A stretch of DNA of 64,000 nucleotides from Leucothrix mucor DSM 2157 (lineage in GTDB: Bacteria > Pseudomonadota > Gammaproteobacteria > Thiotrichales > Thiotrichaceae), in NCBI RefSeq assembly GCF_000419525.1, contig NZ_ATTE01000001.1, positions 2,526,655 through 2,590,654 on the forward strand, given 5' to 3'. Position 1 is the first letter of the stretch. Each line of letters starts with the position of its first letter. Of this stretch, positions 1 through 64,000 are shown piece by piece. Made by a program: the position numbers and the translations under genes. The notes beneath the pieces were generated by a model. It worked only from the letters and a program-made list of their open reading frames with translations. It did no database searches and had not been told where the DNA came from.

Positions 1-1153
1 TTGGTGTCGCAACTCTTGCAGGAGCCTCTGGAGTAGTGGCTCTTGGGGCTGGAGCACTCGCTCTTGGCGTCGGCGTAGCCACTGGCGCGGCTGCGGTTTC
101 AGGCTCGGGAACTAAAAAGATCTGATGTAATCCCTTGCCTGCCAGTACATCGACATCTTCGACTAAGCGAACATCCTGAGTTCTGGCAGTCACGCGATAA
201 CGACCCGCTGGCAATGAAAATTGCTCAGTTTCTACGTTTTTACGGTTATCAACATTTTCACCGTTTAGGCGTTGGATATAGAAGCTGGCTTTAACCGGGC
301 GTTTGCCTTCTTTGGTTAAGGCAGACACGCGCAGACCACCGACTCCATCAGCTGGAACTTCTGCTGTTTCAGTGTCAGTCTCAGCTTCTGCTGTAGCCGT
401 TTGTGTAGCATCCGCATCTGTTTCTGCAGCAGTCGCCGTTTCAGTGACAGTGGTGGCTACATCGGTACCTTCTGCAGTTACCGGAGCCACTTCATCGACC
501 AACTCACTGGTCCCAGATGTACTGCTATCGGTCACAGCAGTTGTATCATCAGCAATCACAGAAACCGTACCGGCAGCTGGCGTATTCGCTTTAGCAACCG
601 CATCAGATAAATCCAACTCAAATACTTCAGCGCCCTGCTGGCCTTCACGCACGCCTAAAAACCGAACAATCTTCTGATCGGCTTGGGTGACCGTAATTTT
701 GTAATTTCCAACCGGTAAGCTCAGTGTAGTTGCGGCTGTCTTTTTAACCAGCGCAATCACCGCATTTTCACTATTTTGGATTAGGAAGTCAGCATTGACA
801 GGCTGATTATTAGCCGCCGTTACCGTGCTGAGTGTGAGCGAGCCAAAAGCAACCGCATCGGCCGCGTCATCAGTCGTCTCATCTCCGCTTTGATCTTCAC
901 TATCAAGCGGTTTGATCTTAATCGGGTTGCTGGCGTCATTAACAATCTCAGCAGGGTCCGCCGTTGAGGTAACCGTAATTGTTGGCGGTGAAAGCTCAGC
1001 TGTATTGGGGTCTTTTATTGCCGCTGGATTTTGAACCACTTCCGATTCAGCGTTTTTATCAACCAGGTTCAATACCCCAAAACCCGCAAAAAATAACACT
1101 GCGCCGACCACGACACCCATCACCAGGTATTTTAAAACCCGTAAAATACTCAT
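1..1153 (-). CDS. Membrane-anchored protein with two beta-domain repeats (3' end outside window)
   Basis: The frame stays open from an ATG at 1153 to the window edge, at least 384 residues; the C-terminus is missing. A GGAG Shine-Dalgarno lies about 8 nt before the ATG. Residues 5-25 form one membrane segment, so the rest is probably periplasmic. Two related segments, about residues 103-183 and 272-349, share a core of the form SLPxGxYxxT and resemble carboxypeptidase-regulatory or PEGA-like beta-sandwiches. A linker of about 85 residues rich in Ala, Thr, Val and Glu separates them, and the visible C-terminus is rich in Pro and Ala. Such domains often mediate surface or envelope contacts, but no specific function can be assigned. 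The next gene is divergent. Confidence 0.7.
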   Translation of the reverse strand, partial: MSILRVLKYLVMGVVVGAVLFFAGFGVLNLVDKNAESEVVQNPAAIKDPNTAELSPPTITVTSTADPAEIVNDASNPIKIKPLDSEDQSGDETTDDAADAVAFGSLTLSTVTAANNQPVNADFLIQNSENAVIALVKKTAATTLSLPVGNYKITVTQADQKIVRFLGVREGQQGAEVFELDLSDAVAKANTPAAGTVSVIADDTTAVTDSSTSGTSELVDEVAPVTAEGTDVATTVTETATAAETDADATQTATAEAETDTETAEVPADGVGGLRVSALTKEGKRPVKASFYIQRLNGENVDNRKNVETEQFSLPAGRYRVTARTQDVRLVEDVDVLAGKGLHQIFLVPEPETAAAPVATPTPRASAPAPRATTPEAPARVATP

Positions 1154-1507
1154 TAAGCAGCTCTCCTATCACTTGTATAATTTTTATGTTGGCTCATGAT
1201 ACCGGATTCGGCGATGAACGGGTAGCAGTAGCCCTGCGAATAAATACGCTTAAGCATTCGCTAAAACCCAGTTAAACTGCGGATGTTAGGGCTAATTCAG
1301 CCAAAATTATGATTCATAAAATCTGCTAATCTTATTGATTAGCCACTGAAAAAGTTGACTCCACGGCCATTTCTTAATATACAGTCAGGGTTCAGTTACA
1401 GTTAATCGGCAGATCCCCCCGGATTTGTGGAAAATGCAAGAACTTGTAACGCGATATACTCCCATTCCGCTCAGGGCACCCACCCCGAGAAAAAATGAAG
1501 ACGTATT
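1154..1507. other. Intergenic region between divergent genes
   Basis: These 354 bases hold no convincing gene. There is a short inverted repeat, GCTAATC-TTATT-GATTAGC, near 1324-1342, not followed by a T-run. A TATACT at 1455-1460 could be a -10 box for the downstream gene, but I see no matching -35 at normal spacing. Confidence 0.4.
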
Positions 1508-3394
1508 ATGATGAATAAAACCCGTGTATTGGGACTAAGCCTCCCTTTGTTGCTTATCTTTTTAAGTGCCTTTCAACCGCTACACGCCTTCACCGGTAAC
1601 CGTACTTCCCCTCTCGGCATCAACACCAACGAAACCATGGATATGGATTCCAGTGTTCCGTTTCTCAACCTATTTAAGCTTGCCCTGCCATTCGATGAAG
1701 CCCGCCCCTGGCTCACCAAAGGCAATATTGACTATGATGAAAATGGTTGGCCAAGTAATCTGAATGGCGGTATCGCCGGAACGCGCTTTATTGGTGGCTA
1801 CCCTGCCAACAGCATCCCCAGTGCGGTTTATAATGTCTTTTATGATGGCGAAGGTGTCATCAATTATGGTGTGAATGCCAAATTAGTTCGCCGCCTGCCC
1901 GGTCGTGATTTAATTGAAATTCGCCCTGGTGCGGACAAAAAAATCAGCGCATCGCTCAGCATTGTAGAAAGTAACCCCAATAACTACGTTCGCAACATCC
2001 GCATTTTAATGCCCGGTGGTATTTGCAAAGGTAATCCATTCCGTAAAGTGGCTGAAGCGAAAGATTGTGGCCCAAGCAATCCATTTATGTCATTTGCGCA
2101 GCACTCTGATGAGTTGGTGTTTAACCCTGAATATCTAAACTTTATGAAGGATTTTCGAGTAATCCGCCTGATGAATATGTCAGGCATTACGCGTAATCCG
2201 ATGGGTATCTGGGATAATCGCCCAACACCAGAAAAAGCCACTTGGGGTGGTAAAGAAGGCGTTCGCGGCGCACCGCTGGAAGTGATGGTCAAACTGGCTA
2301 ACCTGACCGGAGCGGACCCTTGGTTCAACCTCCCACATCGCGCCAATAATGAATTCATTCAAAAGTATGCTGAGTACGTTAGCAAAAACCTGCACCCCGA
2401 ACTCAAGGCTTATGTTGAGTACAGCAATGAAACTTGGAATGGTGTCTTCTCTCAAACTCATCATATGCAGCGAATGGGTGAGCGTTTAGGGCTTGATGCG
2501 AATAAGATTTTTGCCGGCTTCAAGTTTTACTCCAAACGCAGCGTTGAGATTTTCAAAATTTGGGAAACGGCCTTTAACGGCAATAACCGCATTGTGCGAG
2601 TCATGGGTGGCATGACCACCAATACAACCATGTCGCATATGATTCTGGGTTATCAGGAAGCTTATAAGCATGTGGATGCGCTGGCGATTGCGCCTTATTT
2701 CCACGCCAGCCAAAAGGCACAGAAACAAATTAGCAGTCTGGATGAAGTATTCGCGCTGTTACGCTCGCCAAATAACCCCTACTCCGTACCTAACACACTG
2801 AAAATAGTTCGTAAGCAAAACAAGATTGCCGCGCAATACGGCTTGAATCTGATTGCCTATGAGGGTGGACAGCATTTGGTGGCTTATAAAACCCATGGCA
2901 ATAATGATGCTTCCAATAAATACCTGATTCAATCGAATAAAGATGAGCGCATGGCTAAGCTTTATTATGAGTTTCTGAAAGGTTGGAAAAAGGCAGGTGG
3001 TAAGTTGTTTATTGCCTTCTCAGCACCTCGCCAATACAACTGGATTGGCAGCTGGGGCATTAAAGAGCACATTGCGCAAGACCCTGCCAAAGCACCGAAA
3101 TACCGTGCACTGATGTACTTCCAGAAAACGGATCGCTGCTGGTGGTTTGCTTGTACTCAGGCTGGCCATGTCGCGCGTAAAAGTAAGCCTGCGCACAATC
3201 CTGGTAAATATGTAATGGATCGTCGCTTTAAGCCTGGCGTGCCAACCAAACCGACAACCACAAAGGTGGCTTACAACCCGAGTAAAGATCAACAGGTTGT
3301 CCAGCGCGCCAATTGGATTAATCCGTCACAAGCCGAAGCCAATGCCATTCACGAGCTATTTAACAACCCAGCCGCGCCAAACGCTTGGGAATAA
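1508..3394 (+). CDS. Secreted clan GH-A-like glycoside hydrolase
   Basis: This 628-residue protein has an N-terminal signal peptide (hydrophobic to about residue 27, ending near LHA-F). The central part looks like a TIM-barrel glycosidase of clan GH-A. A YVEYSNETWN segment places an Asn-Glu pair at N307-E308, the usual acid/base position, and IAYEGGQH gives E452 as the likely nucleophile. The C-terminal 120 residues or so are basic, Pro/Lys-rich and low in complexity. Acting as an exported enzyme on a polysaccharide, perhaps the cell's own exopolymer, is inference. Two tandem ATGs at 1508 and 1511 are possible starts. The gene stands alone, divergent from the membrane protein on its left. Confidence 0.7.
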   Translation: MMNKTRVLGLSLPLLLIFLSAFQPLHAFTGNRTSPLGINTNETMDMDSSVPFLNLFKLALPFDEARPWLTKGNIDYDENGWPSNLNGGIAGTRFIGGYPANSIPSAVYNVFYDGEGVINYGVNAKLVRRLPGRDLIEIRPGADKKISASLSIVESNPNNYVRNIRILMPGGICKGNPFRKVAEAKDCGPSNPFMSFAQHSDELVFNPEYLNFMKDFRVIRLMNMSGITRNPMGIWDNRPTPEKATWGGKEGVRGAPLEVMVKLANLTGADPWFNLPHRANNEFIQKYAEYVSKNLHPELKAYVEYSNETWNGVFSQTHHMQRMGERLGLDANKIFAGFKFYSKRSVEIFKIWETAFNGNNRIVRVMGGMTTNTTMSHMILGYQEAYKHVDALAIAPYFHASQKAQKQISSLDEVFALLRSPNNPYSVPNTLKIVRKQNKIAAQYGLNLIAYEGGQHLVAYKTHGNNDASNKYLIQSNKDERMAKLYYEFLKGWKKAGGKLFIAFSAPRQYNWIGSWGIKEHIAQDPAKAPKYRALMYFQKTDRCWWFACTQAGHVARKSKPAHNPGKYVMDRRFKPGVPTKPTTTKVAYNPSKDQQVVQRANWINPSQAEANAIHELFNNPAAPNAWE

Positions 3395-3400
3395 CGCTTT

Positions 3401-3736
3401 GTGAGTGAACATCAGGCTAAGTTTGATACTGCAATCTGGGCCGTGGTTAGCGCCATTCCCAGAGGGCAAGTGATGGCTTATAGGGAAGTGGCTCGCGCTG
3501 CGGGCTTTCCCCGACATGCACGCATGGTGAGTAAGGCGATGGGGCGAAGTCCTAAATCTTTGCCGTGGCATCGGGTGGTGCGCTCGGATCGCAGCCTTGC
3601 TTTCGAAGTGGGCAGTGAGGGATTCGATACGCAGCGCCAGCGTTTAGAGCTGGAAGGCGTTACCATGTTAAATGGCAAAGTCATTGCCGAACAGCCATCT
3701 GAAGATTTAGATGCGCTAATCTGGGGGCCAGAGTAG
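3401..3736 (+). CDS. Alkyltransferase-like protein (ATL), MGMT family without active-site Cys
   Basis: This 111-residue protein matches the C-terminal DNA-binding domain of O6-alkylguanine-DNA alkyltransferases. The PCHRV active-site motif reads PWHRV here (residues 55-59), with Trp56 in place of the acceptor Cys. That substitution defines the alkyltransferase-like proteins. They bind O6-alkylguanine lesions, flip the base and recruit nucleotide excision repair instead of repairing directly. The start is GTG at 3401, six nt after the stop of the upstream glycosidase gene, so they may be co-transcribed. The length fits the family (about 100-110 aa). The family call is firm; the repair role is from known homologues. 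Confidence 0.88.
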   Translation: MSEHQAKFDTAIWAVVSAIPRGQVMAYREVARAAGFPRHARMVSKAMGRSPKSLPWHRVVRSDRSLAFEVGSEGFDTQRQRLELEGVTMLNGKVIAEQPSEDLDALIWGPE

Positions 3737-3880
3737 CTCTTCAAAGGCACAAGCTGATCATCAGTTCCCTACCCCAAATCACCTATTAAACTTCTGAATA
3801 CTCCTCGCTTAATTTAATACCGTCTGACAACGCTTTTCTGACACAATGCCAGATACAAAATTATTGAGTGCATCCAGAAA

Positions 3881-4468
3881 ATGTCCCACAGCCAAGCGAC
3901 AGTGTTTAACTTAGACCATACTCCCCTCAAGCAGAATTCTGAGCTAACCGAGTTGGCAGATGATCTGTTGCAATTTAGCCAGATAAACTCTCAGGCAACA
4001 TTTAACACCTATTGCAAAGCCGTGTGTAGTCTTTGGCAAAAGCATTTTCCGAATAGCCGTGGCTCAACCTCTCAACTATTTTCTGATCTCAAGCAGCGCA
4101 TTGCAGCAGGACCAATCGAGAATGAAGTGATTCCAACTCCTTGGGGTGGCGTAGTAATTACCGCATACCAGCTAACACAAATTGAAAAGTGGTTAGTGAT
4201 TAACGCTGGCGGGTATCTGGCACTCGAAACTCACAGCTTGAAAAAAGAATATCTTGAGGTAAAGGAAGGCGCAGGTATTTTGCTTTCACGTGACCAATCA
4301 GGCAAACCACTTTTAGTCAGCGAGCTTACACCCGGTAGTACATTTAACTTTGAACCGGGTATGGAGCATTGCATTATCGGCGCTGAAGATTTATTAGTCT
4401 TTGAGCGCTCTACTGAGCCAAAGGGAATGGATCAGGATCTTATATTTATTTACACGCCGGATGCCTAA
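3881..4468 (+). CDS. Cupin-like protein, mannose-6-phosphate isomerase C-terminal type
   Basis: This 195-residue protein has an N-terminal helical part (about residues 1-75). Its C-terminal half reads as a single cupin: a GGYLALETHSLKKEYLEVKEG stretch near residues 110-130 corresponds to cupin motif 1, and PGSTFNFEPGMEHCI near 150-165 to motif 2, with possible metal ligands H118 and H168. It resembles the cupin of type II phosphomannose isomerases, but the nucleotidyltransferase domain is absent and the N-terminus is unrecognised. The substrate is unknown. It is a single gene, convergent with the ACT-domain gene on its right. Confidence 0.55.
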   Translation: MSHSQATVFNLDHTPLKQNSELTELADDLLQFSQINSQATFNTYCKAVCSLWQKHFPNSRGSTSQLFSDLKQRIAAGPIENEVIPTPWGGVVITAYQLTQIEKWLVINAGGYLALETHSLKKEYLEVKEGAGILLSRDQSGKPLLVSELTPGSTFNFEPGMEHCIIGAEDLLVFERSTEPKGMDQDLIFIYTPDA

Positions 4469-4478
4469 GCGGTCAAGC

Positions 4479-4880
4479 TCAAGCACTAAGGTTAAATTCA
4501 CCCAAGGCTTTCATCGCATCCTCTGCGCGCTCAGACTGCACTAGAATGTGGTCGTGGTAATAAGCTGCAATGACATTAGCGCTGATATTATGCTCAGTGA
4601 GCTTAGCGGACACTGCTGCCGTTAGGCCAACGGCCTCAAGGCTAGAATGCACAGTCAATGTAATCATTTTAAACGTCGACTCAAAGACAATTTTGGCGCT
4701 AGCGGCAGCCGATGTGGTTAGTAGCAACGTTAGCCCCTCATCCTCATAAAAACTAGCTTTCGGCTTTAAGTGCGCGTAATCGCCATACACACCTTCGACC
4801 GTACAGAATACATATTCTTCAGGATTCAGTGCCGGCGACATTGACTTTAGCAATGCTTCTAAATCAGTAATTCCAGTCAT
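4479..4880 (-). CDS. ACT-domain protein (ACT_3/DUF2241 family)
   Basis: This 133-residue protein consists of two ACT-like halves. The N-terminal half, with a typical EYVFCTVEG strand near residues 22-30, fits ACT_3 (formerly DUF2241). The C-terminal half carries the ACT_7-like SSLEAVGLTAAVSAKL helix and an AAYYHDHILV strand. Family members are small cytosolic proteins thought to bind amino acids, and they are uncharacterised in detail. An AGGAGC-type Shine-Dalgarno lies before the ATG. The gene is on the dnaE strand, 59 nt downstream of dnaE, and could be at the end of that operon. Confidence 0.75.
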   Translation of the reverse strand: MTGITDLEALLKSMSPALNPEEYVFCTVEGVYGDYAHLKPKASFYEDEGLTLLLTTSAAASAKIVFESTFKMITLTVHSSLEAVGLTAAVSAKLTEHNISANVIAAYYHDHILVQSERAEDAMKALGEFNLSA

Positions 4881-4939
4881 TATTCGTGCTCCTTTTTTTA
4901 CAAACGTGTGGGCTTGGCCTTTGTTAAAAGCGCCCCTTA

Positions 4940-7900
4940 TTAGTAGTTAACCACAACCCGATCATCACCTAGATAGGCTTTTAGCTGCTGTAAGGAAGCT
5001 TCATCAAGCGGTGCTTTATAATCACTACCTAAACGTACTTGGGCTAAGGCCTTATCCGTTTCATAGTTGACTAAAATCGGACACTCACTCTCCCCTTCTG
5101 GCGGTATCAGCGAGGCCAGCTTATCCAGGAAGCCATTTTGTGATTGCGCCTGATTGACGGATAAATTCAAGCTACGCGCATAAATCTTGCGCGCTGTCTG
5201 CACATCATAGAGCGCTTCAACTCGTAGTCGGGTATTACCAGTGTGGTATTCGGTATTGAGCGTGCCGCTAATGACCAGCACCTCTTCCATTTTCACCAGC
5301 TCCTGATACTCCTCAAACACATTGCTGAAGATAAACACCTCATAATAGGCCGTTTTATCATCCAACTGCACAAAGGCGCGCTTACCTTTTTCAGTGTTTT
5401 GAGTACGGATACTAGAAACCAACCCAGCCAGTACTACCGGATGTTTTTGATAGGTTTGATTACTATCTTCCTCTGCCAAATCCGATAATTTCACGCTACG
5501 AATCTGACTAATTTCAGCTTCATATTCGTTAATCGGGTGACCCGTCAGATACAAGCCCAGCGCCGTTTTTTCCATGCGGAGGCGTTCACGCTCTGGCCAC
5601 TCTGGCAAATCAGGCGCTAGTTTTTCATCCTGCTCCACCACCATTGAGCCGCCAAATAAATCAGTTTGGCCGATGACTTCATCGCGATGCAGCTGTTGTG
5701 CCATGCGAATCACTTCGGGCAAATGAGCCACCATTGAACGGCGGTTTTTACCCAGACTATCGAACACGCCTGCATTAATCAGCGTTTCCAATACACGCTT
5801 AGTTAGCTTATTGGATTTTACGCGTTTGCAGAGATCTGGTAATGAGGCAAATGGGCCATTCGCTTCGCGCTCAGCCAAGATCACACTAATCGCGCTTTCA
5901 CCAGCGCCCTTTACCGCGCCTAAGCCGAAGATCAAATTGCCCTCATGCTCGGTACTAAAACGATAGCCCGAGCGATTCACATCCGGCGGAATAACCTCCA
6001 GACCCAGCTGGCGACATTCATCAATAAAGGTCACCACCTTCTCGGTGTTATCCATATCCGAGGACAATACCGCTGCCATAAAGGCTGCCGGATAATGCGC
6101 TTTCAACCAAATAGTTTGGAATGAAACCAAGGCATAAGCTGCGGAGTGAGATTTGTTAAAACCATACTCTGCGAACTTTTCCATCAAATCGAAAATAGCC
6201 GTTGCCTGATCGGGATCGATACCACGACCGCCCGAACCTTCCATGAAGATTTCACGCTGCTTGGCCATTTCCTCAGGCTTTTTCTTACCCATCGCCCGTC
6301 GCAGCATGTCCGCACCACCCAGCGAGTAACCCGCCAGAATCTGTGCGATCTGCATTACCTGCTCCTGATACACGATTACCCCGTAGGTCGTGTTTAGAAC
6401 AGGCTCAAGGTCCGGATGCGGGTATTCAACTTTGGCGATACCTTTTTTCCGGTTTACGAAGTCGTCCACCATGCCCGACTGCAATGGGCCCGGCCGGTAG
6501 AGCGCCACCAAAGCGATAATATCTTCGAACACATCCGGCGATAATCGCCCGATCAATTCTTTCATACCACGCGATTCAAGCTGGAATACCGCGGTGGTTT
6601 TTGCCGAACGCAACAGCTCGTAGGATTTTGGATCATCCAACGGAATTTGCGTGATATCGATGGGCTCTTCGCCTTTTTTAGCGCGCAGATCATTGATGAT
6701 TTTAACCGCCCAATCGATGATGGTCAGATTACGCAGGCCCAAGAAGTCGAACTTAACCAAGCCAACCGCTTCTACGTCGTCCTTATCGAACTGCGATACC
6801 AGACTTCCGCCACCTTCTTCACAATACAGCGGGGTAAAATCAACCAAAGCCGATGGCGAAATTAATACACCACCCGCGTGCTTACCAACGTTTCGGGTCA
6901 AACCCTCCAGTGATAGCGCGAGGTCGATCAGGCTTTTAACTTCCTCATCTTCATCGTAAAGCACTTTTAAGTCAGGAGACTCTTTAAGTGCTTTGGTCAG
7001 GGTCATTTTGATTTCAAATGGGATTAGCTTAGCAATCCGATCCACAAAACCATAAGGATGCCCAAGCACACGACCTACGTCACGTACTACCGCTTTAGCC
7101 GCCATGGAGCCGTAGGTAATGATCTGCGATACCTTGTCACGACCATAGGTTTCCGCCACGTAGTCGATAACCATTTCCCGCTTATCCATACAGAAATCGA
7201 TATCGAAATCGGGCATGGATACACGTTCAGGGTTCAGGAATCGCTCAAACAGCAGGTCATATTTCAGTGGATCAATATCGGTAATTTTTAGCGCGTATGC
7301 CACTAAGGAGCCCGCACCAGAACCACGTCCCGGCCCTACTGGCACATCGTTATCCTTACCCCACTGAATAAAATCAGCAACAATTAAGAAGTAACCGGGA
7401 AATCCCATACCATTGATTACGTCCAGCTCAATTTGCAGACGCTCATCGTAGGATTTTCGTTGTTCAGCAAATGCCGGTGCATTCACATCAAACATCACCT
7501 GAAAGCGTTCTTCCATGCCCTCGCGTGATACTTGGCAGAAATATTCCGCTTCGGTCATACCCTCTGGGATTGGGAATGCTGGCAGGTAGTTTTTGCCCAG
7601 CGTCAGCTCCACCGTACAACGGCGTGCAATCTCGACAGTGTTTTCAATCGCAGAAGGAATGTCCGCAAACAACTCCTTCATTTCAGCCGCACTTTTCAGA
7701 TATTGCTGCGGCGAATACAGTTTCTCACGACGCTTATCAACCAGCGTGTAGCCATCATGGATACACACCCGCGCCTCATGCGATGAAAAGGCATCTTCGG
7801 TGAGGAAGCGCACATCATTAGTGGCTACTACGGGCACATCGTATTTGGCAGCCAGTTCGACTGAGGCCTGTAAATAGCGTTGTTCACCCACGCGCCCTGT

Positions 7901-8407
7901 GCGCTGTAATTCGATGTAAAAGCGGTCTGGGAAGACGCTCATCCAGTCTTGCAAACGCTTCTCTGCCACGCCGGCATTGTCTGCCAGCAAGGAATATCCA
8001 ATATCCCCGTCGCGCGCGCCAGACAAGGCAATAATTCCTTCATTCAGCTCTTTAATCCAACTCCGCTGGACTCGCGGTTTACCAAGCACCTGCCCTTCCT
8101 GATAAGCCTTTGAAATCAGCTTGGAAATATTCAGGTAGCCTTGGTTGTTCTGGCATAGCAGGATCATGTGATAGAGCAGGTCAGGATCTTCTTCATCCTG
8201 CAGCAACACATCCACCCCGAAAATCGGTTTCAGTCCCTGCCCCATTGCGGCACGGTAAAACTTCACCATCGCAAACAGATTGTTCTGGTCGGTCATCGCA
8301 ACCGCAGGCATTTCGCCCGCTTCCACGGCAGGCATCAATTGCTTAATGCGTAGCGTGCTGTCGACTAGCGAAAATTCAGTGTGTAAGCGCAGGTGAACGA
8401 AACTCAT
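4940..8407 (-). CDS. dnaE: DNA polymerase III alpha subunit
   Basis: This 1155-residue protein is the replicative polymerase subunit and has the usual length of gammaproteobacterial DnaE. A PHP domain opens the protein ([12 protein letters not shown], residues 5-16). The catalytic PDFDIDF motif with two of the three polymerase aspartates lies near residues 398-404. The [10 protein letters not shown] segment near 555 carries the third. The C-terminal part has the OB-fold region and a tau-binding-type tail. The ATG at 8407 overlaps the rnhB stop by 4 nt (ATGA), which suggests translational coupling and makes it the last essential gene of the long rpsB-to-dnaE cluster. Confidence 0.98.
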
Positions 8408-8979
8408 TGCGGGTTCCTGATTATATTTTGTACGGGTTTAAAACTGAGGCGGTGAATGGGGCTTGCACCTTGCTTGATCAGTGCTTCCCGGTGCTGCTTG
8501 GTGGGATAACCCTTGTGCTTGGCAAAGCCGTAGCCCGGATATTTGATATCCATATCTTCCATTTCATGATCACGTGCCACTTTGGCAATAATGGAGGCGG
8601 CACTGATTTCAGCTTCAGTGAGGTCGCCTTTTACAATAGCTTCCATTGGATACGGTAAATCCGGGCAGCGATTGCCATCAATCTTCACAAACTCTGGCTC
8701 CACGCTCAAACCTTCAACCGCGCGTTTCATGGCTAACATGCTAGCCCAGAGAATATTGATTTCATCAATTTCAGCGACTTCAGCGCGACCTAATGACCAA
8801 GCTAATGATTTCTCACGAATCTCAATCGCCAGTGCTTCGCGGCGTTTTTCAGTGAGTTTCTTGGAATCGGTTAGCCCTTCAATCGGCTGATTCGGATCTA
8901 AAATAACGGCAGCGGCAACCACCGGTCCAGCCAGCGGCCCACGACCGACTTCGTCGACACCTGCAATGAGTTGTGACAC
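8404..8979 (-). CDS. rnhB: Ribonuclease HII
   Basis: This 191-residue enzyme cleaves RNA in RNA-DNA hybrids and removes single ribonucleotides from DNA. The signature [12 protein letters not shown] near residues 7-18 includes the catalytic Asp-Glu pair. A further acidic residue lies in VKIDGNRCP near residue 100, and the family motif SIIAKVARD is near 130. The length is normal. It overlaps dnaE by 4 nt and lies 83 nt downstream of lpxB, the standard order lpxB-rnhB-dnaE of gammaproteobacteria. Confidence 0.97.
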
Positions 8980-9062
8980 GGTGTGTTACCTCTTGAAAAT
9001 GCTTGGTATTAAGTTAATGCGTGTGACGCTCAAAGCAATTGATCAGCCTGCTGACTACTCTA

Positions 9063-10211
9063 TTAACCGGCTTTGCTAATCAGTTGTTTAATAGCCAATG
9101 CGGCTTGTCGACTGGCATCTTGTTTCAGTGTTTTGTGTATTTCAGTAAAGCGCTGCTCGCGATACGCAGCTTGCTCTGCGGTTTCGGCAAACTGTGCTTC
9201 TACCGCATCCACCAACGCTTGTGGCGATAGTTTTTCTTGCATGACTTCTGGCACCAAACACTCATTCGCCAAGTTATTTGGCAAGGTGTAATACGGTGAT
9301 TTAATCATGCCTAGCTGGGTAATGATCCAACCGGTTAACGCAGCAACCGCATAAGCTGCCACCATGGGCCGGCCAACCAACATGCCTTCTAATACTGCCG
9401 TTCCCGATGCCATCAAAATCTGATCTGAAGCTGCCATTACGGTACGTGACTGCCCTTCAATAAAATGAATCGGCACTTCAGGCGCATACTGTTGATGCAG
9501 CGCTTTAAATTTCGCAGCGATTTTATCATTGACCAAGGGCGTGACAAACTGCCAATCCGGATGGTTTTGGTGCAGGGTCGCAACTGCTTGTAAAAAATGC
9601 GGCCCAAGCCGTTGAATTTCCCCTGAGCGACTTCCCGGCAATACAGCAAGCAATCTCGCAGCTTCCGGCAGATTTAGCGCTTTGCGGGCAGCCAAGGCAT
9701 CATTGTGCAATGGAATCTCATCTGCTAAAGGATGACCAACAAATGCAACCGGAACTTTGTGTGCTTCGTAAAAAGACGCTTCAAATGGAAATAACGCCAG
9801 CATCAAGTCGAGTTTACCGACAAACTTTTTAACCCGCCCTTGTCGCCATGCCCAAATGGAGGGGCTGACATAATGAGCAACCCGAACGCCATTCGCATGC
9901 AGCTTACGCTCCAGTAACAGATTAAAGTCCGGTGCATCAATGCCAATCATGATATCAGGTGGATTATCGGTCCAGCGCTGAATCAAGCTTTTACGAATGC
10001 CCAGCAATTCCCATAAGCGACCAATCACCTCAGAGAAACCCATCACTGAGAGACGCTCCATATCATGCAGCGAGACACAGCCGGCAGCCTGCATTTCAGG
10101 GCCAGCAATGCCTTCAAATTGCGCATCAGGGAAATGGACTTTGAGGGCTTGAATCAAACGCGCCCCCAAAATATCTCCGGAAACCTCACCCGAAACCAAC
10201 GCTATTCTCAT
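9063..10211 (-). CDS. lpxB: Lipid-A-disaccharide synthase
   Basis: This 382-residue peripheral membrane glycosyltransferase (family GT19) joins UDP-2,3-diacylglucosamine and lipid X to form the lipid A disaccharide. Family hallmarks are the N-terminal VSGEVSGDILGARLI, the IGIDAPDFNL segment near residues 88-97, and ASGTAVLEG near 265 in the donor-binding half. Its ATG overlaps the lpxA stop by one base (TGATG), so the two are probably translated in sequence. Length and context are normal. Confidence 0.97.
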   Translation of the reverse strand: MRIALVSGEVSGDILGARLIQALKVHFPDAQFEGIAGPEMQAAGCVSLHDMERLSVMGFSEVIGRLWELLGIRKSLIQRWTDNPPDIMIGIDAPDFNLLLERKLHANGVRVAHYVSPSIWAWRQGRVKKFVGKLDLMLALFPFEASFYEAHKVPVAFVGHPLADEIPLHNDALAARKALNLPEAARLLAVLPGSRSGEIQRLGPHFLQAVATLHQNHPDWQFVTPLVNDKIAAKFKALHQQYAPEVPIHFIEGQSRTVMAASDQILMASGTAVLEGMLVGRPMVAAYAVAALTGWIITQLGMIKSPYYTLPNNLANECLVPEVMQEKLSPQALVDAVEAQFAETAEQAAYREQRFTEIHKTLKQDASRQAALAIKQLISKAG

Positions 10212-10981
10212 CAGCGAATAATGCCGCGTTCGCTGCGACGGCAGAAATCTAGCAATAGCTGCACATCATCATGCCCGGAGTACGCACCTTCCATTTCCTG
10301 CAAGGCTTGCTGAAATGGCATATCTAAACGATACAGATAGCGATAGCACTGCTTAATGCGTGCCTGACTTTCAGAATCAAAGCCATTACGCTTCAGGCCT
10401 TCTTTGTTGATTCCACGCGGGACTGCCGGCGTGCCATGCGACATAATATACGGCGGCAAATCTTTAGTCAGTGCCGTGCCCATTCCGGTAAAGGAATACG
10501 CACCCACATGACAGAACTGATGAACCAGCGTGAAGCCACCTAAAATCGCATAGTCGTGAATATGCACATGACCTGCTAAGGTCGCATTATTGGCAAAAAT
10601 CGTACCATTACCCACAATACAATCATGCGCAATATGCACATAAGCCATGATCCAGTTGTCATCACCAATTACCGTCTTGCCAATATCTTGGGCAGTACCA
10701 CGATTGATGGTGCAACTCTCACGAATCACATTGCGATCCCCAATAATCAGCTCGGTTGGCTCGCCCGCATACTTTTTATCCTGCGGTGCTTCACCCACTG
10801 AGGAAAATTGGAAAATCTCGTTATCTTTACCAATTCGGGTCGGCCCCTGAATCACCACGTGCGGGCCAATCCAACTACCCTCACCGATAATGACATCCGG
10901 ACCGATTACCGAATAAGCGCCCACACTGACATTATTTGCCAGCTGCGCGCTCGGATCAATGACTGCCGTTGGATGGATCAA
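10211..10981 (-). CDS. lpxA: UDP-N-acetylglucosamine acyltransferase
   Basis: LpxA catalyses the first step of lipid A synthesis, O-acylation of UDP-GlcNAc. The protein is a left-handed beta-helix of hexapeptide repeats. The catalytic His is in the [15 protein letters not shown] segment, and a helical C-terminal domain follows. I place the start at a TTG at 10981. It gives a protein beginning (M)[11 protein letters not shown] of 256 residues, close to the family length; it overlaps the fabZ stop as TTGA; and it has a GGAGG 4 nt upstream inside fabZ. A frame-open start at 11005 would add eight residues unlike the family. Confidence 0.93.
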
Positions 10982-11427
10982 GCGCCCTCCTTCACCACAG
11001 CACACATAAGTTCTGCAGAGGTAACTGTTTTGCCGTCTACTTTCGCTTCAGTCTTAAAGAACCAGATCGTACCTTTACGTTTAACCAGCTCGGCGTGTAG
11101 CTCAACCTGATCTCCCGGTACTACCTGCTTGCGGAAACGAACGTTATTGACGCCAACCAGAATGTATAAAGTATCTTCCTGAGGCTCAGTTCCCATGGTC
11201 AGGAAGCCTAGCAGCCCAGTCGCCTGCGCCATCGCTTCAATCAACAACACGCCCGGCATGATTGGCTGATCAGGAAAGTGGCCGTTAAAAAATGGCTCAT
11301 TGATTGAGACATTTTTAATCGCTTTCAGGTATTTGCCTTCTTCATAGTCCAATACGCGATCGACTAATAAAAACGGATAACGGTGGGCAAGGAATTTTCT
11401 GATTTCCACTACGTCCATTACTTTCAT
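10978..11427 (-). CDS. fabZ: 3-hydroxyacyl-ACP dehydratase FabZ
   Basis: This 149-residue hot-dog-fold enzyme dehydrates 3-hydroxyacyl-ACP in fatty acid elongation. It competes with LpxA and LpxD for 3-hydroxyacyl chains, which explains its place between them. The active site is in [20 protein letters not shown] near residues 48-67, where the His and the Glu of IEAMAQ are catalytic. Its ATG overlaps the lpxD stop by 4 nt, and its own stop overlaps the lpxA TTG start by 4 nt. Confidence 0.97.
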
Positions 11428-12476
11428 TCACTACTTCCTGATTTGTTTTGGTTAAGTTCTGCGAGTTGCTTTTGCAAGTCACGAATGGTTTTTGCCATGT
11501 CATCCAATTGCGAGAAGCGCACTGCATTTCGGCGCCAGCGTTTGGATTCTGAAACGGGTACGCCTGAAGAGTATACACCAGACTGCTTTATTGAGCTCGC
11601 CACCATGCCCATACCGGTCACAATCACATCATCCGCAATGGTGATATGACCAGCCATACAAACAGCGCCACCGATCTGGCAACGCTTACCAACGGTAGTA
11701 CTGCCCGCAATCGCGGTTGCGCCAGCCATCGCCGTATAATCACCGATCACACAGTTATGGCCAATCTGAATTTGGTTATCGAGGATTACGCCATTACCGA
11801 TAATGGTATCGCTTAGCGCGCCACGGTCGATCGTGGTATTAGCCCCGATCTCCACATTGTCGCCAATTTGCACCGAGCCGACCTGTGGAATTTTATGCCA
11901 AACATGTTGATTTGGCGCATAACCGAAGCCATCACTACCGATAATAGTACCCGAATGAATACGAGAGGCTTTGCCGATGCGTACGCCATGATACAAAGTG
12001 ACATTAGCCATTAATTGGACGTCAGCGGCTAACTGACAACCTGCACCAACCACGCAGCCTGGGCCAATCACAACATTATCGCCCAAGCTCGCGCCAGACT
12101 CGACAACGGCATTGGGACCAATACTAACATTTTTACCCAATGCCACATCCTCAGCTACTACTGCACTGGGGTGAATGCCCAACGGGGCTTGAGCTTCAGG
12201 GTATAAATGCTGCATTACTTTTGCATAAGCAAAATAAGGATTGTCATGTTTTAGCAATGCGCCCTTAAAAGCGCTCACATTCATTTTTGGCGAAACAATG
12301 AGTGCCTCAGCCTTGCACTCTGCAATGCCGGATAAGTATTTTGGGTTGCTGATAAAGCTTAATTCACCCGCTTGAGCCTTATCGACCGGAGCAACGGCCT
12401 GTATCAGTAAATCGGGATTGCCTTCAAGGCTGGCGCCGGTTATTTCAGCCAGCTCTGCCAAACGTATTACTGCCAT
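11424..12476 (-). CDS. lpxD: UDP-3-O-acylglucosamine N-acyltransferase
   Basis: This 350-residue enzyme adds the N-linked 3-hydroxyacyl chain in the third step of lipid A synthesis. It has an N-terminal uridine-binding domain (to about residue 100), a long run of hexapeptide repeats (I/L/V-G-x-x-x-x), the catalytic-region segment [16 protein letters not shown] near 235-250, and a C-terminal helix. It lies 2 nt after the Skp-like gene and overlaps fabZ by 4 nt, the usual skp-lpxD-fabZ-lpxA-lpxB order. Confidence 0.97.
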
Positions 12477-12478
12477 AT

Positions 12479-13075
12479 TTATTGCTCCGTTGATTTTTTA
12501 TTGTTTTGCGTACCAGACTGTTTTTGGTCAAATTGGCGCTGCAAATAATTTAATACATCTGGCGTAATATTAACCCGAGCGCTCGCAGCAACGTATTCCT
12601 CAATCACGACATCAATCTCGCGCTCTTCGCGGACGTCTTCGATTGCCTTAAATACACTTTGTTGGACCGAATCCAAAGCAGCATCTCGCGCGAAACGTAA
12701 TTCTTCACGAAAATCCTCTAAAGCACGCGTCCGGTCACGCTTGCGAGTACGCACTTCCCGCTCATTTTGCTGGCGCTGCTCAGGCGTCCAGGTGACTAGA
12801 TTACGTTCACGCTCAGCTTCCAGCTGGCCAATCAACTCAAGCTCTTTACTGAGGGCCAACTCACGAGGTGAAAAGCGTGCTTTGAGCTCAAGCCCTGCGG
12901 ACTCAGCCTCTGGCGCATTTTTCATCAAGTATGCCACATCAACCACGGCAATTGTTACATGCGTGGTTTCAGCCAAAGCAGGCAAACTTAGAAAACTAAG
13001 CAGTACTAATAACAAAGGGAGTGAGCGCTGTTTAATCCGCACAATGTTAGATTTAATATTATTCGTCATCATCAT
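12479..13075 (-). CDS. skp: Skp/OmpH-family periplasmic chaperone
   Basis: This 198-residue protein has a signal peptide (hydrophobic core near residues 19-34, cleavage near ALA-E). A Skp-type body follows: a short beta-strand start (VTIAVVDVAYLM) and a long charged coiled coil rich in Arg and Glu (about residues 65-150). Skp trimers hold unfolded outer-membrane proteins for BamA, which is encoded just upstream. Three ATGs in a row (13075, 13072, 13069) make the exact start uncertain. The Gln/Asn/Lys-rich tail is longer than in E. coli Skp. The family call rests on fold-like pattern and position between bamA and lpxD. Confidence 0.88.
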   Translation of the reverse strand: MMMTNNIKSNIVRIKQRSLPLLLVLLSFLSLPALAETTHVTIAVVDVAYLMKNAPEAESAGLELKARFSPRELALSKELELIGQLEAERERNLVTWTPEQRQQNEREVRTRKRDRTRALEDFREELRFARDAALDSVQQSVFKAIEDVREEREIDVVIEEYVAASARVNITPDVLNYLQRQFDQKQSGTQNNKKSTEQ

Positions 13076-13162
13076 AGTTTACTCGCCGCTACTTTTTGAC
13101 ACAATTATAGATTACTGCAATTAATTTACCGTCATTTTAAAAACAGCTGGTTCTTAAACGCA

Positions 13163-13190
13163 AAGACCCCGCCATAATAGCGGGGTCCTA
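13163..13190 (-). terminator. Rho-independent terminator after bamA
   Basis: An 8-bp perfect stem GACCCCGC/GCGGGGTC (13165-13172 with 13180-13187) has a 7-nt loop and on the minus strand is followed by TTT. It lies 27 nt past the bamA stop and before the skp-like gene. It may trim transcript levels between bamA and the lipid A genes. Confidence 0.65.
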
Positions 13191-13213
13191 GTGTTGTAGC
13201 TATGAGCTAAAGC

Positions 13214-15493
13214 TTAGAAGTTAGCACCCACAGAGAATTGTAACTCCTGAGTTTTATCATCGTCTTTAGCATTCAATGGCTTAGCATAACTTAAGCTCAG
13301 TGGTCCCAATGGAGATACCCACGTCAAGCCAACACCTGCGGAATAACGAATATCGCCGGTATCGATCTCATCGTTAAATACGTTACCCGCATCAACGAAG
13401 ACACTACCTTTCAGACCATCGACATCCGTTAAGAACGGTACTGGGAAGCGTACTTCAGCCGAGGCGTTAACCGAGACATTACCACCAATGGCTTCCGGAT
13501 CATCCAGATCACCATCGGTTGGACCTAAAGAGTTGTACTCAAAACCACGAACTGTGCGGATACCTCCTGAGTAGAAGTTTTCAAAGAACGGCAACTCATC
13601 AGTATCACCAAAACCATCACCGTAAGCCAAGCCACCTTTCAGCACACCGGTAAAGTTCTCAGAGATCGGGAAGTAAGCCGAACCGCTGTACTTAATCTTG
13701 TAGTACTCCAAGTCACTGGATGGCAAACCAACTTCTAGCACCAAACTTTGGATCTGACCTGAAGTTGGGAAGATGGTACGGTCACGCGTGTCATGCACAT
13801 AGCTGGCAGTACCCAGAATTTCGGTGTACTCATCGCCATTTTCTTCAATATACTCTTCAATATAGGTCGGACTTGAAGAGGTCGTGCTAATTTTGCGTTG
13901 CTCTGCACCAATACTAAAGCGCAAAGAGTCATCTTCGTCGATTGGGAACGTGTAGTTAATACTCGCACCATATCGATCACTCTCATAATCTGAGGTGTCA
14001 TCGTCCGAGGTATCTGTCTTGTCGTAGTAAACCTTAAAGCCGCGACCAACCCCATCAATCGTGTGATATGGGTTGTTATAACTCAGGTTGAAACTCTGCT
14101 CAGACTCACTGTTTGAACCGGCTACTGATAAGCTTTTACCCGTACCCATAAAGTTGTTTTGCGTCAAGCCGACATTAAACAGGATTCCGGCAGTCTGTGA
14201 GTAACCCACACCGGCGGTAAACTGATTAGATGAACGCTCTTTAACCGTGATATCCAAATCAACCTGATCGTTAGTACCGACCACAGGTGAAGTATCAATC
14301 TTAACGGACTCAACAAACGCCAGGCGCTGGATACGGCGACGTGACTGCTCGACGGACTCTTTTGAGTAGAATGAGCTTTCCAGCTGACGCATTTCACGAC
14401 GGAAAACTTCATCCTTGGTGCGGTAGTTACCACGCACATTAATACGGCGAACATAAGTACGCTGACCTTGCTTCAGGTCGAAGGCAATATCTACACGCTT
14501 ATTAATTTCATCAATCTTTGGTAACACATCGACCTTAGCAAAGGCGTAACCGTACTTGCCCATTTCACTGGCAAAGTTCTTCTGCGTCTCGCGAAGTAGA
14601 GCCTGAGAGTAAACCTGACCTGTTTTCAGCTTAACCAGCTTTTGAATACCTGCTGACTGAGTACCGGTGACATCAACTTTACCGACTCGGTATTGATCAC
14701 CTTCTTTAACCGCGATGTTAACGTTAACCGTACGCTTATCATCCGACAGTGTGACTTGGCTGGACAGTATCTCAAAACGTAAGAAACCACGGTCACGGTA
14801 GAATGACGTCAAGTTATCCAGATCGCCAACCAACTTGCCTTTAGAGTACTCATCACGACTACTTAAGAAAGCCAATCGACTTTTCGGGCCTGATTCCAGC
14901 AGCTTCAACAAAGTTACTTCAGGAAATGCCTTATTACCGGTAATCTTGACGTTTCTAATCTTAGCCGTGCTGCCTTCTTGCACAGTCACTTTCACCGCTG
15001 CACGGCCATCACTGGCAGGTGTAATGGTTGAAGAGACTTTTGCAGAATAGTTGCCACGAGACACCAACTGCTGCTGTAGCTCTTTCTCAAACTGAGATAA
15101 AGCCGCTTTGTCTAATGGACGACCTGGTGCAATTCCACCGCCGCGCATAGCATCTAACAACACCTTGTTGGTTAGTGACTTGTTACCTTCAAAGGTAATT
15201 GCACTAATCGCTTGGCGCTCTGAAACTTTGACTACCAGTACGTTACCACGACGACTCAGACTGATGTCATCAAATAAACCGGTACGATACAGTGAATTAA
15301 CCACATCAGCCGTCATCCGATCGTCAAAGGTTTGACCTACCCGAACTGGCACATTACTCAGTACTGTACCTGCGTTGATACGCTTTAAGCCGCTAACCTG
15401 GATATCTTGCAGCAAAAAACTGTCGGCCCACACTCCCTGGCTCAGTGCAAACAGGCAACTGGCAAATGAAAGCTGTAGTGTTTGTTTTTTCAT
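13214..15493 (-). CDS. bamA: Outer-membrane protein assembly factor BamA
   Basis: BamA (759 aa) is the core of the BAM complex that inserts beta-barrel proteins into the outer membrane. A signal peptide ends near VWA-D (residue 23). Five POTRA domains follow (about residues 25-420), and then a 16-strand beta-barrel. The barrel carries the GIRTVRGFEYNSLGP segment, with the conserved V/I-R-G-F/Y motif of loop 6, near residue 645. The C-terminal strand ends in Phe (QFSVGANF), as expected for outer-membrane proteins. It lies 2 nt downstream of rseP. Confidence 0.97.
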   Translation of the reverse strand: MKKQTLQLSFASCLFALSQGVWADSFLLQDIQVSGLKRINAGTVLSNVPVRVGQTFDDRMTADVVNSLYRTGLFDDISLSRRGNVLVVKVSERQAISAITFEGNKSLTNKVLLDAMRGGGIAPGRPLDKAALSQFEKELQQQLVSRGNYSAKVSSTITPASDGRAAVKVTVQEGSTAKIRNVKITGNKAFPEVTLLKLLESGPKSRLAFLSSRDEYSKGKLVGDLDNLTSFYRDRGFLRFEILSSQVTLSDDKRTVNVNIAVKEGDQYRVGKVDVTGTQSAGIQKLVKLKTGQVYSQALLRETQKNFASEMGKYGYAFAKVDVLPKIDEINKRVDIAFDLKQGQRTYVRRINVRGNYRTKDEVFRREMRQLESSFYSKESVEQSRRRIQRLAFVESVKIDTSPVVGTNDQVDLDITVKERSSNQFTAGVGYSQTAGILFNVGLTQNNFMGTGKSLSVAGSNSESEQSFNLSYNNPYHTIDGVGRGFKVYYDKTDTSDDDTSDYESDRYGASINYTFPIDEDDSLRFSIGAEQRKISTTSSSPTYIEEYIEENGDEYTEILGTASYVHDTRDRTIFPTSGQIQSLVLEVGLPSSDLEYYKIKYSGSAYFPISENFTGVLKGGLAYGDGFGDTDELPFFENFYSGGIRTVRGFEYNSLGPTDGDLDDPEAIGGNVSVNASAEVRFPVPFLTDVDGLKGSVFVDAGNVFNDEIDTGDIRYSAGVGLTWVSPLGPLSLSYAKPLNAKDDDKTQELQFSVGANF

Positions 15494-15495
15494 AA

Positions 15496-16869
15496 TTAAC
15501 TCACTAATCGTGTTATGTCGTTATAGATTGCCAGCACCATGAGCACACCGACCATGGCCATGCCAATACGCATCCCAATTTCTTCTACCTTCTCAGAAAC
15601 CGGGCTACCTTTGACGATTTCAATCAGATAATACAATAAATGACCACCATCCAGCATTGGCACTGGCAAGAGGTTTAACACCCCAAGACTCAGGCTAACG
15701 ATCGCCAGAAAGCTCATAAAGACAGAGAAGCCAATCAACGCACTTTTACCCGCGTAATTCGCGATAGTAATCGGGCCACTGATATTTTTGATAGAGGCTT
15801 CACCGGTAATCAAACGCCCCATCACCCGCAGAGTCATCACCGATAAATCCCAAGTCTCAACCGCGCCTTTGTACAAGGCATCACCCACTGAAGAGTGGCT
15901 GGTAAAGAGCAAACGCTCCCGAATGCCCTCTTCCATTAAGCGAGCCATGCGAATACCCAGCAAGCCAACGGTTTGTCCTTCTACAACAGAAGGCTTTGGT
16001 GTAACGGTAAGGTCTGACTCAACGCCATCACGGGAAATTCGTAACTGAACCGGCTGATCAGCGTGATTATTAATGTAAGTGGAGAATTCAAGCGTCGATG
16101 TAATGGTTTGCCCATCCATTGCCAGAACCTTATCTTCTGGTAGCAAGCCAGCCGCTTCAGCAGCTGAGCCTGGCATCGCTTCCATAACAACCGGAATACT
16201 TTTCGGACGCTCAACCTGCAGACCTGTTTTCGCAAGATGATCACCTTCATCTTCTAGCAAAGCAATGCCTTCAAGATTTAGGTTACGAGTACGGGCAGCA
16301 CCATTCGCGGTTTCAACTTCTATCGTCAGCTGTTGGGTCGCGAGGTATTCATTCAGCAGCGTTAAACGCAGTTGATTAAGCGACTGTACTTCGGTGTCAT
16401 TAATCTTAGTAACACGGTCCCCAGCTTCAAAACCACTGATGGCCGCTGGCGTATTAGGCAATGGCGCATCCAAGTAAGGACGGACAGAGTCAACACCGAT
16501 CATGTAGGTGCTGGCAAAGGCCAGAATCGCAAAAATGAAGTTAAACATGGGGCCGGCCAGTACGACCAGAAAGCGCTTCCAAACCGGTTGCACATTAAAT
16601 GCCCGATGGCGCTCAGCAGGATCAACATCCCCCTCACGCTCATCCAACATTTTGACATAGCCACCGAGGGGAATCAGCGATAGAGAATATTCAACCTTAT
16701 CGTCGTCTTTGCCCCTAACGGTCCAGATCTGTTTACCAAAGCCGATGGAGAAGCGAAGGACTTTAATGCCGAGTTTACGAGCCACCCAATAATGTCCAAA
16801 TTCATGAACAGCGACCAATAGGCCAATGGTGACTAAAAACGCAGCGATAGTTATCAAGGAATTCATCAT
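15496..16869 (-). CDS. rseP: Site-2 intramembrane zinc protease RseP
   Basis: This 457-residue inner-membrane metalloprotease cleaves the anti-sigma factor RseA in the envelope stress response. The zinc motif HEFGH is at residues 22-26 in the first membrane helix. Two PDZ domains occupy about residues 110-310, and the second metal motif LDGGH is at 406-410. The ATG at 16869 overlaps the dxr stop by 4 nt, with a second ATG directly after it. Position between dxr and bamA is the classical one. Confidence 0.96.
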
Positions 16870-18077
16870 AGAACGGTAGTCTGCTTCTTATTGTTTTTTA
16901 TCCATAAGCGTGCCTGTTCACGGCTGTCTGCATCCTGAATAAGGATATCCTCTAAGACAAGTGGCGTGCCGCTGGATGCTTGCTCAAGCGCATTTTCAAT
17001 AAGCTGCGGAATCTCTGTAAAGTTAATACGGTGATTAAGAAAATTCTCAACCGCGATTTCATTAGCGGCATTCAATGCAATACTCGCATAGCCACCCATT
17101 TGGTGAGCATCGTATGCAAATTTAAGGCATGGAAACCGATTGAAATCCGGCGCTTCAAAATCCAAGCGCGCCAGTTGGAAAAAATCCAACTCATCCACGC
17201 CGGCATCTATTCGCTGTGGCCAAGCCAATGCATAAGCAATCGGCGTGCGCATATCCGGATTACCCAATTGTGCAATCACGGAGCCATCGATGTAAGAAAC
17301 CATGGAATGAATGGTACTTTGCGGGTGAATAACAACCTGAATCTGCGAGCTAGGCACATCAAATAGCCAACAAGCTTCAATCACCTCCAAGCCTTTATTC
17401 ATCATGGTGGCGGAATCCACCGAAATTTTTTGTCCCATCGACCAATTAGGATGAGCGACAGCTTGTGCAGGCGTTACCTCATGCAAGGTATCAATGTCGC
17501 GAGTGCGGAATGGACCACCAGAACCGGTCAGTAAAATTCGTTTTACACCCGCTTTGCCTTGGACTGGCATACTTTGAAAGATCGCATTATGTTCACTATC
17601 AATAGGTAACAGCTCTGCGCCATTATCCCGTACCGCGTCCATAAACAGCTTGCCAGACATGACCAAGGCTTCTTTATTGGCCAGCATTACCCGCTTACCG
17701 GCTTTCGCAGCAGCGAGTGAAGGTAGTAGCCCTGCAGCGCCAACAATGGCTGCCATTACATAATCAGTTTCCGGTAGTGCGGCAACCTGCTCTAGTGCAG
17801 CAGCCCCACTGAGCACCTCGGTTGAACTACCTGCAGCATTGAGCTTTTCAGCTAGAGCTTCCGCACTAGCCTCATCGACCATGACAGCATATTTGGGATG
17901 AAAAGCCTGACATTGCTGAAATAGCACATCGGTTTGCGTATTGGCGGTCAGTGCAATGACTTGATAGTCATTTGGATGACGTGCCAATACATCCAAAGTA
18001 CTCAGGCCAATTGAGCCTGTCGCACCGAGAACAGTGATTCCTTTCTTCGGCGTCTGCCCCGCCTGCTCTACTGCCAT
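16866..18077 (-). CDS. dxr: 1-deoxy-D-xylulose 5-phosphate reductoisomerase
   Basis: Dxr (403 aa) makes 2-C-methyl-D-erythritol 4-phosphate, the committed step of the non-mevalonate isoprenoid pathway. An NADPH-binding [14 protein letters not shown] motif is at residues 18-31. The metal and substrate site is in [11 protein letters not shown] near residues 158-168, and [10 protein letters not shown] lies near 225. It shares one base with the cdsA stop region and overlaps rseP by 4 nt. Next to uppS it joins the isoprenoid precursor and undecaprenyl steps in one operon. Confidence 0.97.
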
Positions 18078-18889
18078 TATATGCCACGCCCCACAAGGCT
18101 AACCGACAACCCCAAGACGAATACAGGCAGTGCAACGAGTAAGCCATCGATACGATCTAAAATACCACCGTGGCCCGGCAGGATAGTACCGCTATCTTTC
18201 TGGCCAGCTTCGCGCTTTAGCAAGCTTTCAAATAAATCGCCTGCAACCGATAAGGCCGCAACCAGCAAAGACAATAGCAAGAAGTAAACCCAAGCGATGC
18301 CAGTAAAACCAAAATAGGAAGCACCTAGTAAAGCCCACAATAACGCAGCGGCCAATCCACCTTTAGCACCTTCTCTGGTTTTGCCTGGGCTTAACTCAGG
18401 CGCTAGTTTGGTCACACCAACGGCCTTACCGACAAAGTAAGCCCCAGTGTCCATCGCTGCCACCAAGAAGATCAGGTACAACACGAGCATTGGGTCATGA
18501 GCTTGCAGACGCGCTAAAGCCAACCACGCTGGGACTAGTACCAGAAAGCCCGCTAAGCTCAGTAGCCACGGCCTGCTGGAGTAGAATGTGCTATCTTGAC
18601 GATAAATAGTTAACAACCCAAGGATAGTCACCCAAAAGACCACGCCAGTTGCAATCGCATACCAGCTCACGCCAGTTATATAAATGAGCGTGCCGACAAC
18701 AATCAGAAAGATAACCGCCCACGCTTGCTGCATTGCTTCAAGGCCGATTAATCGAGCCCATTCCCAGCCGCCAATCGCTAACACGACGACCAGCGAAGCA
18801 ATTGCAAAATACGGGGTCGGCAGCAGCGTGACGCCAGCCAATACTGCCAAAACCAAGAATATTGCAGTGATGACGCGTTGTTTAAGCAT
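18077..18889 (-). CDS. cdsA: Phosphatidate cytidylyltransferase
   Basis: CdsA (270 aa) makes CDP-diacylglycerol, precursor of all bacterial phospholipids. The protein is a multi-pass membrane protein with about seven to eight hydrophobic segments. The family signature is the C-terminal [18 protein letters not shown] followed by [12 protein letters not shown] (about residues 218-248). The start at 18889 overlaps the end of uppS by 8 nt. Confidence 0.96.
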
Positions 18890-19607
18890 GGTTGGTTTCC
18901 TTGACCTGTTCGCCGGTCATGCCAAAACGTCGTTGCCGTGAGGCAAAATCATCAATAGCATCGAGCAGAGCCGACTCATCAAAATCGGGCCATAGGGTAT
19001 CGGTAAAGTATAATTCCGAGTAAGCCAGTTGCCACAATAAAAAATTGCTGATGCGACGCTCACCACCGGTTCGTATAAACAAATCGGGATCAGGCACATC
19101 AGCCGTACTTAATTTACCAGAGAGAGAGTCTTCGGTTAATGGAATGTCAGGCTGCTCATTCAATAACTGCTGAGCAGCCTGCACAATATCCCAACGTCCG
19201 CCATAGTTAGCGGCAATTTGCAGCAGTAAACCCTCACCATTGCTGGTCATAGCTTCAACATCTGCAATTTTGCGCTGCAACTTCTCTGAAAAAGCGGTGG
19301 TATCGCCGATAAACTTTAAACGAACACCGTGTTTCATCAAGCCTTTCGCTTCACGCTCAAGCGCCGTCGCCAGCAGACTCATCAAACCGCTGACCTCTTC
19401 CTCTGGTCGCTTCCAGTTTTCACTGCTAAAGGCAAACAAAGTCAGGCACTCGACGTTCAGACGCCCACAAGCTTTAACGACACTGCGCACAGCTTCTGCC
19501 CCGCGGTGGTGCCCAAAAAGCCGTGGCCTCTTACGTTGCTGCGCCCACCGGCCATTGCCGTCCATGACAATGGCAATATGGCGAGGGATAACCGTTGTAT
19601 TTGTCAT
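18882..19607 (-). CDS. uppS: Undecaprenyl diphosphate synthase
   Basis: This 241-residue cis-prenyltransferase makes the C55 lipid carrier for peptidoglycan and surface polysaccharides. The substrate site HIAIVMDGNGRWAQ spans residues 10-23, with catalytic Asp16. The C-terminal LFIRTGGERRISNFLLWQ and ELYFTDTLWPDF segments are the other family signatures. It lies 43 nt downstream of frr and overlaps cdsA by 8 nt. Confidence 0.97.
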   Translation of the reverse strand: MTNTTVIPRHIAIVMDGNGRWAQQRKRPRLFGHHRGAEAVRSVVKACGRLNVECLTLFAFSSENWKRPEEEVSGLMSLLATALEREAKGLMKHGVRLKFIGDTTAFSEKLQRKIADVEAMTSNGEGLLLQIAANYGGRWDIVQAAQQLLNEQPDIPLTEDSLSGKLSTADVPDPDLFIRTGGERRISNFLLWQLAYSELYFTDTLWPDFDESALLDAIDDFASRQRRFGMTGEQVKETNHA

Positions 19608-19650
19608 ATTTTATTATTCGTTATCGGCAATATTCCGGATCTCCGGAAGT

Positions 19651-20208
19651 TTAAATTTCCATCAGATCCTGTTCTTTCTTGGTCAGAACCTCATCAATCA
19701 CCTTAATATATTGATCAGTCAGCTTTTGAACACCATCTTGTGCGCGGCGCTCATCATCTTCAGAAATTTCTTTATCTTTCTGCATCGTTTTCAAGCTTGA
19801 GTTAGCATCGCGGCGGATGTTACGGATTGCCACGCGCGAGTTTTCAGCTTCGCCACGAACGACTTTAACCAAGTCCTTACGACGCTCTTCTGTCAACGCT
19901 GGCATTGGAACACGAATCACAGTACCCGCTGAGTTAGGGTTCAAACCCAAGTCAGACGTCATGATCGCTTTCTCAATCGCCTGTACCATGGTTCTTTCCC
20001 ATGGCGTAATGCTCAGTGTGCGAGAATCTTCGATACCAATGTTAGCAACCTGGCTCAATGGAACCATACTGCCATAATAATCCACACTAACGTGATCCAA
20101 CAATGAAGGATGTGCGCGACCCGTTCTTACTTTGGCCAGCTCATCTTTCAGGGCTTCAATGGATTTCTGCATTCTTGTTTCAGCATCTTGCTGAATATCG
20201 TCAATCAT
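19651..20208 (-). CDS. frr: Ribosome recycling factor
   Basis: RRF (185 aa) splits post-termination ribosomes together with EF-G. The family core is clear: [15 protein letters not shown] near residues 26-40, [14 protein letters not shown] near 69-82, and the C-terminal coiled helices rich in charged residues. The length equals that of E. coli RRF. Its start overlaps the pyrH stop by 4 nt, so the pair is probably coupled. Confidence 0.98.
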
Positions 20209-20936
20209 AACTCTACCTCAACTAAAGTACCGACCGCCTCGCCTTTCATAATGGCTCGCAATGCGTCCGGCTCAAACATATTAAATACACGCAAAGGCAT
20301 ATTATTCTCGCGACATAATACCATTGCTGTAAGATCCATAACACCCAGCTGTTGTGCAATTGCCTGATCAAAAGTCAGTGTATCGTAACGCTTAGCATCC
20401 GGGAATTTCACCGGATCAGCGTCATAAACACCATCAACTTTAGTGGCTTTTAGCAACAAATCAGCCCCAATCTCAATCGCGCGCAAGCTCGCAGCACTAT
20501 CCGTCGTAAAACAAGGATTACCAGTTCCAGCTGCGAAAATAACCACTTCGCCCTGCTCCAGATAACGACGCGCCTGCTCTGCCGAATAAGCCTCACCGAG
20601 CTGATCAATCTTTAATGCCGTCATTACGCGGCAACTAACGCCTTGCTTGTGCAATGCATCCTGCATCGCCAAGGCATTCATCACCGTTGCCAGCATACCC
20701 ATCTGGTCGGCACTGACTTTATTCATGCCGCTTTTTACCAGGCCTTCACCACGGTAAATATTACCGCCGCCAATCACCAGCCCTACTTCAATACCCGCTT
20801 GCTGCTGTTCGACAACTTGGCTGGCGGTCTGTTTCAGAAACTCCGGATCAATTCCAAAGTCCATATCGCCCATCAACGCTTCGCCGCTAAGCTTTAGCAG
20901 GATGCGCTTTGGAGACTGTACTCTTACATCTGTCAT
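20205..20936 (-). CDS. pyrH: Uridylate kinase
   Basis: UMP kinase (amino-acid-kinase fold) phosphorylates UMP to UDP. I choose the ATG at 20936, which gives 243 residues beginning [20 protein letters not shown], close to the family length. An in-frame ATG at 20987 would add 17 residues not seen in the family. Motifs are KLSGEALMG near residue 13, GGGNIYRG near 56, and [19 protein letters not shown] near 134-152. It overlaps frr by 4 nt. A terminator-like hairpin separates it from tsf, so it probably has its own promoter. Confidence 0.96.
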
Positions 20937-21027
20937 TGCTATGAAAACCCGATTTTTGACTAAAATTGGAACGCTGCATGTGGCCATGCAGTAGCAGCCA
21001 TAAGCAACAAGTGCGCCTAGACTACAT

Positions 21028-21059
21028 AAAAAAAAGGGACGTTGCTACGTCCCTTTTTT
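21028..21059 (-). terminator. Rho-independent terminator after tsf
   Basis: A 7-bp GC-rich stem GGGACGT/ACGTCCC (21036-21042 with 21047-21053) and a 4-nt loop are flanked by an A-run and a T-run. The structure works in both directions. It lies 28 nt beyond the tsf stop and separates rpsB-tsf from pyrH-frr. Confidence 0.88.
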
Positions 21060-21086
21060 CAATTCAACAAGAAATGTCGAATCTAT

Positions 21087-21977
21087 TTAGCTAGATTGCT
21101 TGACCTGAGCCATAACTTCAGCTGCAAAGTCTTCTTGCTTCTTCTCAATACCTTCACCTACTTCGTAACGCAGGAAGCTAACTACTTCCGCACCAGCAGA
21201 TTTCAGTAACTGAGCAATAGTTTGGTCGCTATCTTTAACGAAAGCCTGACCTAACAATGTTACTTCAGCAAGATACTTACGCATACGGCCTTCAACCATC
21301 TTCTCGATGATAGACATTGGCTTACCGCTGTCCTGTGCCTGAGCGATGAAGATTTCTTTTTCCTTCTCCAATACTTCAGCAGGAACATCAGCTTCAGATA
21401 CACAGATAGGACGGCTAGCAGCAATGTGCATTGCAATGTCCTTACCCAGTGCTTCGTCGCCGCCTTTCAGCACAACTGCTACACCAATACGCTCACCGTG
21501 CTGGTAGAAGTTAACCTCTGCATCAGCATCTGTTGCAGTCATCAGCTGGAAACGACGAACCTGGATGTTTTCACCGATCTTAGCAACCAAGTTGTTACGA
21601 GTTTCAGCGATAGACTCACCAGAATCCAAAGGCAACTCAGACAGTGCAGCAACATCAGCAGGCTTATCAGCCAATACTTGAGCAGCAACCGCTTCTGCAA
21701 AGCCAACGAAGTTATCATCTTTAGCAACGAAATCTGTTTCGCAGTTAACTTCAACAACAGCAGCTTCTTTCTTATCTTCGCTTAATGCGATGATAACGCG
21801 GCCTTCTGCAGCAATACGGCCAGCTTTCTTATCAGCTTTGGCAGCACCTGACTTACGCATCAGATCAATCGCAGCATCCATGTCACCATCAGTTTCGGTG
21901 AGCATTCTTTTACAGTCCATCATGCCAGCGCCAGTACGCTCGCGTAACTCTTTAACCATTGCAGCTGTAATAGCCAT
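21087..21977 (-). CDS. tsf: Translation elongation factor Ts
   Basis: EF-Ts (296 aa) exchanges GDP on EF-Tu. The N-terminal UBA-like domain has [19 protein letters not shown] (residues 9-27). The EF-Tu contact [10 protein letters not shown] is near residues 80-90, and the C-terminal module with [13 protein letters not shown] completes the protein. It lies 48 nt downstream of rpsB with no terminator between, so the two form the usual rpsB-tsf operon. Confidence 0.98.
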
Positions 21978-22025
21978 AATATTAAATCCTAAATTTTAAA
22001 CGCTTATCTTGTGATAAATCTGAAC

Positions 22026-22805
22026 TTACTCAGCAGCAGCTTCTGTTGATGCTTCTGCAGCAGGTGCTTCTTCAGCAGCCGCAACTGGTACAGCAGCAGC
22101 CATATCTTCAGCGGTTGTTGCAGCACTTACGTGGCCTTCAACGATGCTGTCAGCAACGGCAGATGCATATAACTGGATCGCACGAATTGCATCGTCGTTA
22201 CCAGGAATTACATAATCAATACCAGTCAAAGCATTGTTAGTATCAACCACACCGATTACTGGAATACCCAGAGTCACAGCTTCTTTAACAGCAATATCTT
22301 CATGCCCAACGTCGATGATGAACAAAGCATCTGGCAAAGAACGCATATCTTTGATACCGCCCAAGCTCTTCTCTAGCTTGTCCAGCTCGCGAGTCAGAGT
22401 CAGAATCTCTTTCTTACCACGGCTCTGCATGGTGCCATCAGCAATCATCTTGTCTAGCTCTTGCAAGCGACGGATTGACTGCTTAACTGTTTTAAAGTTA
22501 GTCAGCATACCACCCAACCAGCGGTAGTTTACGTAAGGCATTTTACAACGAGTCGCTTCTTCGCGAACCGTGTTTTGTGCTGCACGCTTAGTACCAACGA
22601 ACAGAATTTTTCCACCACGAGCAGCCAACTTACCAGTAAAGTTCAACGCGTCGTTGAACATTGGAAGAGTCTTCTCAAGGTTGATGATATGAATCTTGTT
22701 GCGATCACCAAAGATGTACTGACCCATCTTTGGGTTCCAGTAACGAGTTTGGTGTCCGAAGTGAACGCCTGCTTCTAGCATTTGGCGCATTGTAACTTTT
22801 GCCAT
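22026..22805 (-). CDS. rpsB: 30S ribosomal protein S2
   Basis: S2 (259 aa) carries the family signatures: [20 protein letters not shown] near residues 13-32 and [11 protein letters not shown] near 181-191. The last 30 residues are an Ala/Glu-rich tail. A GAGG Shine-Dalgarno lies before the ATG at 22805. The 5' leader of about 130 nt is typical of rpsB, which in gammaproteobacteria is autoregulated by S2 through its leader; that regulation is known for the family and only inferred here. Confidence 0.98.
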
Positions 22806-22944
22806 TAGATAATCCTCTATGGGTTAAGCCTCCACAAATCCCATCAAACAACTGTAAAAACAGCACCCTGTATGATGTGTCGATTCATGTGAGTATTAGG
22901 GGCTAAAATTGCCCAAAAAATAAATTTGCGTTGAACGCGCGCGC

Positions 22945-22974
22945 TTTATACCATGTTTGTTTTACTAAATCCAA
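22945..22974 (-). promoter_or_regulatory. Candidate rpsB promoter with GC-rich discriminator
   Basis: On the minus strand TTGGAT (22969-22974) and TATAAA (22945-22950) are 18 bp apart. An alternating GCGCGCGC discriminator follows the -10. A GC-rich discriminator next to the -10 is typical of stringently controlled ribosomal promoters. The position leaves a leader of about 130 nt before rpsB. Confidence 0.5.
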
Positions 22975-22994
22975 CAATCGGTAACATAAACCTA

Positions 22995-23786
22995 ATGGCT
23001 GTCACTATAAAAACCGCTGAAGAAATCGAAAAAATGCGTATCGCCGGAAAACTTGCCTCGCAAGTTCTGGACATGATTAAACCGCATGTTGTTCCCGGCG
23101 TAACGACAAATACATTAAATGACATTTGTCATGACTATATAGTTAATGAACTAGGTTCTATTCCGGCCCCGCTCAACTATGGCAACCCGCCATTCCCTAA
23201 ATCTATCTGCACCTCGCTTAACACGCAAATTTGTCACGGCATTCCCAGCGAGAAAAAGCTGAAGAAAGGTGACACGATGAATATTGACGTCACCATTATT
23301 AAAGATGGCTATCACGGCGATACCAGCCGCATGTACCACATTGGCGATGTCGCGGCTCCGGCTGCTCGCCTGAGCCATATTGCACAGGTCGCCATGTACA
23401 TTGGTATCGATATGGTTAAGCCTGGTGTTCGCTTGGGCGATATCGGCCATGCCATCCAAACTTATGCCGAAGCTCAACATACTTCAGTCGTCCGTGAGTA
23501 TTGTGGTCATGGTATTGGCGCAGTGTTTCATGAAGAGCCGCAGGTCTTACACTACGGCAAACCAAACACCGGCTTGGTATTAGAGCCTGGTATGACGTTT
23601 ACCATTGAGCCAATGATTAATCTGGGTAAGCGCGAAACTCGCCTACTGGGTGATCAGTGGACCGTAGTTACCAAAGACCGCTCACTCTCAGCACAATGGG
23701 AGCACACAATTTTAGTCACTGAAACCGGTTATGAAATTCTGACGCTTCGTGAAGAAGAAGCTAACTGGAAGACCCTATTACCATGA
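22995..23786 (+). CDS. map: Methionine aminopeptidase type I
   Basis: This enzyme removes the initiator Met from new proteins. I choose the ATG at 22995 (263 aa, beginning MAVTIKTAEEIEKMRIAGK), which matches the family length. The upstream in-frame ATG at 22953 adds 14 odd residues and lies inside the likely rpsB promoter. The five metal ligands are visible: Asp in NIDVTIIKDG, Asp in HGDTSRMY, His in GHGIGAVFHE, Glu in FTIEPMI, and Glu in QWEHTILV. It is divergent from rpsB, the common arrangement. Confidence 0.96.
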   Translation: MAVTIKTAEEIEKMRIAGKLASQVLDMIKPHVVPGVTTNTLNDICHDYIVNELGSIPAPLNYGNPPFPKSICTSLNTQICHGIPSEKKLKKGDTMNIDVTIIKDGYHGDTSRMYHIGDVAAPAARLSHIAQVAMYIGIDMVKPGVRLGDIGHAIQTYAEAQHTSVVREYCGHGIGAVFHEEPQVLHYGKPNTGLVLEPGMTFTIEPMINLGKRETRLLGDQWTVVTKDRSLSAQWEHTILVTETGYEILTLREEEANWKTLLP

Positions 23787-24310
23787 CCTTAAACCGGATG
23801 GCCAGTATTGCAGTACTTATTATAGTGTGTAGTACTGGCTTTGCGGATGACACCTCGCATCAGCAAGCCGCCGCTGAGCTATTAGAGGTCACTCACTCCG
23901 ATGAAATCGCTGCCAGCCTAATTGATGAGATGAAACAACTCATTGACGAAATCCCACATAGCGATGACCTAAGCGCAGAACAAAGCAAATTACTCACTGA
24001 CTTCAAACTGGAGATGCAGACACTGATAACCAATACCTTCGGTTGGTCTGCAATGCAGGAAGATTACAGTAAAGTCTATGCTGACGCTTACACTGAAGCA
24101 GAGCTCAAACAACTGACTGCCTTTTATAAGACTGACCTTGGGCAAAAATTGCTGGAACATGGCAATGACGTTGCCGAAGCACTGGATCTGATCCCTCAGC
24201 AACGCATCGAAACACTAATGCCACAAATGCAACAGTCCGCACAGGCAATCATGCTCAAAATAGAAGCACTTAGCACTAAAGATTCAGAAGCTACTGAAAA
24301 CACGGAATAA
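23783..24310 (+). CDS. Exported DUF2059-family protein
   Basis: This 175-residue protein starts with a signal peptide (cleavage near GFA-D, residue 22). The rest is helical and acidic. The segment DAYTEAELKQLTAFYKTDLGQKLLE, which gives the DUF2059 pattern AYT..EL..L..FY.T..G...., lies about residues 110-135. Family members are periplasmic or secreted and of unknown function. The ATG overlaps the map stop by 4 nt, so it is translated with map. Confidence 0.8.
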   Translation: MTLNRMASIAVLIIVCSTGFADDTSHQQAAAELLEVTHSDEIAASLIDEMKQLIDEIPHSDDLSAEQSKLLTDFKLEMQTLITNTFGWSAMQEDYSKVYADAYTEAELKQLTAFYKTDLGQKLLEHGNDVAEALDLIPQQRIETLMPQMQQSAQAIMLKIEALSTKDSEATENTE

Positions 24311-24415
24311 TTTATTGTCTTACATTGGCTACAGTAGGGTTCAATCTGTTGTAAAATAAACACACCACTACTCCGCAAATGCTTGACTCATTCTGGCGAA
24401 TCCTATAAGTTCGGT

Positions 24416-24515
24416 CTAAGCGTAGACGCAAATCAATGTCTACTTAGCCCGCACCTGCTTAGGGGTGCTCCGCGATGCCATCATACCAAATCATAATTCG
24501 GGGGTTACGGCATCG
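24416..24515 (+). ncRNA. Candidate structured leader or small RNA of three hairpins
   Basis: Three local inverted repeats lie in series in the 265-nt gap. The first pairs CTAAG and TAGAC (24416-24427) with GTCTA and CTTAG (24438-24447). The second pairs GCACC (24451-24455) with GGTGC (24464-24468). The third pairs CGATGCC (24473-24479) with GGCATCG (24509-24515). None is followed by a T-run. They precede the DEAD-box-derived gene by about 60 nt and could be its 5' leader, or a separate RNA. I do not recognise an Rfam family. Confidence 0.35.
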
Positions 24516-24575
24516 GAATATCTATATGTGCCGTTAGTGTATTCTTTCATTCTAAACTTTGATTAGGGATAGCAT

Positions 24576-26291
24576 GTGCCCCAACGCACTTCGCTAGGTT
24601 TTAATTTGTCATTTTCTAACTTAAATTTACAAGACAGCTTTGTTGCTTCTATTGAAGCTGCAGGTTATCAGTCGCCTACAGATCTCCAAACTAAGTTAAT
24701 TCCGTTAGTCGGAGAAAGGAAATCTGTATTGGTCTGGAGTCAATCAGCGGCAGGTAAAACTGGCGCATTTCTGATTCCCGCCGTTAATTATATTCTGGCT
24801 AATCCGCTGGAGGAAAAACGGGGTGCGCGCATTCTGATTTTGACTTCGCGACGTGATCGCGTCAGTCAAATTAACTACACCCTCAAACGACTGACCCGCG
24901 ATCATAATATGCGCTTTGGGTTTATTGTTAGCGGCCGCCCTTATCAACCACAGATGCGACTTATGCGCAGACCGTTGGATATGATGGTTGCCACCCCCGG
25001 TCGCTTAGGTGATTTGGTTGATAATAATAAAGCGGACTTCTCTCAACTGGAAATGCTGATCATTGACGATATGACCACCATTTATCAGAAGAATATGCAC
25101 CCGCTAATCAGCAAAATTATGGAACAGACGAAACGTGACTGCCCGGTCGTTGCCTTTGTGCGCTACGACGAGGAAGTTAATCATCTGGCCAGAGAGTTAC
25201 TGCCAGATGCCGTTGAGATCGAAGGTTTGGAAGGTGAAGACGAAGAGCTACCGGTAAATACCGATGACGCACTCGTTATCAATGTCCCCACACCAAAATC
25301 AACAGAAGCGCCTAAAAAGACATTCCCAGAACACCCGCAACATGTTTACGTTGCCGATGACTACACGCATAAGATCGCGTTAATGGATCATTTTCTGGAT
25401 GAGCTGGAGGGAGAGCCAACCGTTATTTATGTCTCTACCACTAAAGCGGCCTCTGTACTTCAAGATAACTTGGCCAACCTCGGACACGTCGCAGAACTGG
25501 CACATGATCTTAAGCCGAACGAAATCTCCAGCACTGATACGCCAACCCTCATTGTTTCAGATCAAAAGCCACTAGACCTGCCAGCGGGACAAGATCAACA
25601 CATTATTCATTTTGATCTGCCGTTTAAGCTAGACAACTATCGCAAGCGAATCGATAAGCACGATCAGAGCCGCGAAGACGCCATGATTATTCTGGCGGAC
25701 GGTAATGATTACGACTCATTACAGCGCATAGAAAAGGCAATCGGCTCATCAATTGAGCAGCACACTGCACCGGGCTTAGAACCTCTCAATCCATTTGTTA
25801 GCACTCAACCCGCCGCCTCAAGAAACAACAGCAACACCCGCAAGTCTAATCCCAGAACCAATACCAGTACGAATAAGCGCGCGCCAAGAGCACGCACCAG
25901 TACCGCGAATGCAAATGCAAGTACGGGAAAGAAGCCAGCTGCACCAAGAAAGAATACTCGTAAGCCTGCAGCAAAAACCGCTGGAGCGACCAATACGACT
26001 AACAATAAAACCAATACCCGCTCCCGTAGCACTGGCACCGATGACAAAGAAAACCGTCGTCAGCGCAAAGGTCCTTATGGACGCTTAAATGGCGGCGCTC
26101 AACGTAAGCGTAATGATGTTGGCGTAAGCAGTGTAGGTACGCAAGCACCTGCCGTTAGCCCCATGTCTAATAAAGAATGGGATAATGCAGTAACCAGCAA
26201 AAATAAGCCCGAGAAAGAAAAACGTGTGGTTATCCGCTATAAGGATAAGAAGCGCACCTTGGTTAAAGAAGACCCGGGCTCGGACGCTTAA
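24576..26291 (+). CDS. Degenerate DEAD-box-type protein with basic low-complexity tail
   Basis: This 571-residue protein has the layout of a DEAD-box RNA helicase: a Q-motif region (YQSPTDLQ, Q38), motif I SAAGKT (57-62), and motif Ib TPGR (140-143). However, motif II reads DDMT (164-167) instead of DEAD. The SAT of motif III is replaced by VAF, and motifs V and VI have lost the RGxD and HRxGR patterns. It is probably unable to couple ATP hydrolysis to unwinding. Residues after about 410 are a basic Asn/Thr/Arg/Lys/Ala-rich tail, likely RNA-binding. The GTG start at 24576 has AGGGA upstream; an in-frame TTG at 24606 is an alternative. The TPR gene follows 30 nt later. Confidence 0.72.
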   Translation: MPQRTSLGFNLSFSNLNLQDSFVASIEAAGYQSPTDLQTKLIPLVGERKSVLVWSQSAAGKTGAFLIPAVNYILANPLEEKRGARILILTSRRDRVSQINYTLKRLTRDHNMRFGFIVSGRPYQPQMRLMRRPLDMMVATPGRLGDLVDNNKADFSQLEMLIIDDMTTIYQKNMHPLISKIMEQTKRDCPVVAFVRYDEEVNHLARELLPDAVEIEGLEGEDEELPVNTDDALVINVPTPKSTEAPKKTFPEHPQHVYVADDYTHKIALMDHFLDELEGEPTVIYVSTTKAASVLQDNLANLGHVAELAHDLKPNEISSTDTPTLIVSDQKPLDLPAGQDQHIIHFDLPFKLDNYRKRIDKHDQSREDAMIILADGNDYDSLQRIEKAIGSSIEQHTAPGLEPLNPFVSTQPAASRNNSNTRKSNPRTNTSTNKRAPRARTSTANANASTGKKPAAPRKNTRKPAAKTAGATNTTNNKTNTRSRSTGTDDKENRRQRKGPYGRLNGGAQRKRNDVGVSSVGTQAPAVSPMSNKEWDNAVTSKNKPEKEKRVVIRYKDKKRTLVKEDPGSDA

Positions 26292-26321
26292 TCACAGCAG
26301 TAGATCTAAAGGAACTGATCA

Positions 26322-27830
26322 ATGCAGAGGGAATCATTAGCAGCGCAACGCGGACAAGGATGGCTGGTCAGTTTTGCTGCTTTAATCGTACTAAGCGCGA
26401 TTGGTGTCGTTGCTTACACCATTATCACCACACCTAAGCCAGAAGCAACTATCGTAGAGCCCACTGCTCCGGCGGTTGCACCCGCTCTGAGCAATCAAGA
26501 TTTACTGCAAATATCCCAGCAGCTTTCACTTAAATATCTCAGCAAAAAAAGCACTTCTGCCGAAGAAGATCGCCAAGCACTCAATAACACCCTGAACAAC
26601 CTCAGCCGTAGTGACTCAGCCACCGACCGACTTGCATTACAGCAATTAAAAGCGGGTGAACTGGATGAGGCAATCACTACCCTGAAAGCTCAGGCACTGG
26701 ATACCAAAGCACCTCGCGAAGCAGCCAAACACTGGCTCGACATTGGTAATTTACAGAATTTGAATTCAGGCGATGATGCATTGAGCGCTTATCAAAAGTC
26801 TGTAACATTGGACCCGGATAATATCAATGCATGGAATCGTATCGGACACCTTGAACGTCAACGCAAACAATATGATCGGGCAGAAATTGCTTACCGTAAT
26901 GTCACGCGCCTAGGAAACAACCAAAGCCAGACTCAAGCATTGGCATTGGCTAATTTTGGTTTGCTGTATCAAACTCAAAACAAAACTGAGCAAGCCATTG
27001 ATGCCTTCGCACAAGCTCTGAAAATCAATACGACGCTAAACAACAATGCTGGCATTGCTTCCAACAGCGAAAATCTTGCCAGCTTATATCGCCAGCTAAA
27101 CCAGTGGGAAAATGCCGAACAGCATTACCGCCGAGCGCTGGAGATTTATAAAGCAGATAAGCATGTCGCCAAAAGCATTGAGCTCCATGCCGCGCTAGGC
27201 AGCTTGTATCAAGCTAACCAGCAATCGGAACTGGCCCTCAGCGAGTACCAACAAGCACTAGCACTGAACGTTGAAAATCCTGATAAACGCTTTAATGCCA
27301 GCCTGTATAGCAGCATGGGAATTCTGGCACAGCAAAGTAATGAGCTAGACAAAGCAGAAGAGTATTTTAATCAGGCGTTGGCGCTGTACGAAGAAATGAA
27401 TAATCTGCGCGGAACAGCTGATCAGTTAAGTAATTTGGCCACAGTGAGCCGAAGTCGCAGGCAGTATGAAGCCAGCGAAGCACTACACCTAAAAGCAATC
27501 GCGCTGTATGAACAAGGAAAGTATCCGCAAGCCATCACTACTCAGCACACTAATCTAGGCTTTCTTTACACCGCATGGAAGAAGAACGATCTCGCCTGCA
27601 AATATTGGCGCAAGAGTGTTGAAGGCCTCACAGGAGAACGTAATAGCGCTCGTAGGGCACGGATTGAAGCAATCATTGAGCGTGACTGCCAAACTGAGGT
27701 AACAGTCCAACCTGAGACCGACGAGACTCCTGTCGCTGAAGCACTCACAACTCCAGAGCCTTCTACTACAGACACTGAGCCACCCGTTCCGGAAGCTGAG
27801 GCAGTACCAGAAAGCTCGACAACACCCTAG
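26322..27830 (+). CDS. Membrane-anchored tetratricopeptide-repeat protein
   Basis: This 502-residue protein has one membrane segment near residues 14-36 and then, after a Pro/Ala linker, at least seven TPR-like units (about residues 130-440). Examples of the repeat core are ALSAYQKSVTLDPDN, AEIAYRNVTRL and AEEYFNQALALYEE. The C-terminal 50 residues are acidic and rich in Pro, Thr and Glu. It is likely an inner-membrane scaffold facing the periplasm; partners are unknown. The gene is 30 nt after the DEAD-derived gene and is probably co-transcribed. A bidirectional terminator follows. Confidence 0.75.
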   Translation: MQRESLAAQRGQGWLVSFAALIVLSAIGVVAYTIITTPKPEATIVEPTAPAVAPALSNQDLLQISQQLSLKYLSKKSTSAEEDRQALNNTLNNLSRSDSATDRLALQQLKAGELDEAITTLKAQALDTKAPREAAKHWLDIGNLQNLNSGDDALSAYQKSVTLDPDNINAWNRIGHLERQRKQYDRAEIAYRNVTRLGNNQSQTQALALANFGLLYQTQNKTEQAIDAFAQALKINTTLNNNAGIASNSENLASLYRQLNQWENAEQHYRRALEIYKADKHVAKSIELHAALGSLYQANQQSELALSEYQQALALNVENPDKRFNASLYSSMGILAQQSNELDKAEEYFNQALALYEEMNNLRGTADQLSNLATVSRSRRQYEASEALHLKAIALYEQGKYPQAITTQHTNLGFLYTAWKKNDLACKYWRKSVEGLTGERNSARRARIEAIIERDCQTEVTVQPETDETPVAEALTTPEPSTTDTEPPVPEAEAVPESSTTP

Positions 27831-27845
27831 CCAAACAGCAGATAC

Positions 27846-27879
27846 AAAAAAGGCGGATGACATAGCATCCGCCTTTTTC
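27846..27879. terminator. Bidirectional terminator between convergent genes
   Basis: A 9-bp stem AGGCGGATG/CATCCGCCT (27851-27859 with 27866-27874) and a 6-nt loop are flanked by A- and T-runs. It ends both the TPR gene (plus strand) and the Deg-type protease gene (minus strand). Confidence 0.9.
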
Positions 27880-27901
27880 TTATTACAAGCTAAACAACAA
27901 C

Positions 27902-29476
27902 TTAAACTGCAGAACCTGCTTTAGTCGCTTTTGGTGCTTCAAGCTCTTTATCAATCTCATTCAAGTCTTCTGACTGGGCAGCACCGACGCTGTACAACTT
28001 CAGAATACTATCTTGGCTACTCAGAGCCTTCTTACGATCGATTACCACCTGATAGCCAAACTCATCTTCAAGCTTGATAAAGTCATCCTTACTGCCTTTG
28101 ATTAGCTTGTAGAACGATTTGAAGTCCTCAAAGGTATGCCCGTTCAACTTTTCAATCAGCAAGAACGATACATCATGAAAGCCTTTATTACTGTTAGCCG
28201 GTAAAACGCGTGTCAGAATAACCGCTTCTTTACGAGTTTCTGTGGGCCAGAAATTTTTCAGCGTCATAATGCGCTCATCAAAATTCACACGACGACGGCT
28301 TGCCGTAATCAAGTCATCCGTTAATGGCATAAATATGAAACCACCAACAATAAAGTAGCTTGGCTTTTCTTCAAACTTTGGTGCGGATACCAGATCAAAT
28401 GCATCTTCGGTACGAGAGAGCTTCACCACTACATCCATTGGCTTAGCATCACGAATAATACTCAGCTTCACTTCGTCACCCAGCTGGTGCATATCAACAT
28501 AATGCTCGTAAGCAATGGTTTCTTTGTAACGGAACGCAACCATGCCGTTATTAGCAATCTTATGACCATCAATAGTGGTGATGATGTCATCCTTCATCAG
28601 AATACCTTCAGCCGGTGCGCTTGGGTAAACCATTGAAACCAATACTCCACTCTGATCATCCGTTACACCGTACTTACTGCGCAGTGCCGGACTTTCAATC
28701 TCTTGATGCAAAATTCCCAGTGTTGGGAAGCCATCATAACGCTTGTCTTCCAAATCCGTCAGGAAGTGCTTAACAACCGCCGTAGGAATGATGTAGCCGA
28801 CATTTTCTGATGAGTTCATCGACTGCATAACAACACCGACGACTTTGTCACCAGACATCACAGGACCACCACTATTGCCCGGATTAATCGCAGCATCCAC
28901 TTGTACGGAAATCAGGCTGCGGCTCTTGTGTACATAGACTGAACGCTCGATACGGGACACGACACCACGAGTAACACTCAAACTATCACCACCGACCGGA
29001 TAACCGTAAGCCGTTACTTCCTGCTGAGCCTGTGGCAAATCACCAAAGCCCAATGCCTTAGTATCAAAGAAACCCGGTACCGGATCTTTTAGCGTTACGA
29101 TCGCCAAATCAGAGTCGTGAGAAATATTGGAGACAACCGCCTCATAGCGATTCGTTTCACCGTGCTTTCTCACTTCGATAAAGGTCGCATTAGAAACGAC
29201 ATGCGCATTGGTCAGAATCTGGTTACCACCGATAATAAATCCGGACCCCGTTGAACGGTCGATATAAGAATTCCAAGGCTTTAGTGTATCCACCAAATGA
29301 GACACAACAAACAGCTTAACCACCGCTTCTTTGGCGTCACCCAGCACCATTAGCTTTTTTTGTTCGGCAGCTTCCGTCTCAGCATCTGCCATTGCAGCGC
29401 TCGCCATAAATGACATCACAAAGCCTGTCATCAGCGCTATTAATAAGTTTTTCTTATAGTTAACAAGTTTGAACAT
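27902..29476 (-). CDS. Exported Deg/HtrA-type serine protease with extended C-terminus
   Basis: This 524-residue protein has a signal peptide (hydrophobic residues about 10-28, AMA-D cleavage). The trypsin-like domain has a complete triad: His92 in TNAHVV, Asp123 in HDSDLAIV and Ser202 in GNSGGP. A PDZ domain follows (about 250-355). After that comes a region of about 130 residues that resembles the second half of the Deg9/Deg10-type proteases of plants, more than E. coli DegP. It would act in the periplasm on misfolded proteins. The gene stands alone, convergent with the TPR gene. Confidence 0.85.
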   Translation of the reverse strand: MFKLVNYKKNLLIALMTGFVMSFMASAAMADAETEAAEQKKLMVLGDAKEAVVKLFVVSHLVDTLKPWNSYIDRSTGSGFIIGGNQILTNAHVVSNATFIEVRKHGETNRYEAVVSNISHDSDLAIVTLKDPVPGFFDTKALGFGDLPQAQQEVTAYGYPVGGDSLSVTRGVVSRIERSVYVHKSRSLISVQVDAAINPGNSGGPVMSGDKVVGVVMQSMNSSENVGYIIPTAVVKHFLTDLEDKRYDGFPTLGILHQEIESPALRSKYGVTDDQSGVLVSMVYPSAPAEGILMKDDIITTIDGHKIANNGMVAFRYKETIAYEHYVDMHQLGDEVKLSIIRDAKPMDVVVKLSRTEDAFDLVSAPKFEEKPSYFIVGGFIFMPLTDDLITASRRRVNFDERIMTLKNFWPTETRKEAVILTRVLPANSNKGFHDVSFLLIEKLNGHTFEDFKSFYKLIKGSKDDFIKLEDEFGYQVVIDRKKALSSQDSILKLYSVGAAQSEDLNEIDKELEAPKATKAGSAV

Positions 29477-29794
29477 ATCTTCCCCGAGGATTATTAAAAT
29501 ACTTATATGTCTTATATATCAACAACCCACACACCATCACAAGTTGTTTATGCATTATATAACCTAAAATTTAAGCAACCTAAGACAATCAACCAAAACG
29601 TTTAAAATAACTATTTAGGATACAGTGACTTATAGCGCAAACATCGACCGACTATCGCCTCGCAAATGATTCATCGCACGATTAAGCTAACAACAAGGTA
29701 AATCGCCATAGACTAATTATCAAGCAGTCACTCACCCCCCATGTGTGGCAGGACTTGATCAACTAACCCCAAATAATAAGAATGTATAAATATT
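29477..29794. other. AT-rich intergenic region
   Basis: These 318 bases separate two divergent genes and hold no convincing ORF or RNA. A direct repeat of CTTATAT (near 29501-29517) lies close to the protease start, and GGGGAAG just before its ATG is a good Shine-Dalgarno. I see nothing else. Confidence 0.4.
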
Positions 29795-30190
29795 ATGAAT
29801 GAGATTAACCCACTTCTTGAAAAGTACAATAGTCTTGTGAATGTCATTATGAACACTGACTACACTGTTAAAGAGTATATCGTCACTGAGCAAAAGATAG
29901 TGACAACACTAAAGGCGATGCGAGGCAAGCTTAGCCATGAGCACCTCCATAATATTACCCGCATCAGCAAAGTCTTAAGCTCAGAGGCCGTAATGGTTCC
30001 GATGGCTGAGACGGTCGGCTCCATTAAAAGCCAGGATTCTTTTGATTATTTGTTGGATCAGTTTCTGGAATGCCACGAGTATGAGCAAGAAAATCACGCG
30101 ACTGCCATGGCTTGTTATGAAGCGATGGTAAGGCTTGATCCAGAGCGCGTCGTCCGTGAGGGAATTGATCAGCACCCATCTTTGCTATAA
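29795..30190 (+). CDS. Hypothetical helical protein
   Basis: This 131-residue soluble protein is not one I recognise. It is predicted to be mostly helical, with no signal peptide or membrane segment. Residues 40-70 and 85-110 look like helix pairs, with a slight HEAT- or TPR-like feel (a leucine-rich segment followed by a Cys-containing HATAMACYEAM helix). The gene precedes the SulP transporter by 80 nt on the same strand and may share a transcript. The Shine-Dalgarno is weak. Confidence 0.55.
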   Translation: MNEINPLLEKYNSLVNVIMNTDYTVKEYIVTEQKIVTTLKAMRGKLSHEHLHNITRISKVLSSEAVMVPMAETVGSIKSQDSFDYLLDQFLECHEYEQENHATAMACYEAMVRLDPERVVREGIDQHPSLL

Positions 30191-30270
30191 GGACAACTTA
30201 TCGATTGTTAGAATAATCACGTGCTACACTGTTGAATTATTAATGGATGTGACGCCGATACTAGCTAACG

Positions 30271-32112
30271 ATGAATACTTATCTGTCTATATTGCTAAAG
30301 GATGCCAAGCTGCGTCTGACACCATTTACCCAATGGGCGGGTGAACTTAAAAACCCGGAAATACTCAGAGCCGACATTGTTGCGGGCATTACCGTAGCAC
30401 TGGTGCTAATTCCACAATCCATGGCTTATGCGCAATTAGCCGGATTGCCACCACATATCGGTTTGTATGCGTCATTTTTAGTGCCCATTATTGCGGCCCT
30501 ATTTGGCTCATCAAGACAGCTACAAAATGGTCCGGTAGCGATTATATCGCTGATGAGCGCAGCCGCGCTGGCCAATCTCGCGTTATCGACAGAGCAATAC
30601 ATTATTCATGCGGCCATATTGGCCCTCATGGTGGGCGTGTTTCAGCTGATACTCGGCTTCTTGCGGCTGGGTGTATTGGTTGATTTCTTATCGCATCCCG
30701 TGGTGATTGGCTTTACCAATGCCGCCGCCATCGTGATCGGCAGCCTGCAAATCGGCAAGCTGTTTGGCATCAGCATGGAAAGCAACACCAATCTATTCAC
30801 GACCTTTTCCAAGTTTATTGGGGAAATCCCAACGCATACCCATCTCCCGACCTTGATTATGGGGATCTTCTCCCTATTCCTGCTGATCTATATGCGTCGC
30901 CAATTTCCGCGGTTACCCGGTATTTTATTGACCGTGGTCATCACGATTATATTGTCATGGATGATTGGCTTTGAAGATCGCGGAGGCGCAGTAGTCGGTT
31001 TTGTAAACCCTGGCCTACCGGCAATTCGTATTCCAATTGCTGACGAATGGCACTTCAAGCCCTTGATTGTGCCCGCCATGATTATTGCCTTGCTAAGTTT
31101 TGTGGAAGCCTTTTCAATTGCCAAAGCCGTCGCTTCAAAAACGCGTCAGCGCATTTCAGCGGATCAGGAAATGGTCGGTAAAGGGCTCGCCAATATCGCA
31201 GCCGGCTTCACTCAGGGTTATGCGGTGTCAGGCTCGTTCTCACGTACCGCCGTGGCATTTGATGCCGGCGCCAGAACCGGTTTTGCAGCGATTGTTAGTG
31301 GTATTATCGTCGGAATCACCCTGCTATTCCTGACGCCACTACTGCATCACCTGCCATTGGCAACGCTAGCAGCCATCATTATTGTTGCTGTCTACAATAT
31401 GATTAAGTTTGAACCCTTCCAACATGCCTGGAAGGTGAATCCACATGATGGTGCGATTGCTTTAATCGTCTTCTTGAGCACCTTAGCCGCAGCCCCACAT
31501 TTGGAAACCGGCATCTTTATCGGTGTTGCCTTATCGATTGCGCTCTACCTTTACCGCACCATGAAGCCACACTTTGCAGAGCTGGCTAAAGACAAAGACG
31601 GTGTATTCCGAGATGCCAAAATCTATGGCATGCAAACCAGTGATAACTTCGCCCTATTCCGCTTTGATGGCGATTTGTATTTTGCTAATGCGGGTTATTT
31701 AGAGAAGCGACTGCTCAATGCCATTGCCGACAAGCCAAACTTAAAAGCGATCGTATTGGATTTGGAAGCGGTTGATCAGATTGATTCCACCGGTGAAGAA
31801 ATGCTGGCACATATGGCAGAAGGCCTAAGCTTAGCAGGAGTTGTGCTCTGCATTAGCCGTCCGAAACACAAGCTACTGTCAGCATTAGAGCGCTCGGGTT
31901 TATACCATGTGATTGGCGCACAAAACTTCTACGGTAAACGCATTCGTGCGATCTGGGATCTGAAAGAACGCTTAGGGGATGAGCTCGACATTAGCCATCT
32001 GGAATACTACAAGCCAATCGATGAGCTACCAGATGAACATGAAGACCGCGACTTTGCGGATAAGCCATTTGCCATAAAGCCAGCACAGAAGCCAACTGAC
32101 TCAGAAGTTTAG
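30271..32112 (+). CDS. SulP-family anion transporter with STAS domain
   Basis: This 613-residue inner-membrane transporter has the SLC26/SulP architecture. A membrane domain of 12-14 segments (about residues 25-430) has the signature PQSMAYAQLAGLPPHIGLYAS near residues 48-68. A cytosolic STAS domain (about 450-570) carries QIDSTGEEML. SulP proteins carry sulfate, bicarbonate or other anions; the substrate cannot be read from sequence. The C-terminal 40 residues are acidic. It is convergent with the Doc-type gene, with a hairpin between them. Confidence 0.9.
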   Translation: MNTYLSILLKDAKLRLTPFTQWAGELKNPEILRADIVAGITVALVLIPQSMAYAQLAGLPPHIGLYASFLVPIIAALFGSSRQLQNGPVAIISLMSAAALANLALSTEQYIIHAAILALMVGVFQLILGFLRLGVLVDFLSHPVVIGFTNAAAIVIGSLQIGKLFGISMESNTNLFTTFSKFIGEIPTHTHLPTLIMGIFSLFLLIYMRRQFPRLPGILLTVVITIILSWMIGFEDRGGAVVGFVNPGLPAIRIPIADEWHFKPLIVPAMIIALLSFVEAFSIAKAVASKTRQRISADQEMVGKGLANIAAGFTQGYAVSGSFSRTAVAFDAGARTGFAAIVSGIIVGITLLFLTPLLHHLPLATLAAIIIVAVYNMIKFEPFQHAWKVNPHDGAIALIVFLSTLAAAPHLETGIFIGVALSIALYLYRTMKPHFAELAKDKDGVFRDAKIYGMQTSDNFALFRFDGDLYFANAGYLEKRLLNAIADKPNLKAIVLDLEAVDQIDSTGEEMLAHMAEGLSLAGVVLCISRPKHKLLSALERSGLYHVIGAQNFYGKRIRAIWDLKERLGDELDISHLEYYKPIDELPDEHEDRDFADKPFAIKPAQKPTDSEV

Positions 32113-32119
32113 GCAAGTG

Positions 32120-32153
32120 ACTCCCCGTTAATGGATTTCATTTGGCGGGGAGT
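32120..32153. terminator. Hairpin between sulP and the Doc-type gene
   Basis: An 8-bp stem ACTCCCCG/CGGGGAGT (32120-32127 with 32146-32153) with an 18-nt loop lies between the convergent stops. There is no strong T-run, so it is a weak terminator candidate for either strand. Confidence 0.45.
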
Positions 32154-32599
32154 TAAAGATCAAAGCCACCCAGCGCCTCGATCAATGTCAACTTTAAGGA
32201 ATCGCTAAACTCTTCCTCATACAAATACGCACACACGATTTCGCGAAGCACGCATTTATCAATCTTACCTTCTGCCAAACTCACCACGTAGTTTTCACTC
32301 TCATGCCAGAAGCGCTCAATGCAATAATCATAACCATTCAACTCCATAAAATAAGCCCCTAGATATAAACTAGAGCGCTTATTACCATCATTGAAAGCAT
32401 GAAACTTGTTAACGGCAAAGATTAGATGGGTGAGTTTATCGACAAAGTCTGGGTAATAGAGATCGTTCTGAATGTGTTCCAGCACGCTTTCCAGCAAGCC
32501 AATTTCCCGAATACCTTCTAAGCCCCCACTTAAGTCGATGATCAGCTTTTGCTCGGCAATCGCCCGATGCACATCAAAATAGAATATTGGGTATTCCAT
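32153..32599 (-). CDS. Fic/Doc-fold toxin
   Basis: This 148-residue protein has the Fic/Doc core motif HAFNDGNKR at residues 67-75, an exact match to the Doc pattern HxFx[ND][AG]N[KR]R. Doc phosphorylates EF-Tu; other Fic proteins AMPylate targets. The DGN form favours the Doc-like (death-on-curing) branch. Its ATG overlaps the stop of the upstream regulator by one base (TAATG), so both are translated together, as expected for a toxin with an upstream antitoxin. The role is inferred from motif and layout. Confidence 0.82.
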   Translation of the reverse strand: MEYPIFYFDVHRAIAEQKLIIDLSGGLEGIREIGLLESVLEHIQNDLYYPDFVDKLTHLIFAVNKFHAFNDGNKRSSLYLGAYFMELNGYDYCIERFWHESENYVVSLAEGKIDKCVLREIVCAYLYEEEFSDSLKLTLIEALGGFDL

Positions 32600-33609
32600 T
32601 AGCGGTCTTTCAGTCGGCGAAACACGGCCAGTGTTTCTTCATCCTCAAGCCGCTCGGCCAGACTCTTACTGGTTTCACCCAGAAATTTTTCAAAATCCAC
32701 CGCAGGGACCGATTGAATATAGCCTTCCAGCTTATGATGCAGGGCATCACGAAAGCATAAGTCACGGCTTGCCATACGAGTGCGAGCGCCATCAATATAG
32801 GGGCGGATAAATGGATTTTCCTGAGAGGCCTCAAAGATCTCTTCAACTTCCTCCCTCAGCAGCTTACGTCCAAGCACCTCACATCGCTCACGCAGCTTTT
32901 CTGCAATCCCATTTTCATAACTGGCGATCAAACTTAACACTTCCGAGTACATGGTATCCCGGGTGCTACTTTTGTCGTTTAGATTGAGGATTTTCCGGTA
33001 TTCAGAGGCATCTTCTTTGAAAATAGCCTGATAAATACGATTGGTAAAATACGGGTACTTATCGCCCCCCATGTCCACACAGTCGCGCAAGGCTTCGGTG
33101 AACAAACGGCGATAGCTGTATTCCTGATAGGAGGCGGGTAAATAATCACGGTCGCGCTGATTGATAAAGCGAGTATGTCCACCACTCTTTTTGGCAATCA
33201 CATCCAGCACAATATCTAACACGCGAGAGCGAATTTGGCGCGCTCGCTCACTCTCAGTTAAGACCATGGCCAGATTGATCACAGCACGAAAATTGAATAC
33301 GCCAATACTAGGCGCTTTGTCGCCGACACCCGTGTCGGAGACATACTGTAACTTGAAGATTTTTAAGCGTTTTCCTTTTAAAACCGTATAGCCGTTACTA
33401 ATCAGTTCATCGCTATGATGCTGAATAAAACGCTCTACCGTTCGGGGGTCTACCCCTAGAAAATCAGCGACCTGCGCCTTGGTAAATACCGGCTCATCTT
33501 CAAATGGTGTTCCCTTAAAATCAAAATGTTCGCTGATTTTTTCTAAAGCATACGGGTTATTTAAAATGTTCTGCCGATGAATACTCGAAGTGGTTAAATC
33601 CTTACTCAT
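32599..33609 (-). CDS. Probable DNA-binding antitoxin or regulator of the Doc-type toxin
   Basis: This 336-residue protein has a helix-turn-helix near residues 42-62 (FTKAQVADFLGVDPRTVERF). Near residues 105-140 is a segment resembling the BRO-N/RhuM-like region (FNFRAVINLAMVLTESERAR). A longer helical C-terminal half follows. The DNA-binding domain and the 1-nt overlap with the Doc-type gene suggest it controls, and perhaps neutralises, that toxin. Its size is far larger than Phd-type antitoxins. A perfect 12-bp inverted repeat lies 63-104 nt upstream and is a likely operator. Confidence 0.62.
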   Translation of the reverse strand: MSKDLTTSSIHRQNILNNPYALEKISEHFDFKGTPFEDEPVFTKAQVADFLGVDPRTVERFIQHHSDELISNGYTVLKGKRLKIFKLQYVSDTGVGDKAPSIGVFNFRAVINLAMVLTESERARQIRSRVLDIVLDVIAKKSGGHTRFINQRDRDYLPASYQEYSYRRLFTEALRDCVDMGGDKYPYFTNRIYQAIFKEDASEYRKILNLNDKSSTRDTMYSEVLSLIASYENGIAEKLRERCEVLGRKLLREEVEEIFEASQENPFIRPYIDGARTRMASRDLCFRDALHHKLEGYIQSVPAVDFEKFLGETSKSLAERLEDEETLAVFRRLKDR

Positions 33610-33672
33610 ATCACCCCCTGAAAGCCAACAGCTGCGACACTGCTCTCAATCCATCTGCAGAACACAATACCG

Positions 33673-33713
33673 CTTTTTGTTTGACAAATAAAGTAAAAAT
33701 ATCAAACAAAAAG
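33673..33713. promoter_or_regulatory. Perfect 12-bp inverted repeat upstream of the Doc module
   Basis: CTTTTTGTTTGA (33673-33684) and its exact reverse complement TCAAACAAAAAG (33702-33713) are separated by a 17-bp AT-rich spacer. The repeat lies between the fhs stop and the regulator start. It is too AT-rich for a good terminator and is best read as an operator for the helix-turn-helix regulator. Confidence 0.55.
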
Positions 33714-33718
33714 AGAAC

Positions 33719-35398
33719 TCAAAACAAACCGTCTATCTGCCCCTGCTCATTGATATGAATATGATCAGCGGATGGCACACGCGGCAATCCGGGCATGGTC
33801 ATAATGTCGCCACACACTACTACAATGAACTCAGCGCCTGCCGACAAGCGTACTTCACGCACCGGAACCGCATGGCCGCTAGGCGCTCCCATCAAGTTTG
33901 GATCGGTTGAGAAGCTGTATTGAGTCTTCGCCATACACACGGGAAAATGCCCATAGCCCTGCTCCTGAAAACGCGCAAATTGCTCACGTACTTTTTTATC
34001 CGCAATAATTTCATCCGCACCGTAGAGCGTCTTGGCAATGTGCTGCGCCTTATCCCAAAGTGGCATTTCATCATCATAGAGCAGTTTGAAATCACCCTCA
34101 CCGCTATCGGCTAACTGCGCCACATGCTGAGCTAACTCCTCTGTTCCTGCCCCGCCATTACTCCAATGCGTACAATCAAAGGCGCTGACACCTAACGCCG
34201 CACAGCGATCGCGAATGGCCTGTAACTCAGCCTCAGTATCGGTCACAAAGCAGTTAATCGCTACCGTAACTGGCACACCAAATTTAGACAGATTACTAAT
34301 ATGGCGCTCCAGATTACTGCAACCATGCACCACTGCTTCTACATTTTCTCCCGCCAGTTCGTTTTTAGCGACACCACCATGCATCTTAAGCGCACGCACT
34401 GTGGCCACCAATACAATTGCAGCAGGCTCCAAGCCACTTTTACGGCATTTGATATCAAGGAATTTTTCAGCACCTAAGTCCGCACCAAAACCAGCCTCAG
34501 TCACTACATAATCAACCAGCTTCAGCGCGGTTTTGGTCGCAATCACCGAGTTACAACCATGAGCAATATTGGCAAATGGACCACCGTGAATAAAGGCTGG
34601 ATTATTTTCCAGTGTCTGCACCAGGTTGGGCATAAAGGCGTCTTTAAGTAATACCGTCATCGCGCCTTGTGCATTCATTGCTTTAGCCAACACAGGCTGC
34701 ATATCGCGAGTGTAGCCCACCACAATATTACCAATGCGTCGCGTCAGATCATCTAAATCCGTCGCCAAGCAGAAAATGGCCATAATCTCGGAAGCCACCG
34801 TAATATCGTAACCACTTTCACGTGGCGTGCCGTTAAATGGGCCGCCCAATCCAATCGTGATATTACGCAGCGCCCGATCATTCATATCCACCACCCTACG
34901 AAATACGATACGACGAGGATCTAAACCTGATTTATTTTCCCAGTGGATATGATTATCAACCAAAGCCGCCAGCAAATTATGCGCTGCGCTAATGGCATGG
35001 AAATCACCCGTGAAGTGAAGATTAATATCCTCCATCGGCACGACTTGGGCATAGCCGCCACCGGCCGCACCACCTTTCATGCCAAAACAGGGGCCAAGGC
35101 TTGGCTCACGAATACAAATCGCCGCCTTTTTACCAATTCGATTTAAGCCATCACACAAACCAACCGTCGTGGTCGTCTTACCTTCACCCGCTGGCGTTGG
35201 TGAGATTGCCGTTACCAGAATCAATTTGCCATTTGGCTTATCCTGAATCGACTGAATAAAGGCCTGACTGATTTTTGCTTTGGTATGCCCGTAAGGCATC
35301 AAGTCATCATAAGGAATGCCTAACGTCTCTCCGATTGCAGAAATCGGCTGCATGCGGGCTTCCCGTGCTATTTCAATGTCACTTTTATAAGAACTCAT
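33719..35398 (-). CDS. fhs: Formate-tetrahydrofolate ligase
   Basis: This enzyme makes 10-formyl-THF from formate, THF and ATP. I choose the ATG at 35398, preceded by GGAGGA. It gives 559 residues beginning [14 protein letters not shown], the family length; the longer open frame to 35476 adds an unrelated 26 residues. The nucleotide-binding P-loop [14 protein letters not shown] is near residues 67-80, and [22 protein letters not shown] near 97-118 is the second family signature. The gene is single and not near other folate genes here. Confidence 0.96.
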
Positions 35399-35661
35399 AT
35401 TCCTCCGGTATTCCATAGTGCCTATTGCAAGCAACGTCGAGTTTTCTGGTATGCCACTACCTAACATCGCTTCCAATGGATAAGTTTGCCTTAAATAAAA
35501 CGAGGCCTTTGATTAAACTAAAATTAAGTCTATTCTAATTATGACATCGTTTTACTATCACCTATCATGAAATAGTCTTTTATCAGATGCAAGCGTTTTC
35601 ATACCGCTGTCAGTACAAGATTTCTAACACAAAATCCATTTTCTAAAGCTATACTAAGCTT

Positions 35662-36114
35662 ATGAGTTATCTACTAATTATTGCAAATACACCCTCCCCC
35701 AACACACAGCGTCTAAGAGATGCGGTTGCTCGTGGGGCTGCATCATCCGACTTTCCAGTCCGCGTTCATTCACCACAAGAAGTCAACGCTGAAGATATCT
35801 CGCAAGCGGCCGGCATTATTATTGGCACCACTGAAAACTTCGGCTATATGAGCGGCCTACTGAAAGACCTGTTTGAGCGCATTTACTACCCTTGCTTGGA
35901 ACAAACACAGGCCAAACCTTGGGCACTGTATGTGAAAGCAGGATTAGATGGCACGGGCGCAATCAGCAGCGTTGAGCGAATTGTCACCGGATTGCGTTGG
36001 AAAGCTATCCAACCACCGCTGTTACTCAAAGGCGACTTTCAGGAGTCTTTTATCGAAGAGTGTGAGACTTTGGGAGCCGGCATGGCAGAAGGCCTATCTC
36101 TGGGTATTTTCTAA
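35662..36114 (+). CDS. Flavodoxin-like fold protein
   Basis: This 150-residue protein looks like a flavodoxin or NAD(P)H-dependent FMN reductase fold. The first strand and phosphate loop read IIANTPSPNTQRL (residues 6-18). GTTENFGYMSGLLKDLFERIYYPC near 55-80 matches the flavodoxin pattern GxPxYxGxxxxxxKxFxDR. It probably binds FMN; a redox partner is not apparent. It is 118 nt upstream of the MFS transporter gene on the same strand. Confidence 0.7.
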   Translation: MSYLLIIANTPSPNTQRLRDAVARGAASSDFPVRVHSPQEVNAEDISQAAGIIIGTTENFGYMSGLLKDLFERIYYPCLEQTQAKPWALYVKAGLDGTGAISSVERIVTGLRWKAIQPPLLLKGDFQESFIEECETLGAGMAEGLSLGIF

Positions 36115-36231
36115 GCGTTTATTGATAGTTTTTCTATCCCTCAACCCTCTGTTTGTTTCATTGACAGCAAAGCAACTCGGCCCTAAAGTCCCGCAACTTT
36201 TTTAATACTATCACTCAAACGAGGTTGCGCT

Positions 36232-37461
36232 GTGTACCGAGTCATCAGTCCACTTTTATTACTGTTTGCCAGCGTGTTTATTCTGATGCTGGGAAATGGC
36301 TTGATCAATATTCTCCTGCCAGTAAGGCTGAGCCTTGAGTCAGTCGATACCGATAGCATCGGTTTAATCCTGTCTTTGTATGCGGTTGGTTTGCTGCTGG
36401 GTGGTATGTACTCTGGCCATCTCATTCAGCGCGCCGGTCATATCCGCGTGTTTGCATTTAGTGCTGCGCTGGGTGCAATTAGTATTTTGGTCTGCAGCCT
36501 GTATACCGACACCTGGCTTTGGGCAGCAATGCGCATCGTGATTGGTTTCAGTAATGCCTGCGCCTATTCCGTTATGGATGGCTGGTTGAGTGACAGCTCT
36601 ACCCCTAAAACACGTGGCCGTATCCTAGCGACCAACCAAGTGGTCATGATGGGCGCGATGTTTATCGGGCAATTCTTAATGGTATTAGCCGACCCGATGA
36701 CTCACCTGTTGTTTGTATTGGCCGGCATTATTCTGTGTTTCTCCGTTATTCCGGTTTCGATGAATCGTAACCCCGGCCCGATCATAGAAACCAATGAAAG
36801 CATGCCGATCATGAAGCTTTATAAGCGCTCTCCACTAGGCGTGATCAGCTGTTTCTTTTGCGGCATTTTATACAGCGCTATTTTTAACATGCTGCCCATC
36901 TTCGCAGCGGATAACAATATCACTGGCTTGCAGCTATCATGGTTTATGGGTAGCTCGATCTTGGGCGCGTTCTTATTGCAGTTCCCCGTGGGCTATCTTT
37001 CGGATACCTTTAGCCGCAGAACGGTGATGCTGTATGTGATTGTGGTTTCAGCCGTTGCCGGTTTATTGATTCCGATCATGCTGGCAGCCGATCAGTTTTT
37101 GGTTGTTTTAGTGCTTACTGGTATTACTGCAGGGATCTGCGCTTGTCTCTATCCAATGAGTATTGCAGAAGCCTTTGACCGCTTGAAGCAAAGCGAAATG
37201 GTTGGCGCCATGGGCAGCTTGATCATGGTCTTTGCCGTTGGCAGCATGATTGGCCCCTACAGCTCATCACTAGTCATTAAGTGGATGGGCTCTGGCATGC
37301 TGTTTACCTTCCTCGCCGTAATTCAGGGCGGATTAGCATTCTTTATCGTGTACCGCATGCAAGTTCGCGAATCGGTACCTTCTGATGAGCAGGAAGACTT
37401 TGTTATGCAAGGCGCGGCGATGCCAATCGGTGTTCACCTCGACCCTCGTACACCAGACTGA
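36232..37461 (+). CDS. MFS transporter (YcaD-like)
   Basis: This 409-residue membrane protein has 12 predicted segments. The MFS-type loop between helices 2 and 3 reads GGMYSGHLIQRAGHIR (residues 57-72), with a related loop GYLSDTFSRRTVM near 258-270. It resembles the YcaD group of putative drug or metabolite exporters; the substrate is unknown. The start is GTG at 36232, with a GAGG Shine-Dalgarno 7 nt before it. The gene ends in two hairpins. Confidence 0.85.
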   Translation: MYRVISPLLLLFASVFILMLGNGLINILLPVRLSLESVDTDSIGLILSLYAVGLLLGGMYSGHLIQRAGHIRVFAFSAALGAISILVCSLYTDTWLWAAMRIVIGFSNACAYSVMDGWLSDSSTPKTRGRILATNQVVMMGAMFIGQFLMVLADPMTHLLFVLAGIILCFSVIPVSMNRNPGPIIETNESMPIMKLYKRSPLGVISCFFCGILYSAIFNMLPIFAADNNITGLQLSWFMGSSILGAFLLQFPVGYLSDTFSRRTVMLYVIVVSAVAGLLIPIMLAADQFLVVLVLTGITAGICACLYPMSIAEAFDRLKQSEMVGAMGSLIMVFAVGSMIGPYSSSLVIKWMGSGMLFTFLAVIQGGLAFFIVYRMQVRESVPSDEQEDFVMQGAAMPIGVHLDPRTPD

Positions 37462-37466
37462 CATAA

Positions 37467-37497
37467 AAAAGCACCTGACGCCATGCAGGTGCTTTTA
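37467..37497 (+). terminator. Rho-independent terminator after the MFS gene
   Basis: A 9-bp stem AAGCACCTG/CAGGTGCTT with a short loop follows the MFS stop within about 10 nt and ends in TTTT on the plus strand. Confidence 0.85.
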
Positions 37498-37505
37498 TAA
37501 ACTCG

Positions 37506-37538
37506 ACTGCCAGACTTCAATCGAAGTCTGGCAGTTTT
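37506..37538. terminator. Second hairpin between convergent genes
   Basis: A 12-bp perfect stem CTGCCAGACTTC/GAAGTCTGGCAG with an AATC loop is followed by TTTTCTT on the plus strand. It lies just before the DUF945 stop and probably reinforces termination for both convergent transcripts. Confidence 0.8.
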
Positions 37539-37545
37539 CTTAGGA

Positions 37546-39147
37546 TTACTCTGTCACTTTCATGGCTTCATCAGCCTCTTCCAGTGATTTCGCTGCATCC
37601 TTTGCAATCTGCTCTGCCATTTCATCAGTCAATACTTCGTCTGACTGGCGAGCTGCCGCTGGTGCTAAAGGCACTAATTGGTCATTCACATATAACTGAC
37701 CATCAGTGATACGCATATCAGACTTAAATGTCTCGCCATCCAATTTCACAAAGTCGCCAGCCATCATTGACACCATTGGCGTCATACCAGCTTTATCAGT
37801 GATGCCTTTGCTCAGGTCAACATGACCACGGCCAACCAGAATCGACAATAACGAGCTTGGATCCGCTTGTCCCATCAGCTCCATCAACTCATCTTCAGAC
37901 AACTCAAGACCAGGCTGGAAACCTAACTCAACATCGGCATTCAAATCACCTTCAGTCGCCTTAGCCGCCAAGTTCATGTTCATTGAGCTCGCGCTCTTCA
38001 CAATCGATTGGATAATTGCAGTTAACTCTTCCTGCATCGCTTCAGCGCCAGGCTCACTCTCACCAGCGGCAATGCTTTGCATCATTTCCTGATATTTCGT
38101 TACAACCGCAACGGGCAATGACTTGATTACAACATCCAGCTGAACTGTTTTCACATCAACCGGAGAGTTCATCACGGTCATCAGACTAGAATCTAAAGTC
38201 GCTGCGTAGCTCGCCGATATATCCATATCGCCGCTCTTGTTCTGCTCAACCAAGCTCTTTACTATAAACTCAGGGATCTTGATTGGCGCAGGTAAAGCGT
38301 CAGGATTCGTGATTTCGATATCACGCAGAGACAGCTCACCACCGCCCAGCATCATTTCAATGCCTTCAGCCTGAGTGTAGTTACCCTTCAGTGCTAATGA
38401 CTGTGCAACCAATTTGCCAGACTCGCCCATTTCAAAACTCATCTCGCCAGAAGTGGCTTCATAAGTTCCTTTAGACATATCCGGCTCACCTTTACCCTGA
38501 ATATCCATTTTAAACGGATTCATGATAAACAACTCTGGCTCATCGTCATTACTAACGGTCAGCTTCTCAATCATCGCATCAGCTGTGAAGGTGTAACGAT
38601 TATCAGCTGAACTTTGTGACAACACTTTCGCACCGGCAAAGTCGATGACCGTTGCATCTTTAGTGGTCACTTTAATGGGTGCCACTGTCACGGTTTCATT
38701 CAGCTGGCGAGAAAAGTCGACAACATCTTCAATCACAATCGTGTCAGCGCTCAGGCTGGCTTTTAACTCATCAGGAAAATCTAAACCGCTCAAATCCGGA
38801 CGCGTTACAATTTTAGCCAAACCAAAACCAGACTCACCCAAGTATGGGCCGTGGGTGATTTCACTATTTAATGGAATTTCAAAAACAGTTGGCTCAGACT
38901 CGCCAGGAATCGTCACCGCCACGCGGAACATTGCTTTGGCCTGTGCATTCAAATAGCCCTTTTCATAAGACTCAAGCTTCATGCTCAGATCTTTAAGCTG
39001 AGGATTACCTGTCATGCTCATCGCCAGCTGCTGATTGGTTAGCTCAGCCTGTTCACGAATGATCGACTCAGCCTGTGAACCAATAATGTAGGGAGCCGCC
39101 GCACCTGCTCCAGCCAGTACTACGATCGCAATAAGAGTTTTCTTCAT
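37546..39147 (-). CDS. DUF945 (YdgA-like) envelope protein
   Basis: This 533-residue protein has an N-terminal hydrophobic anchor (residues 3-22) and then a long, mostly beta-strand region. The DUF945 start, with SQAESIIREQ and later LESYEKGYLNAQAKAMF near residues 58-75, is characteristic of YdgA proteins. They are periplasmic or inner-membrane-anchored and of unknown function, with a repeated AsmA-like layout. The C-terminal 30 residues are acidic and helical. It forms a single-gene unit with no obvious partner. Confidence 0.8.
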   Translation of the reverse strand: MKKTLIAIVVLAGAGAAAPYIIGSQAESIIREQAELTNQQLAMSMTGNPQLKDLSMKLESYEKGYLNAQAKAMFRVAVTIPGESEPTVFEIPLNSEITHGPYLGESGFGLAKIVTRPDLSGLDFPDELKASLSADTIVIEDVVDFSRQLNETVTVAPIKVTTKDATVIDFAGAKVLSQSSADNRYTFTADAMIEKLTVSNDDEPELFIMNPFKMDIQGKGEPDMSKGTYEATSGEMSFEMGESGKLVAQSLALKGNYTQAEGIEMMLGGGELSLRDIEITNPDALPAPIKIPEFIVKSLVEQNKSGDMDISASYAATLDSSLMTVMNSPVDVKTVQLDVVIKSLPVAVVTKYQEMMQSIAAGESEPGAEAMQEELTAIIQSIVKSASSMNMNLAAKATEGDLNADVELGFQPGLELSEDELMELMGQADPSSLLSILVGRGHVDLSKGITDKAGMTPMVSMMAGDFVKLDGETFKSDMRITDGQLYVNDQLVPLAPAAARQSDEVLTDEMAEQIAKDAAKSLEEADEAMKVTE

Positions 39148-39271
39148 AATTTTATTTTTAAATCGGTCTATTATAAAAACAGACTGTATCGTCCGACGTC
39201 TGACAGGTCAACCTATCAGGACGGGCCCGACAGAGTGTTTATTAATTGGCAATAAACAACATGGCTTATCA

Positions 39272-39829
39272 CTACAATGGCACGAACGACTTGTGCTCGC
39301 GAATCTCATCCGCAGTCAGCCCACTCAATTCATAAGGAAACACTAGCCAATCATTAGTCTCGTGCAGGCAAAAATCCGGTGTCAGCCCAGTTTTGTCATG
39401 TAACGAGCGATGATACAAACTGGCCACTTTCACTTCCGTTGGCATATTGCGCTTAAGGTGGGACTGCAAGCGCTTAATAACCGCAGTAACATTGCGTCCG
39501 GTACTCACGACATCATCCACGATCAGCAAGCGATCATCTGCATTTAAGGTTTCCAGCAAATACTGTGTGCCATGCACCCGAATTTCAGGATCAACCGTGT
39601 CGAGTGTCGCCTGATAGTGGGATAAACCTTGATAAGAGGTGCGCACTGAAATGTGATTAGTCGCCACGCCCAGCGTTTGCAAACATTCCTGCACATAAAT
39701 ACCGACCGTGCTGCCACCTCGCCACAAACCTACTATAAAGGTTGGACGAAAGCCGCTGCGGTGAATTTCAGCGCCCAGACGAAACGCATCCAGAATGACG
39801 GCTTGCTCATCCAGAAACTGCTTTTCCAT
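39272..39829 (-). CDS. Purine/hypoxanthine phosphoribosyltransferase-like protein (copy A)
   Basis: This 185-residue type I phosphoribosyltransferase has the PRPP-binding motif LLIVDDVVSTGRNV near residues 97-110 and the flexible-loop region RTSYQGLSHY near 63-72. The segment FIVGLWRGGSTVGIYVQ near 30-46 is the pyrophosphate loop region. It is paralogous to the divergent neighbour. It belongs to the COG2236-like group; the base it uses cannot be told from sequence. An alternative start slightly upstream is not excluded. Confidence 0.82.
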   Translation of the reverse strand: MEKQFLDEQAVILDAFRLGAEIHRSGFRPTFIVGLWRGGSTVGIYVQECLQTLGVATNHISVRTSYQGLSHYQATLDTVDPEIRVHGTQYLLETLNADDRLLIVDDVVSTGRNVTAVIKRLQSHLKRNMPTEVKVASLYHRSLHDKTGLTPDFCLHETNDWLVFPYELSGLTADEIREHKSFVPL

Positions 39830-39922
39830 GTATAACTCCTGCTAAATTTGCTTAAAACAGAGCTTGCGCAGCCACTGAATACGCGACAATATAACCGATT
39901 ACGCAATAGCCTGTGAATAGTT

Positions 39923-40498
39923 ATGAGCAAAGTCTACCTGACTGCCCAGGGATTACTGAACGATTCCTTCGCGCTGGCCAAACAAGTATTGGACAGTGGC
40001 TTCGAACCAACCTTTATCATCGCCGTGTGGCGTGGTGGCGCGCCGATTGGCATCGCCGTGCAAGAGTATCTGGAATACCACGGCATTCAAACCAACCACA
40101 TCGCCATTCGTACCGCCTCTTACAGTGGTATTGACCAGCAAGCGCGCGAAGTGAAAGTGTTTGGACTGAATTATCTGGTGAAACACGTGCAGCATCACGA
40201 CCGCTTACTGATTGTCGATGATGTGTTTGATACAGGCCGCTCTGTTGAGGCCATTATTAATGAGCTTCGCAGCCGCGCCAGACTCAATACGCCCGAGCAA
40301 ATTCGCATCGCAGTGCCCTATTACAAGCCCAGTCGCCGTCAGGTTGAGCTGGAGCCGGATTATGTGATTCATGAAACGACGGATTGGTTAAAGTATCCGC
40401 ACTCACTTGAAGGCTTGAGCCATGCGGAAATGCAGGAGCATCGCCCTGAGATTTACGAAATTCTCAAAGACTTGCTCCCCGCAGAACAATCCGCCTAG
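39923..40498 (+). CDS. Purine/hypoxanthine phosphoribosyltransferase-like protein (copy B)
   Basis: This 191-residue protein has the PRPP motif LLIVDDVFDTGRSVEAI near residues 94-110 and the FIIAVWRGGAPIGIAVQ loop near 31-47. It aligns with copy A over most of its length, including TNHI[AS][IV]RT and the C-terminal HETTDWLKYP region (HETNDWLVFP in A). The two are divergent with 93 bp between their starts. The acidic residues of the PRPP motif (DD) are intact in both, so both are probably active. Confidence 0.84.
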   Translation: MSKVYLTAQGLLNDSFALAKQVLDSGFEPTFIIAVWRGGAPIGIAVQEYLEYHGIQTNHIAIRTASYSGIDQQAREVKVFGLNYLVKHVQHHDRLLIVDDVFDTGRSVEAIINELRSRARLNTPEQIRIAVPYYKPSRRQVELEPDYVIHETTDWLKYPHSLEGLSHAEMQEHRPEIYEILKDLLPAEQSA

Positions 40499-41166
40499 CT
40501 AACGCCGTAAGGCTCTTTCACCGCATACACACGGTATAAGGTCGCTAACACAATACAGATAGCGGCCGGCACTGCCAGCGCAAAGAACTGCATCCATGCA
40601 TATAGATACGCGCCTAAGCTGCCGCCCGCAATAAAGCCAATGATAATCAGCAGTAGCAAAATCGCCTTGCGCCGATCAAACTGATCACCTCGAATCTTGG
40701 CCCCAATCATCAAGCCTAAATCCGTGAAGATGCCCGTCATATGAGTGGTTCGCACAATTGCGCCACTGTAGGACGTGGCTAACGCATTTTGAATTCCACA
40801 GGCCGCAGAGGCCGTGTAATGCCCTAACAGCGAGCTGTTCTTCAGCAAATAGATGGAGACCAGCAGCATGATCCCTTCAATGGCTAACAGGGAGTCATAA
40901 TGTCGCCCGAGTTTAAGTGATGTGCCGGGCAGTAAAGCACCAGAAAGTGATGCGCCCGCCAGAAAGCTCAGCAGAATACCCGCAAGGTGAAACACATCAT
41001 TACCGTTAGATGTGATTATACCAGTGCCGACCAGCGTGACGGTTCCGGATAGGTGTGAGATCGCTTGATGCTTAACGCCAAGAAAGCCAACGGCGTTAAC
41101 CGTGCCTGCCACAAACGCTAAGACGAAAGCGCCGTACTCGACCCAACGGGGGAGCTTAGAGATCAT
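40495..41166 (-). CDS. DUF1275 (YoaK-like) membrane protein
   Basis: This 223-residue protein has about six hydrophobic segments. The DUF1275 pattern is clear: FVAGTVNAVGFLGVKHQAISHLSGT near residues 18-42, and GIQNALATSYSGAIVRTTHMTG near 122-143. Members are small inner-membrane proteins of unknown function, suggested to be transporters. The stop overlaps the end of phosphoribosyltransferase copy B by 4 nt in convergent orientation. It is the last gene that looks like ordinary chromosome before the accessory region. Confidence 0.85.
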   Translation of the reverse strand: MISKLPRWVEYGAFVLAFVAGTVNAVGFLGVKHQAISHLSGTVTLVGTGIITSNGNDVFHLAGILLSFLAGASLSGALLPGTSLKLGRHYDSLLAIEGIMLLVSIYLLKNSSLLGHYTASAACGIQNALATSYSGAIVRTTHMTGIFTDLGLMIGAKIRGDQFDRRKAILLLLIIIGFIAGGSLGAYLYAWMQFFALAVPAAICIVLATLYRVYAVKEPYGVS

Positions 41167-41182
41167 TTTTCCTCCAGATTAC

Positions 41183-42139
41183 TTAGACTTTATTCCAGTC
41201 CCGAGCGCGTATCCGGCCCGTTTGATAGTAGGTTGAAACCAGCTCGATGTAGTCTTTGAAATCCACATTCTCACTCAGAATGCGATTCGTTGACTCCCAG
41301 TCAACATCCGTTCTGGCTCTTGCCGGTAACGTCATTTCACTTTCGCTGGGGTTTTCAGGGTTTAACAGAATAACGCCAATGCCATGTAAGGCCGAGAGCA
41401 TTCGTAACTCTTTTTCAGTATCCGCGTTGCTAATCGAGGTCGCGACCAAGTAGCCCTCATTCGCCCAACTTGAGTTACTGACTGCCTGAAAGAAGCTTTT
41501 GCGCGCATTCGATACATTCAGCTCTTTTTTGACTTCAAACGACCATAAGCGAACACTTTGCCCCGCACCCTGCTTGACGCAACTGCGAACCAGCTCATTC
41601 CACTCTTTATCAACCGGCTGCATGGCGACAATATCCGGATGCAACCACTGATTACCGCCGCTACCTCGGGAGTTTTTAGAGCGCTTTTCATCAATCCGCA
41701 TGCAATACAGTTTTAGCTCTGATTTGAGGTATTCAATCAGCAAAGGATAGAGGTCGTGCTCAGATAAGCTGTGATTGGTGGCGGTGCTGGTATCTACTGC
41801 GGGCTCTGAATCAAGCTCCTCGATATCAGGAGAGTCATCAACTGGAATATCCGTAATACGCTTATCGGGGTCATACCAATACAAACGTGGGCGTGGCTTG
41901 TCTTGCCAAAAGATGTGTGGACTGGCCTTTAGAATCTGATCTTTCTGTGAGCCAATCTCAGCGACTATCTGGGTAATAAAGGCTTTATCATCTTTAAAAC
42001 GGGGGTTACTGCGCTTTTCGGCATAGTCCTCTGGATGCAGACTGACGATGGCCTCAGCGATGGCGCGGGCATTAAATTTCTGATTTGGGTGTTGCTGCAA
42101 GAATTGAGATACTTTCTTTGATTGAGACTGCTTTGCCAA
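41183..42139 (-). CDS. HrgA/COG2958-like protein: HARE-type helix-turn-helix plus nuclease-like domain
   Basis: This 318-residue protein has an N-terminal winged-helix-like domain (about residues 5-60) resembling HARE-HTH (SQFLQQHPNQKFNARAIAEA). A C-terminal PD-(D/E)xK-type core follows, with Asp in LHPDIVAMQ near residue 168 and Glu-x-Lys in WSFEVKKEL near 200. HrgA-like proteins are often found with restriction-modification genes, and this gene borders the accessory region holding the hsd locus. Cleavage activity is inference. Its start is 16 nt before the stop of no other gene, so it stands alone. Confidence 0.6.
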   Translation of the reverse strand: MAKQSQSKKVSQFLQQHPNQKFNARAIAEAIVSLHPEDYAEKRSNPRFKDDKAFITQIVAEIGSQKDQILKASPHIFWQDKPRPRLYWYDPDKRITDIPVDDSPDIEELDSEPAVDTSTATNHSLSEHDLYPLLIEYLKSELKLYCMRIDEKRSKNSRGSGGNQWLHPDIVAMQPVDKEWNELVRSCVKQGAGQSVRLWSFEVKKELNVSNARKSFFQAVSNSSWANEGYLVATSISNADTEKELRMLSALHGIGVILLNPENPSESEMTLPARARTDVDWESTNRILSENVDFKDYIELVSTYYQTGRIRARDWNKV

Positions 42140-42452
42140 GACGCGCTCCCTTATTTCAGTTTTACGGCTACTAACCCCAGTGCCTTTACGAAATTAGGTT
42201 TTCTTGGATCAATTATATGACCTACTAGAAAACCCAACCTCAAAATAGAAAACTTAGGGGGGACCATATTAGTCCCTAAAATTGAAAATCGATAGAATGT
42301 TTAAGGTATCGCTTTATAAATTATAGGTAGCTTTGGTTTTACTGGCGCTCTGAATACTTAGTACCTTTTGATAGCTGGACATAGCAAGCATCTTGCTTAA
42401 CATAAAAATATAGTCCAATATAGACCATATTAAATCATCAAGGAATCGTACT
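42140..42452. other. Intergenic region with duplicated toxin-antitoxin control sequence
   Basis: These 313 bases contain an inverted repeat GGGAC-CATATTA-GTCCC (42260-42276) flanked by TTA/TAA, and the upstream segment from about 42390 to 42452 that recurs at 48830-48893. The decamer GACCATATTA appears at 42262 and 42423. I see no gene here. Confidence 0.5.
42390..42452 (+). repeat. Control-region repeat, copy 1 (ahead of intact antitoxin)
   Basis: This segment runs from ATCTTGCTTA to the antitoxin ATG and includes AGTCCAA, TAGACCATATTAAA and an AAGGA Shine-Dalgarno. It matches 48830-48893 closely. An AATAT-N5-ATATT dyad within it is a candidate operator for the antitoxin. Confidence 0.6.
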
Positions 42453-42716
42453 ATGCCCAGTACATCACAATATAAAGACGCGTGGACAGTCTCTGAAGCT
42501 AAAGCAAAACTCTCAGAACTGCTTAGGTGCGCAGATGAAAGGCCACAATACATTGGCGCAAGAAAGCCATACGTATTGATTTCCGTGGAACAGTGGGAAG
42601 CGCTTAATAAGCCAAGCGAGTCCATGGGAGAATGGCTCGTCAAAAACATGGCCAACCTAGGCGAACTAGAACTCCCAGACAGAGCTGAACCTTCCCGTGA
42701 CATTCCATTTCAATAA
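42453..42716 (+). CDS. Phd/YefM-family antitoxin
   Basis: This 87-residue protein has the Phd/YefM DNA-binding N-terminus (DAWTVSEAKAKLSELLRCAD, near residues 8-27, and GARKPYVLISVEQWEAL near 35-51). The C-terminal part after residue 60 is the likely toxin-binding tail. It would repress its own promoter and neutralise the PIN toxin, whose ATG starts 3 nt after its stop. The N-terminal 60 residues are nearly identical to the orphan copy at 48894. Confidence 0.88.
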   Translation: MPSTSQYKDAWTVSEAKAKLSELLRCADERPQYIGARKPYVLISVEQWEALNKPSESMGEWLVKNMANLGELELPDRAEPSRDIPFQ

Positions 42717-42719
42717 ACT

Positions 42720-43136
42720 ATGATGACTAATTACCTACTTGATACCAATATCATCTCGGAGCTCGGACGGCCAGAACCACAAAAAAGTGTTGTTGATTTT
42801 GTCGCATCCACACCAATAGCTTGGCTATCCACGATCACCCTGCATGAACTGGAATATGGTATTGCTCTGATACCCGAAGGCAGTCGGCAGAAAGCTATAA
42901 AACAGGTCGTGTCCGAGCTTGTAAGTGCTTATGGTGATTATATTATTCCTGTCGGACAACAAGAAGCTCAAGAGGCTGCATTATTACGTGCGATGATGAA
43001 GCAACAAGACAAGGTGCTACATTTGGCTGATTCGTTGATTGCAGGTACGGCTAAGGCCCACAACCTGATCGTCGTGACAAGAAATATTAAAGACTTCGAG
43101 GGCTTAGGACTTCACTTGAAAAATCCGTTTGAATGA
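42720..43136 (+). CDS. PIN-domain toxin (VapC/FitB-like)
   Basis: This 138-residue PIN nuclease has the expected acidic residues: Asp8 in LLDTN, Glu43 in LHELEYG, Asp104 in LADSLIAG and Asp125 near the end. Such toxins cleave RNA, often tRNA or rRNA. The gene follows the antitoxin by 3 nt, the standard order. Residues 69-84 are matched by a stub beside the orphan antitoxin at 49082-49132, so this is the complete reference copy. Confidence 0.9.
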   Translation: MMTNYLLDTNIISELGRPEPQKSVVDFVASTPIAWLSTITLHELEYGIALIPEGSRQKAIKQVVSELVSAYGDYIIPVGQQEAQEAALLRAMMKQQDKVLHLADSLIAGTAKAHNLIVVTRNIKDFEGLGLHLKNPFE

Positions 43137-43441
43137 TGCTTAAGTGGTTCAGTACATTTTCCAAACACAATAGCCTAAATAAGTCAGGATTTAACGACAA
43201 TTGCGCAACAAGCTGTTGCGCAATTTTAGTAACTATAGTGAGTCGCTACTTGGACTTTTGGTAGAAAAGAATACAATGAGTGGAAAGCACGGGGGCTGAC
43301 GATAAAACTACATCAACCATCAAACCACCTTTTACCCCGAGATGGCTTGATAGTTTTCCTTAAAAGACATTTTTTCAATTTCAGGTTGCCATTTCGCACA
43401 CATTTACTTGAGTTTTGGAGTAAACATCTACTAAATTTGAT
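43137..43441. other. Intergenic region after the toxin gene
   Basis: These 305 bases lie between convergent genes. The first part holds a strong terminator (given separately). The remainder, to 43441, contains no ORF or repeat I can support. Confidence 0.4.
43200..43228 (+). terminator. Rho-independent terminator after the toxin-antitoxin operon
   Basis: An 11-bp stem ATTGCGCAACA/TGTTGCGCAAT with loop AGC ends in TTTT. It lies 64 nt after the PIN toxin stop. Confidence 0.85.
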
Positions 43442-43993
43442 TTATAACCCTAGTCGCTCTGGATTCAACTCACTGACGACCTTTGCTAAATCTTCATTAG
43501 TCTGGGGTGTTATGAAAGAGCCGTCTTTAAAGTGCTCATAGAACGATGGGATGGAATAGGTTCCGCGTAAGTTTGCGTCAAAGAACGAAACCGTATTAGC
43601 CGCTATTTCAAGTAGTGACTGTCCCCCTCTTGGCCCTGGTGACGTCGCAAGCAGTACCAAGGGCTTGCCTTGATAGACTTTTGGATTAATCCGAGAGCAC
43701 CAATCAAGCAGATTTTTATAGGCTACTGTGTAGTTTCCATTATGTTCAGCAAGTGAAATCAGCAAAGCATCCGCTTCTCCGATTTTATTAAAAAACTTCA
43801 TGGCACTTTCCGGTTGGCCGAGTTCCTTCTCAGCGTCTTCGCTAAACAATGGCAGCTCATAATCATTTAAATCCGCGATTTCCGTCGAGTAGCCGGTAAG
43901 CATGGATGCTGCGTGCGTTACGAGTTGTTTATTTATTGAGTTGCGACTATTTGAAGCCGCATAAGCAAAGAGCTTAGGGGTGTTGATTGTCAT
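43442..43993 (-). CDS. NADPH-dependent FMN reductase
   Basis: This 183-residue flavodoxin-fold protein has the loop ASNSRNSINKQL (residues 13-24, phosphate binding), the EHNGNYTVAYKNLLDW segment near residues 83-98, and TSPGPRGG near 116-123. All are typical of chromate/azoreductase-type NADPH:FMN reductases. It follows the pirin gene by 15 nt and is probably in the same operon, under the divergent HxlR regulator. Confidence 0.85.
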   Translation of the reverse strand: MTINTPKLFAYAASNSRNSINKQLVTHAASMLTGYSTEIADLNDYELPLFSEDAEKELGQPESAMKFFNKIGEADALLISLAEHNGNYTVAYKNLLDWCSRINPKVYQGKPLVLLATSPGPRGGQSLLEIAANTVSFFDANLRGTYSIPSFYEHFKDGSFITPQTNEDLAKVVSELNPERLGL

Positions 43994-44008
43994 TGTGACG
44001 TGTTTTCC

Positions 44009-44689
44009 TTAGTGATTTTCATAAATAAGCGCCAGACCCAAGTCAGGGCCGGCGGTGAGCTCTAGTGAGCTACCTTCGATTAAATCGCCTTTCGCTACGG
44101 GCACACCATTTGCAGTCGCGTCACCCTGCGTGATAAGAACTATAAATGGTTGAGGCACTGCTACTGATTTTCCAACAGCTAAATAGCCCACCTTACAAAC
44201 CATATTGCTATTGAAGCTCCCATCCTCGCCGCCAAGTACGGTTGTTAAACCATTGTCATCGATCTTGAAATTTTTGTAGGCTGGCTCCAACCCATTTTGG
44301 GGTGGCTTAAACCAGATTTGTGCAAAGTCAGCAGCAGTATCACGGAGGTTAAATTCGGAGTGCTGCATCCCTGTACCAGCGCGCTGCACCTGAACCTCAG
44401 GTGCGTGGATCGCGGTGCCATCACCAAGCGTTCCTTTGTGCCCCACGCTGCCAGAGAAAACCACACTAACAATATCGACATCATGATGCGGGTGTAACGG
44501 TGCACCGTCATTAGGTAAAAACTGACCGAGTGCTAAGTAAATAAAGTCTCCAAGTCCATGACTAATGTCTGTGCGTCCTCTGGATCGTGGCCATAAATCT
44601 GGGTTTTGAACCATGTGGCGTTCAGTAATTCCAGCAAAACCGCTCTGGGGTAGGTCGTCATAGTGAATGACTCTTTGGGTAGTGCTCAT
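44009..44689 (-). CDS. Pirin-family protein
   Basis: This 226-residue cupin protein has the pirin pattern: DGAPLHPHHDVDIVSVVFSG near residues 57-76 with the metal-binding histidines, and RAGTGMQHSEFN near 97-108. Bacterial pirins have quercetinase or regulatory roles. It is followed closely by the FMN reductase gene; a redox-stress or electrophile response is plausible by neighbourhood only. The gene start is 110 bp from the HxlR start. Confidence 0.86.
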   Translation of the reverse strand: MSTTQRVIHYDDLPQSGFAGITERHMVQNPDLWPRSRGRTDISHGLGDFIYLALGQFLPNDGAPLHPHHDVDIVSVVFSGSVGHKGTLGDGTAIHAPEVQVQRAGTGMQHSEFNLRDTAADFAQIWFKPPQNGLEPAYKNFKIDDNGLTTVLGGEDGSFNSNMVCKVGYLAVGKSVAVPQPFIVLITQGDATANGVPVAKGDLIEGSSLELTAGPDLGLALIYENH

Positions 44690-44770
44690 GGGGGCTTCTC
44701 CTAATGGCTATGATTTACTCGCCCTTGATTACGAGGGTTCATTAGTGTTAAATATTGCATATTAGTTATT

Positions 44771-44798
44771 TTTTTGTAAGTAGGTACATTTTTGTAAC
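44771..44798 (+). promoter_or_regulatory. Direct repeat in the HxlR-pirin intergenic region
   Basis: TTTTTGTAAG (44771-44780) and TTTTTGTAAC (44789-44798) lie 18 bp apart; the second ends just before the HxlR ATG. TGTA-N6-TACA is also present (44775-44788). HxlR regulators often bind near their own start, so this is a candidate operator. Confidence 0.45.
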
Positions 44799-44799
44799 C

Positions 44800-45159
44800 A
44801 TGGATATTTCAACTAAGAAAAGCCTAAAGGGAACGATCGAAGCAGGTGAAGAGTGTCCTGTAGAAATAGCAATAAGAGTCGTCGGTGGGCGCTGGAAATG
44901 CCCAATTATTCATCACTTGTTGACCGGTACGAAGCGCTTCAATGAGCTTCGTAAGCTTATACCTGCTGCATCCCAGCGCATGTTGACTAAACATCTGCGT
45001 GAATTAGAGCAAGACGGGATTGTTCTTCGTAAAGTCTATGCAGAGGTACCGCCGAAAACTGAGTATTCACTGACGGATGTAGGTGAGTCGTTAGAGCCAG
45101 TTTTGTGGGCAATGCACGATTGGGCTACTGCGAATTTTGTTTTGGACGCAGATGGCTAA
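44800..45159 (+). CDS. HxlR-family transcriptional regulator
   Basis: I choose the ATG at 44800 (119 aa, beginning MDISTKKSLKGTIEAG); the frame is open to an ATG at 44755, but that part is AT-rich and unlike the family. The HxlR core is complete: CPVEIAIRVVGGRWKCPIIH with the sensing-type Cys near residue 20, then FNELRKLIPAASQRMLTKHLREL near 48-70 and the wing KTEYSLTDVG. Members sense aldehydes, quinones or oxidants through the N-terminal Cys. The pirin/FMN-reductase operon is divergent and the likely target. Confidence 0.86.
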   Translation: MDISTKKSLKGTIEAGEECPVEIAIRVVGGRWKCPIIHHLLTGTKRFNELRKLIPAASQRMLTKHLRELEQDGIVLRKVYAEVPPKTEYSLTDVGESLEPVLWAMHDWATANFVLDADG

Positions 45160-45177
45160 GTTGATTAGAAAATTATT

Positions 45178-45491
45178 CTAAGAAAGTGGCTTAAACAAGA
45201 TTGGATTCGTCTGCACAAGGGTACCAAAAGTATTGAAAATCACCTTTGATTTTTCGCCAAGATATAATCCTTCGATCAGTAACTCTATAGAACTTGTGCC
45301 GAGTTTCAGTTCTGTACCTGAAGTTTGGCCAAGCTAAACATAACAGCGATTATGCGAACCACCGCTGATCTGGTCTTGGGGTTGTAGGCGGCTTAGTTTT
45401 AGCCGCTGTCCGACATCTAGCTAGCGCTTACCCTAGTTAATAAAGCAACCCCTGCAATCAAGCCGGTCAATACAATGGATAGGTATTTCAT
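45178..45491 (-). pseudogene. Broken small secreted-protein gene coupled to hsdR
   Basis: An ATG at 45491 overlaps the hsdR stop as ATGA. It opens a 24-codon frame (MKYLSIVLTGLIAGVALLTR then VSAS, stop at 45417) that looks like a signal peptide. Immediately after, a different frame runs from 45417 to a stop at 45178 (80 codons), with one internal TAG in the middle. It reads as plausible protein, for example LKLGTSSIELLIEGLYLGEK. Together they suggest one exported protein of about 100 residues broken by a frameshift and a nonsense codon. The product is unrecognised. A real 24-residue membrane peptide is the alternative. Confidence 0.4.
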
Positions 45492-48400
45492 CTCGCTTGT
45501 CCTCCAGCCGTCAACAATTCAAGAATGAGCCTTGAGAACGCTTGGCTCCGCTCTGGATTCGATAACAGCTGCATCATCTGATTCTGGTGGGCAGAACTGC
45601 TATCCAAGATGGCATCATCAATCGCTTGGGCAAAGTCACCCAGCATTGCTTGCTCTGCCGTATTATGTTTAAGCTGGTTCATCACCTTCACGTTCTCTCT
45701 CATCTTGTCTCGGATCGTGTAAGCATAATTCACCATATCTTTCTCGCTCAGCCCATCCGTCACAAAGATCTCATTCAGCTTCTCAATAATCTGAGATAGG
45801 AACTCCGCTTTCTTATCCTTCGGCTTGGCAGCACCCAAGCTATCGCCCGGTATAATCTTGTAGTCTTCAGCATCCTCTTTGAGCTTAATGTGTTGTTGGC
45901 GTATTGCAGACAGCCGGTAATGACTCAGCACCACATTACTCAAATCAACGTCATCATCCTCAACGACCGTCTCCCGCAGCATGGGCCGCAAGTTACGCGC
46001 ATACAGGCTGAGCTTTTCCAGATCCTTATCGTCGTAGTCCACAATCTGAGACATAAACTCATAGAAGCGCACAAAGCTACCCAAGTCCTTTTTGAATATC
46101 TCCAGCTCGTCCTTAGCCTTCTTGCAATCCTTCAGGCTGTTCTCAGCATTAGCGGTCACCACGGGGTCATTGAATTTCTCAACGCGATCAAACATATCCT
46201 TAGCTTCTTTATAAGCCTCAATCGCCTGCTTATAACGCTTCTGCCAACGCTCCACCGCAGGTTTACAGATATTGGCAATCGCGGCATTGCTTTTGCTTTT
46301 AACAAAGAACGCCTCACAAAACTGCTCAACTTCATGCCAATAAAAAATCTTGGCACTGCGCAACTTCTGTGACAGATCAAATATCAAGTCAGGGTCAGAC
46401 ACATCGGCTAATTCAGCGGTTTGGTAATACGGCTGGAACGCTTCCAGTATGTCATCCGGCTCATTAAAGAAGTCCAACACAAACGTGCCGCTCTCCGCTT
46501 TACCAGGGAACGTACGGTTTAAGCGCGACAAGGTTTGCACACACTCCACACCGCCCAGCTTTTTATCCACGTACATGGCGCACAGCTTGGGTTGGTCAAA
46601 GCCGGTTTGAAATTTATTGGCGACGATCATCACTTGGTAATCATCACTATCAAAGGCTTTGCGCATATCACGCCCTTTGAGATTAGGATTCATGCCATGC
46701 TCTGTAAACTTCTCACCCAGTAAGGCCGCCGCGTTCGGGTCTTGCTCGTTAAATTCCACCTCACCAGAAAAGGCCACCATGGCAGTGATCTTGTCATAGC
46801 CTTTTTCGGTAATGTATTTGTCAAAGCCTAACTTATAGCGCACGGCTTCTTTACGCGAACTGGTGACCACCATCGCTTTGGCTTGCCCACCCAGCAGGCC
46901 CATGATGTTGTCTTTGAAGTGCTCAATAATGACCTGCACCTTCTGACTGATGTTGTAGTCATGCAGGCGCACCCACTGATTCAGCTTTACCTTGGCCTTT
47001 TTACTTTCGACTTCCGCATCACTTCCGGCAATCTTCATCGCCAGGTTATAAGCGACTTTGTAATTGGTGTAATTCTTCAGAACATCGAGAATAAAGCCTT
47101 CCTCAATCGCTTGGCGCATACTGTATACATGGTAGGCCTCAGGCTTATTGGTCTTGGACGGTGGTTCATCTGGCTTGGGTAGACGGCCAAACAATTGCAG
47201 CGTTTTATCTTTCGGGGTTGCGGTAAAGGCCAAGTAACTGAGGTTCTTCGAGGCACGACGCGAGGCCACCGCCGCATCTAAAATATCCTCCGTCGTTAGC
47301 GCCTCATCATCCGCTTTGCTGTCAACCATCAGCACTTCTTTTAATTGCCGCGCAGTACTGCCAGTTTGTGAGCTATGCGCCTCATCGGCAATCACCACAT
47401 AGTTACGTTCTTTCAGGCTGACACTGTTCTCAATGGCTTTTAACACAAACGGGAAGGTTTGAATGGTGACAATAATGATCGGTTGCGAGTGCTCCAACGC
47501 TGAGGCCAATTGCTCTGACTTGGAGCCTTCACCCTCTTTACGGTTAATGCGCCCCACCACGCCATCAACTGAAGTGTATTGTGAAATAGTCTCCTGTAAC
47601 TGGTCATCCAGTACCGTTCTGTCAGTCACCACAATCACCGACGCAAACACCTTACTGCCATCCGCGTTATGGAGTGCCGATAACTGATGCGCAGACCAGG
47701 CAATGGAGTTGGACTTACCCGACCCGGCACTGTGTTGTATTAAATACTTTTGACCAGGGCCTTCGGTTTTAGCCGCCTCAATCAGCTTACGCACCACATC
47801 CCACTGGTGATAGCGCGGGAAAATTAGCGTCTCTTTTTTGGTTTTACGGCCTTCCCAGTCTTCCTTTTCCTTAATTTCAAGGTGCATAAACCGCGCAAGG
47901 ATATTTAACAGGTTGTCCGGCAGTAACACCTCATTCCATAAATATCCCGTTGCGTATTGCTGCTTATCTTCTGGGACTTCATTACCCGCGCCACCGTCTT
48001 TGGTGCCTTTATTGAACGGCAAAAAGAACGTGTCATCACCTTCTAAGCGCGTCGCCATAAAAACCTGATCTTGGCTCACCGCAAAATGCACCAAGGCACC
48101 GCGTTTAAAGGTTAATAAGGGCTCAGGCTTTTTGGTCACCGGGTCAATAGCAAAGCGCGTGGTTTTATATTGCTTAACCGCATTACTCACGGGCTGCTTA
48201 AACTCAGACTTCAACTCCAGCGTGGCCACCGGTAAGCCATTCACAAACAATACCAGATCAATGCGCCACTGCTTGGCCCGAATGCCGGTCTCGGCTTCAT
48301 GCGCATCGGTTGCCCACGGGCTATACACCAGCTCTGGCACCAGTCGCAGACGGTTCTTGTTGTAACGCGCTAAGGTATCGGGATTTAGATCATGCTCTGG

Positions 48401-48760
48401 CTTGAATTGGCATAAGCTGAAACGGGTGCCACGGTCGCGCAGCTCATTACGCAGTACACCCAAGGTGCCAAAGGTTCGGATCTCTCGATTGGCCGCATTA
48501 GGGTCGGCTTTATTGAGCTGTGAGGCAACGCGCTCCAGGAACTTCTGCTCTGGATTATTGGGGTACAGCGTGCAGAATTTTTGCCATTGCTCGTCTTGGG
48601 TATCTTTAACGAACCCGAGCACATCTTCGGAATATAAGGCCAACTCACGATTGTAGTGTTTGGGATTGCCGAGTAACCAGCCGTTTGCCAGCATTTGACG
48701 GATCATGTCATTTTGAAAAATGTATTCCGTCGACTTATCCCCGCCGTAAAACACGCTCAT
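45488..48760 (-). CDS. hsdR: Type I restriction enzyme R subunit
   Basis: HsdR (1090 aa) is the motor and nuclease of a type I restriction-modification complex. The N-terminal PD-(D/E)xK nuclease has Asp in RIDLVLFVNGLP and Glu-x-Lys in ATLELKSEF (about residues 168-188). The SF2 helicase follows: Walker A HSAGSGKSNSIAW near 343, DEAH box IADEAHSSQT near 460, and TATP near 515. The C-terminal helical domain contacts HsdM. The gene is separated from hsdS by an inserted cassette. An ATG at its stop suggests a coupled downstream gene. Confidence 0.95.
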   Translation of the reverse strand: MSVFYGGDKSTEYIFQNDMIRQMLANGWLLGNPKHYNRELALYSEDVLGFVKDTQDEQWQKFCTLYPNNPEQKFLERVASQLNKADPNAANREIRTFGTLGVLRNELRDRGTRFSLCQFKPEHDLNPDTLARYNKNRLRLVPELVYSPWATDAHEAETGIRAKQWRIDLVLFVNGLPVATLELKSEFKQPVSNAVKQYKTTRFAIDPVTKKPEPLLTFKRGALVHFAVSQDQVFMATRLEGDDTFFLPFNKGTKDGGAGNEVPEDKQQYATGYLWNEVLLPDNLLNILARFMHLEIKEKEDWEGRKTKKETLIFPRYHQWDVVRKLIEAAKTEGPGQKYLIQHSAGSGKSNSIAWSAHQLSALHNADGSKVFASVIVVTDRTVLDDQLQETISQYTSVDGVVGRINRKEGEGSKSEQLASALEHSQPIIIVTIQTFPFVLKAIENSVSLKERNYVVIADEAHSSQTGSTARQLKEVLMVDSKADDEALTTEDILDAAVASRRASKNLSYLAFTATPKDKTLQLFGRLPKPDEPPSKTNKPEAYHVYSMRQAIEEGFILDVLKNYTNYKVAYNLAMKIAGSDAEVESKKAKVKLNQWVRLHDYNISQKVQVIIEHFKDNIMGLLGGQAKAMVVTSSRKEAVRYKLGFDKYITEKGYDKITAMVAFSGEVEFNEQDPNAAALLGEKFTEHGMNPNLKGRDMRKAFDSDDYQVMIVANKFQTGFDQPKLCAMYVDKKLGGVECVQTLSRLNRTFPGKAESGTFVLDFFNEPDDILEAFQPYYQTAELADVSDPDLIFDLSQKLRSAKIFYWHEVEQFCEAFFVKSKSNAAIANICKPAVERWQKRYKQAIEAYKEAKDMFDRVEKFNDPVVTANAENSLKDCKKAKDELEIFKKDLGSFVRFYEFMSQIVDYDDKDLEKLSLYARNLRPMLRETVVEDDDVDLSNVVLSHYRLSAIRQQHIKLKEDAEDYKIIPGDSLGAAKPKDKKAEFLSQIIEKLNEIFVTDGLSEKDMVNYAYTIRDKMRENVKVMNQLKHNTAEQAMLGDFAQAIDDAILDSSSAHQNQMMQLLSNPERSQAFSRLILELLTAGGQAR

Positions 48761-48829
48761 GAGCCATTCCCTGTTTAGTTATGCGGAAATAGTATACCAA
48801 GTTTATACAACAACTCAGTACAACATATG

Positions 48830-48893
48830 ATCTTGCTTATATCTAAAATGCAGTCCAACATAGACCATATTAAAACAGTTAAGGAGTCTGAAG
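48830..48893 (+). repeat. Control-region repeat, copy 2 (ahead of orphan antitoxin)
   Basis: This stretch matches 42390-42452, including ATCTTGCTTA, CAGTCCAACATAGACCATAT and the AAGGAG Shine-Dalgarno. It shows that the orphan antitoxin came with its own promoter and operator. Confidence 0.6.
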
Positions 48894-49082
48894 ATGCCTA
48901 ATACACAATACAAAGACGCTTGGACAATAGCAGAGGCAAAAGCCAAACTCTCTGAGCTACTCAGGTGTGCAGATGAAAAGCCACAATACATTGGTGCCAG
49001 AAAACCTTATGTATTAATTTCTGTTGAGCAATGGGAAGCTCTCAATAAGCCGAAAGAATCGATGGGTCAATGGCTTGGCTAG
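48894..49082 (+). CDS. Orphan truncated Phd/YefM antitoxin
   Basis: This 62-residue protein is nearly identical over its first 60 residues to the antitoxin at 42453, including the DNA-binding part (DAWTIAEAKAKLSELLRCAD). It then ends MGQWLG, stop. The toxin-binding tail of the full-length copy is missing. The truncation is a deletion that joins antitoxin codon ~61 to a piece of the toxin gene. It lies opposite in strand between hsdR and the AAA gene. It could still bind the shared operator and repress the intact copy; that is inference. Confidence 0.75.
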   Translation: MPNTQYKDAWTIAEAKAKLSELLRCADEKPQYIGARKPYVLISVEQWEALNKPKESMGQWLG

Positions 49083-49132
49083 CCGATGCTTACGGTGACT
49101 ATATTCTTCCTATTGGGCAGCAAGAAGCTCAG
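49082..49132 (+). pseudogene. Stub of a PIN toxin gene
   Basis: Translated in frame from 49082, these bases give ADAYGDYILPIGQQEAQ, matching residues 69-84 of the intact PIN toxin (SAYGDYIIPVGQQEAQ). No toxin sequence remains before or after it, apart from an unrelated run to a stop at 49163. It is the scar of a deleted second copy of the toxin. Confidence 0.72.
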
Positions 49133-49158
49133 GTTTGGTTGATGCTGACGAACAGAAC

Positions 49159-50712
49159 CTAAGCCTTCTCCACCTCAACACTCACCACATTGCGTGTCTT
49201 CTTACTAAACTCCACACCGATTAAATAGATCGGCCGATCTGGTGCTCTAAACTTATCCGCGTAAGCCTTATCCTTAATTTGCTGAAGTGCTTCACCCTTC
49301 GCTTCATCATCGACCACTTTGAATTCAAAAATATAGATTTGCTGATTAAATTTCAGCGTCATATCAATTCGGCCTAAATTGGTGGCGTCTTCCACCGTGA
49401 CATCCAACCCAAGTGAAGCAAAGTAAGAGTAAAACACCGAGGCGTAATAGCCTTCGTACTCCTGAATATGGTTTTTGGTATACCACTGGTGTGGAATACT
49501 CGCGTAAAAACGGTGAAAGAGCTTTTCCAAGCCTTCAAAATCATTAGCCAGTAAATACTGATGAAGCTGCGCCGTGTTCATCGCTTGCGCCGATTTGTCT
49601 GATACCAGCGCCGATAACAGCACATCATTTAGGCTTTGATAGACCTCTAAATTAGGATAACCGAGCGTGTAAAAATCCTGATTACCAATACGTTCTTGCT
49701 TCTTAATGGTTAAATAACCGGTTTGAAACAACAAGGCTTCGGTGTCGATTTGACCAACTTCAAAACTGGATAACATGGCACTGCTGCTAAACAGGCTATC
49801 TAAGTTTAGTGTTACCACCTGCCGCTTAAACAACATGTCGACCAAAAACGTGGGGGTCGCGCTTTCAAACCAATAACTTCTAAACTCACGATAATCAAAC
49901 AACTGTAAGATATCGAAAGGGTTATAAACACCTTCTCCCCGCCAGTTATAGCCGTTATACCATTGACGGATTTTATCTCGATCTAAACCAAACAGCTCAG
50001 GTGCAAACACAGAGTCGATATCGAGATCTGTGTAGCCGCAAATAGTCGAATGGCGAGGGTCAAGCGTTATGTCCTTAAGGTTATTCAGCCCAGAAAACAA
50101 ACTCACGCGAGAAAACTTACTAACACCGGATAAAAAGCTAAATTTAATATCAGCGTCACTGTCTTTAATGGTGGAATAGAAGCCTCTCAGGTAATCACGA
50201 TTAGTTCTGGCGACGTCTGTGTTGTCTAACGTATCCAAAATTGGCTTGTCGTACTCATCAATCAGGACAACCACTTTTTGTTGATGCTCCCGCCGGATAT
50301 GTGACAACAGACTAGCTAATCGCTCAGGCGCTGTATCGTACGGTGAATGGTGATCAAACTGCTGATCCAGTTGATCCAATTGCGCCATGACATTTTTATG
50401 CAAATACTCAACCGCGCCAAAATGCCCTTTGCCAAAGCTAAACCGTATCACCGGGTATTTGACCGACCAGTCCCACTGCTTCTCAGCTGCTAACCCTTTA
50501 AACAGTGGCTCATTACCTTCAAACAACTCTTTTAAAGTATCAATAAACAGACTTTTACCGAAACGACGAGGCCGTGATAGAAAATAGTGCTTACCTTCTT
50601 CTATCAGCTGTAATGCTTGGTCAGTTTTATCGACGTAGTAGTGATTCTCCTGACGTATTTCACTAAAGGTCTGGATGCCAATGGGTAGTCTTTTGCGGGC
50701 AGTTTGACTCAT
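49159..50712 (-). CDS. AAA-ATPase-like/DUF1703 protein with PD-(D/E)xK domain
   Basis: This 517-residue protein has the AAA-ATPase_like layout (PF09820): PIGIQTFSEIRQENHYYVDKT at residues 11-31, a P-loop variant RPRRFGKSL near 47-55, and VVLIDEYDKPILD near 150. The C-terminal part is the PDDEXK_9 (DUF1703) nuclease-like fold, with Asp in RIDMTLKF and Glu-x-Lys in YIFEFKVVD near residues 455-475. These proteins are frequent in mobile and defence regions, but no activity is established. It is the last gene of the cassette between hsdS and hsdR. Confidence 0.85.
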   Translation of the reverse strand: MSQTARKRLPIGIQTFSEIRQENHYYVDKTDQALQLIEEGKHYFLSRPRRFGKSLFIDTLKELFEGNEPLFKGLAAEKQWDWSVKYPVIRFSFGKGHFGAVEYLHKNVMAQLDQLDQQFDHHSPYDTAPERLASLLSHIRREHQQKVVVLIDEYDKPILDTLDNTDVARTNRDYLRGFYSTIKDSDADIKFSFLSGVSKFSRVSLFSGLNNLKDITLDPRHSTICGYTDLDIDSVFAPELFGLDRDKIRQWYNGYNWRGEGVYNPFDILQLFDYREFRSYWFESATPTFLVDMLFKRQVVTLNLDSLFSSSAMLSSFEVGQIDTEALLFQTGYLTIKKQERIGNQDFYTLGYPNLEVYQSLNDVLLSALVSDKSAQAMNTAQLHQYLLANDFEGLEKLFHRFYASIPHQWYTKNHIQEYEGYYASVFYSYFASLGLDVTVEDATNLGRIDMTLKFNQQIYIFEFKVVDDEAKGEALQQIKDKAYADKFRAPDRPIYLIGVEFSKKTRNVVSVEVEKA

Positions 50713-50774
50713 ATGGGGCTCTGTTTCTGTATTGAGGTGTCAGTTTAGCATGGCTGGGATTTTGCAGGTGGTTG

Positions 50775-51232
50775 CTAACCAGTACCCAACACCACGTGGC
50801 GAATATTGCGCGCAATCCAAGCTGTCACGTACTGGGTATCTTTCAGCGTTTTATCAATCAATGCTTGTGTCAGTATCGGGCTCTCCTCTGACGCTCGCAC
50901 TTCAGGCCAGACACCAGCCGCTTTCATCAAGTAGACACGCAGTTTTTGTTGTTCTTCCTGTGTTAAGGCCCTATCGCCCAAAGCCTGAACAGCCTGCACT
51001 ATTATTTCATTGTGCGTATACTTCAACCCCAACTGAGTAAAGCGTGTTTTTTTAAAACGAACTTACGAGCCAGTGCATGTGCGACTTGGTCAATATCCGG
51101 ACTGAGCTGTTTTTTTAGCAATTTGCTATAAATTGGATAGTCATATAAGCCACGCATGACCCTGCGTATGACGCCTTTTTTTTCCATTCGGCCAAGTGTC
51201 TGATCTATGCTATCTGGCTCACCAAAACGCAC
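50775..51232 (-). pseudogene. Remnant of a DUF6088/AbiEi-type antitoxin gene
   Basis: Two short frames on the minus strand make one broken gene. The first (51023-51232, GTG start, preceded by an in-frame TAA) reads FGEPDSIDQTLGRMEKKGVI, then LSPDIDQVAHALARKF, which matches the N-terminal winged helix and linker of DUF6088 proteins. The second (50775-51032, other frame) reads KYTHNEIIVQAVQALGDRAL onward, matching the later helical part. The stretch of about 40 residues usually between them is gone, so an internal deletion broke the frame. The N-terminus is also cut. DUF6088 genes are normally paired with an AbiEii-like nucleotidyltransferase, absent here. Confidence 0.55.
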
Positions 51233-51269
51233 GAAATCACCCCGTTATAGCTGCTTTCTTCTGCGCCCT

Positions 51270-51440
51270 CATCCTAGCCACTGACTTCTGTCATCAAACC
51301 GGAATAATAAATCTGGCTCGATAAACCGACGTAACTCATCATCTGCTGAGTCGTAGCCTGGCCAAGATTCAACGCTTTAAACGCGTTGAAGCCACCTATA
51401 CCACCCGGCCAGCTTTGCCGTTAATAATCGCGTTTATCAT
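51270..51440 (-). pseudogene. Remnant of a possible nuclease-fold gene
   Basis: An ATG at 51440 overlaps the stop of the 227-aa gene as ATGA and gives MINAIINGKAGRVV, then TAG. A different frame, 51360 to 51270, reads WPGYDSADDELRRFIEPD and LLFRFDDRSQWLG before a stop. The start resembles a class of restriction-locus proteins that begin MIxAIINGKAGR, and the EPDLLFRF segment resembles the Asp of a PD-(D/E)xK core followed by a lost ExK. I read it as the two ends of one gene with the middle deleted. Family assignment is tentative. Confidence 0.35.
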
Positions 51441-52120
51441 TCTTGTAGTTCCGAGAGTGCTCCATTTTTCTTTGATGCACTTACAAACCTTTCGCGCTCA
51501 TCATCAGCCTCACTTGCCTCTCTTAATGCATCAAGACCAATACAATAACTTCTCTGCTGATCGAAATAGTACATAGAACGAAATACTGAGCCGGTGTGGG
51601 ACATTCTATGCTTTTCAAACTCTTGGGAAATAAGCGAATAAGCCTGATTTAAACTCCCCGCTTCAATATCAAGCAGTGGAATTTTACATCGACAGGACTC
51701 CAATTTAGCTCGCTTTGTACCGCGCAAAGTTAACTTTAAATCACCAAGTAAAATGATTTCGACGGGGCCATTTTGCAAGATAACTTTGCTGCTTCGGTTT
51801 TTAATCTCTGATCTATGCTGCTCCGATATCATTTTGTGCCGCCTTAGCAGTTCAGCATCCACTTTCTCTGGCCTATCAATTTTAATAGCCATAAAAATCT
51901 TGCTTCCTTCTGGCAAAAGAGAAACCGTTTTTTCGGCAGATAGCTGCTGCTGATTTTGCTCAGTAATACCATAGGCAGGAACAATCAAACGGCAGAGAAC
52001 TCCTTCTTGGATATTCGGTAATTCACCATCATAGAAAAACTCAATCTTGTTCCCTTTTTTTACTCTGACAGGTATTTCAACGGTCTTAGAGTGCTTATCA
52101 GGTTCAAAGTGGGTACTCAT
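51437..52120 (-). CDS. Unknown protein encoded inside the type I restriction locus
   Basis: This 227-residue soluble protein is not one I recognise. It starts with a strand-rich part (VEIPVRVKKGNKIEFFYDG, residues 14-32), has a central acidic/basic helix near residues 85-115, and a possibly zinc-free CRCKIPLLDIEAG strand near 142-155. No catalytic motif is obvious. The ATG overlaps the hsdS stop by 4 nt, so it is translated with the methyltransferase specificity gene. Its own stop overlaps the start of a decayed gene. This tight coupling argues for a role with the R-M complex, or with a partner now lost. Confidence 0.6.
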   Translation of the reverse strand: MSTHFEPDKHSKTVEIPVRVKKGNKIEFFYDGELPNIQEGVLCRLIVPAYGITEQNQQQLSAEKTVSLLPEGSKIFMAIKIDRPEKVDAELLRRHKMISEQHRSEIKNRSSKVILQNGPVEIILLGDLKLTLRGTKRAKLESCRCKIPLLDIEAGSLNQAYSLISQEFEKHRMSHTGSVFRSMYYFDQQRSYCIGLDALREASEADDERERFVSASKKNGALSELQE

Positions 52121-53496
52121 GCCACTGCCTCCTTTTTTGGGTTACTTGAAAGTGCTGGTGCTTGCCAATCTCTAACGTCGATTTTTCCGGTAACAGCGGC
52201 TGAGATTAGGGCTGTACGACGTTCTTTTAGAAAGGAAATCAAAATATTTGCTTTGTGATCCAGTTCATCATATTCGCCTAACTGCAGGTTCAAATAATCT
52301 GATATCTCAATTTGCTCATCAATAGGGGGAAACGTGCCAACCACCTTCAACAAATTCTGAATAGATAAGCGCCTCAACGCAGCACCTTTAACAAAGCTTT
52401 CCACTTGTTCTGCTACCACCCCACTTTGTAGTAAAAAGTCCAGATAACTTGGCTGAACCTTCTTTCGATTTGGACGAATAATTATTAGGGAAGAAGCGAC
52501 AACAAAATCAATTCCCTCAGGAGTTATAGCCGTTTGACCAATTGTGCCATCCTTGCTGAAGAGAATATCTCCAGGAAAGGGCAAGCAACCCGCTTTCACT
52601 AAATATCGGTAGCTAGTACCTGTGGTTAATAGGGCGTTATCAAAGTTGATTTTTCCTTTCTTTATATCGGTTATCGAAACAAAAAAATGCTCTCCACCTT
52701 CTGTATCTGGAGATATATGTGCACCATCTGTTATTTCCGCGCACATGTGTTTAATCAAGCAGCAATCCCAATGCTCCGGCACTTCCCCCAACCACTCAAC
52801 CCCAGAATCCCGCATCGGCGCATCAGGATTAAGCCCTTTGATCACAGCATGGCTAATCACCGCTTGGCGTTTTTCTTTTAGCAGTTTTATGAGCTGTTGT
52901 TGCTTTTCGATCAGGGTGTCGATTTTGGCGGTTTCGTGATCGAGGAAGTTGGCGATTTTTTGTTGTTCAATTTCTTCAGGCATCGAAATTGATATTTGAT
53001 TTAAATGAATAGGCCCATAATGCTGAATAGTAGCGCCCGTTTGCAGAACCTCAATTTGCTTTACATATACCTCCGACTGAACAAAGTACTTTATGAAGTC
53101 TTTATTCATATGACCTAGTTTTGGCCACAACCTAATAAGGCCAGTATAAGGGATAGCCCCAACTGTTCTCGAATCTACTTCAGATACGATTCCAGTTGAG
53201 GCACTGCAACTCATTATTATATCGCCTAAGCGAACCTTGAATTGCTTCCATTTCTGCTCAACAGTGCCTTTATCTAGGTACGTTTTGTAATCATCAGAGA
53301 CAAACTCTTCTTTTACATTTTGTATACGTAATAATGGAACACCTGATTCAAAGAAATCTTTAGCGAGAATTCCTGGGCCTTCTTGAAAATTAATCGCATA
53401 CTTAAATTTTGTCACACCCCAACTTACTGGAGTCGAACCAATAAACTCAACGCTTGATTCTTTATACTCAGGATAAGCCTGATACCTATCTGCCAT
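52117..53496 (-). CDS. hsdS: Type I restriction enzyme specificity subunit
   Basis: HsdS (459 aa) has two target-recognition domains separated and ended by conserved coiled-coil helices. The first helix region is IEQQKIANFLDHETAKIDTL and QLIKLLKEKRQAVISHAVIK (about residues 170-215). The second is ISDYLNLQLGEYDEL and LISFLKERRTALISAAVTGK (about 395-440). The two recognition domains fix a bipartite DNA site that cannot be read from sequence. It overlaps hsdM by one base and the 227-aa gene by 4 nt. Confidence 0.95.
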   Translation of the reverse strand: MADRYQAYPEYKESSVEFIGSTPVSWGVTKFKYAINFQEGPGILAKDFFESGVPLLRIQNVKEEFVSDDYKTYLDKGTVEQKWKQFKVRLGDIIMSCSASTGIVSEVDSRTVGAIPYTGLIRLWPKLGHMNKDFIKYFVQSEVYVKQIEVLQTGATIQHYGPIHLNQISISMPEEIEQQKIANFLDHETAKIDTLIEKQQQLIKLLKEKRQAVISHAVIKGLNPDAPMRDSGVEWLGEVPEHWDCCLIKHMCAEITDGAHISPDTEGGEHFFVSITDIKKGKINFDNALLTTGTSYRYLVKAGCLPFPGDILFSKDGTIGQTAITPEGIDFVVASSLIIIRPNRKKVQPSYLDFLLQSGVVAEQVESFVKGAALRRLSIQNLLKVVGTFPPIDEQIEISDYLNLQLGEYDELDHKANILISFLKERRTALISAAVTGKIDVRDWQAPALSSNPKKEAVA

Positions 53497-55832
53497 TATG
53501 AATGCACCTCCCGAAGTAGCTCCATTATCTCAGCACTCACCTTATCCAAATCCGCATCAATCTCCACTAAATCCCTCGGCGGCTGATACTCATAAAAATG
53601 CCGATTAAATGGAATCTCATACCCCACAATCCCAACTTCCTGATCCTTATCATCCGTCTTAGTCGCATCGATCCAGGCGTCTGGTACATGCGGTTGCACT
53701 TCCTTAATGAAGTAAGCCTCATTCAAGGTGTTTACGGCTTGGCTTGGGTCAAGCGCCACATTTTCATGGTCGCGCAGATTGCCATCCGGTTTGTATTCAA
53801 TGGTTTTGGTGCCGACTTTAAACAAGCCATAGAGCGGATTGGCTTCCGTGTTTTTATGTACCTTCTTAATCACCTTTTCCGCCTCTGGATTGATCCAGCT
53901 CACCGCAGCGGTAATTTGCTTTTTCTGAGTGGCATCTAAGCTTAGGTCTTGCGCTTTGCAGGCGGCTTTAAGCACTGACTCATAGCGATTCATATCATCG
54001 TATTGCGCGGTGCCGATCTCAGCTTGCAGCGTTTTAGCCTTGAGTAGTATCTGCTTTTGCTTGTCCCAGGTTTCAACGTGTAATAGCTCTTTGATTTTGG
54101 CTTCTTTCAGGTCGCTAAAGTTAGCTTTCAGGTGGATGCGAATATCTGTTGCCTGCTCAGCCAGCTTGCCATAGTGCTCACAGCCTTCCTCATCACGCCA
54201 CTCAGCACCATAAGTTTCATAGATCCAGCGCATTGGCGCATCCAGTGGCTTGGCCGCAAAGCGCAGCTCAGCAATGCGTTCATCACTAAACTGATAGCTT
54301 TCGCGTAGTGGTCGCTCAATGGTGATCCGGCGATAGCCAAATTCATGATTCGCAAAGATCTTACTGGCAAAGGTTTTAGGGGCGTCAGTTTTGGGGTTGG
54401 CAGACTGGCGGCCACGGTTGCTCTTTTGCTCATCCGGCTTATCGACTGCACGCGCATCAACTGCCTCAAATGCGCCAAAGGTACGGGTAATGGTGGCAAT
54501 GTCATCCTCGCCCATCTCATTACGCTTACTGCCTAGGGACTTACGCATTTTGCGGTAGAGGTTCACGCCGTTGATGAGCTGTACCTTGCCCTTGCGCTCA
54601 GTGGACTTTTTATTCGAGAGCACCCACACATAAGTGGCAATGCCGGTGTTGTAGAACATATCCGTGGGTAAGGCGACAATGGTTTCCAGCAGATCCGCTT
54701 CAAGGATATACCGGCGAATTTCAGACTCACCCGAGCCCGCACCACCGGTAAACAGCGGGGAGCCGTTTAAGATAATCCCGATACGGCCACCGCCTTCGGA
54801 GGCATCGCGTAACTTGCTAATCAGGTGTAGCAGGAACAATAAGGAACCATCCGACACACGCGGTAGACCAGGGCCAAAGCGGCCATCAAAGCCTTTTTGC
54901 AGGTGTTCATCCTTAATCAGGTCAACGATCTTTTTCCAGTCCACCCCAAACGGCGGGTTCGACAGCATGTAATCAAACCTCACCGCGAAGAACTGATCGT
55001 TCGACAAGGTGTTACCCAGTTTGATGTTATTCACATCCTGACCCTTAATCAGCATATCCGCTTTACAGATGGCATAGCTTTCAGGGTTTAGCTCTTGGCC
55101 AAAGGCACGAATCACCGCATTGGGGTTTAATTCATGCACGTATTCCATCCCCGAAGACAGAAAGCCGCCCGTACCTGCGGTGAGGTCGTAGAGCGTGCGA
55201 ATAATACCTTCCTTAGTCAGGGCATCATCGTCTTCCATAAACACTAAGGCCGTGGTCAGGCGCACAATATCGCGCGGTGTAAAGTGTTCTCCGGCGGTTT
55301 CATTCGAGCTTTCAGCGAAGCGCCTAATCAGTTCTTCAAACACCAAGCCCATGTCGTGGTTGGTGATGGATTTGGGGCTTAGGTCGGTGGCTTTGACTTT
55401 TTCAACAATCTTGTACAGCAGATCTGCATCATTGAGCTGACCGATAAATTCGGCAAAGTTGAAGTATTCAAAGATCTCGCGAGCATCTTTTGAGAAGCCT
55501 TGGATATAGCTTTCCAGATTGCTTTTAATCTCATTCTGGCCCAGCTTGGAGAGGTTCATCTGTGAGGTGTTAAAGAAGCTGAGGCCACTGGCTCGGAGGA
55601 GGAATTTCTCTTGGGCTTCTTCGGGTAGGTTCATCCCTTCAATTCTTGCAAACTCAGTCAGTACCGAGTCCTTAGTGGCTTCCAGCACGCATTCCAAGCG
55701 GCGTAACAGCGTGAACGGTAGAATGATGCGCCCGTATTGGCTTTGCTTAAAGTCTCCGCGCAGTAAGTCAGCGATAGACCAGCAGTAGGCTGCAAGATTA
55801 TTAGGGGTTTGATCCACGTAGAAATACTCCAT
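53496..55832 (-). CDS. hsdM: Type I restriction enzyme methyltransferase subunit (long form)
   Basis: HsdM methylates adenine-N6 in the HsdS-defined site. The SAM-binding motif reads [13 protein letters not shown] near residues 216-228, and the catalytic NPPF is in [10 protein letters not shown] near 290. An N-terminal helical domain precedes them. At 778 residues it is about 250 longer than classical HsdM. The extra C-terminal part (after about 520) is helical, beginning near [12 protein letters not shown]. The ATG is 226 nt from any other gene and probably starts the hsd operon. Confidence 0.94.
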
Positions 55833-56118
55833 TAAGGTTCAGCGCTAACATTATCGCTTGTCAGCATATAGGCGATGATCGTATCACCAAATTCTATACA
55901 TTTGTTCTCTGAATAAGTAGATAAATTACCAAGTGAAAATAAGTCAAAATGAATTTAATAACCATAGATATACATTATTATTAACACTATTGAAGAATAT
56001 TTCATTGCCCCGTAGAGAAAGTTTTTAGTTATAATTCCACGCATCAAATTACCTTCTTATGCGATTGCTTTTGTTGAGGCCCGAACAAGGTAATCAGGGG
56101 AGGAGGTACAAAATAACA

Positions 56119-56406
56119 GTGAAGATTATTTCCAAAAACAATGCTCATTACACTGCGGTTTTAGAGAAGAATCACCTTAAGTGCTACTTGAGCGAAAAAT
56201 TTATAACAAATTTAGCAGTCCGCAATATGAAAGAGGCACAGGCAATTGTGGACTACTGGTCGATAGAGCAATGTTCGCTATATGAAGCACAGCGCTTCTA
56301 TGATCTGAGCCAGCTCTACCCCAATACCCAAATGAAAAATATGCGCTTCTCCGCTGACGGAAAATCAATTCTTCATGAAGGCTCTGTAATTACTTACGAC
56401 GTGTAG
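56119..56406 (+). CDS. Hypothetical small protein
   Basis: I choose a GTG at 56119 with GGGGAGGAGG upstream (95 aa); the frame is open to an ATG at 56059. The protein begins VKIISKNNAHYTAVLEKNHL and is rich in Lys, Tyr and Asn, with no motif I recognise. It lies alone beyond hsdM, in low-GC sequence typical of acquired DNA, and points away from hsdM. Confidence 0.5.
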   Translation: MKIISKNNAHYTAVLEKNHLKCYLSEKFITNLAVRNMKEAQAIVDYWSIEQCSLYEAQRFYDLSQLYPNTQMKNMRFSADGKSILHEGSVITYDV

Positions 56407-56585
56407 TTACTACTCATCAACCGGTAAGCGTATGCGTTTAAGAAGTCATCAGCATATTCAGTCTAAAGACGTTTTCTAGGAAGCCTAGTATCAGTGTTAG
56501 GCCGCCTTAATTAATACTCTAATACAGAATTCCAATACTATTAATTTCAAATGTAGCTATAGAGTAATAGGCATGCTATATAATC

Positions 56586-57293
56586 ATGCAAAACGGGGGA
56601 ATGGACGAGAAAACTGAAATCATGCTATCAATAATCAGAAAAATAATGACAACGATGTCTTTAGTGCCTTATTTTAACTATGCAGGCCACAACAGCAATT
56701 ACCCTACTCTAAGGCTGAAACATAAATCCACCAAGTCGCCTTCCAACGCTGCAAAGCTAACACCTGAGCTAAGCTTTTTAGCTAATATTGAGCGCACATC
56801 AAACATGTCCAAGCCACACATCACCGACCGCTGGAAAACAGTCTCGGTCAACTTCACAAATGACGATTTTGTCTGCATTGGTTTGTTTAGAGCATTTAAC
56901 GATTCACATGCAGACGCAAAGATTCTTGATATCTATTGGAACAACAAGCACGCAGCACGATACCGTTGTACTCAAGAAATTTGCACCGTTTACAACATCG
57001 AACGCTTAATTGATGACACTGCTTTATCGCCTGAGAAAGCCAGTGCCAGTTTTCGGGGAATCAGCATTGAAAAAGGCACGAAAATGCTTTGGTCTAACTT
57101 ACATTTTGCAGGCATTGAAATAGACAAAATCGCCTGCCTAGAAACCGTTGAAGATGCCTGTAGCTACTTCCCACTGAGAGGTGACATTACAATTTATACT
57201 GACCCAGAAGTCAGAGTCGCCTATTTAGACTGGGTGTTGGCTGTTACTAGAGATTTTAACCAATTGATTAAATACAGCCGGGCATCTGCATAA
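56586..57293 (+). CDS. Hypothetical protein of the island
   Basis: The frame gives up to 235 residues; an internal ATG at 56604 (MDEKTEIMLSIIRKIMTTMS) is an alternative start, because a TATAAT at 56578-56583 is very close to the first ATG. I do not recognise the product. It has a Cys/Tyr-rich central part (RYRCTQEICTVYNIERLID) and no signal peptide. There is no operon partner. Low GC and isolation suggest acquired DNA. Confidence 0.5.
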   Translation: MQNGGMDEKTEIMLSIIRKIMTTMSLVPYFNYAGHNSNYPTLRLKHKSTKSPSNAAKLTPELSFLANIERTSNMSKPHITDRWKTVSVNFTNDDFVCIGLFRAFNDSHADAKILDIYWNNKHAARYRCTQEICTVYNIERLIDDTALSPEKASASFRGISIEKGTKMLWSNLHFAGIEIDKIACLETVEDACSYFPLRGDITIYTDPEVRVAYLDWVLAVTRDFNQLIKYSRASA

Positions 57294-57346
57294 CAGCACT
57301 CCCACCTAACGCGGATTTGACTAACCGAACTCCGTAATTCTGACTT

Positions 57347-57532
57347 TCACTGACTTGTAGCTAAAGCCAATTGCGCTTTACGCCGTGGGCATTGATAGGT
57401 CTCCAGAACATTCTCCAGAGTTTTAAGTTGCGACAGCTTAAGTGGATCGGGAACCTTAGAACCACTCACCTCATTCTTAAGTGCTGCGTAACGGAACTTG
57501 ATTTTGCAATCATCATAGAAGGACTTATTCAT
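57347..57532 (-). CDS. Hypothetical small basic protein
   Basis: A 61-residue frame from the ATG at 57532 (MNKSFYDDCKIKFRYAALKN) is preceded by AGG at 12 nt, a weak Shine-Dalgarno; an upstream extension to 57577 adds 15 unlikely residues. It is basic, with no known domain. It may be real or chance. Confidence 0.3.
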   Translation of the reverse strand: MNKSFYDDCKIKFRYAALKNEVSGSKVPDPLKLSQLKTLENVLETYQCPRRKAQLALATSQ

Positions 57533-57870
57533 TTTTTTTATACCTAATTGATTGGGACAGCACCATGGGGGGATCATGCTGTAGTCTTATTATTACCCAC
57601 TTTTATAAATTATTGTTAATCTTTCGACTAGCGGATATCCATTGGCTTTTTCTCTCCTAAAGTGGCTGAGCAAGGCTCTTAGGCTACTCTTTTCACACCT
57701 GAAACGCCAAATCACCCGAGAGGGATTAGCCCATCCCTGCTTTAGTATATGAGGCCTGACTTGATCTGACTGTTATCTAATTTAGATGATAGTCTGTTAG
57801 CCTTCCCAAAACTAACAAGCGAGAAAGGTCGGGCTAGTTGCTCCCGACCTCCTACCCTGCCAAGACTCAA
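57533..57870. other. Intergenic region inside the tRNA-proximal element
   Basis: Apart from the 15 extra codons of the small frame, these bases hold no gene, RNA or long repeat I can support. Composition is low-GC. Confidence 0.35.
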
Positions 57871-58197
57871 CTACTTGCTGATTAACGCGCCGATACCAAC
57901 AACAGGTGAAATTCCCTCCTCACTGACTCCAACACCTGCACCGATCGCGGGTGTGACTTTGATTTTCTTTTTGGGTGAGTCGTCAACCAAGTTATCCGCT
58001 GCAACATAAATTGCACCGCATGAACTTTTAACTCTGCCCTTGGGTGTGGTCTCGACTATTCGCTCCTGCTTTCCACATTCGGGACAAATACAGCTCACTG
58101 GTTCATCAAGTGTGATATTTCGATTAGCCGGTTTGCGCTGCCCTTCCAAGTCACTCTGGGAAGGTTGATCGTTCGGATTGAGCATGAACTTTGCCAC
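57871..58197 (-). CDS. Hypothetical protein with zinc-ribbon-like Cys motif
   Basis: This 108-residue protein starts at a GTG at 58197 with AGGGGGAAAGG before it. It has a CICPECGKQE segment (residues 36-45) and a later Cys in KSSCGAIY, a possible four-Cys zinc ribbon, although only one further Cys is seen. The C-terminal half is Gly/Val/Ile-rich (IGAGVGVSEEGISPVVGIGA). I do not recognise a family. It lies just past the decayed integrase and may be cargo of the same element. Confidence 0.55.
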   Translation of the reverse strand: MAKFMLNPNDQPSQSDLEGQRKPANRNITLDEPVSCICPECGKQERIVETTPKGRVKSSCGAIYVAADNLVDDSPKKKIKVTPAIGAGVGVSEEGISPVVGIGALISK

Positions 58198-58308
58198 GAC
58201 CTTTCCCCCTCTTTGATCGTTAAGAAATGACCATTCGAGTAATCGACTTTGCCGCCCTGCTGACTGTCATCATTTGGAGTACGTACACCAACACCCTCCG
58301 AAGGATTT

Positions 58309-58354
58309 AAAACCGCCCCCCCCAGCCTAGTATCTTCTACGTGGGGGCGGTTTT
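58309..58354. terminator. Strong hairpin within the decayed integrase region
   Basis: A perfect 12-bp stem AAAACCGCCCCC/GGGGGCGGTTTT (58309-58320 with 58343-58354) with a 22-nt loop would stop transcription on either strand, because each arm ends in a T-run on its own strand. It lies 112 nt before the zinc-ribbon-like gene. Confidence 0.65.
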
Positions 58355-58445
58355 CAGTGGGCCGATTATTACCTCTTTTTAGGGAGCCTTTTTCAGCCCT
58401 AAGAAGGGCGGTATTTTTCACGGTTACCGCTACTTTTTCACGGCC

Positions 58446-58964
58446 CAAGTAGACGCTAAATTTATTCGCCAAAGGGGATAATTCACGCTGCACCGTTTTC
58501 ACAACCACTATTAGATCTTGAACCGCAATATCATTTAACTGCCTTGAACCAATAACTTTGAACACGTCTCTTTGTAAGTAGCTTTCCGTACGCTGCTGTA
58601 TGAGTCGCTGACCAACCATCAGCATTGTGCTCTATCCAGGACTCAGCAGCATCTTGGAAGGAGTTATTTTCAAGTGAGTTTTCTCGACCTGCTTTTTTAT
58701 AGCTGGATCAGTACCATTCGAGAGGTCATTACGCGCAACACCGAATAGCTCACGAGCAAGCTTTAAACCTATAGCAGGATAATTGCCAATGGTGAGTGTT
58801 TTGCTTTTACCTGCAAAGCGATAGTGATAACGCCATGACTTAGCACCACCAGGCATAATGAAGAAGTGAAGCCCTCCCCCATCAGCAAGTGAATACCTCT
58901 TATCTCGCGGTTTGGCCGCTTTGAGGTCAGGGTCAGATAGTTTTTTGGTAGTGTATTTAGCCAT
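58446..58964 (-). pseudogene. Frameshifted, truncated P4-type tyrosine integrase
   Basis: The frame starting at ATG 58964 gives MAKYTTKKLSDPDLKAAKPR, the Arm-binding domain (DUF4102) of P4-type integrases, through LADGGGLHFFIMPGG and LTIGNYPAIGLKLARE. The core-binding domain then appears in a second frame (SFQDAAESWIEHNADGWSAT) and, after another shift, in a third (QRTESYLQRDVFKVIGSRQL). At least two frameshifts therefore break it. The catalytic C-terminal domain is absent; homology ends near 58446. It lies beside tRNA-Ser, as in integrated elements. Confidence 0.85.
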
Positions 58965-59018
58965 AATGCATGTACCAGCAAGCAATAAAAAAACAATACA
59001 TGCATTCGTACATGCATT
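58965..59018. repeat. Three copies of ACATGCATT beside the integrase
   Basis: The 9-mer ACATGCATT occurs at 58998-59006 and 59010-59018 in direct orientation, 12 bp apart, and inverted at 58965-58973. All lie between the integrase start and the tRNA gene, where integrase arm sites or excisionase sites would be expected. Confidence 0.5.
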
Positions 59019-59128
59019 TTAATTTGATTACAAGCAGCTTACTTAGGGGGCTAGTAGTGCATTAAAGAACATAACACACTGTTTCTTAAGAGATAACTGA
59101 CCTAGCTAGTAGGCCAGTTATTCAAATT

Positions 59129-59219
59129 TGGCGGAGAGAGAGGGATTCGAACCCTCGGTAAGCTATTAACCTACACACGCTTTCCAGGCGTGCTCCTTAA
59201 GCCACTCGGACACCTCTCC
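59129..59219 (-). tRNA. tRNA-Ser (anticodon GGA)
   Basis: The minus strand gives an acceptor GGAGAGG paired with TCTCTCC (last pair G-U), a D-arm, an anticodon loop CTGGAAA with anticodon GGA, a long variable arm as in class II tRNAs, a T-arm GAGGG-TTCGAAT-CCCTC, discriminator G and an encoded CCA. It has the layout of tRNA-Ser(GGA). The decayed integrase starts 164 nt beyond its 3' end on the same strand, so it is a likely integration site. Confidence 0.97.
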
Positions 59220-59273
59220 GTAACGACAACACTGTTAAGCAATGCTGTCGAGGGGCGGCAGATTACCGCACTT

Positions 59274-59969
59274 TTATGAGTTTGACAAGTCAATCTCATC
59301 AATAGTTAATTCACGCCATTTACCCAGAGGCAAATCGGTATCTAATTCGATGTGCGCAATGGATTCGCGGTGCAGTCCAACCACTTCATTACCGACCGCT
59401 TCAAGCATGCGTTTGACCTGATGGTAGCGCCCTTCACTAATGCTCAAATGGATCAGATTACTCTCCAGCGTGTGTACCATTGCAGGTCGGGTAATCTTCG
59501 TTTCACCCTCTAGCATAATACCCTGCTCAAGCTTATGAATCGCTTGCTCAGTGATTGGTTCTGCCAGCGTGACACGGTAGCGTTTGAAGTGCTCATGCTT
59601 AGGCGAGGTCAACTTATGTGACCATTGGCCATCATCAGTCACCAGAATCAATCCCGTGGTATCACGATCCAAACGGCCAGCCACATGCAATTGATCACGA
59701 CGTGGCACGATCAGGTAATCAAACACCGTCAGCGAGTTTTTATCGCGATTGGCACTCACACAGTCCAGCGGCTTATTTAGCATGTAATAGCGGGGCTTAG
59801 GCTCGCTAATCACGGTGCCAAGATAAGTGACGTGGTTTGCTTCAGAGACGTGCGTGGAGGATTTGGTGATCGGCTCACCATCCACGAGGACATCGCCGTC
59901 GCGGATGGCGCGAACCGCCTGTGAACGCGTCAAATTAGACGCGTTACTAAGTAGTTTATCTAAGCGCAT
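59274..59969 (-). CDS. rsuA: 16S rRNA pseudouridine(516) synthase
   Basis: This 231-residue RsuA-type enzyme has an N-terminal S4 RNA-binding domain (MRLDKLLSNASNLTRSQAVR) and the catalytic motif GRLDRDTTGLILVTDD near residues 97-112, with the Asp after RL. The C-terminal segment SEGRYHQVKRMLEAVG near 180-195 is typical. Specificity for U516 is inferred from RsuA-like length and the S4 domain. It lies 12 nt from the purA stop on the same strand. Confidence 0.9.
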   Translation of the reverse strand: MRLDKLLSNASNLTRSQAVRAIRDGDVLVDGEPITKSSTHVSEANHVTYLGTVISEPKPRYYMLNKPLDCVSANRDKNSLTVFDYLIVPRRDQLHVAGRLDRDTTGLILVTDDGQWSHKLTSPKHEHFKRYRVTLAEPITEQAIHKLEQGIMLEGETKITRPAMVHTLESNLIHLSISEGRYHQVKRMLEAVGNEVVGLHRESIAHIELDTDLPLGKWRELTIDEIDLSNS

Positions 59970-59981
59970 CAGTTAGTCTGA

Positions 59982-61292
<1,311 letters not shown>

Positions 61293-61312
61293 TCAAACAA
61301 AATGCGTTGTCA

Positions 61313-62500
61313 TTAACCAGCGGTAGCGATACGCCACTCACCGTTATGTTGTTCCAGCACCCGATCGCAACCTTGTAAAGTCGCCGACAGAGTCGCCAGG
61401 GGTTCCAGCTGGCGGATTACAATCTCGCCTTGCGCTCTTAGCTCTGCAATCTTGGCAGTCAGCGCAGCATCATCATCAGACGGCGCTAAAATGCCAGCCG
61501 CGCTAGCCACTTCCGTGTTCTCACGTAAGCTCAGCAAGGTACGCAGGTTGGTACTAAAGCCGGTTGCCGGACGTGCGCTACCAAAGTTCTCACCAATGCC
61601 ATCGTAACGGCCACCACGCGCAATCTCACGGCCAAAGCCCGGAATGTACGCAGCATACACAATGCCAGTGTGGTAGGTGTAACCGCGCATTTCTGCAAGG
61701 TCTACGTTCACGGTCAGCGCTGGGTAAGCAGCCTGCAAACGTGCCACTAATTGCTGTAGGTATTCCAGCGCTGCCAGTACTTCTTTGCCGCCTCCACTTA
61801 GCTGCGCTAAGGCTTCATCCAGTACGTTCACATCGCCATGCAGATTTGGCAGCGCACGCAACATGGCGCAGGCTGTTTTATCAAATCCACATTCAACCAA
61901 CCATGCATCAATTTCCGGTAAGGATTTACGCGCCAGCTGGTCTAAATAAATATCTTGCTGCTGAGCGTTAAGCCCAACTTCTGCAGCCAGTCCTCGTAAA
62001 ATACCCACATGACCTAAGTCCAGTACGATATTTTTACGGCCGGTTAATTGCAGCGTATCCAACATCAGGCTAATGACTTCATAGTCACTTTCCATGCCTG
62101 CATGACCGAATAACTCAGCACCGACTTGAATCGGCGAACGTGAGCCACCGGCTTGTTCACTGTGCGTCCGCAATACGGTGCCGACATAGCACAAGCGGTT
62201 AGGCTGGCCAGGTGCCATTTGCATACGGTGTGAATCAATTCGGGAAACTTGAGGGGTGATATCTGCGCGGAGGCCCATCATACGACCATTGGTCTGATCG
62301 GTGATTTTAAAGGTCTGCAGATCCAGTTGTGAGCCCATCGCAATGCTTAGGGATTCCAGATACTCCACCATGGGTGGCATCACAAACCGGTAACCCCAGC
62401 TGCGATAAAGATCCAGTAACTCACGGCGCATAGCTTCGAGGGCTTCTGCCTCGGGCGGCAGTGACTCGTTAATTCCATCCGGAAGTAACCAATATTTCAT
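61313..62500 (-). CDS. hisZ: ATP phosphoribosyltransferase regulatory subunit
   Basis: HisZ is a HisRS-like protein that activates short-form HisG in histidine synthesis. I choose the ATG at 62500, giving 395 residues beginning MKYWLLPDGINESLPPEAEA; the open frame to 62572 adds a hydrophobic stretch that runs over the DUF2065 stop. HisRS-like motifs are LRADITPQVSRIDSHRM near residue 77 and ARGGRYDGIGENFGS near 290. The length is normal for HisZ and it lacks the tRNA-anticodon domain. Confidence 0.93.
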   Translation of the reverse strand: MKYWLLPDGINESLPPEAEALEAMRRELLDLYRSWGYRFVMPPMVEYLESLSIAMGSQLDLQTFKITDQTNGRMMGLRADITPQVSRIDSHRMQMAPGQPNRLCYVGTVLRTHSEQAGGSRSPIQVGAELFGHAGMESDYEVISLMLDTLQLTGRKNIVLDLGHVGILRGLAAEVGLNAQQQDIYLDQLARKSLPEIDAWLVECGFDKTACAMLRALPNLHGDVNVLDEALAQLSGGGKEVLAALEYLQQLVARLQAAYPALTVNVDLAEMRGYTYHTGIVYAAYIPGFGREIARGGRYDGIGENFGSARPATGFSTNLRTLLSLRENTEVASAAGILAPSDDDAALTAKIAELRAQGEIVIRQLEPLATLSATLQGCDRVLEQHNGEWRIATAG

Positions 62501-62522
62501 GTCAAACGGTTCTCGTGTGGCA

Positions 62523-62714
62523 TTAAACCAAAAAAAGAAGGAACAGCCCTGCAACCATACTGCCAAACCCAAGCACTCGTAAAGACTTGTCCGGCATTTC
62601 TAACATCGACTGATACACTTCTTTTAATTTAGAAGGGGCTGCAAACGGAAGCAGCCCCTCGATGATAAGCACCAATGCTATAGCAGTCAGCAAGTCATTC
62701 CAATTGATATTCAC
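62523..62714 (-). CDS. DUF2065 (YjeT-like) small membrane protein
   Basis: This 63-residue protein has two membrane helices (about residues 9-25 and 46-62) joined by a basic loop PSKLKEVYQSMLEMPDKSLR, the DUF2065 pattern. YjeT-like proteins occur beside hflC and hisZ or purA in many gammaproteobacteria; the function is unknown. The stop lies 22 nt before the hisZ start chosen here. Confidence 0.9.
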   Translation of the reverse strand: MNINWNDLLTAIALVLIIEGLLPFAAPSKLKEVYQSMLEMPDKSLRVLGFGSMVAGLFLLFLV

Positions 62715-62738
62715 TTGCTAACTGCCCTCACATTGATT

Positions 62739-63596
62739 TTACTGGGATTTATTCTTGAAGTAGCGGAAGAATTCAGAATCCGGCTCCAATACCATCACAT
62801 CACCTGATTGACCCATCGCTTTACGATACGCCGCCAGACTACGGTGGAAAGAATAGAACTCAGCATTTTTGGTGTACGCTTCTGCATAAATCTGAGCCGC
62901 TTTAGCATCACCCTGACCGCGAATCTTCTCAGCTGCGCTATACGCATCTGCTTCGATTATTACAGAGTCACGATCCGCTGCTGCTTTAATACGCTCAGCT
63001 TCTTCACGACCACGGGCACGGAAATCCTGTGCTACACGCTCACGCTCAGAACGCATCCGGTTAAATACCGACTCACTAACAGATTCGGTGAAGTCAATCC
63101 GGCTAACGCGTACATCCACAATGTTAACCCCTAACTGATTAGCGGCTTCATTGGACTTAGTTTGCAGGCCTTCCATGATCTCATCACGCTCACCAGAAAT
63201 CGCTTCCTGAATGGTACGCTTAGAGAACTCATTTCGCAGACCGTCGCGCATGATGCTTTCCAGACGATTCTCGGCACGGTTCAAATCACCACCAGTCGAA
63301 CGGTAGAATTTGCCCGGCTCAGAAATGCGCCACTTCACGAAGAAGTCTACCTGAACGTACTTTTTCTCATTCGTCAAAAAGCTTTCAGGCTGAGCATCCA
63401 GCGATAAGATTTGAGAAGAGAAACGCTCAATGCGATCTAAGAATGGAATCTTAAAGTTAAGACCCGGCTCAATGCTTTCTTCAACGATTTTACCAAAGCG
63501 CAATACGATAGCGGTTTGACGCTGATCAACAACATAGGCGGAACTGGCAATGAGCACTATCAATGCCAAGATAGCAATTACGATAGGGTTTTTCAT
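62739..63596 (-). CDS. hflC: HflC, subunit of the HflKC membrane complex
   Basis: HflC (285 aa) is an SPFH/band-7 protein that, with HflK, forms a periplasmic cage around the FtsH protease. It has an N-terminal membrane segment (residues 4-22), the band-7 domain (QTAIVLRFGKIVEE onward) and a coiled-coil region with ERERVAQDFRARGREEAERI near 195-214. The ATG overlaps the hflK stop by 4 nt. Confidence 0.96.
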   Translation of the reverse strand: MKNPIVIAILALIVLIASSAYVVDQRQTAIVLRFGKIVEESIEPGLNFKIPFLDRIERFSSQILSLDAQPESFLTNEKKYVQVDFFVKWRISEPGKFYRSTGGDLNRAENRLESIMRDGLRNEFSKRTIQEAISGERDEIMEGLQTKSNEAANQLGVNIVDVRVSRIDFTESVSESVFNRMRSERERVAQDFRARGREEAERIKAAADRDSVIIEADAYSAAEKIRGQGDAKAAQIYAEAYTKNAEFYSFHRSLAAYRKAMGQSGDVMVLEPDSEFFRYFKNKSQ

Positions 63597-64000
63597 TGAC
63601 GAACTCCTCGGGTTGATTCACGGAGCGATGAGGTATCAACACCTGTATTTTTAGCACGATCCGCAGCATTACTTAGGGCACTAGCCACGGCTGCACCCGC
63701 ATTTGCGCTGTCGCTGTTTGAGCTAGACGACGCAGCACCAGATTGCATCTTATCTAACGGCAGGTACAACATGTTATTGCCTGACGAAGAATCGATCATC
63801 ACCTTGGAGCTGTTCTGCAGCACTTCTTCCATGGTTTCCAGATACAAACGCTCACGAGTCACGTCCGGAGCCTTAGCATACTCTGTTGCTAACTGCTCGA
63901 AACGTGAGGCCTCACCTTGCGCCTTTGAGATTGCCTGACTACGGGTCGCAGTCGCATCTTCAATAATACGCGCGGCTTTACCACGTGCATTTGGCACTAC
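63593..64000 (-). CDS. hflK: HflK, C-terminal part (5' end outside window)
   Basis: The visible 135 or so residues contain the end of the band-7 coiled coil (ARGKAARIIEDATATRSQAI and EGEASRF-like GEASRFEQLATEYAKAP). A strand YLETMEEVLQNSSKVMID follows, then a Ser/Ala/Asn-rich tail. This is the HflK C-terminus by order and pattern. The tail is longer and more Ser-rich than in E. coli. It continues beyond the right edge. Confidence 0.93.
   Translation of the reverse strand, partial: VVPNARGKAARIIEDATATRSQAISKAQGEASRFEQLATEYAKAPDVTRERLYLETMEEVLQNSSKVMIDSSSGNNMLYLPLDKMQSGAASSSSNSDSANAGAAVASALSNAADRAKNTGVDTSSLRESTRGVRQ

Follow-up and report, generated by a model that had tools for sequence, protein, structure and literature searches.

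An order-wide bacterial DEAD-box pseudohelicase is real and occurs across the Thiotrichales; pseudohelicases as such were already known. Its representative in Leucothrix mucor DSM 2157 was found in a stretch of 64,000 nucleotides (contig NZ_ATTE01000001.1), hereafter designated as the window, and its frame sits in a genome of 5.19 Mb. The protein combines a helicase fold, here that of a predicted model, with the loss of the catalytic motifs and with a gene that has been maintained, and its status as a pseudo-DEAD-box protein under selection is regarded as close to certain. Going by the DEAD domain only, annotation would label this gene as coding for an RNA helicase, very likely in error. Pseudohelicases are hardly described, the titled cases being one eukaryotic protein and one DNA helicase, and a DEAD-box pseudohelicase found through a whole bacterial order is in effect an experiment of nature, one that can tell what such a protein still needs without ATP-driven unwinding.

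Reading frame, predicted fold and helicase motifs

The coding sequence, its domains and the sites of its motifs are as follows.

24606..26291, + strand: pseudohelicase CDS, TTG start, 561 aa, stop TAA
24606..25223, + strand: RecA1-like domain, residues 1-206 (Pfam DEAD over residues 25-181; predicted model)
24738..24764, + strand: altered motif I, SQSAAGKTG (motif table; 61-62 order rows)
24846..24863, + strand: altered motif Ia, SRRDRV for PTRELA (SR[RK][DE]RV in 62/62 rows; PTRELA in 30/30 canonical rows)
25065..25076, + strand: degenerate motif II, DDMT for DEAD
25152..25163, + strand: site of the lost motif III (SAT), reading AFVR (motif alignment)
25332..25799, + strand: RecA2-like domain, residues 243-398, with QxxR deleted and motifs V and VI lost (separate model, pLDDT 90.0)
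25557..25565, + strand: motif V remnant, SDQ for TDV, its Asp being the sole invariant residue of the motif in 33 rows (motif alignment)
25647..25649, + strand: motif VI remnant, the Arg of HR (motif table)

An earlier note had described a frame of 571 codons from 24576, which would open with GTG. Its strand and its end at 26291 were borne out, but the start was not: translation almost certainly begins at the TTG at 24606, because this codon fills the start column in all 61 order genomes that reach it, as it does in 36 of 36 deduplicated orthologues. By comparison, four to six different codons are used in each of the 17 other columns where Leu fills 32 or 33 of 33 rows, and the starts of six adjoining genes are ATG (32/32 matched). 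Of seven canonical paralogues, three have their ATG aligned with this TTG. In 33 SrmB-like sequences from beyond the order, the start, picked by pattern, is TTG (13), GTG (8) or ATG (12), two of the original 35 having no start codon at the expected place. As TTG and GTG starts are this common among outside SrmB-like sequences, the non-ATG habit probably predates the catalytic loss and became fixed in the order.

Two RecA-like domains, both with intact folds, are predicted by the models. The Pfam DEAD profile (PF00270) matches RecA1 only, at an E-value of about 1.9e-22 and 80.3 bits (gathering score 26), and matches all 30 members of the orthologue alignment at E 0.01 or better. The RecA1 model, with pLDDT of 78-91 in blocks of ten to residue 200, superimposes on 1vec_A in VIA with Z 27.2 and rmsd 1.9 over 202 residues. 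For the RecA2 model, the best VIA match is the RecA2 domain of Escherichia coli SrmB (2yjt_D; Z 19.0, rmsd 2.4, 155 residues aligned), about 2 Z ahead of the next; by Foldseek E-value SrmB RecA2 comes second, just behind or level with Hera (3eaq_B). Helicase_C (PF00271) stays below its cut-off (15.5 against 23.5 bits) with a match that falls in RecA1, but it matches 7 of the 30 orthologues at E<=0.01 (best 6.2e-6), which runs counter to a complete loss. The PADLOC model SngC also matches (28.3 bits, E 1.8e-7), and this is taken as general helicase likeness.

Motifs were compared between 33 orthologues and 30 canonical relatives from outside the order, a set that excludes five outside sequences (L033-L036 and L038). 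With few exceptions, the canonical rows read AQTGTGKT, PTRELA, TPGRL, DEAD, SAT, QxxR, TDVAARGLD and HRIGRTGR. The orthologues mostly read [ST]Q[ST]A[AS]GKT, SR[RK][DE]RV, TPGRL and DD[LMF][TSA], and the QxxR stretch (motif IVa/QxxR) is deleted in them; SAT is missing, and motifs V and VI have shrunk to one invariant Asp and one invariant Arg, respectively. The Q motif, GYxxPTxLQ, is retained as in an active DEAD-box protein (33/33 rows); motifs I (AxTGxGKT), II, III, V and VI all depart from the active form. The earlier reading of motif II as DDMT, of a vanished SAT and of a motif VI stripped of its arginine pattern was thus accurate, both Arg of GRxxR being gone. Its statement that motif I is kept holds for GKT but not for the rest, AQTGTGKT having become SQSAAGKT with the invariant Gly replaced by Ala in 61 of 61 rows. 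The ATP pocket therefore retains its Lys, its Thr and the first Asp, and has lost the catalytic Glu, SAT and both GRxxR arginines. At 46 positions the orthologues are at least 90% conserved for a residue that occurs in at most two of the 30 canonical rows, 53 positions are conserved alike in both sets, and the canonical set has 146 such columns.

The same picture emerged from an order-wide reading covering 61 genomes and 62 rows, since in one genome the gene is divided between two contigs. GKT is present in 62/62 rows, TPGR in 61/61 readable rows, and Asp154 and Asp155 in 60/60, where motif II follows the pattern DD-[LMFY]-[TSA]; DEAD, ARG[LI]D and HRxGRxxR are absent from all 62. The two RecA domains in a predicted DEAD-box fold, together with the weak Helicase_C matches in 7/30 orthologues, would suit an active helicase with unusual motifs, but with five motifs non-canonical in the readable orthologues this reading is very improbable.

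Elsewhere in the same genome, a divergent DEAD-box paralogue (L007; G000:C1:1639343-1642873) has a motif II that reads DEVD, and TAT where SAT would be expected; its motifs V and VI are intact, and both helicase domains are matched by Pfam.

Conservation through the order and probable descent from SrmB-like helicases

Using a profile of 30 orthologues, the gene was detected in 61 of 63 order genomes, including all 46 with a completeness of 90% or more and a contamination of 5% or less; the two genomes without a match are drafts estimated to be 89% and 80% complete. Best scores in the order range from 629 to 779 bits, apart from two genomes in which the gene is fragmentary (290 and 175). The best match beyond the order reached 288 bits among 366 genomes and 264 bits among 397 partly overlapping ones, with at most four and three candidates scored per genome, respectively. 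The named records with the gene belong mostly to Leucothrix, Cocleimonas, Thiothrix, Thiofilum and Thiotrichaceae, and three of the 25 gene-bearing records have broader or odd labels (Proteobacteria, Aquificaceae, Gammaproteobacteria).

The gene is under strong purifying selection. The dN/dS ratio was 0.012-0.061 for RecA1 in eight of ten pairs, the other two being saturated and several of the eight having dS >2, 0.015-0.097 for RecA2 (6/10 pairs) and 0.08-0.48 for the tail (10/10 pairs). Since the same altered state recurs across the order with so low a ratio in RecA1, the motif losses exceed what chance would leave. A decaying gene could be proposed from the motif losses alone; with no internal stop in any listed orthologue match and RecA1 dN/dS of 0.01-0.06, decay has next to no probability and is ruled out by the purifying selection and the order-wide conservation. 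Shared losses in orthologues had been set beforehand as support for the pseudo-helicase reading and orthologues with intact motifs as its refutation. The losses were found in every readable order orthologue and intact-motif orthologues in none, the intact copies being either outside relatives or other paralogues; the reading is supported because the losses are conserved in this way.

As read, the nearest relatives outside the order are SrmB-like helicases, which share with the pseudohelicase the two-RecA architecture and a basic tail (NF008394, NF053636). This clade is also the closest in the trees, provides the closest RecA2 by VIA and includes non-ATG starts; it differs in that the motifs, lost in the order's protein, are intact there in 30/30 rows. 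The best NCBIfam model is SrmB itself (NF008394), at 165.2 bits against a curated cut-off of 507, which leaves the protein outside that equivalog. In trees that exclude rows shorter than 450 aa and retain L059, a sequence with ambiguous bases, the orthologues form one fully supported clade beside or within the canonical SrmB-like clade. Its stem is long, with 2.04 changes per column for the core, 2.66 for the core with four orthologues and 2.94 for RecA1 only, and for this reason the precise ancestor is uncertain; the core trees do not show E. coli SrmB as the closest neighbour, and the RecA1-only tree places SrmB differently. AU tests on RecA1 rejected one clade with RhlE, DeaD or RhlB (p 0.004, 0.004 and 0.006) and did not reject one with E. 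coli SrmB (p 0.27). Together, trees and AU tests point with moderate confidence to a place beside SrmB-like helicases rather than beside RhlE, DeaD or RhlB, and an SrmB-like origin is considered likely. No synteny shared with the canonical relatives was seen over the short flanks available.

Intact relatives within the order were sought with a profile of the canonical clade. The best order score, 502 bits, is about that of E. coli RhlE (498), and scores do not settle the question because a row of the canonical clade itself (L034) reaches only 483. Twenty of the order's best matches were fetched and 24 were placed in a tree: the RhlE side took in 23 of them, the remaining one, L166, grouped with E. 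coli SrmB, and none of the 24 entered the canonical clade adjoining the degenerate family. The view that the order has no intact SrmB-group helicase was overturned by L166 (426 bits, where the SrmB cut-off is 507) and its relatives. Such genes (L166, L170-L180; 79-100% alike) occur in 11 of the 63 genomes, all in one genus (11 of its 16 genomes) whose named records are Thiothrix; at E 1e-95 none was found in the other 52. In that genus the helicase may have been either kept or regained by acquisition. In most order genomes the degenerate protein is the only SrmB-like one found, and the tree puts none of the seven best canonical paralogues of DEAD-box type in L. mucor into the SrmB-like clade. 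That 11 genomes have an intact SrmB-type helicase as well argues against the pseudohelicase being a simple SrmB substitute and favours a role of its own.

The basic tail and possible roles

Three features describe the region beyond RecA2.

25800..26288, + strand: basic, predicted-disordered tail (pLDDT <50, residues 398-561; K+R 24%)
26064..26111, + strand: tail motif RKGPYGRLNGGAQRKR (Lys488, Gly489 and Arg493 invariant in the 30-row orthologue alignment)
26226..26255, + strand: C-terminal motif VVIRYKDKKR (orthologue alignment)

The long basic tail reported earlier is present, with 165 residues and a net charge of +27. The strict pattern of RKGPYGRLNGGAQRKR occurs in 22 of 32 complete orthologues and a looser core in 31. 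These two short conserved motifs in an otherwise variable, disordered tail might suggest a protein that acts mainly as a protein-protein adaptor, its dead core and tail docking on another helicase, RNase E or the ribosome and steering it, with RNA binding being secondary. Motif Ia, which contacts RNA in canonical helicases, has moreover been rewritten to the invariant SR[RK][DE]RV. Against such an adaptor, the tail is strongly basic like RNA-binding tails and no shared docking motif was seen, the last 85 residues having no other match in the rest of the genome at E 10; the adaptor is accordingly rated as rather improbable.

The interpretation preferred here, held somewhat more firmly than an even bet, is that of a former SrmB-like DEAD-box RNA helicase that now serves as a passive RNA chaperone or scaffold under selection. 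The catalytic cycle would have been lost, apparently once, in the ancestor of the order, and the protein kept under strong selection. Judging from the motif losses, it would neither hydrolyse ATP nor clamp or unwind RNA. Via RecA1 and the basic tail it would most likely bind structured RNA, and the target might be rRNA or the leader of an mRNA; the putative RecA1 contacts are the retained TPGR and the arginines that are invariant in motif Ia and GRPYQPQMRL. By its SrmB-like descent and by analogy with Utp25, its part in the assembly of RNPs or ribosomes might be that of a passive chaperone or scaffold; for the proposed scaffold role on RNA or the ribosome, the chances are put at about even.

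Since GKT and the first Asp of motif II are invariant, nucleotide may still be bound, perhaps as a structural or switch ligand, and an invariant P-loop Lys and Thr with this Asp would fit a protein still using nucleotide. On this basis a nucleotide-gated RNA binder can be envisaged, in which the Q motif, GKT and Asp154 hold a nucleotide that is hydrolysed very slowly or not at all, as a two-state switch of RNA binding. The counts for these residues, Asp155 and TPGR given above speak for it, insofar as useless residues would seldom stay invariant over such divergence. Yet the motif I Gly is Ala in 61/61 rows, Asp stands where the catalytic Glu should be and the nucleotide partners on RecA2 (motifs V and VI) are lost, so that closure on ATP would have no known basis, and the retained residues may serve folding. 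Such a gate appears unlikely, if less so than the adaptor.

In E. coli, SrmB acts in large-subunit assembly and needs its own ATPase (PMC6736130). Its DEAD>AAAD mutant shows the same cold sensitivity at 16 C as the deletion, and ATPase-defective SrmB gives a lesser suppression of premature termination in the rplM leader (PMC6736130). A dead SrmB thus cannot do SrmB's job in E. coli, and therefore the role in the order must have shifted; the failure of ATPase-dead SrmB in the cold (PMC6736130) makes the task of its dead relative a direct and testable question. We suggest tentatively, as a possibility well short of even, that in most order genomes an ATP-driven SrmB-class helicase gave way to a dead, possibly nucleotide-binding and indispensable or nearly indispensable relative whose dose is set by the invariant TTG, and that a passive RNA chaperone carries out a step for which E. 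coli needs ATP.

A parallel is offered by the pseudohelicase Utp25/Def, a eukaryotic protein of the SSU processome (PMC9539457). Utp25 has a predicted DEAD-box fold without a working motif set, is maintained (it is essential in yeast), bears a disordered extension and takes part in ribosome assembly. It differs in being eukaryotic, in the N-terminal position of its extension and in having kept motif Ia and no DEAD sequence (PMC9539457). The order's protein has motif Ia rewritten and retains a DD remnant and GKT; no Utp25 family model was among its Pfam matches up to E 1, and the two are inferred to be of independent origin. A bacterial protein called a pseudohelicase in the title is PriA of Deinococcus radiodurans (PMC4504706). 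PriA is a DNA replication-restart protein and a helicase of another kind. Literature searches returned no bacterial DEAD-box pseudohelicase in the titles among the matches listed, and nothing on Thiothrix together with DEAD-box.

Leader region and neighbouring genes

Three features flank the coding sequence.

24383..24409, + strand: promoter-like pair TTGACT-15 nt-TATAAG (picked by eye in a 7-row leader alignment)
24473..24515, + strand: leader hairpin CGATGCC...GGCATCG, 7 pairs (7 Leucothrix-type rows)
26322..27830, + strand: TPR neighbour protein (Pfam TPR; synteny)

The promoter-like pair was not listed by a consensus promoter scan with spacings of 16-18 nt. In the hairpin, two pairs show a two-sided change in one of the 7 rows and one pair is broken in one row; it matched no Rfam family. 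The putative promoter and hairpin of the Leucothrix leader, the latter backed within Leucothrix alone, are suggestive only. A Shine-Dalgarno switch of ancient origin was considered and rejected, as the folding of the 50 nt before the start was little better than that of shuffled sequences in 36 orthologues (mean z -0.52); the corresponding mean in the 33 outside sequences was -1.11. The 5' end of the CDS shows mild constraint at silent sites (Fisher p 0.001, 0.026 and 0.096 in three groups). Some outside SrmB-like helicases (L091-L093, among L075-L103) have a strong hairpin immediately ahead of the start region, with z of -3.6 to -4.3, and a regulated leader may be common in the SrmB-like helicase group.

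The TPR gene lies co-directionally 30 nt downstream, as first noted, but it is conserved on the Leucothrix/Cocleimonas side only. In a synteny sample of 17 of the 25 named loci plus the window locus, it adjoins the pseudohelicase gene in 10/10 Leucothrix/Cocleimonas-type loci against 0/8 of the Thiothrix/Thiofilum type, and its product is therefore not a general partner. The pseudohelicase gene follows either map or radA; radA is upstream in seven of the eight Thiothrix/Thiofilum-type loci, the eighth being cut there.

Several other elements were identified in the window. A t44 RNA (Rfam RF00127) lies directly upstream of rpsB (22823-22911, - strand), and a protease of the Do/HtrA-like type that carries a PDZ_3 domain at its C-terminus (27902-29476, - strand) scores far under the curated cut-offs for the Deg models. 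Further along, a 1090-aa protein (45488-48760, - strand) with HSDR_N, SWI2_SNF2 and T1R_D3-like domains resembles the R subunit of type I restriction systems (PADLOC REase_I, 2.4e-38). The adjoining gene (49159-50712, - strand) encodes a predicted AAA-ATPase with a PD-(D/E)XK nuclease domain (PF09820, PF08011), and a 2001-bp stretch of the R-like gene has a second, 99% identical copy about 243 kb away.
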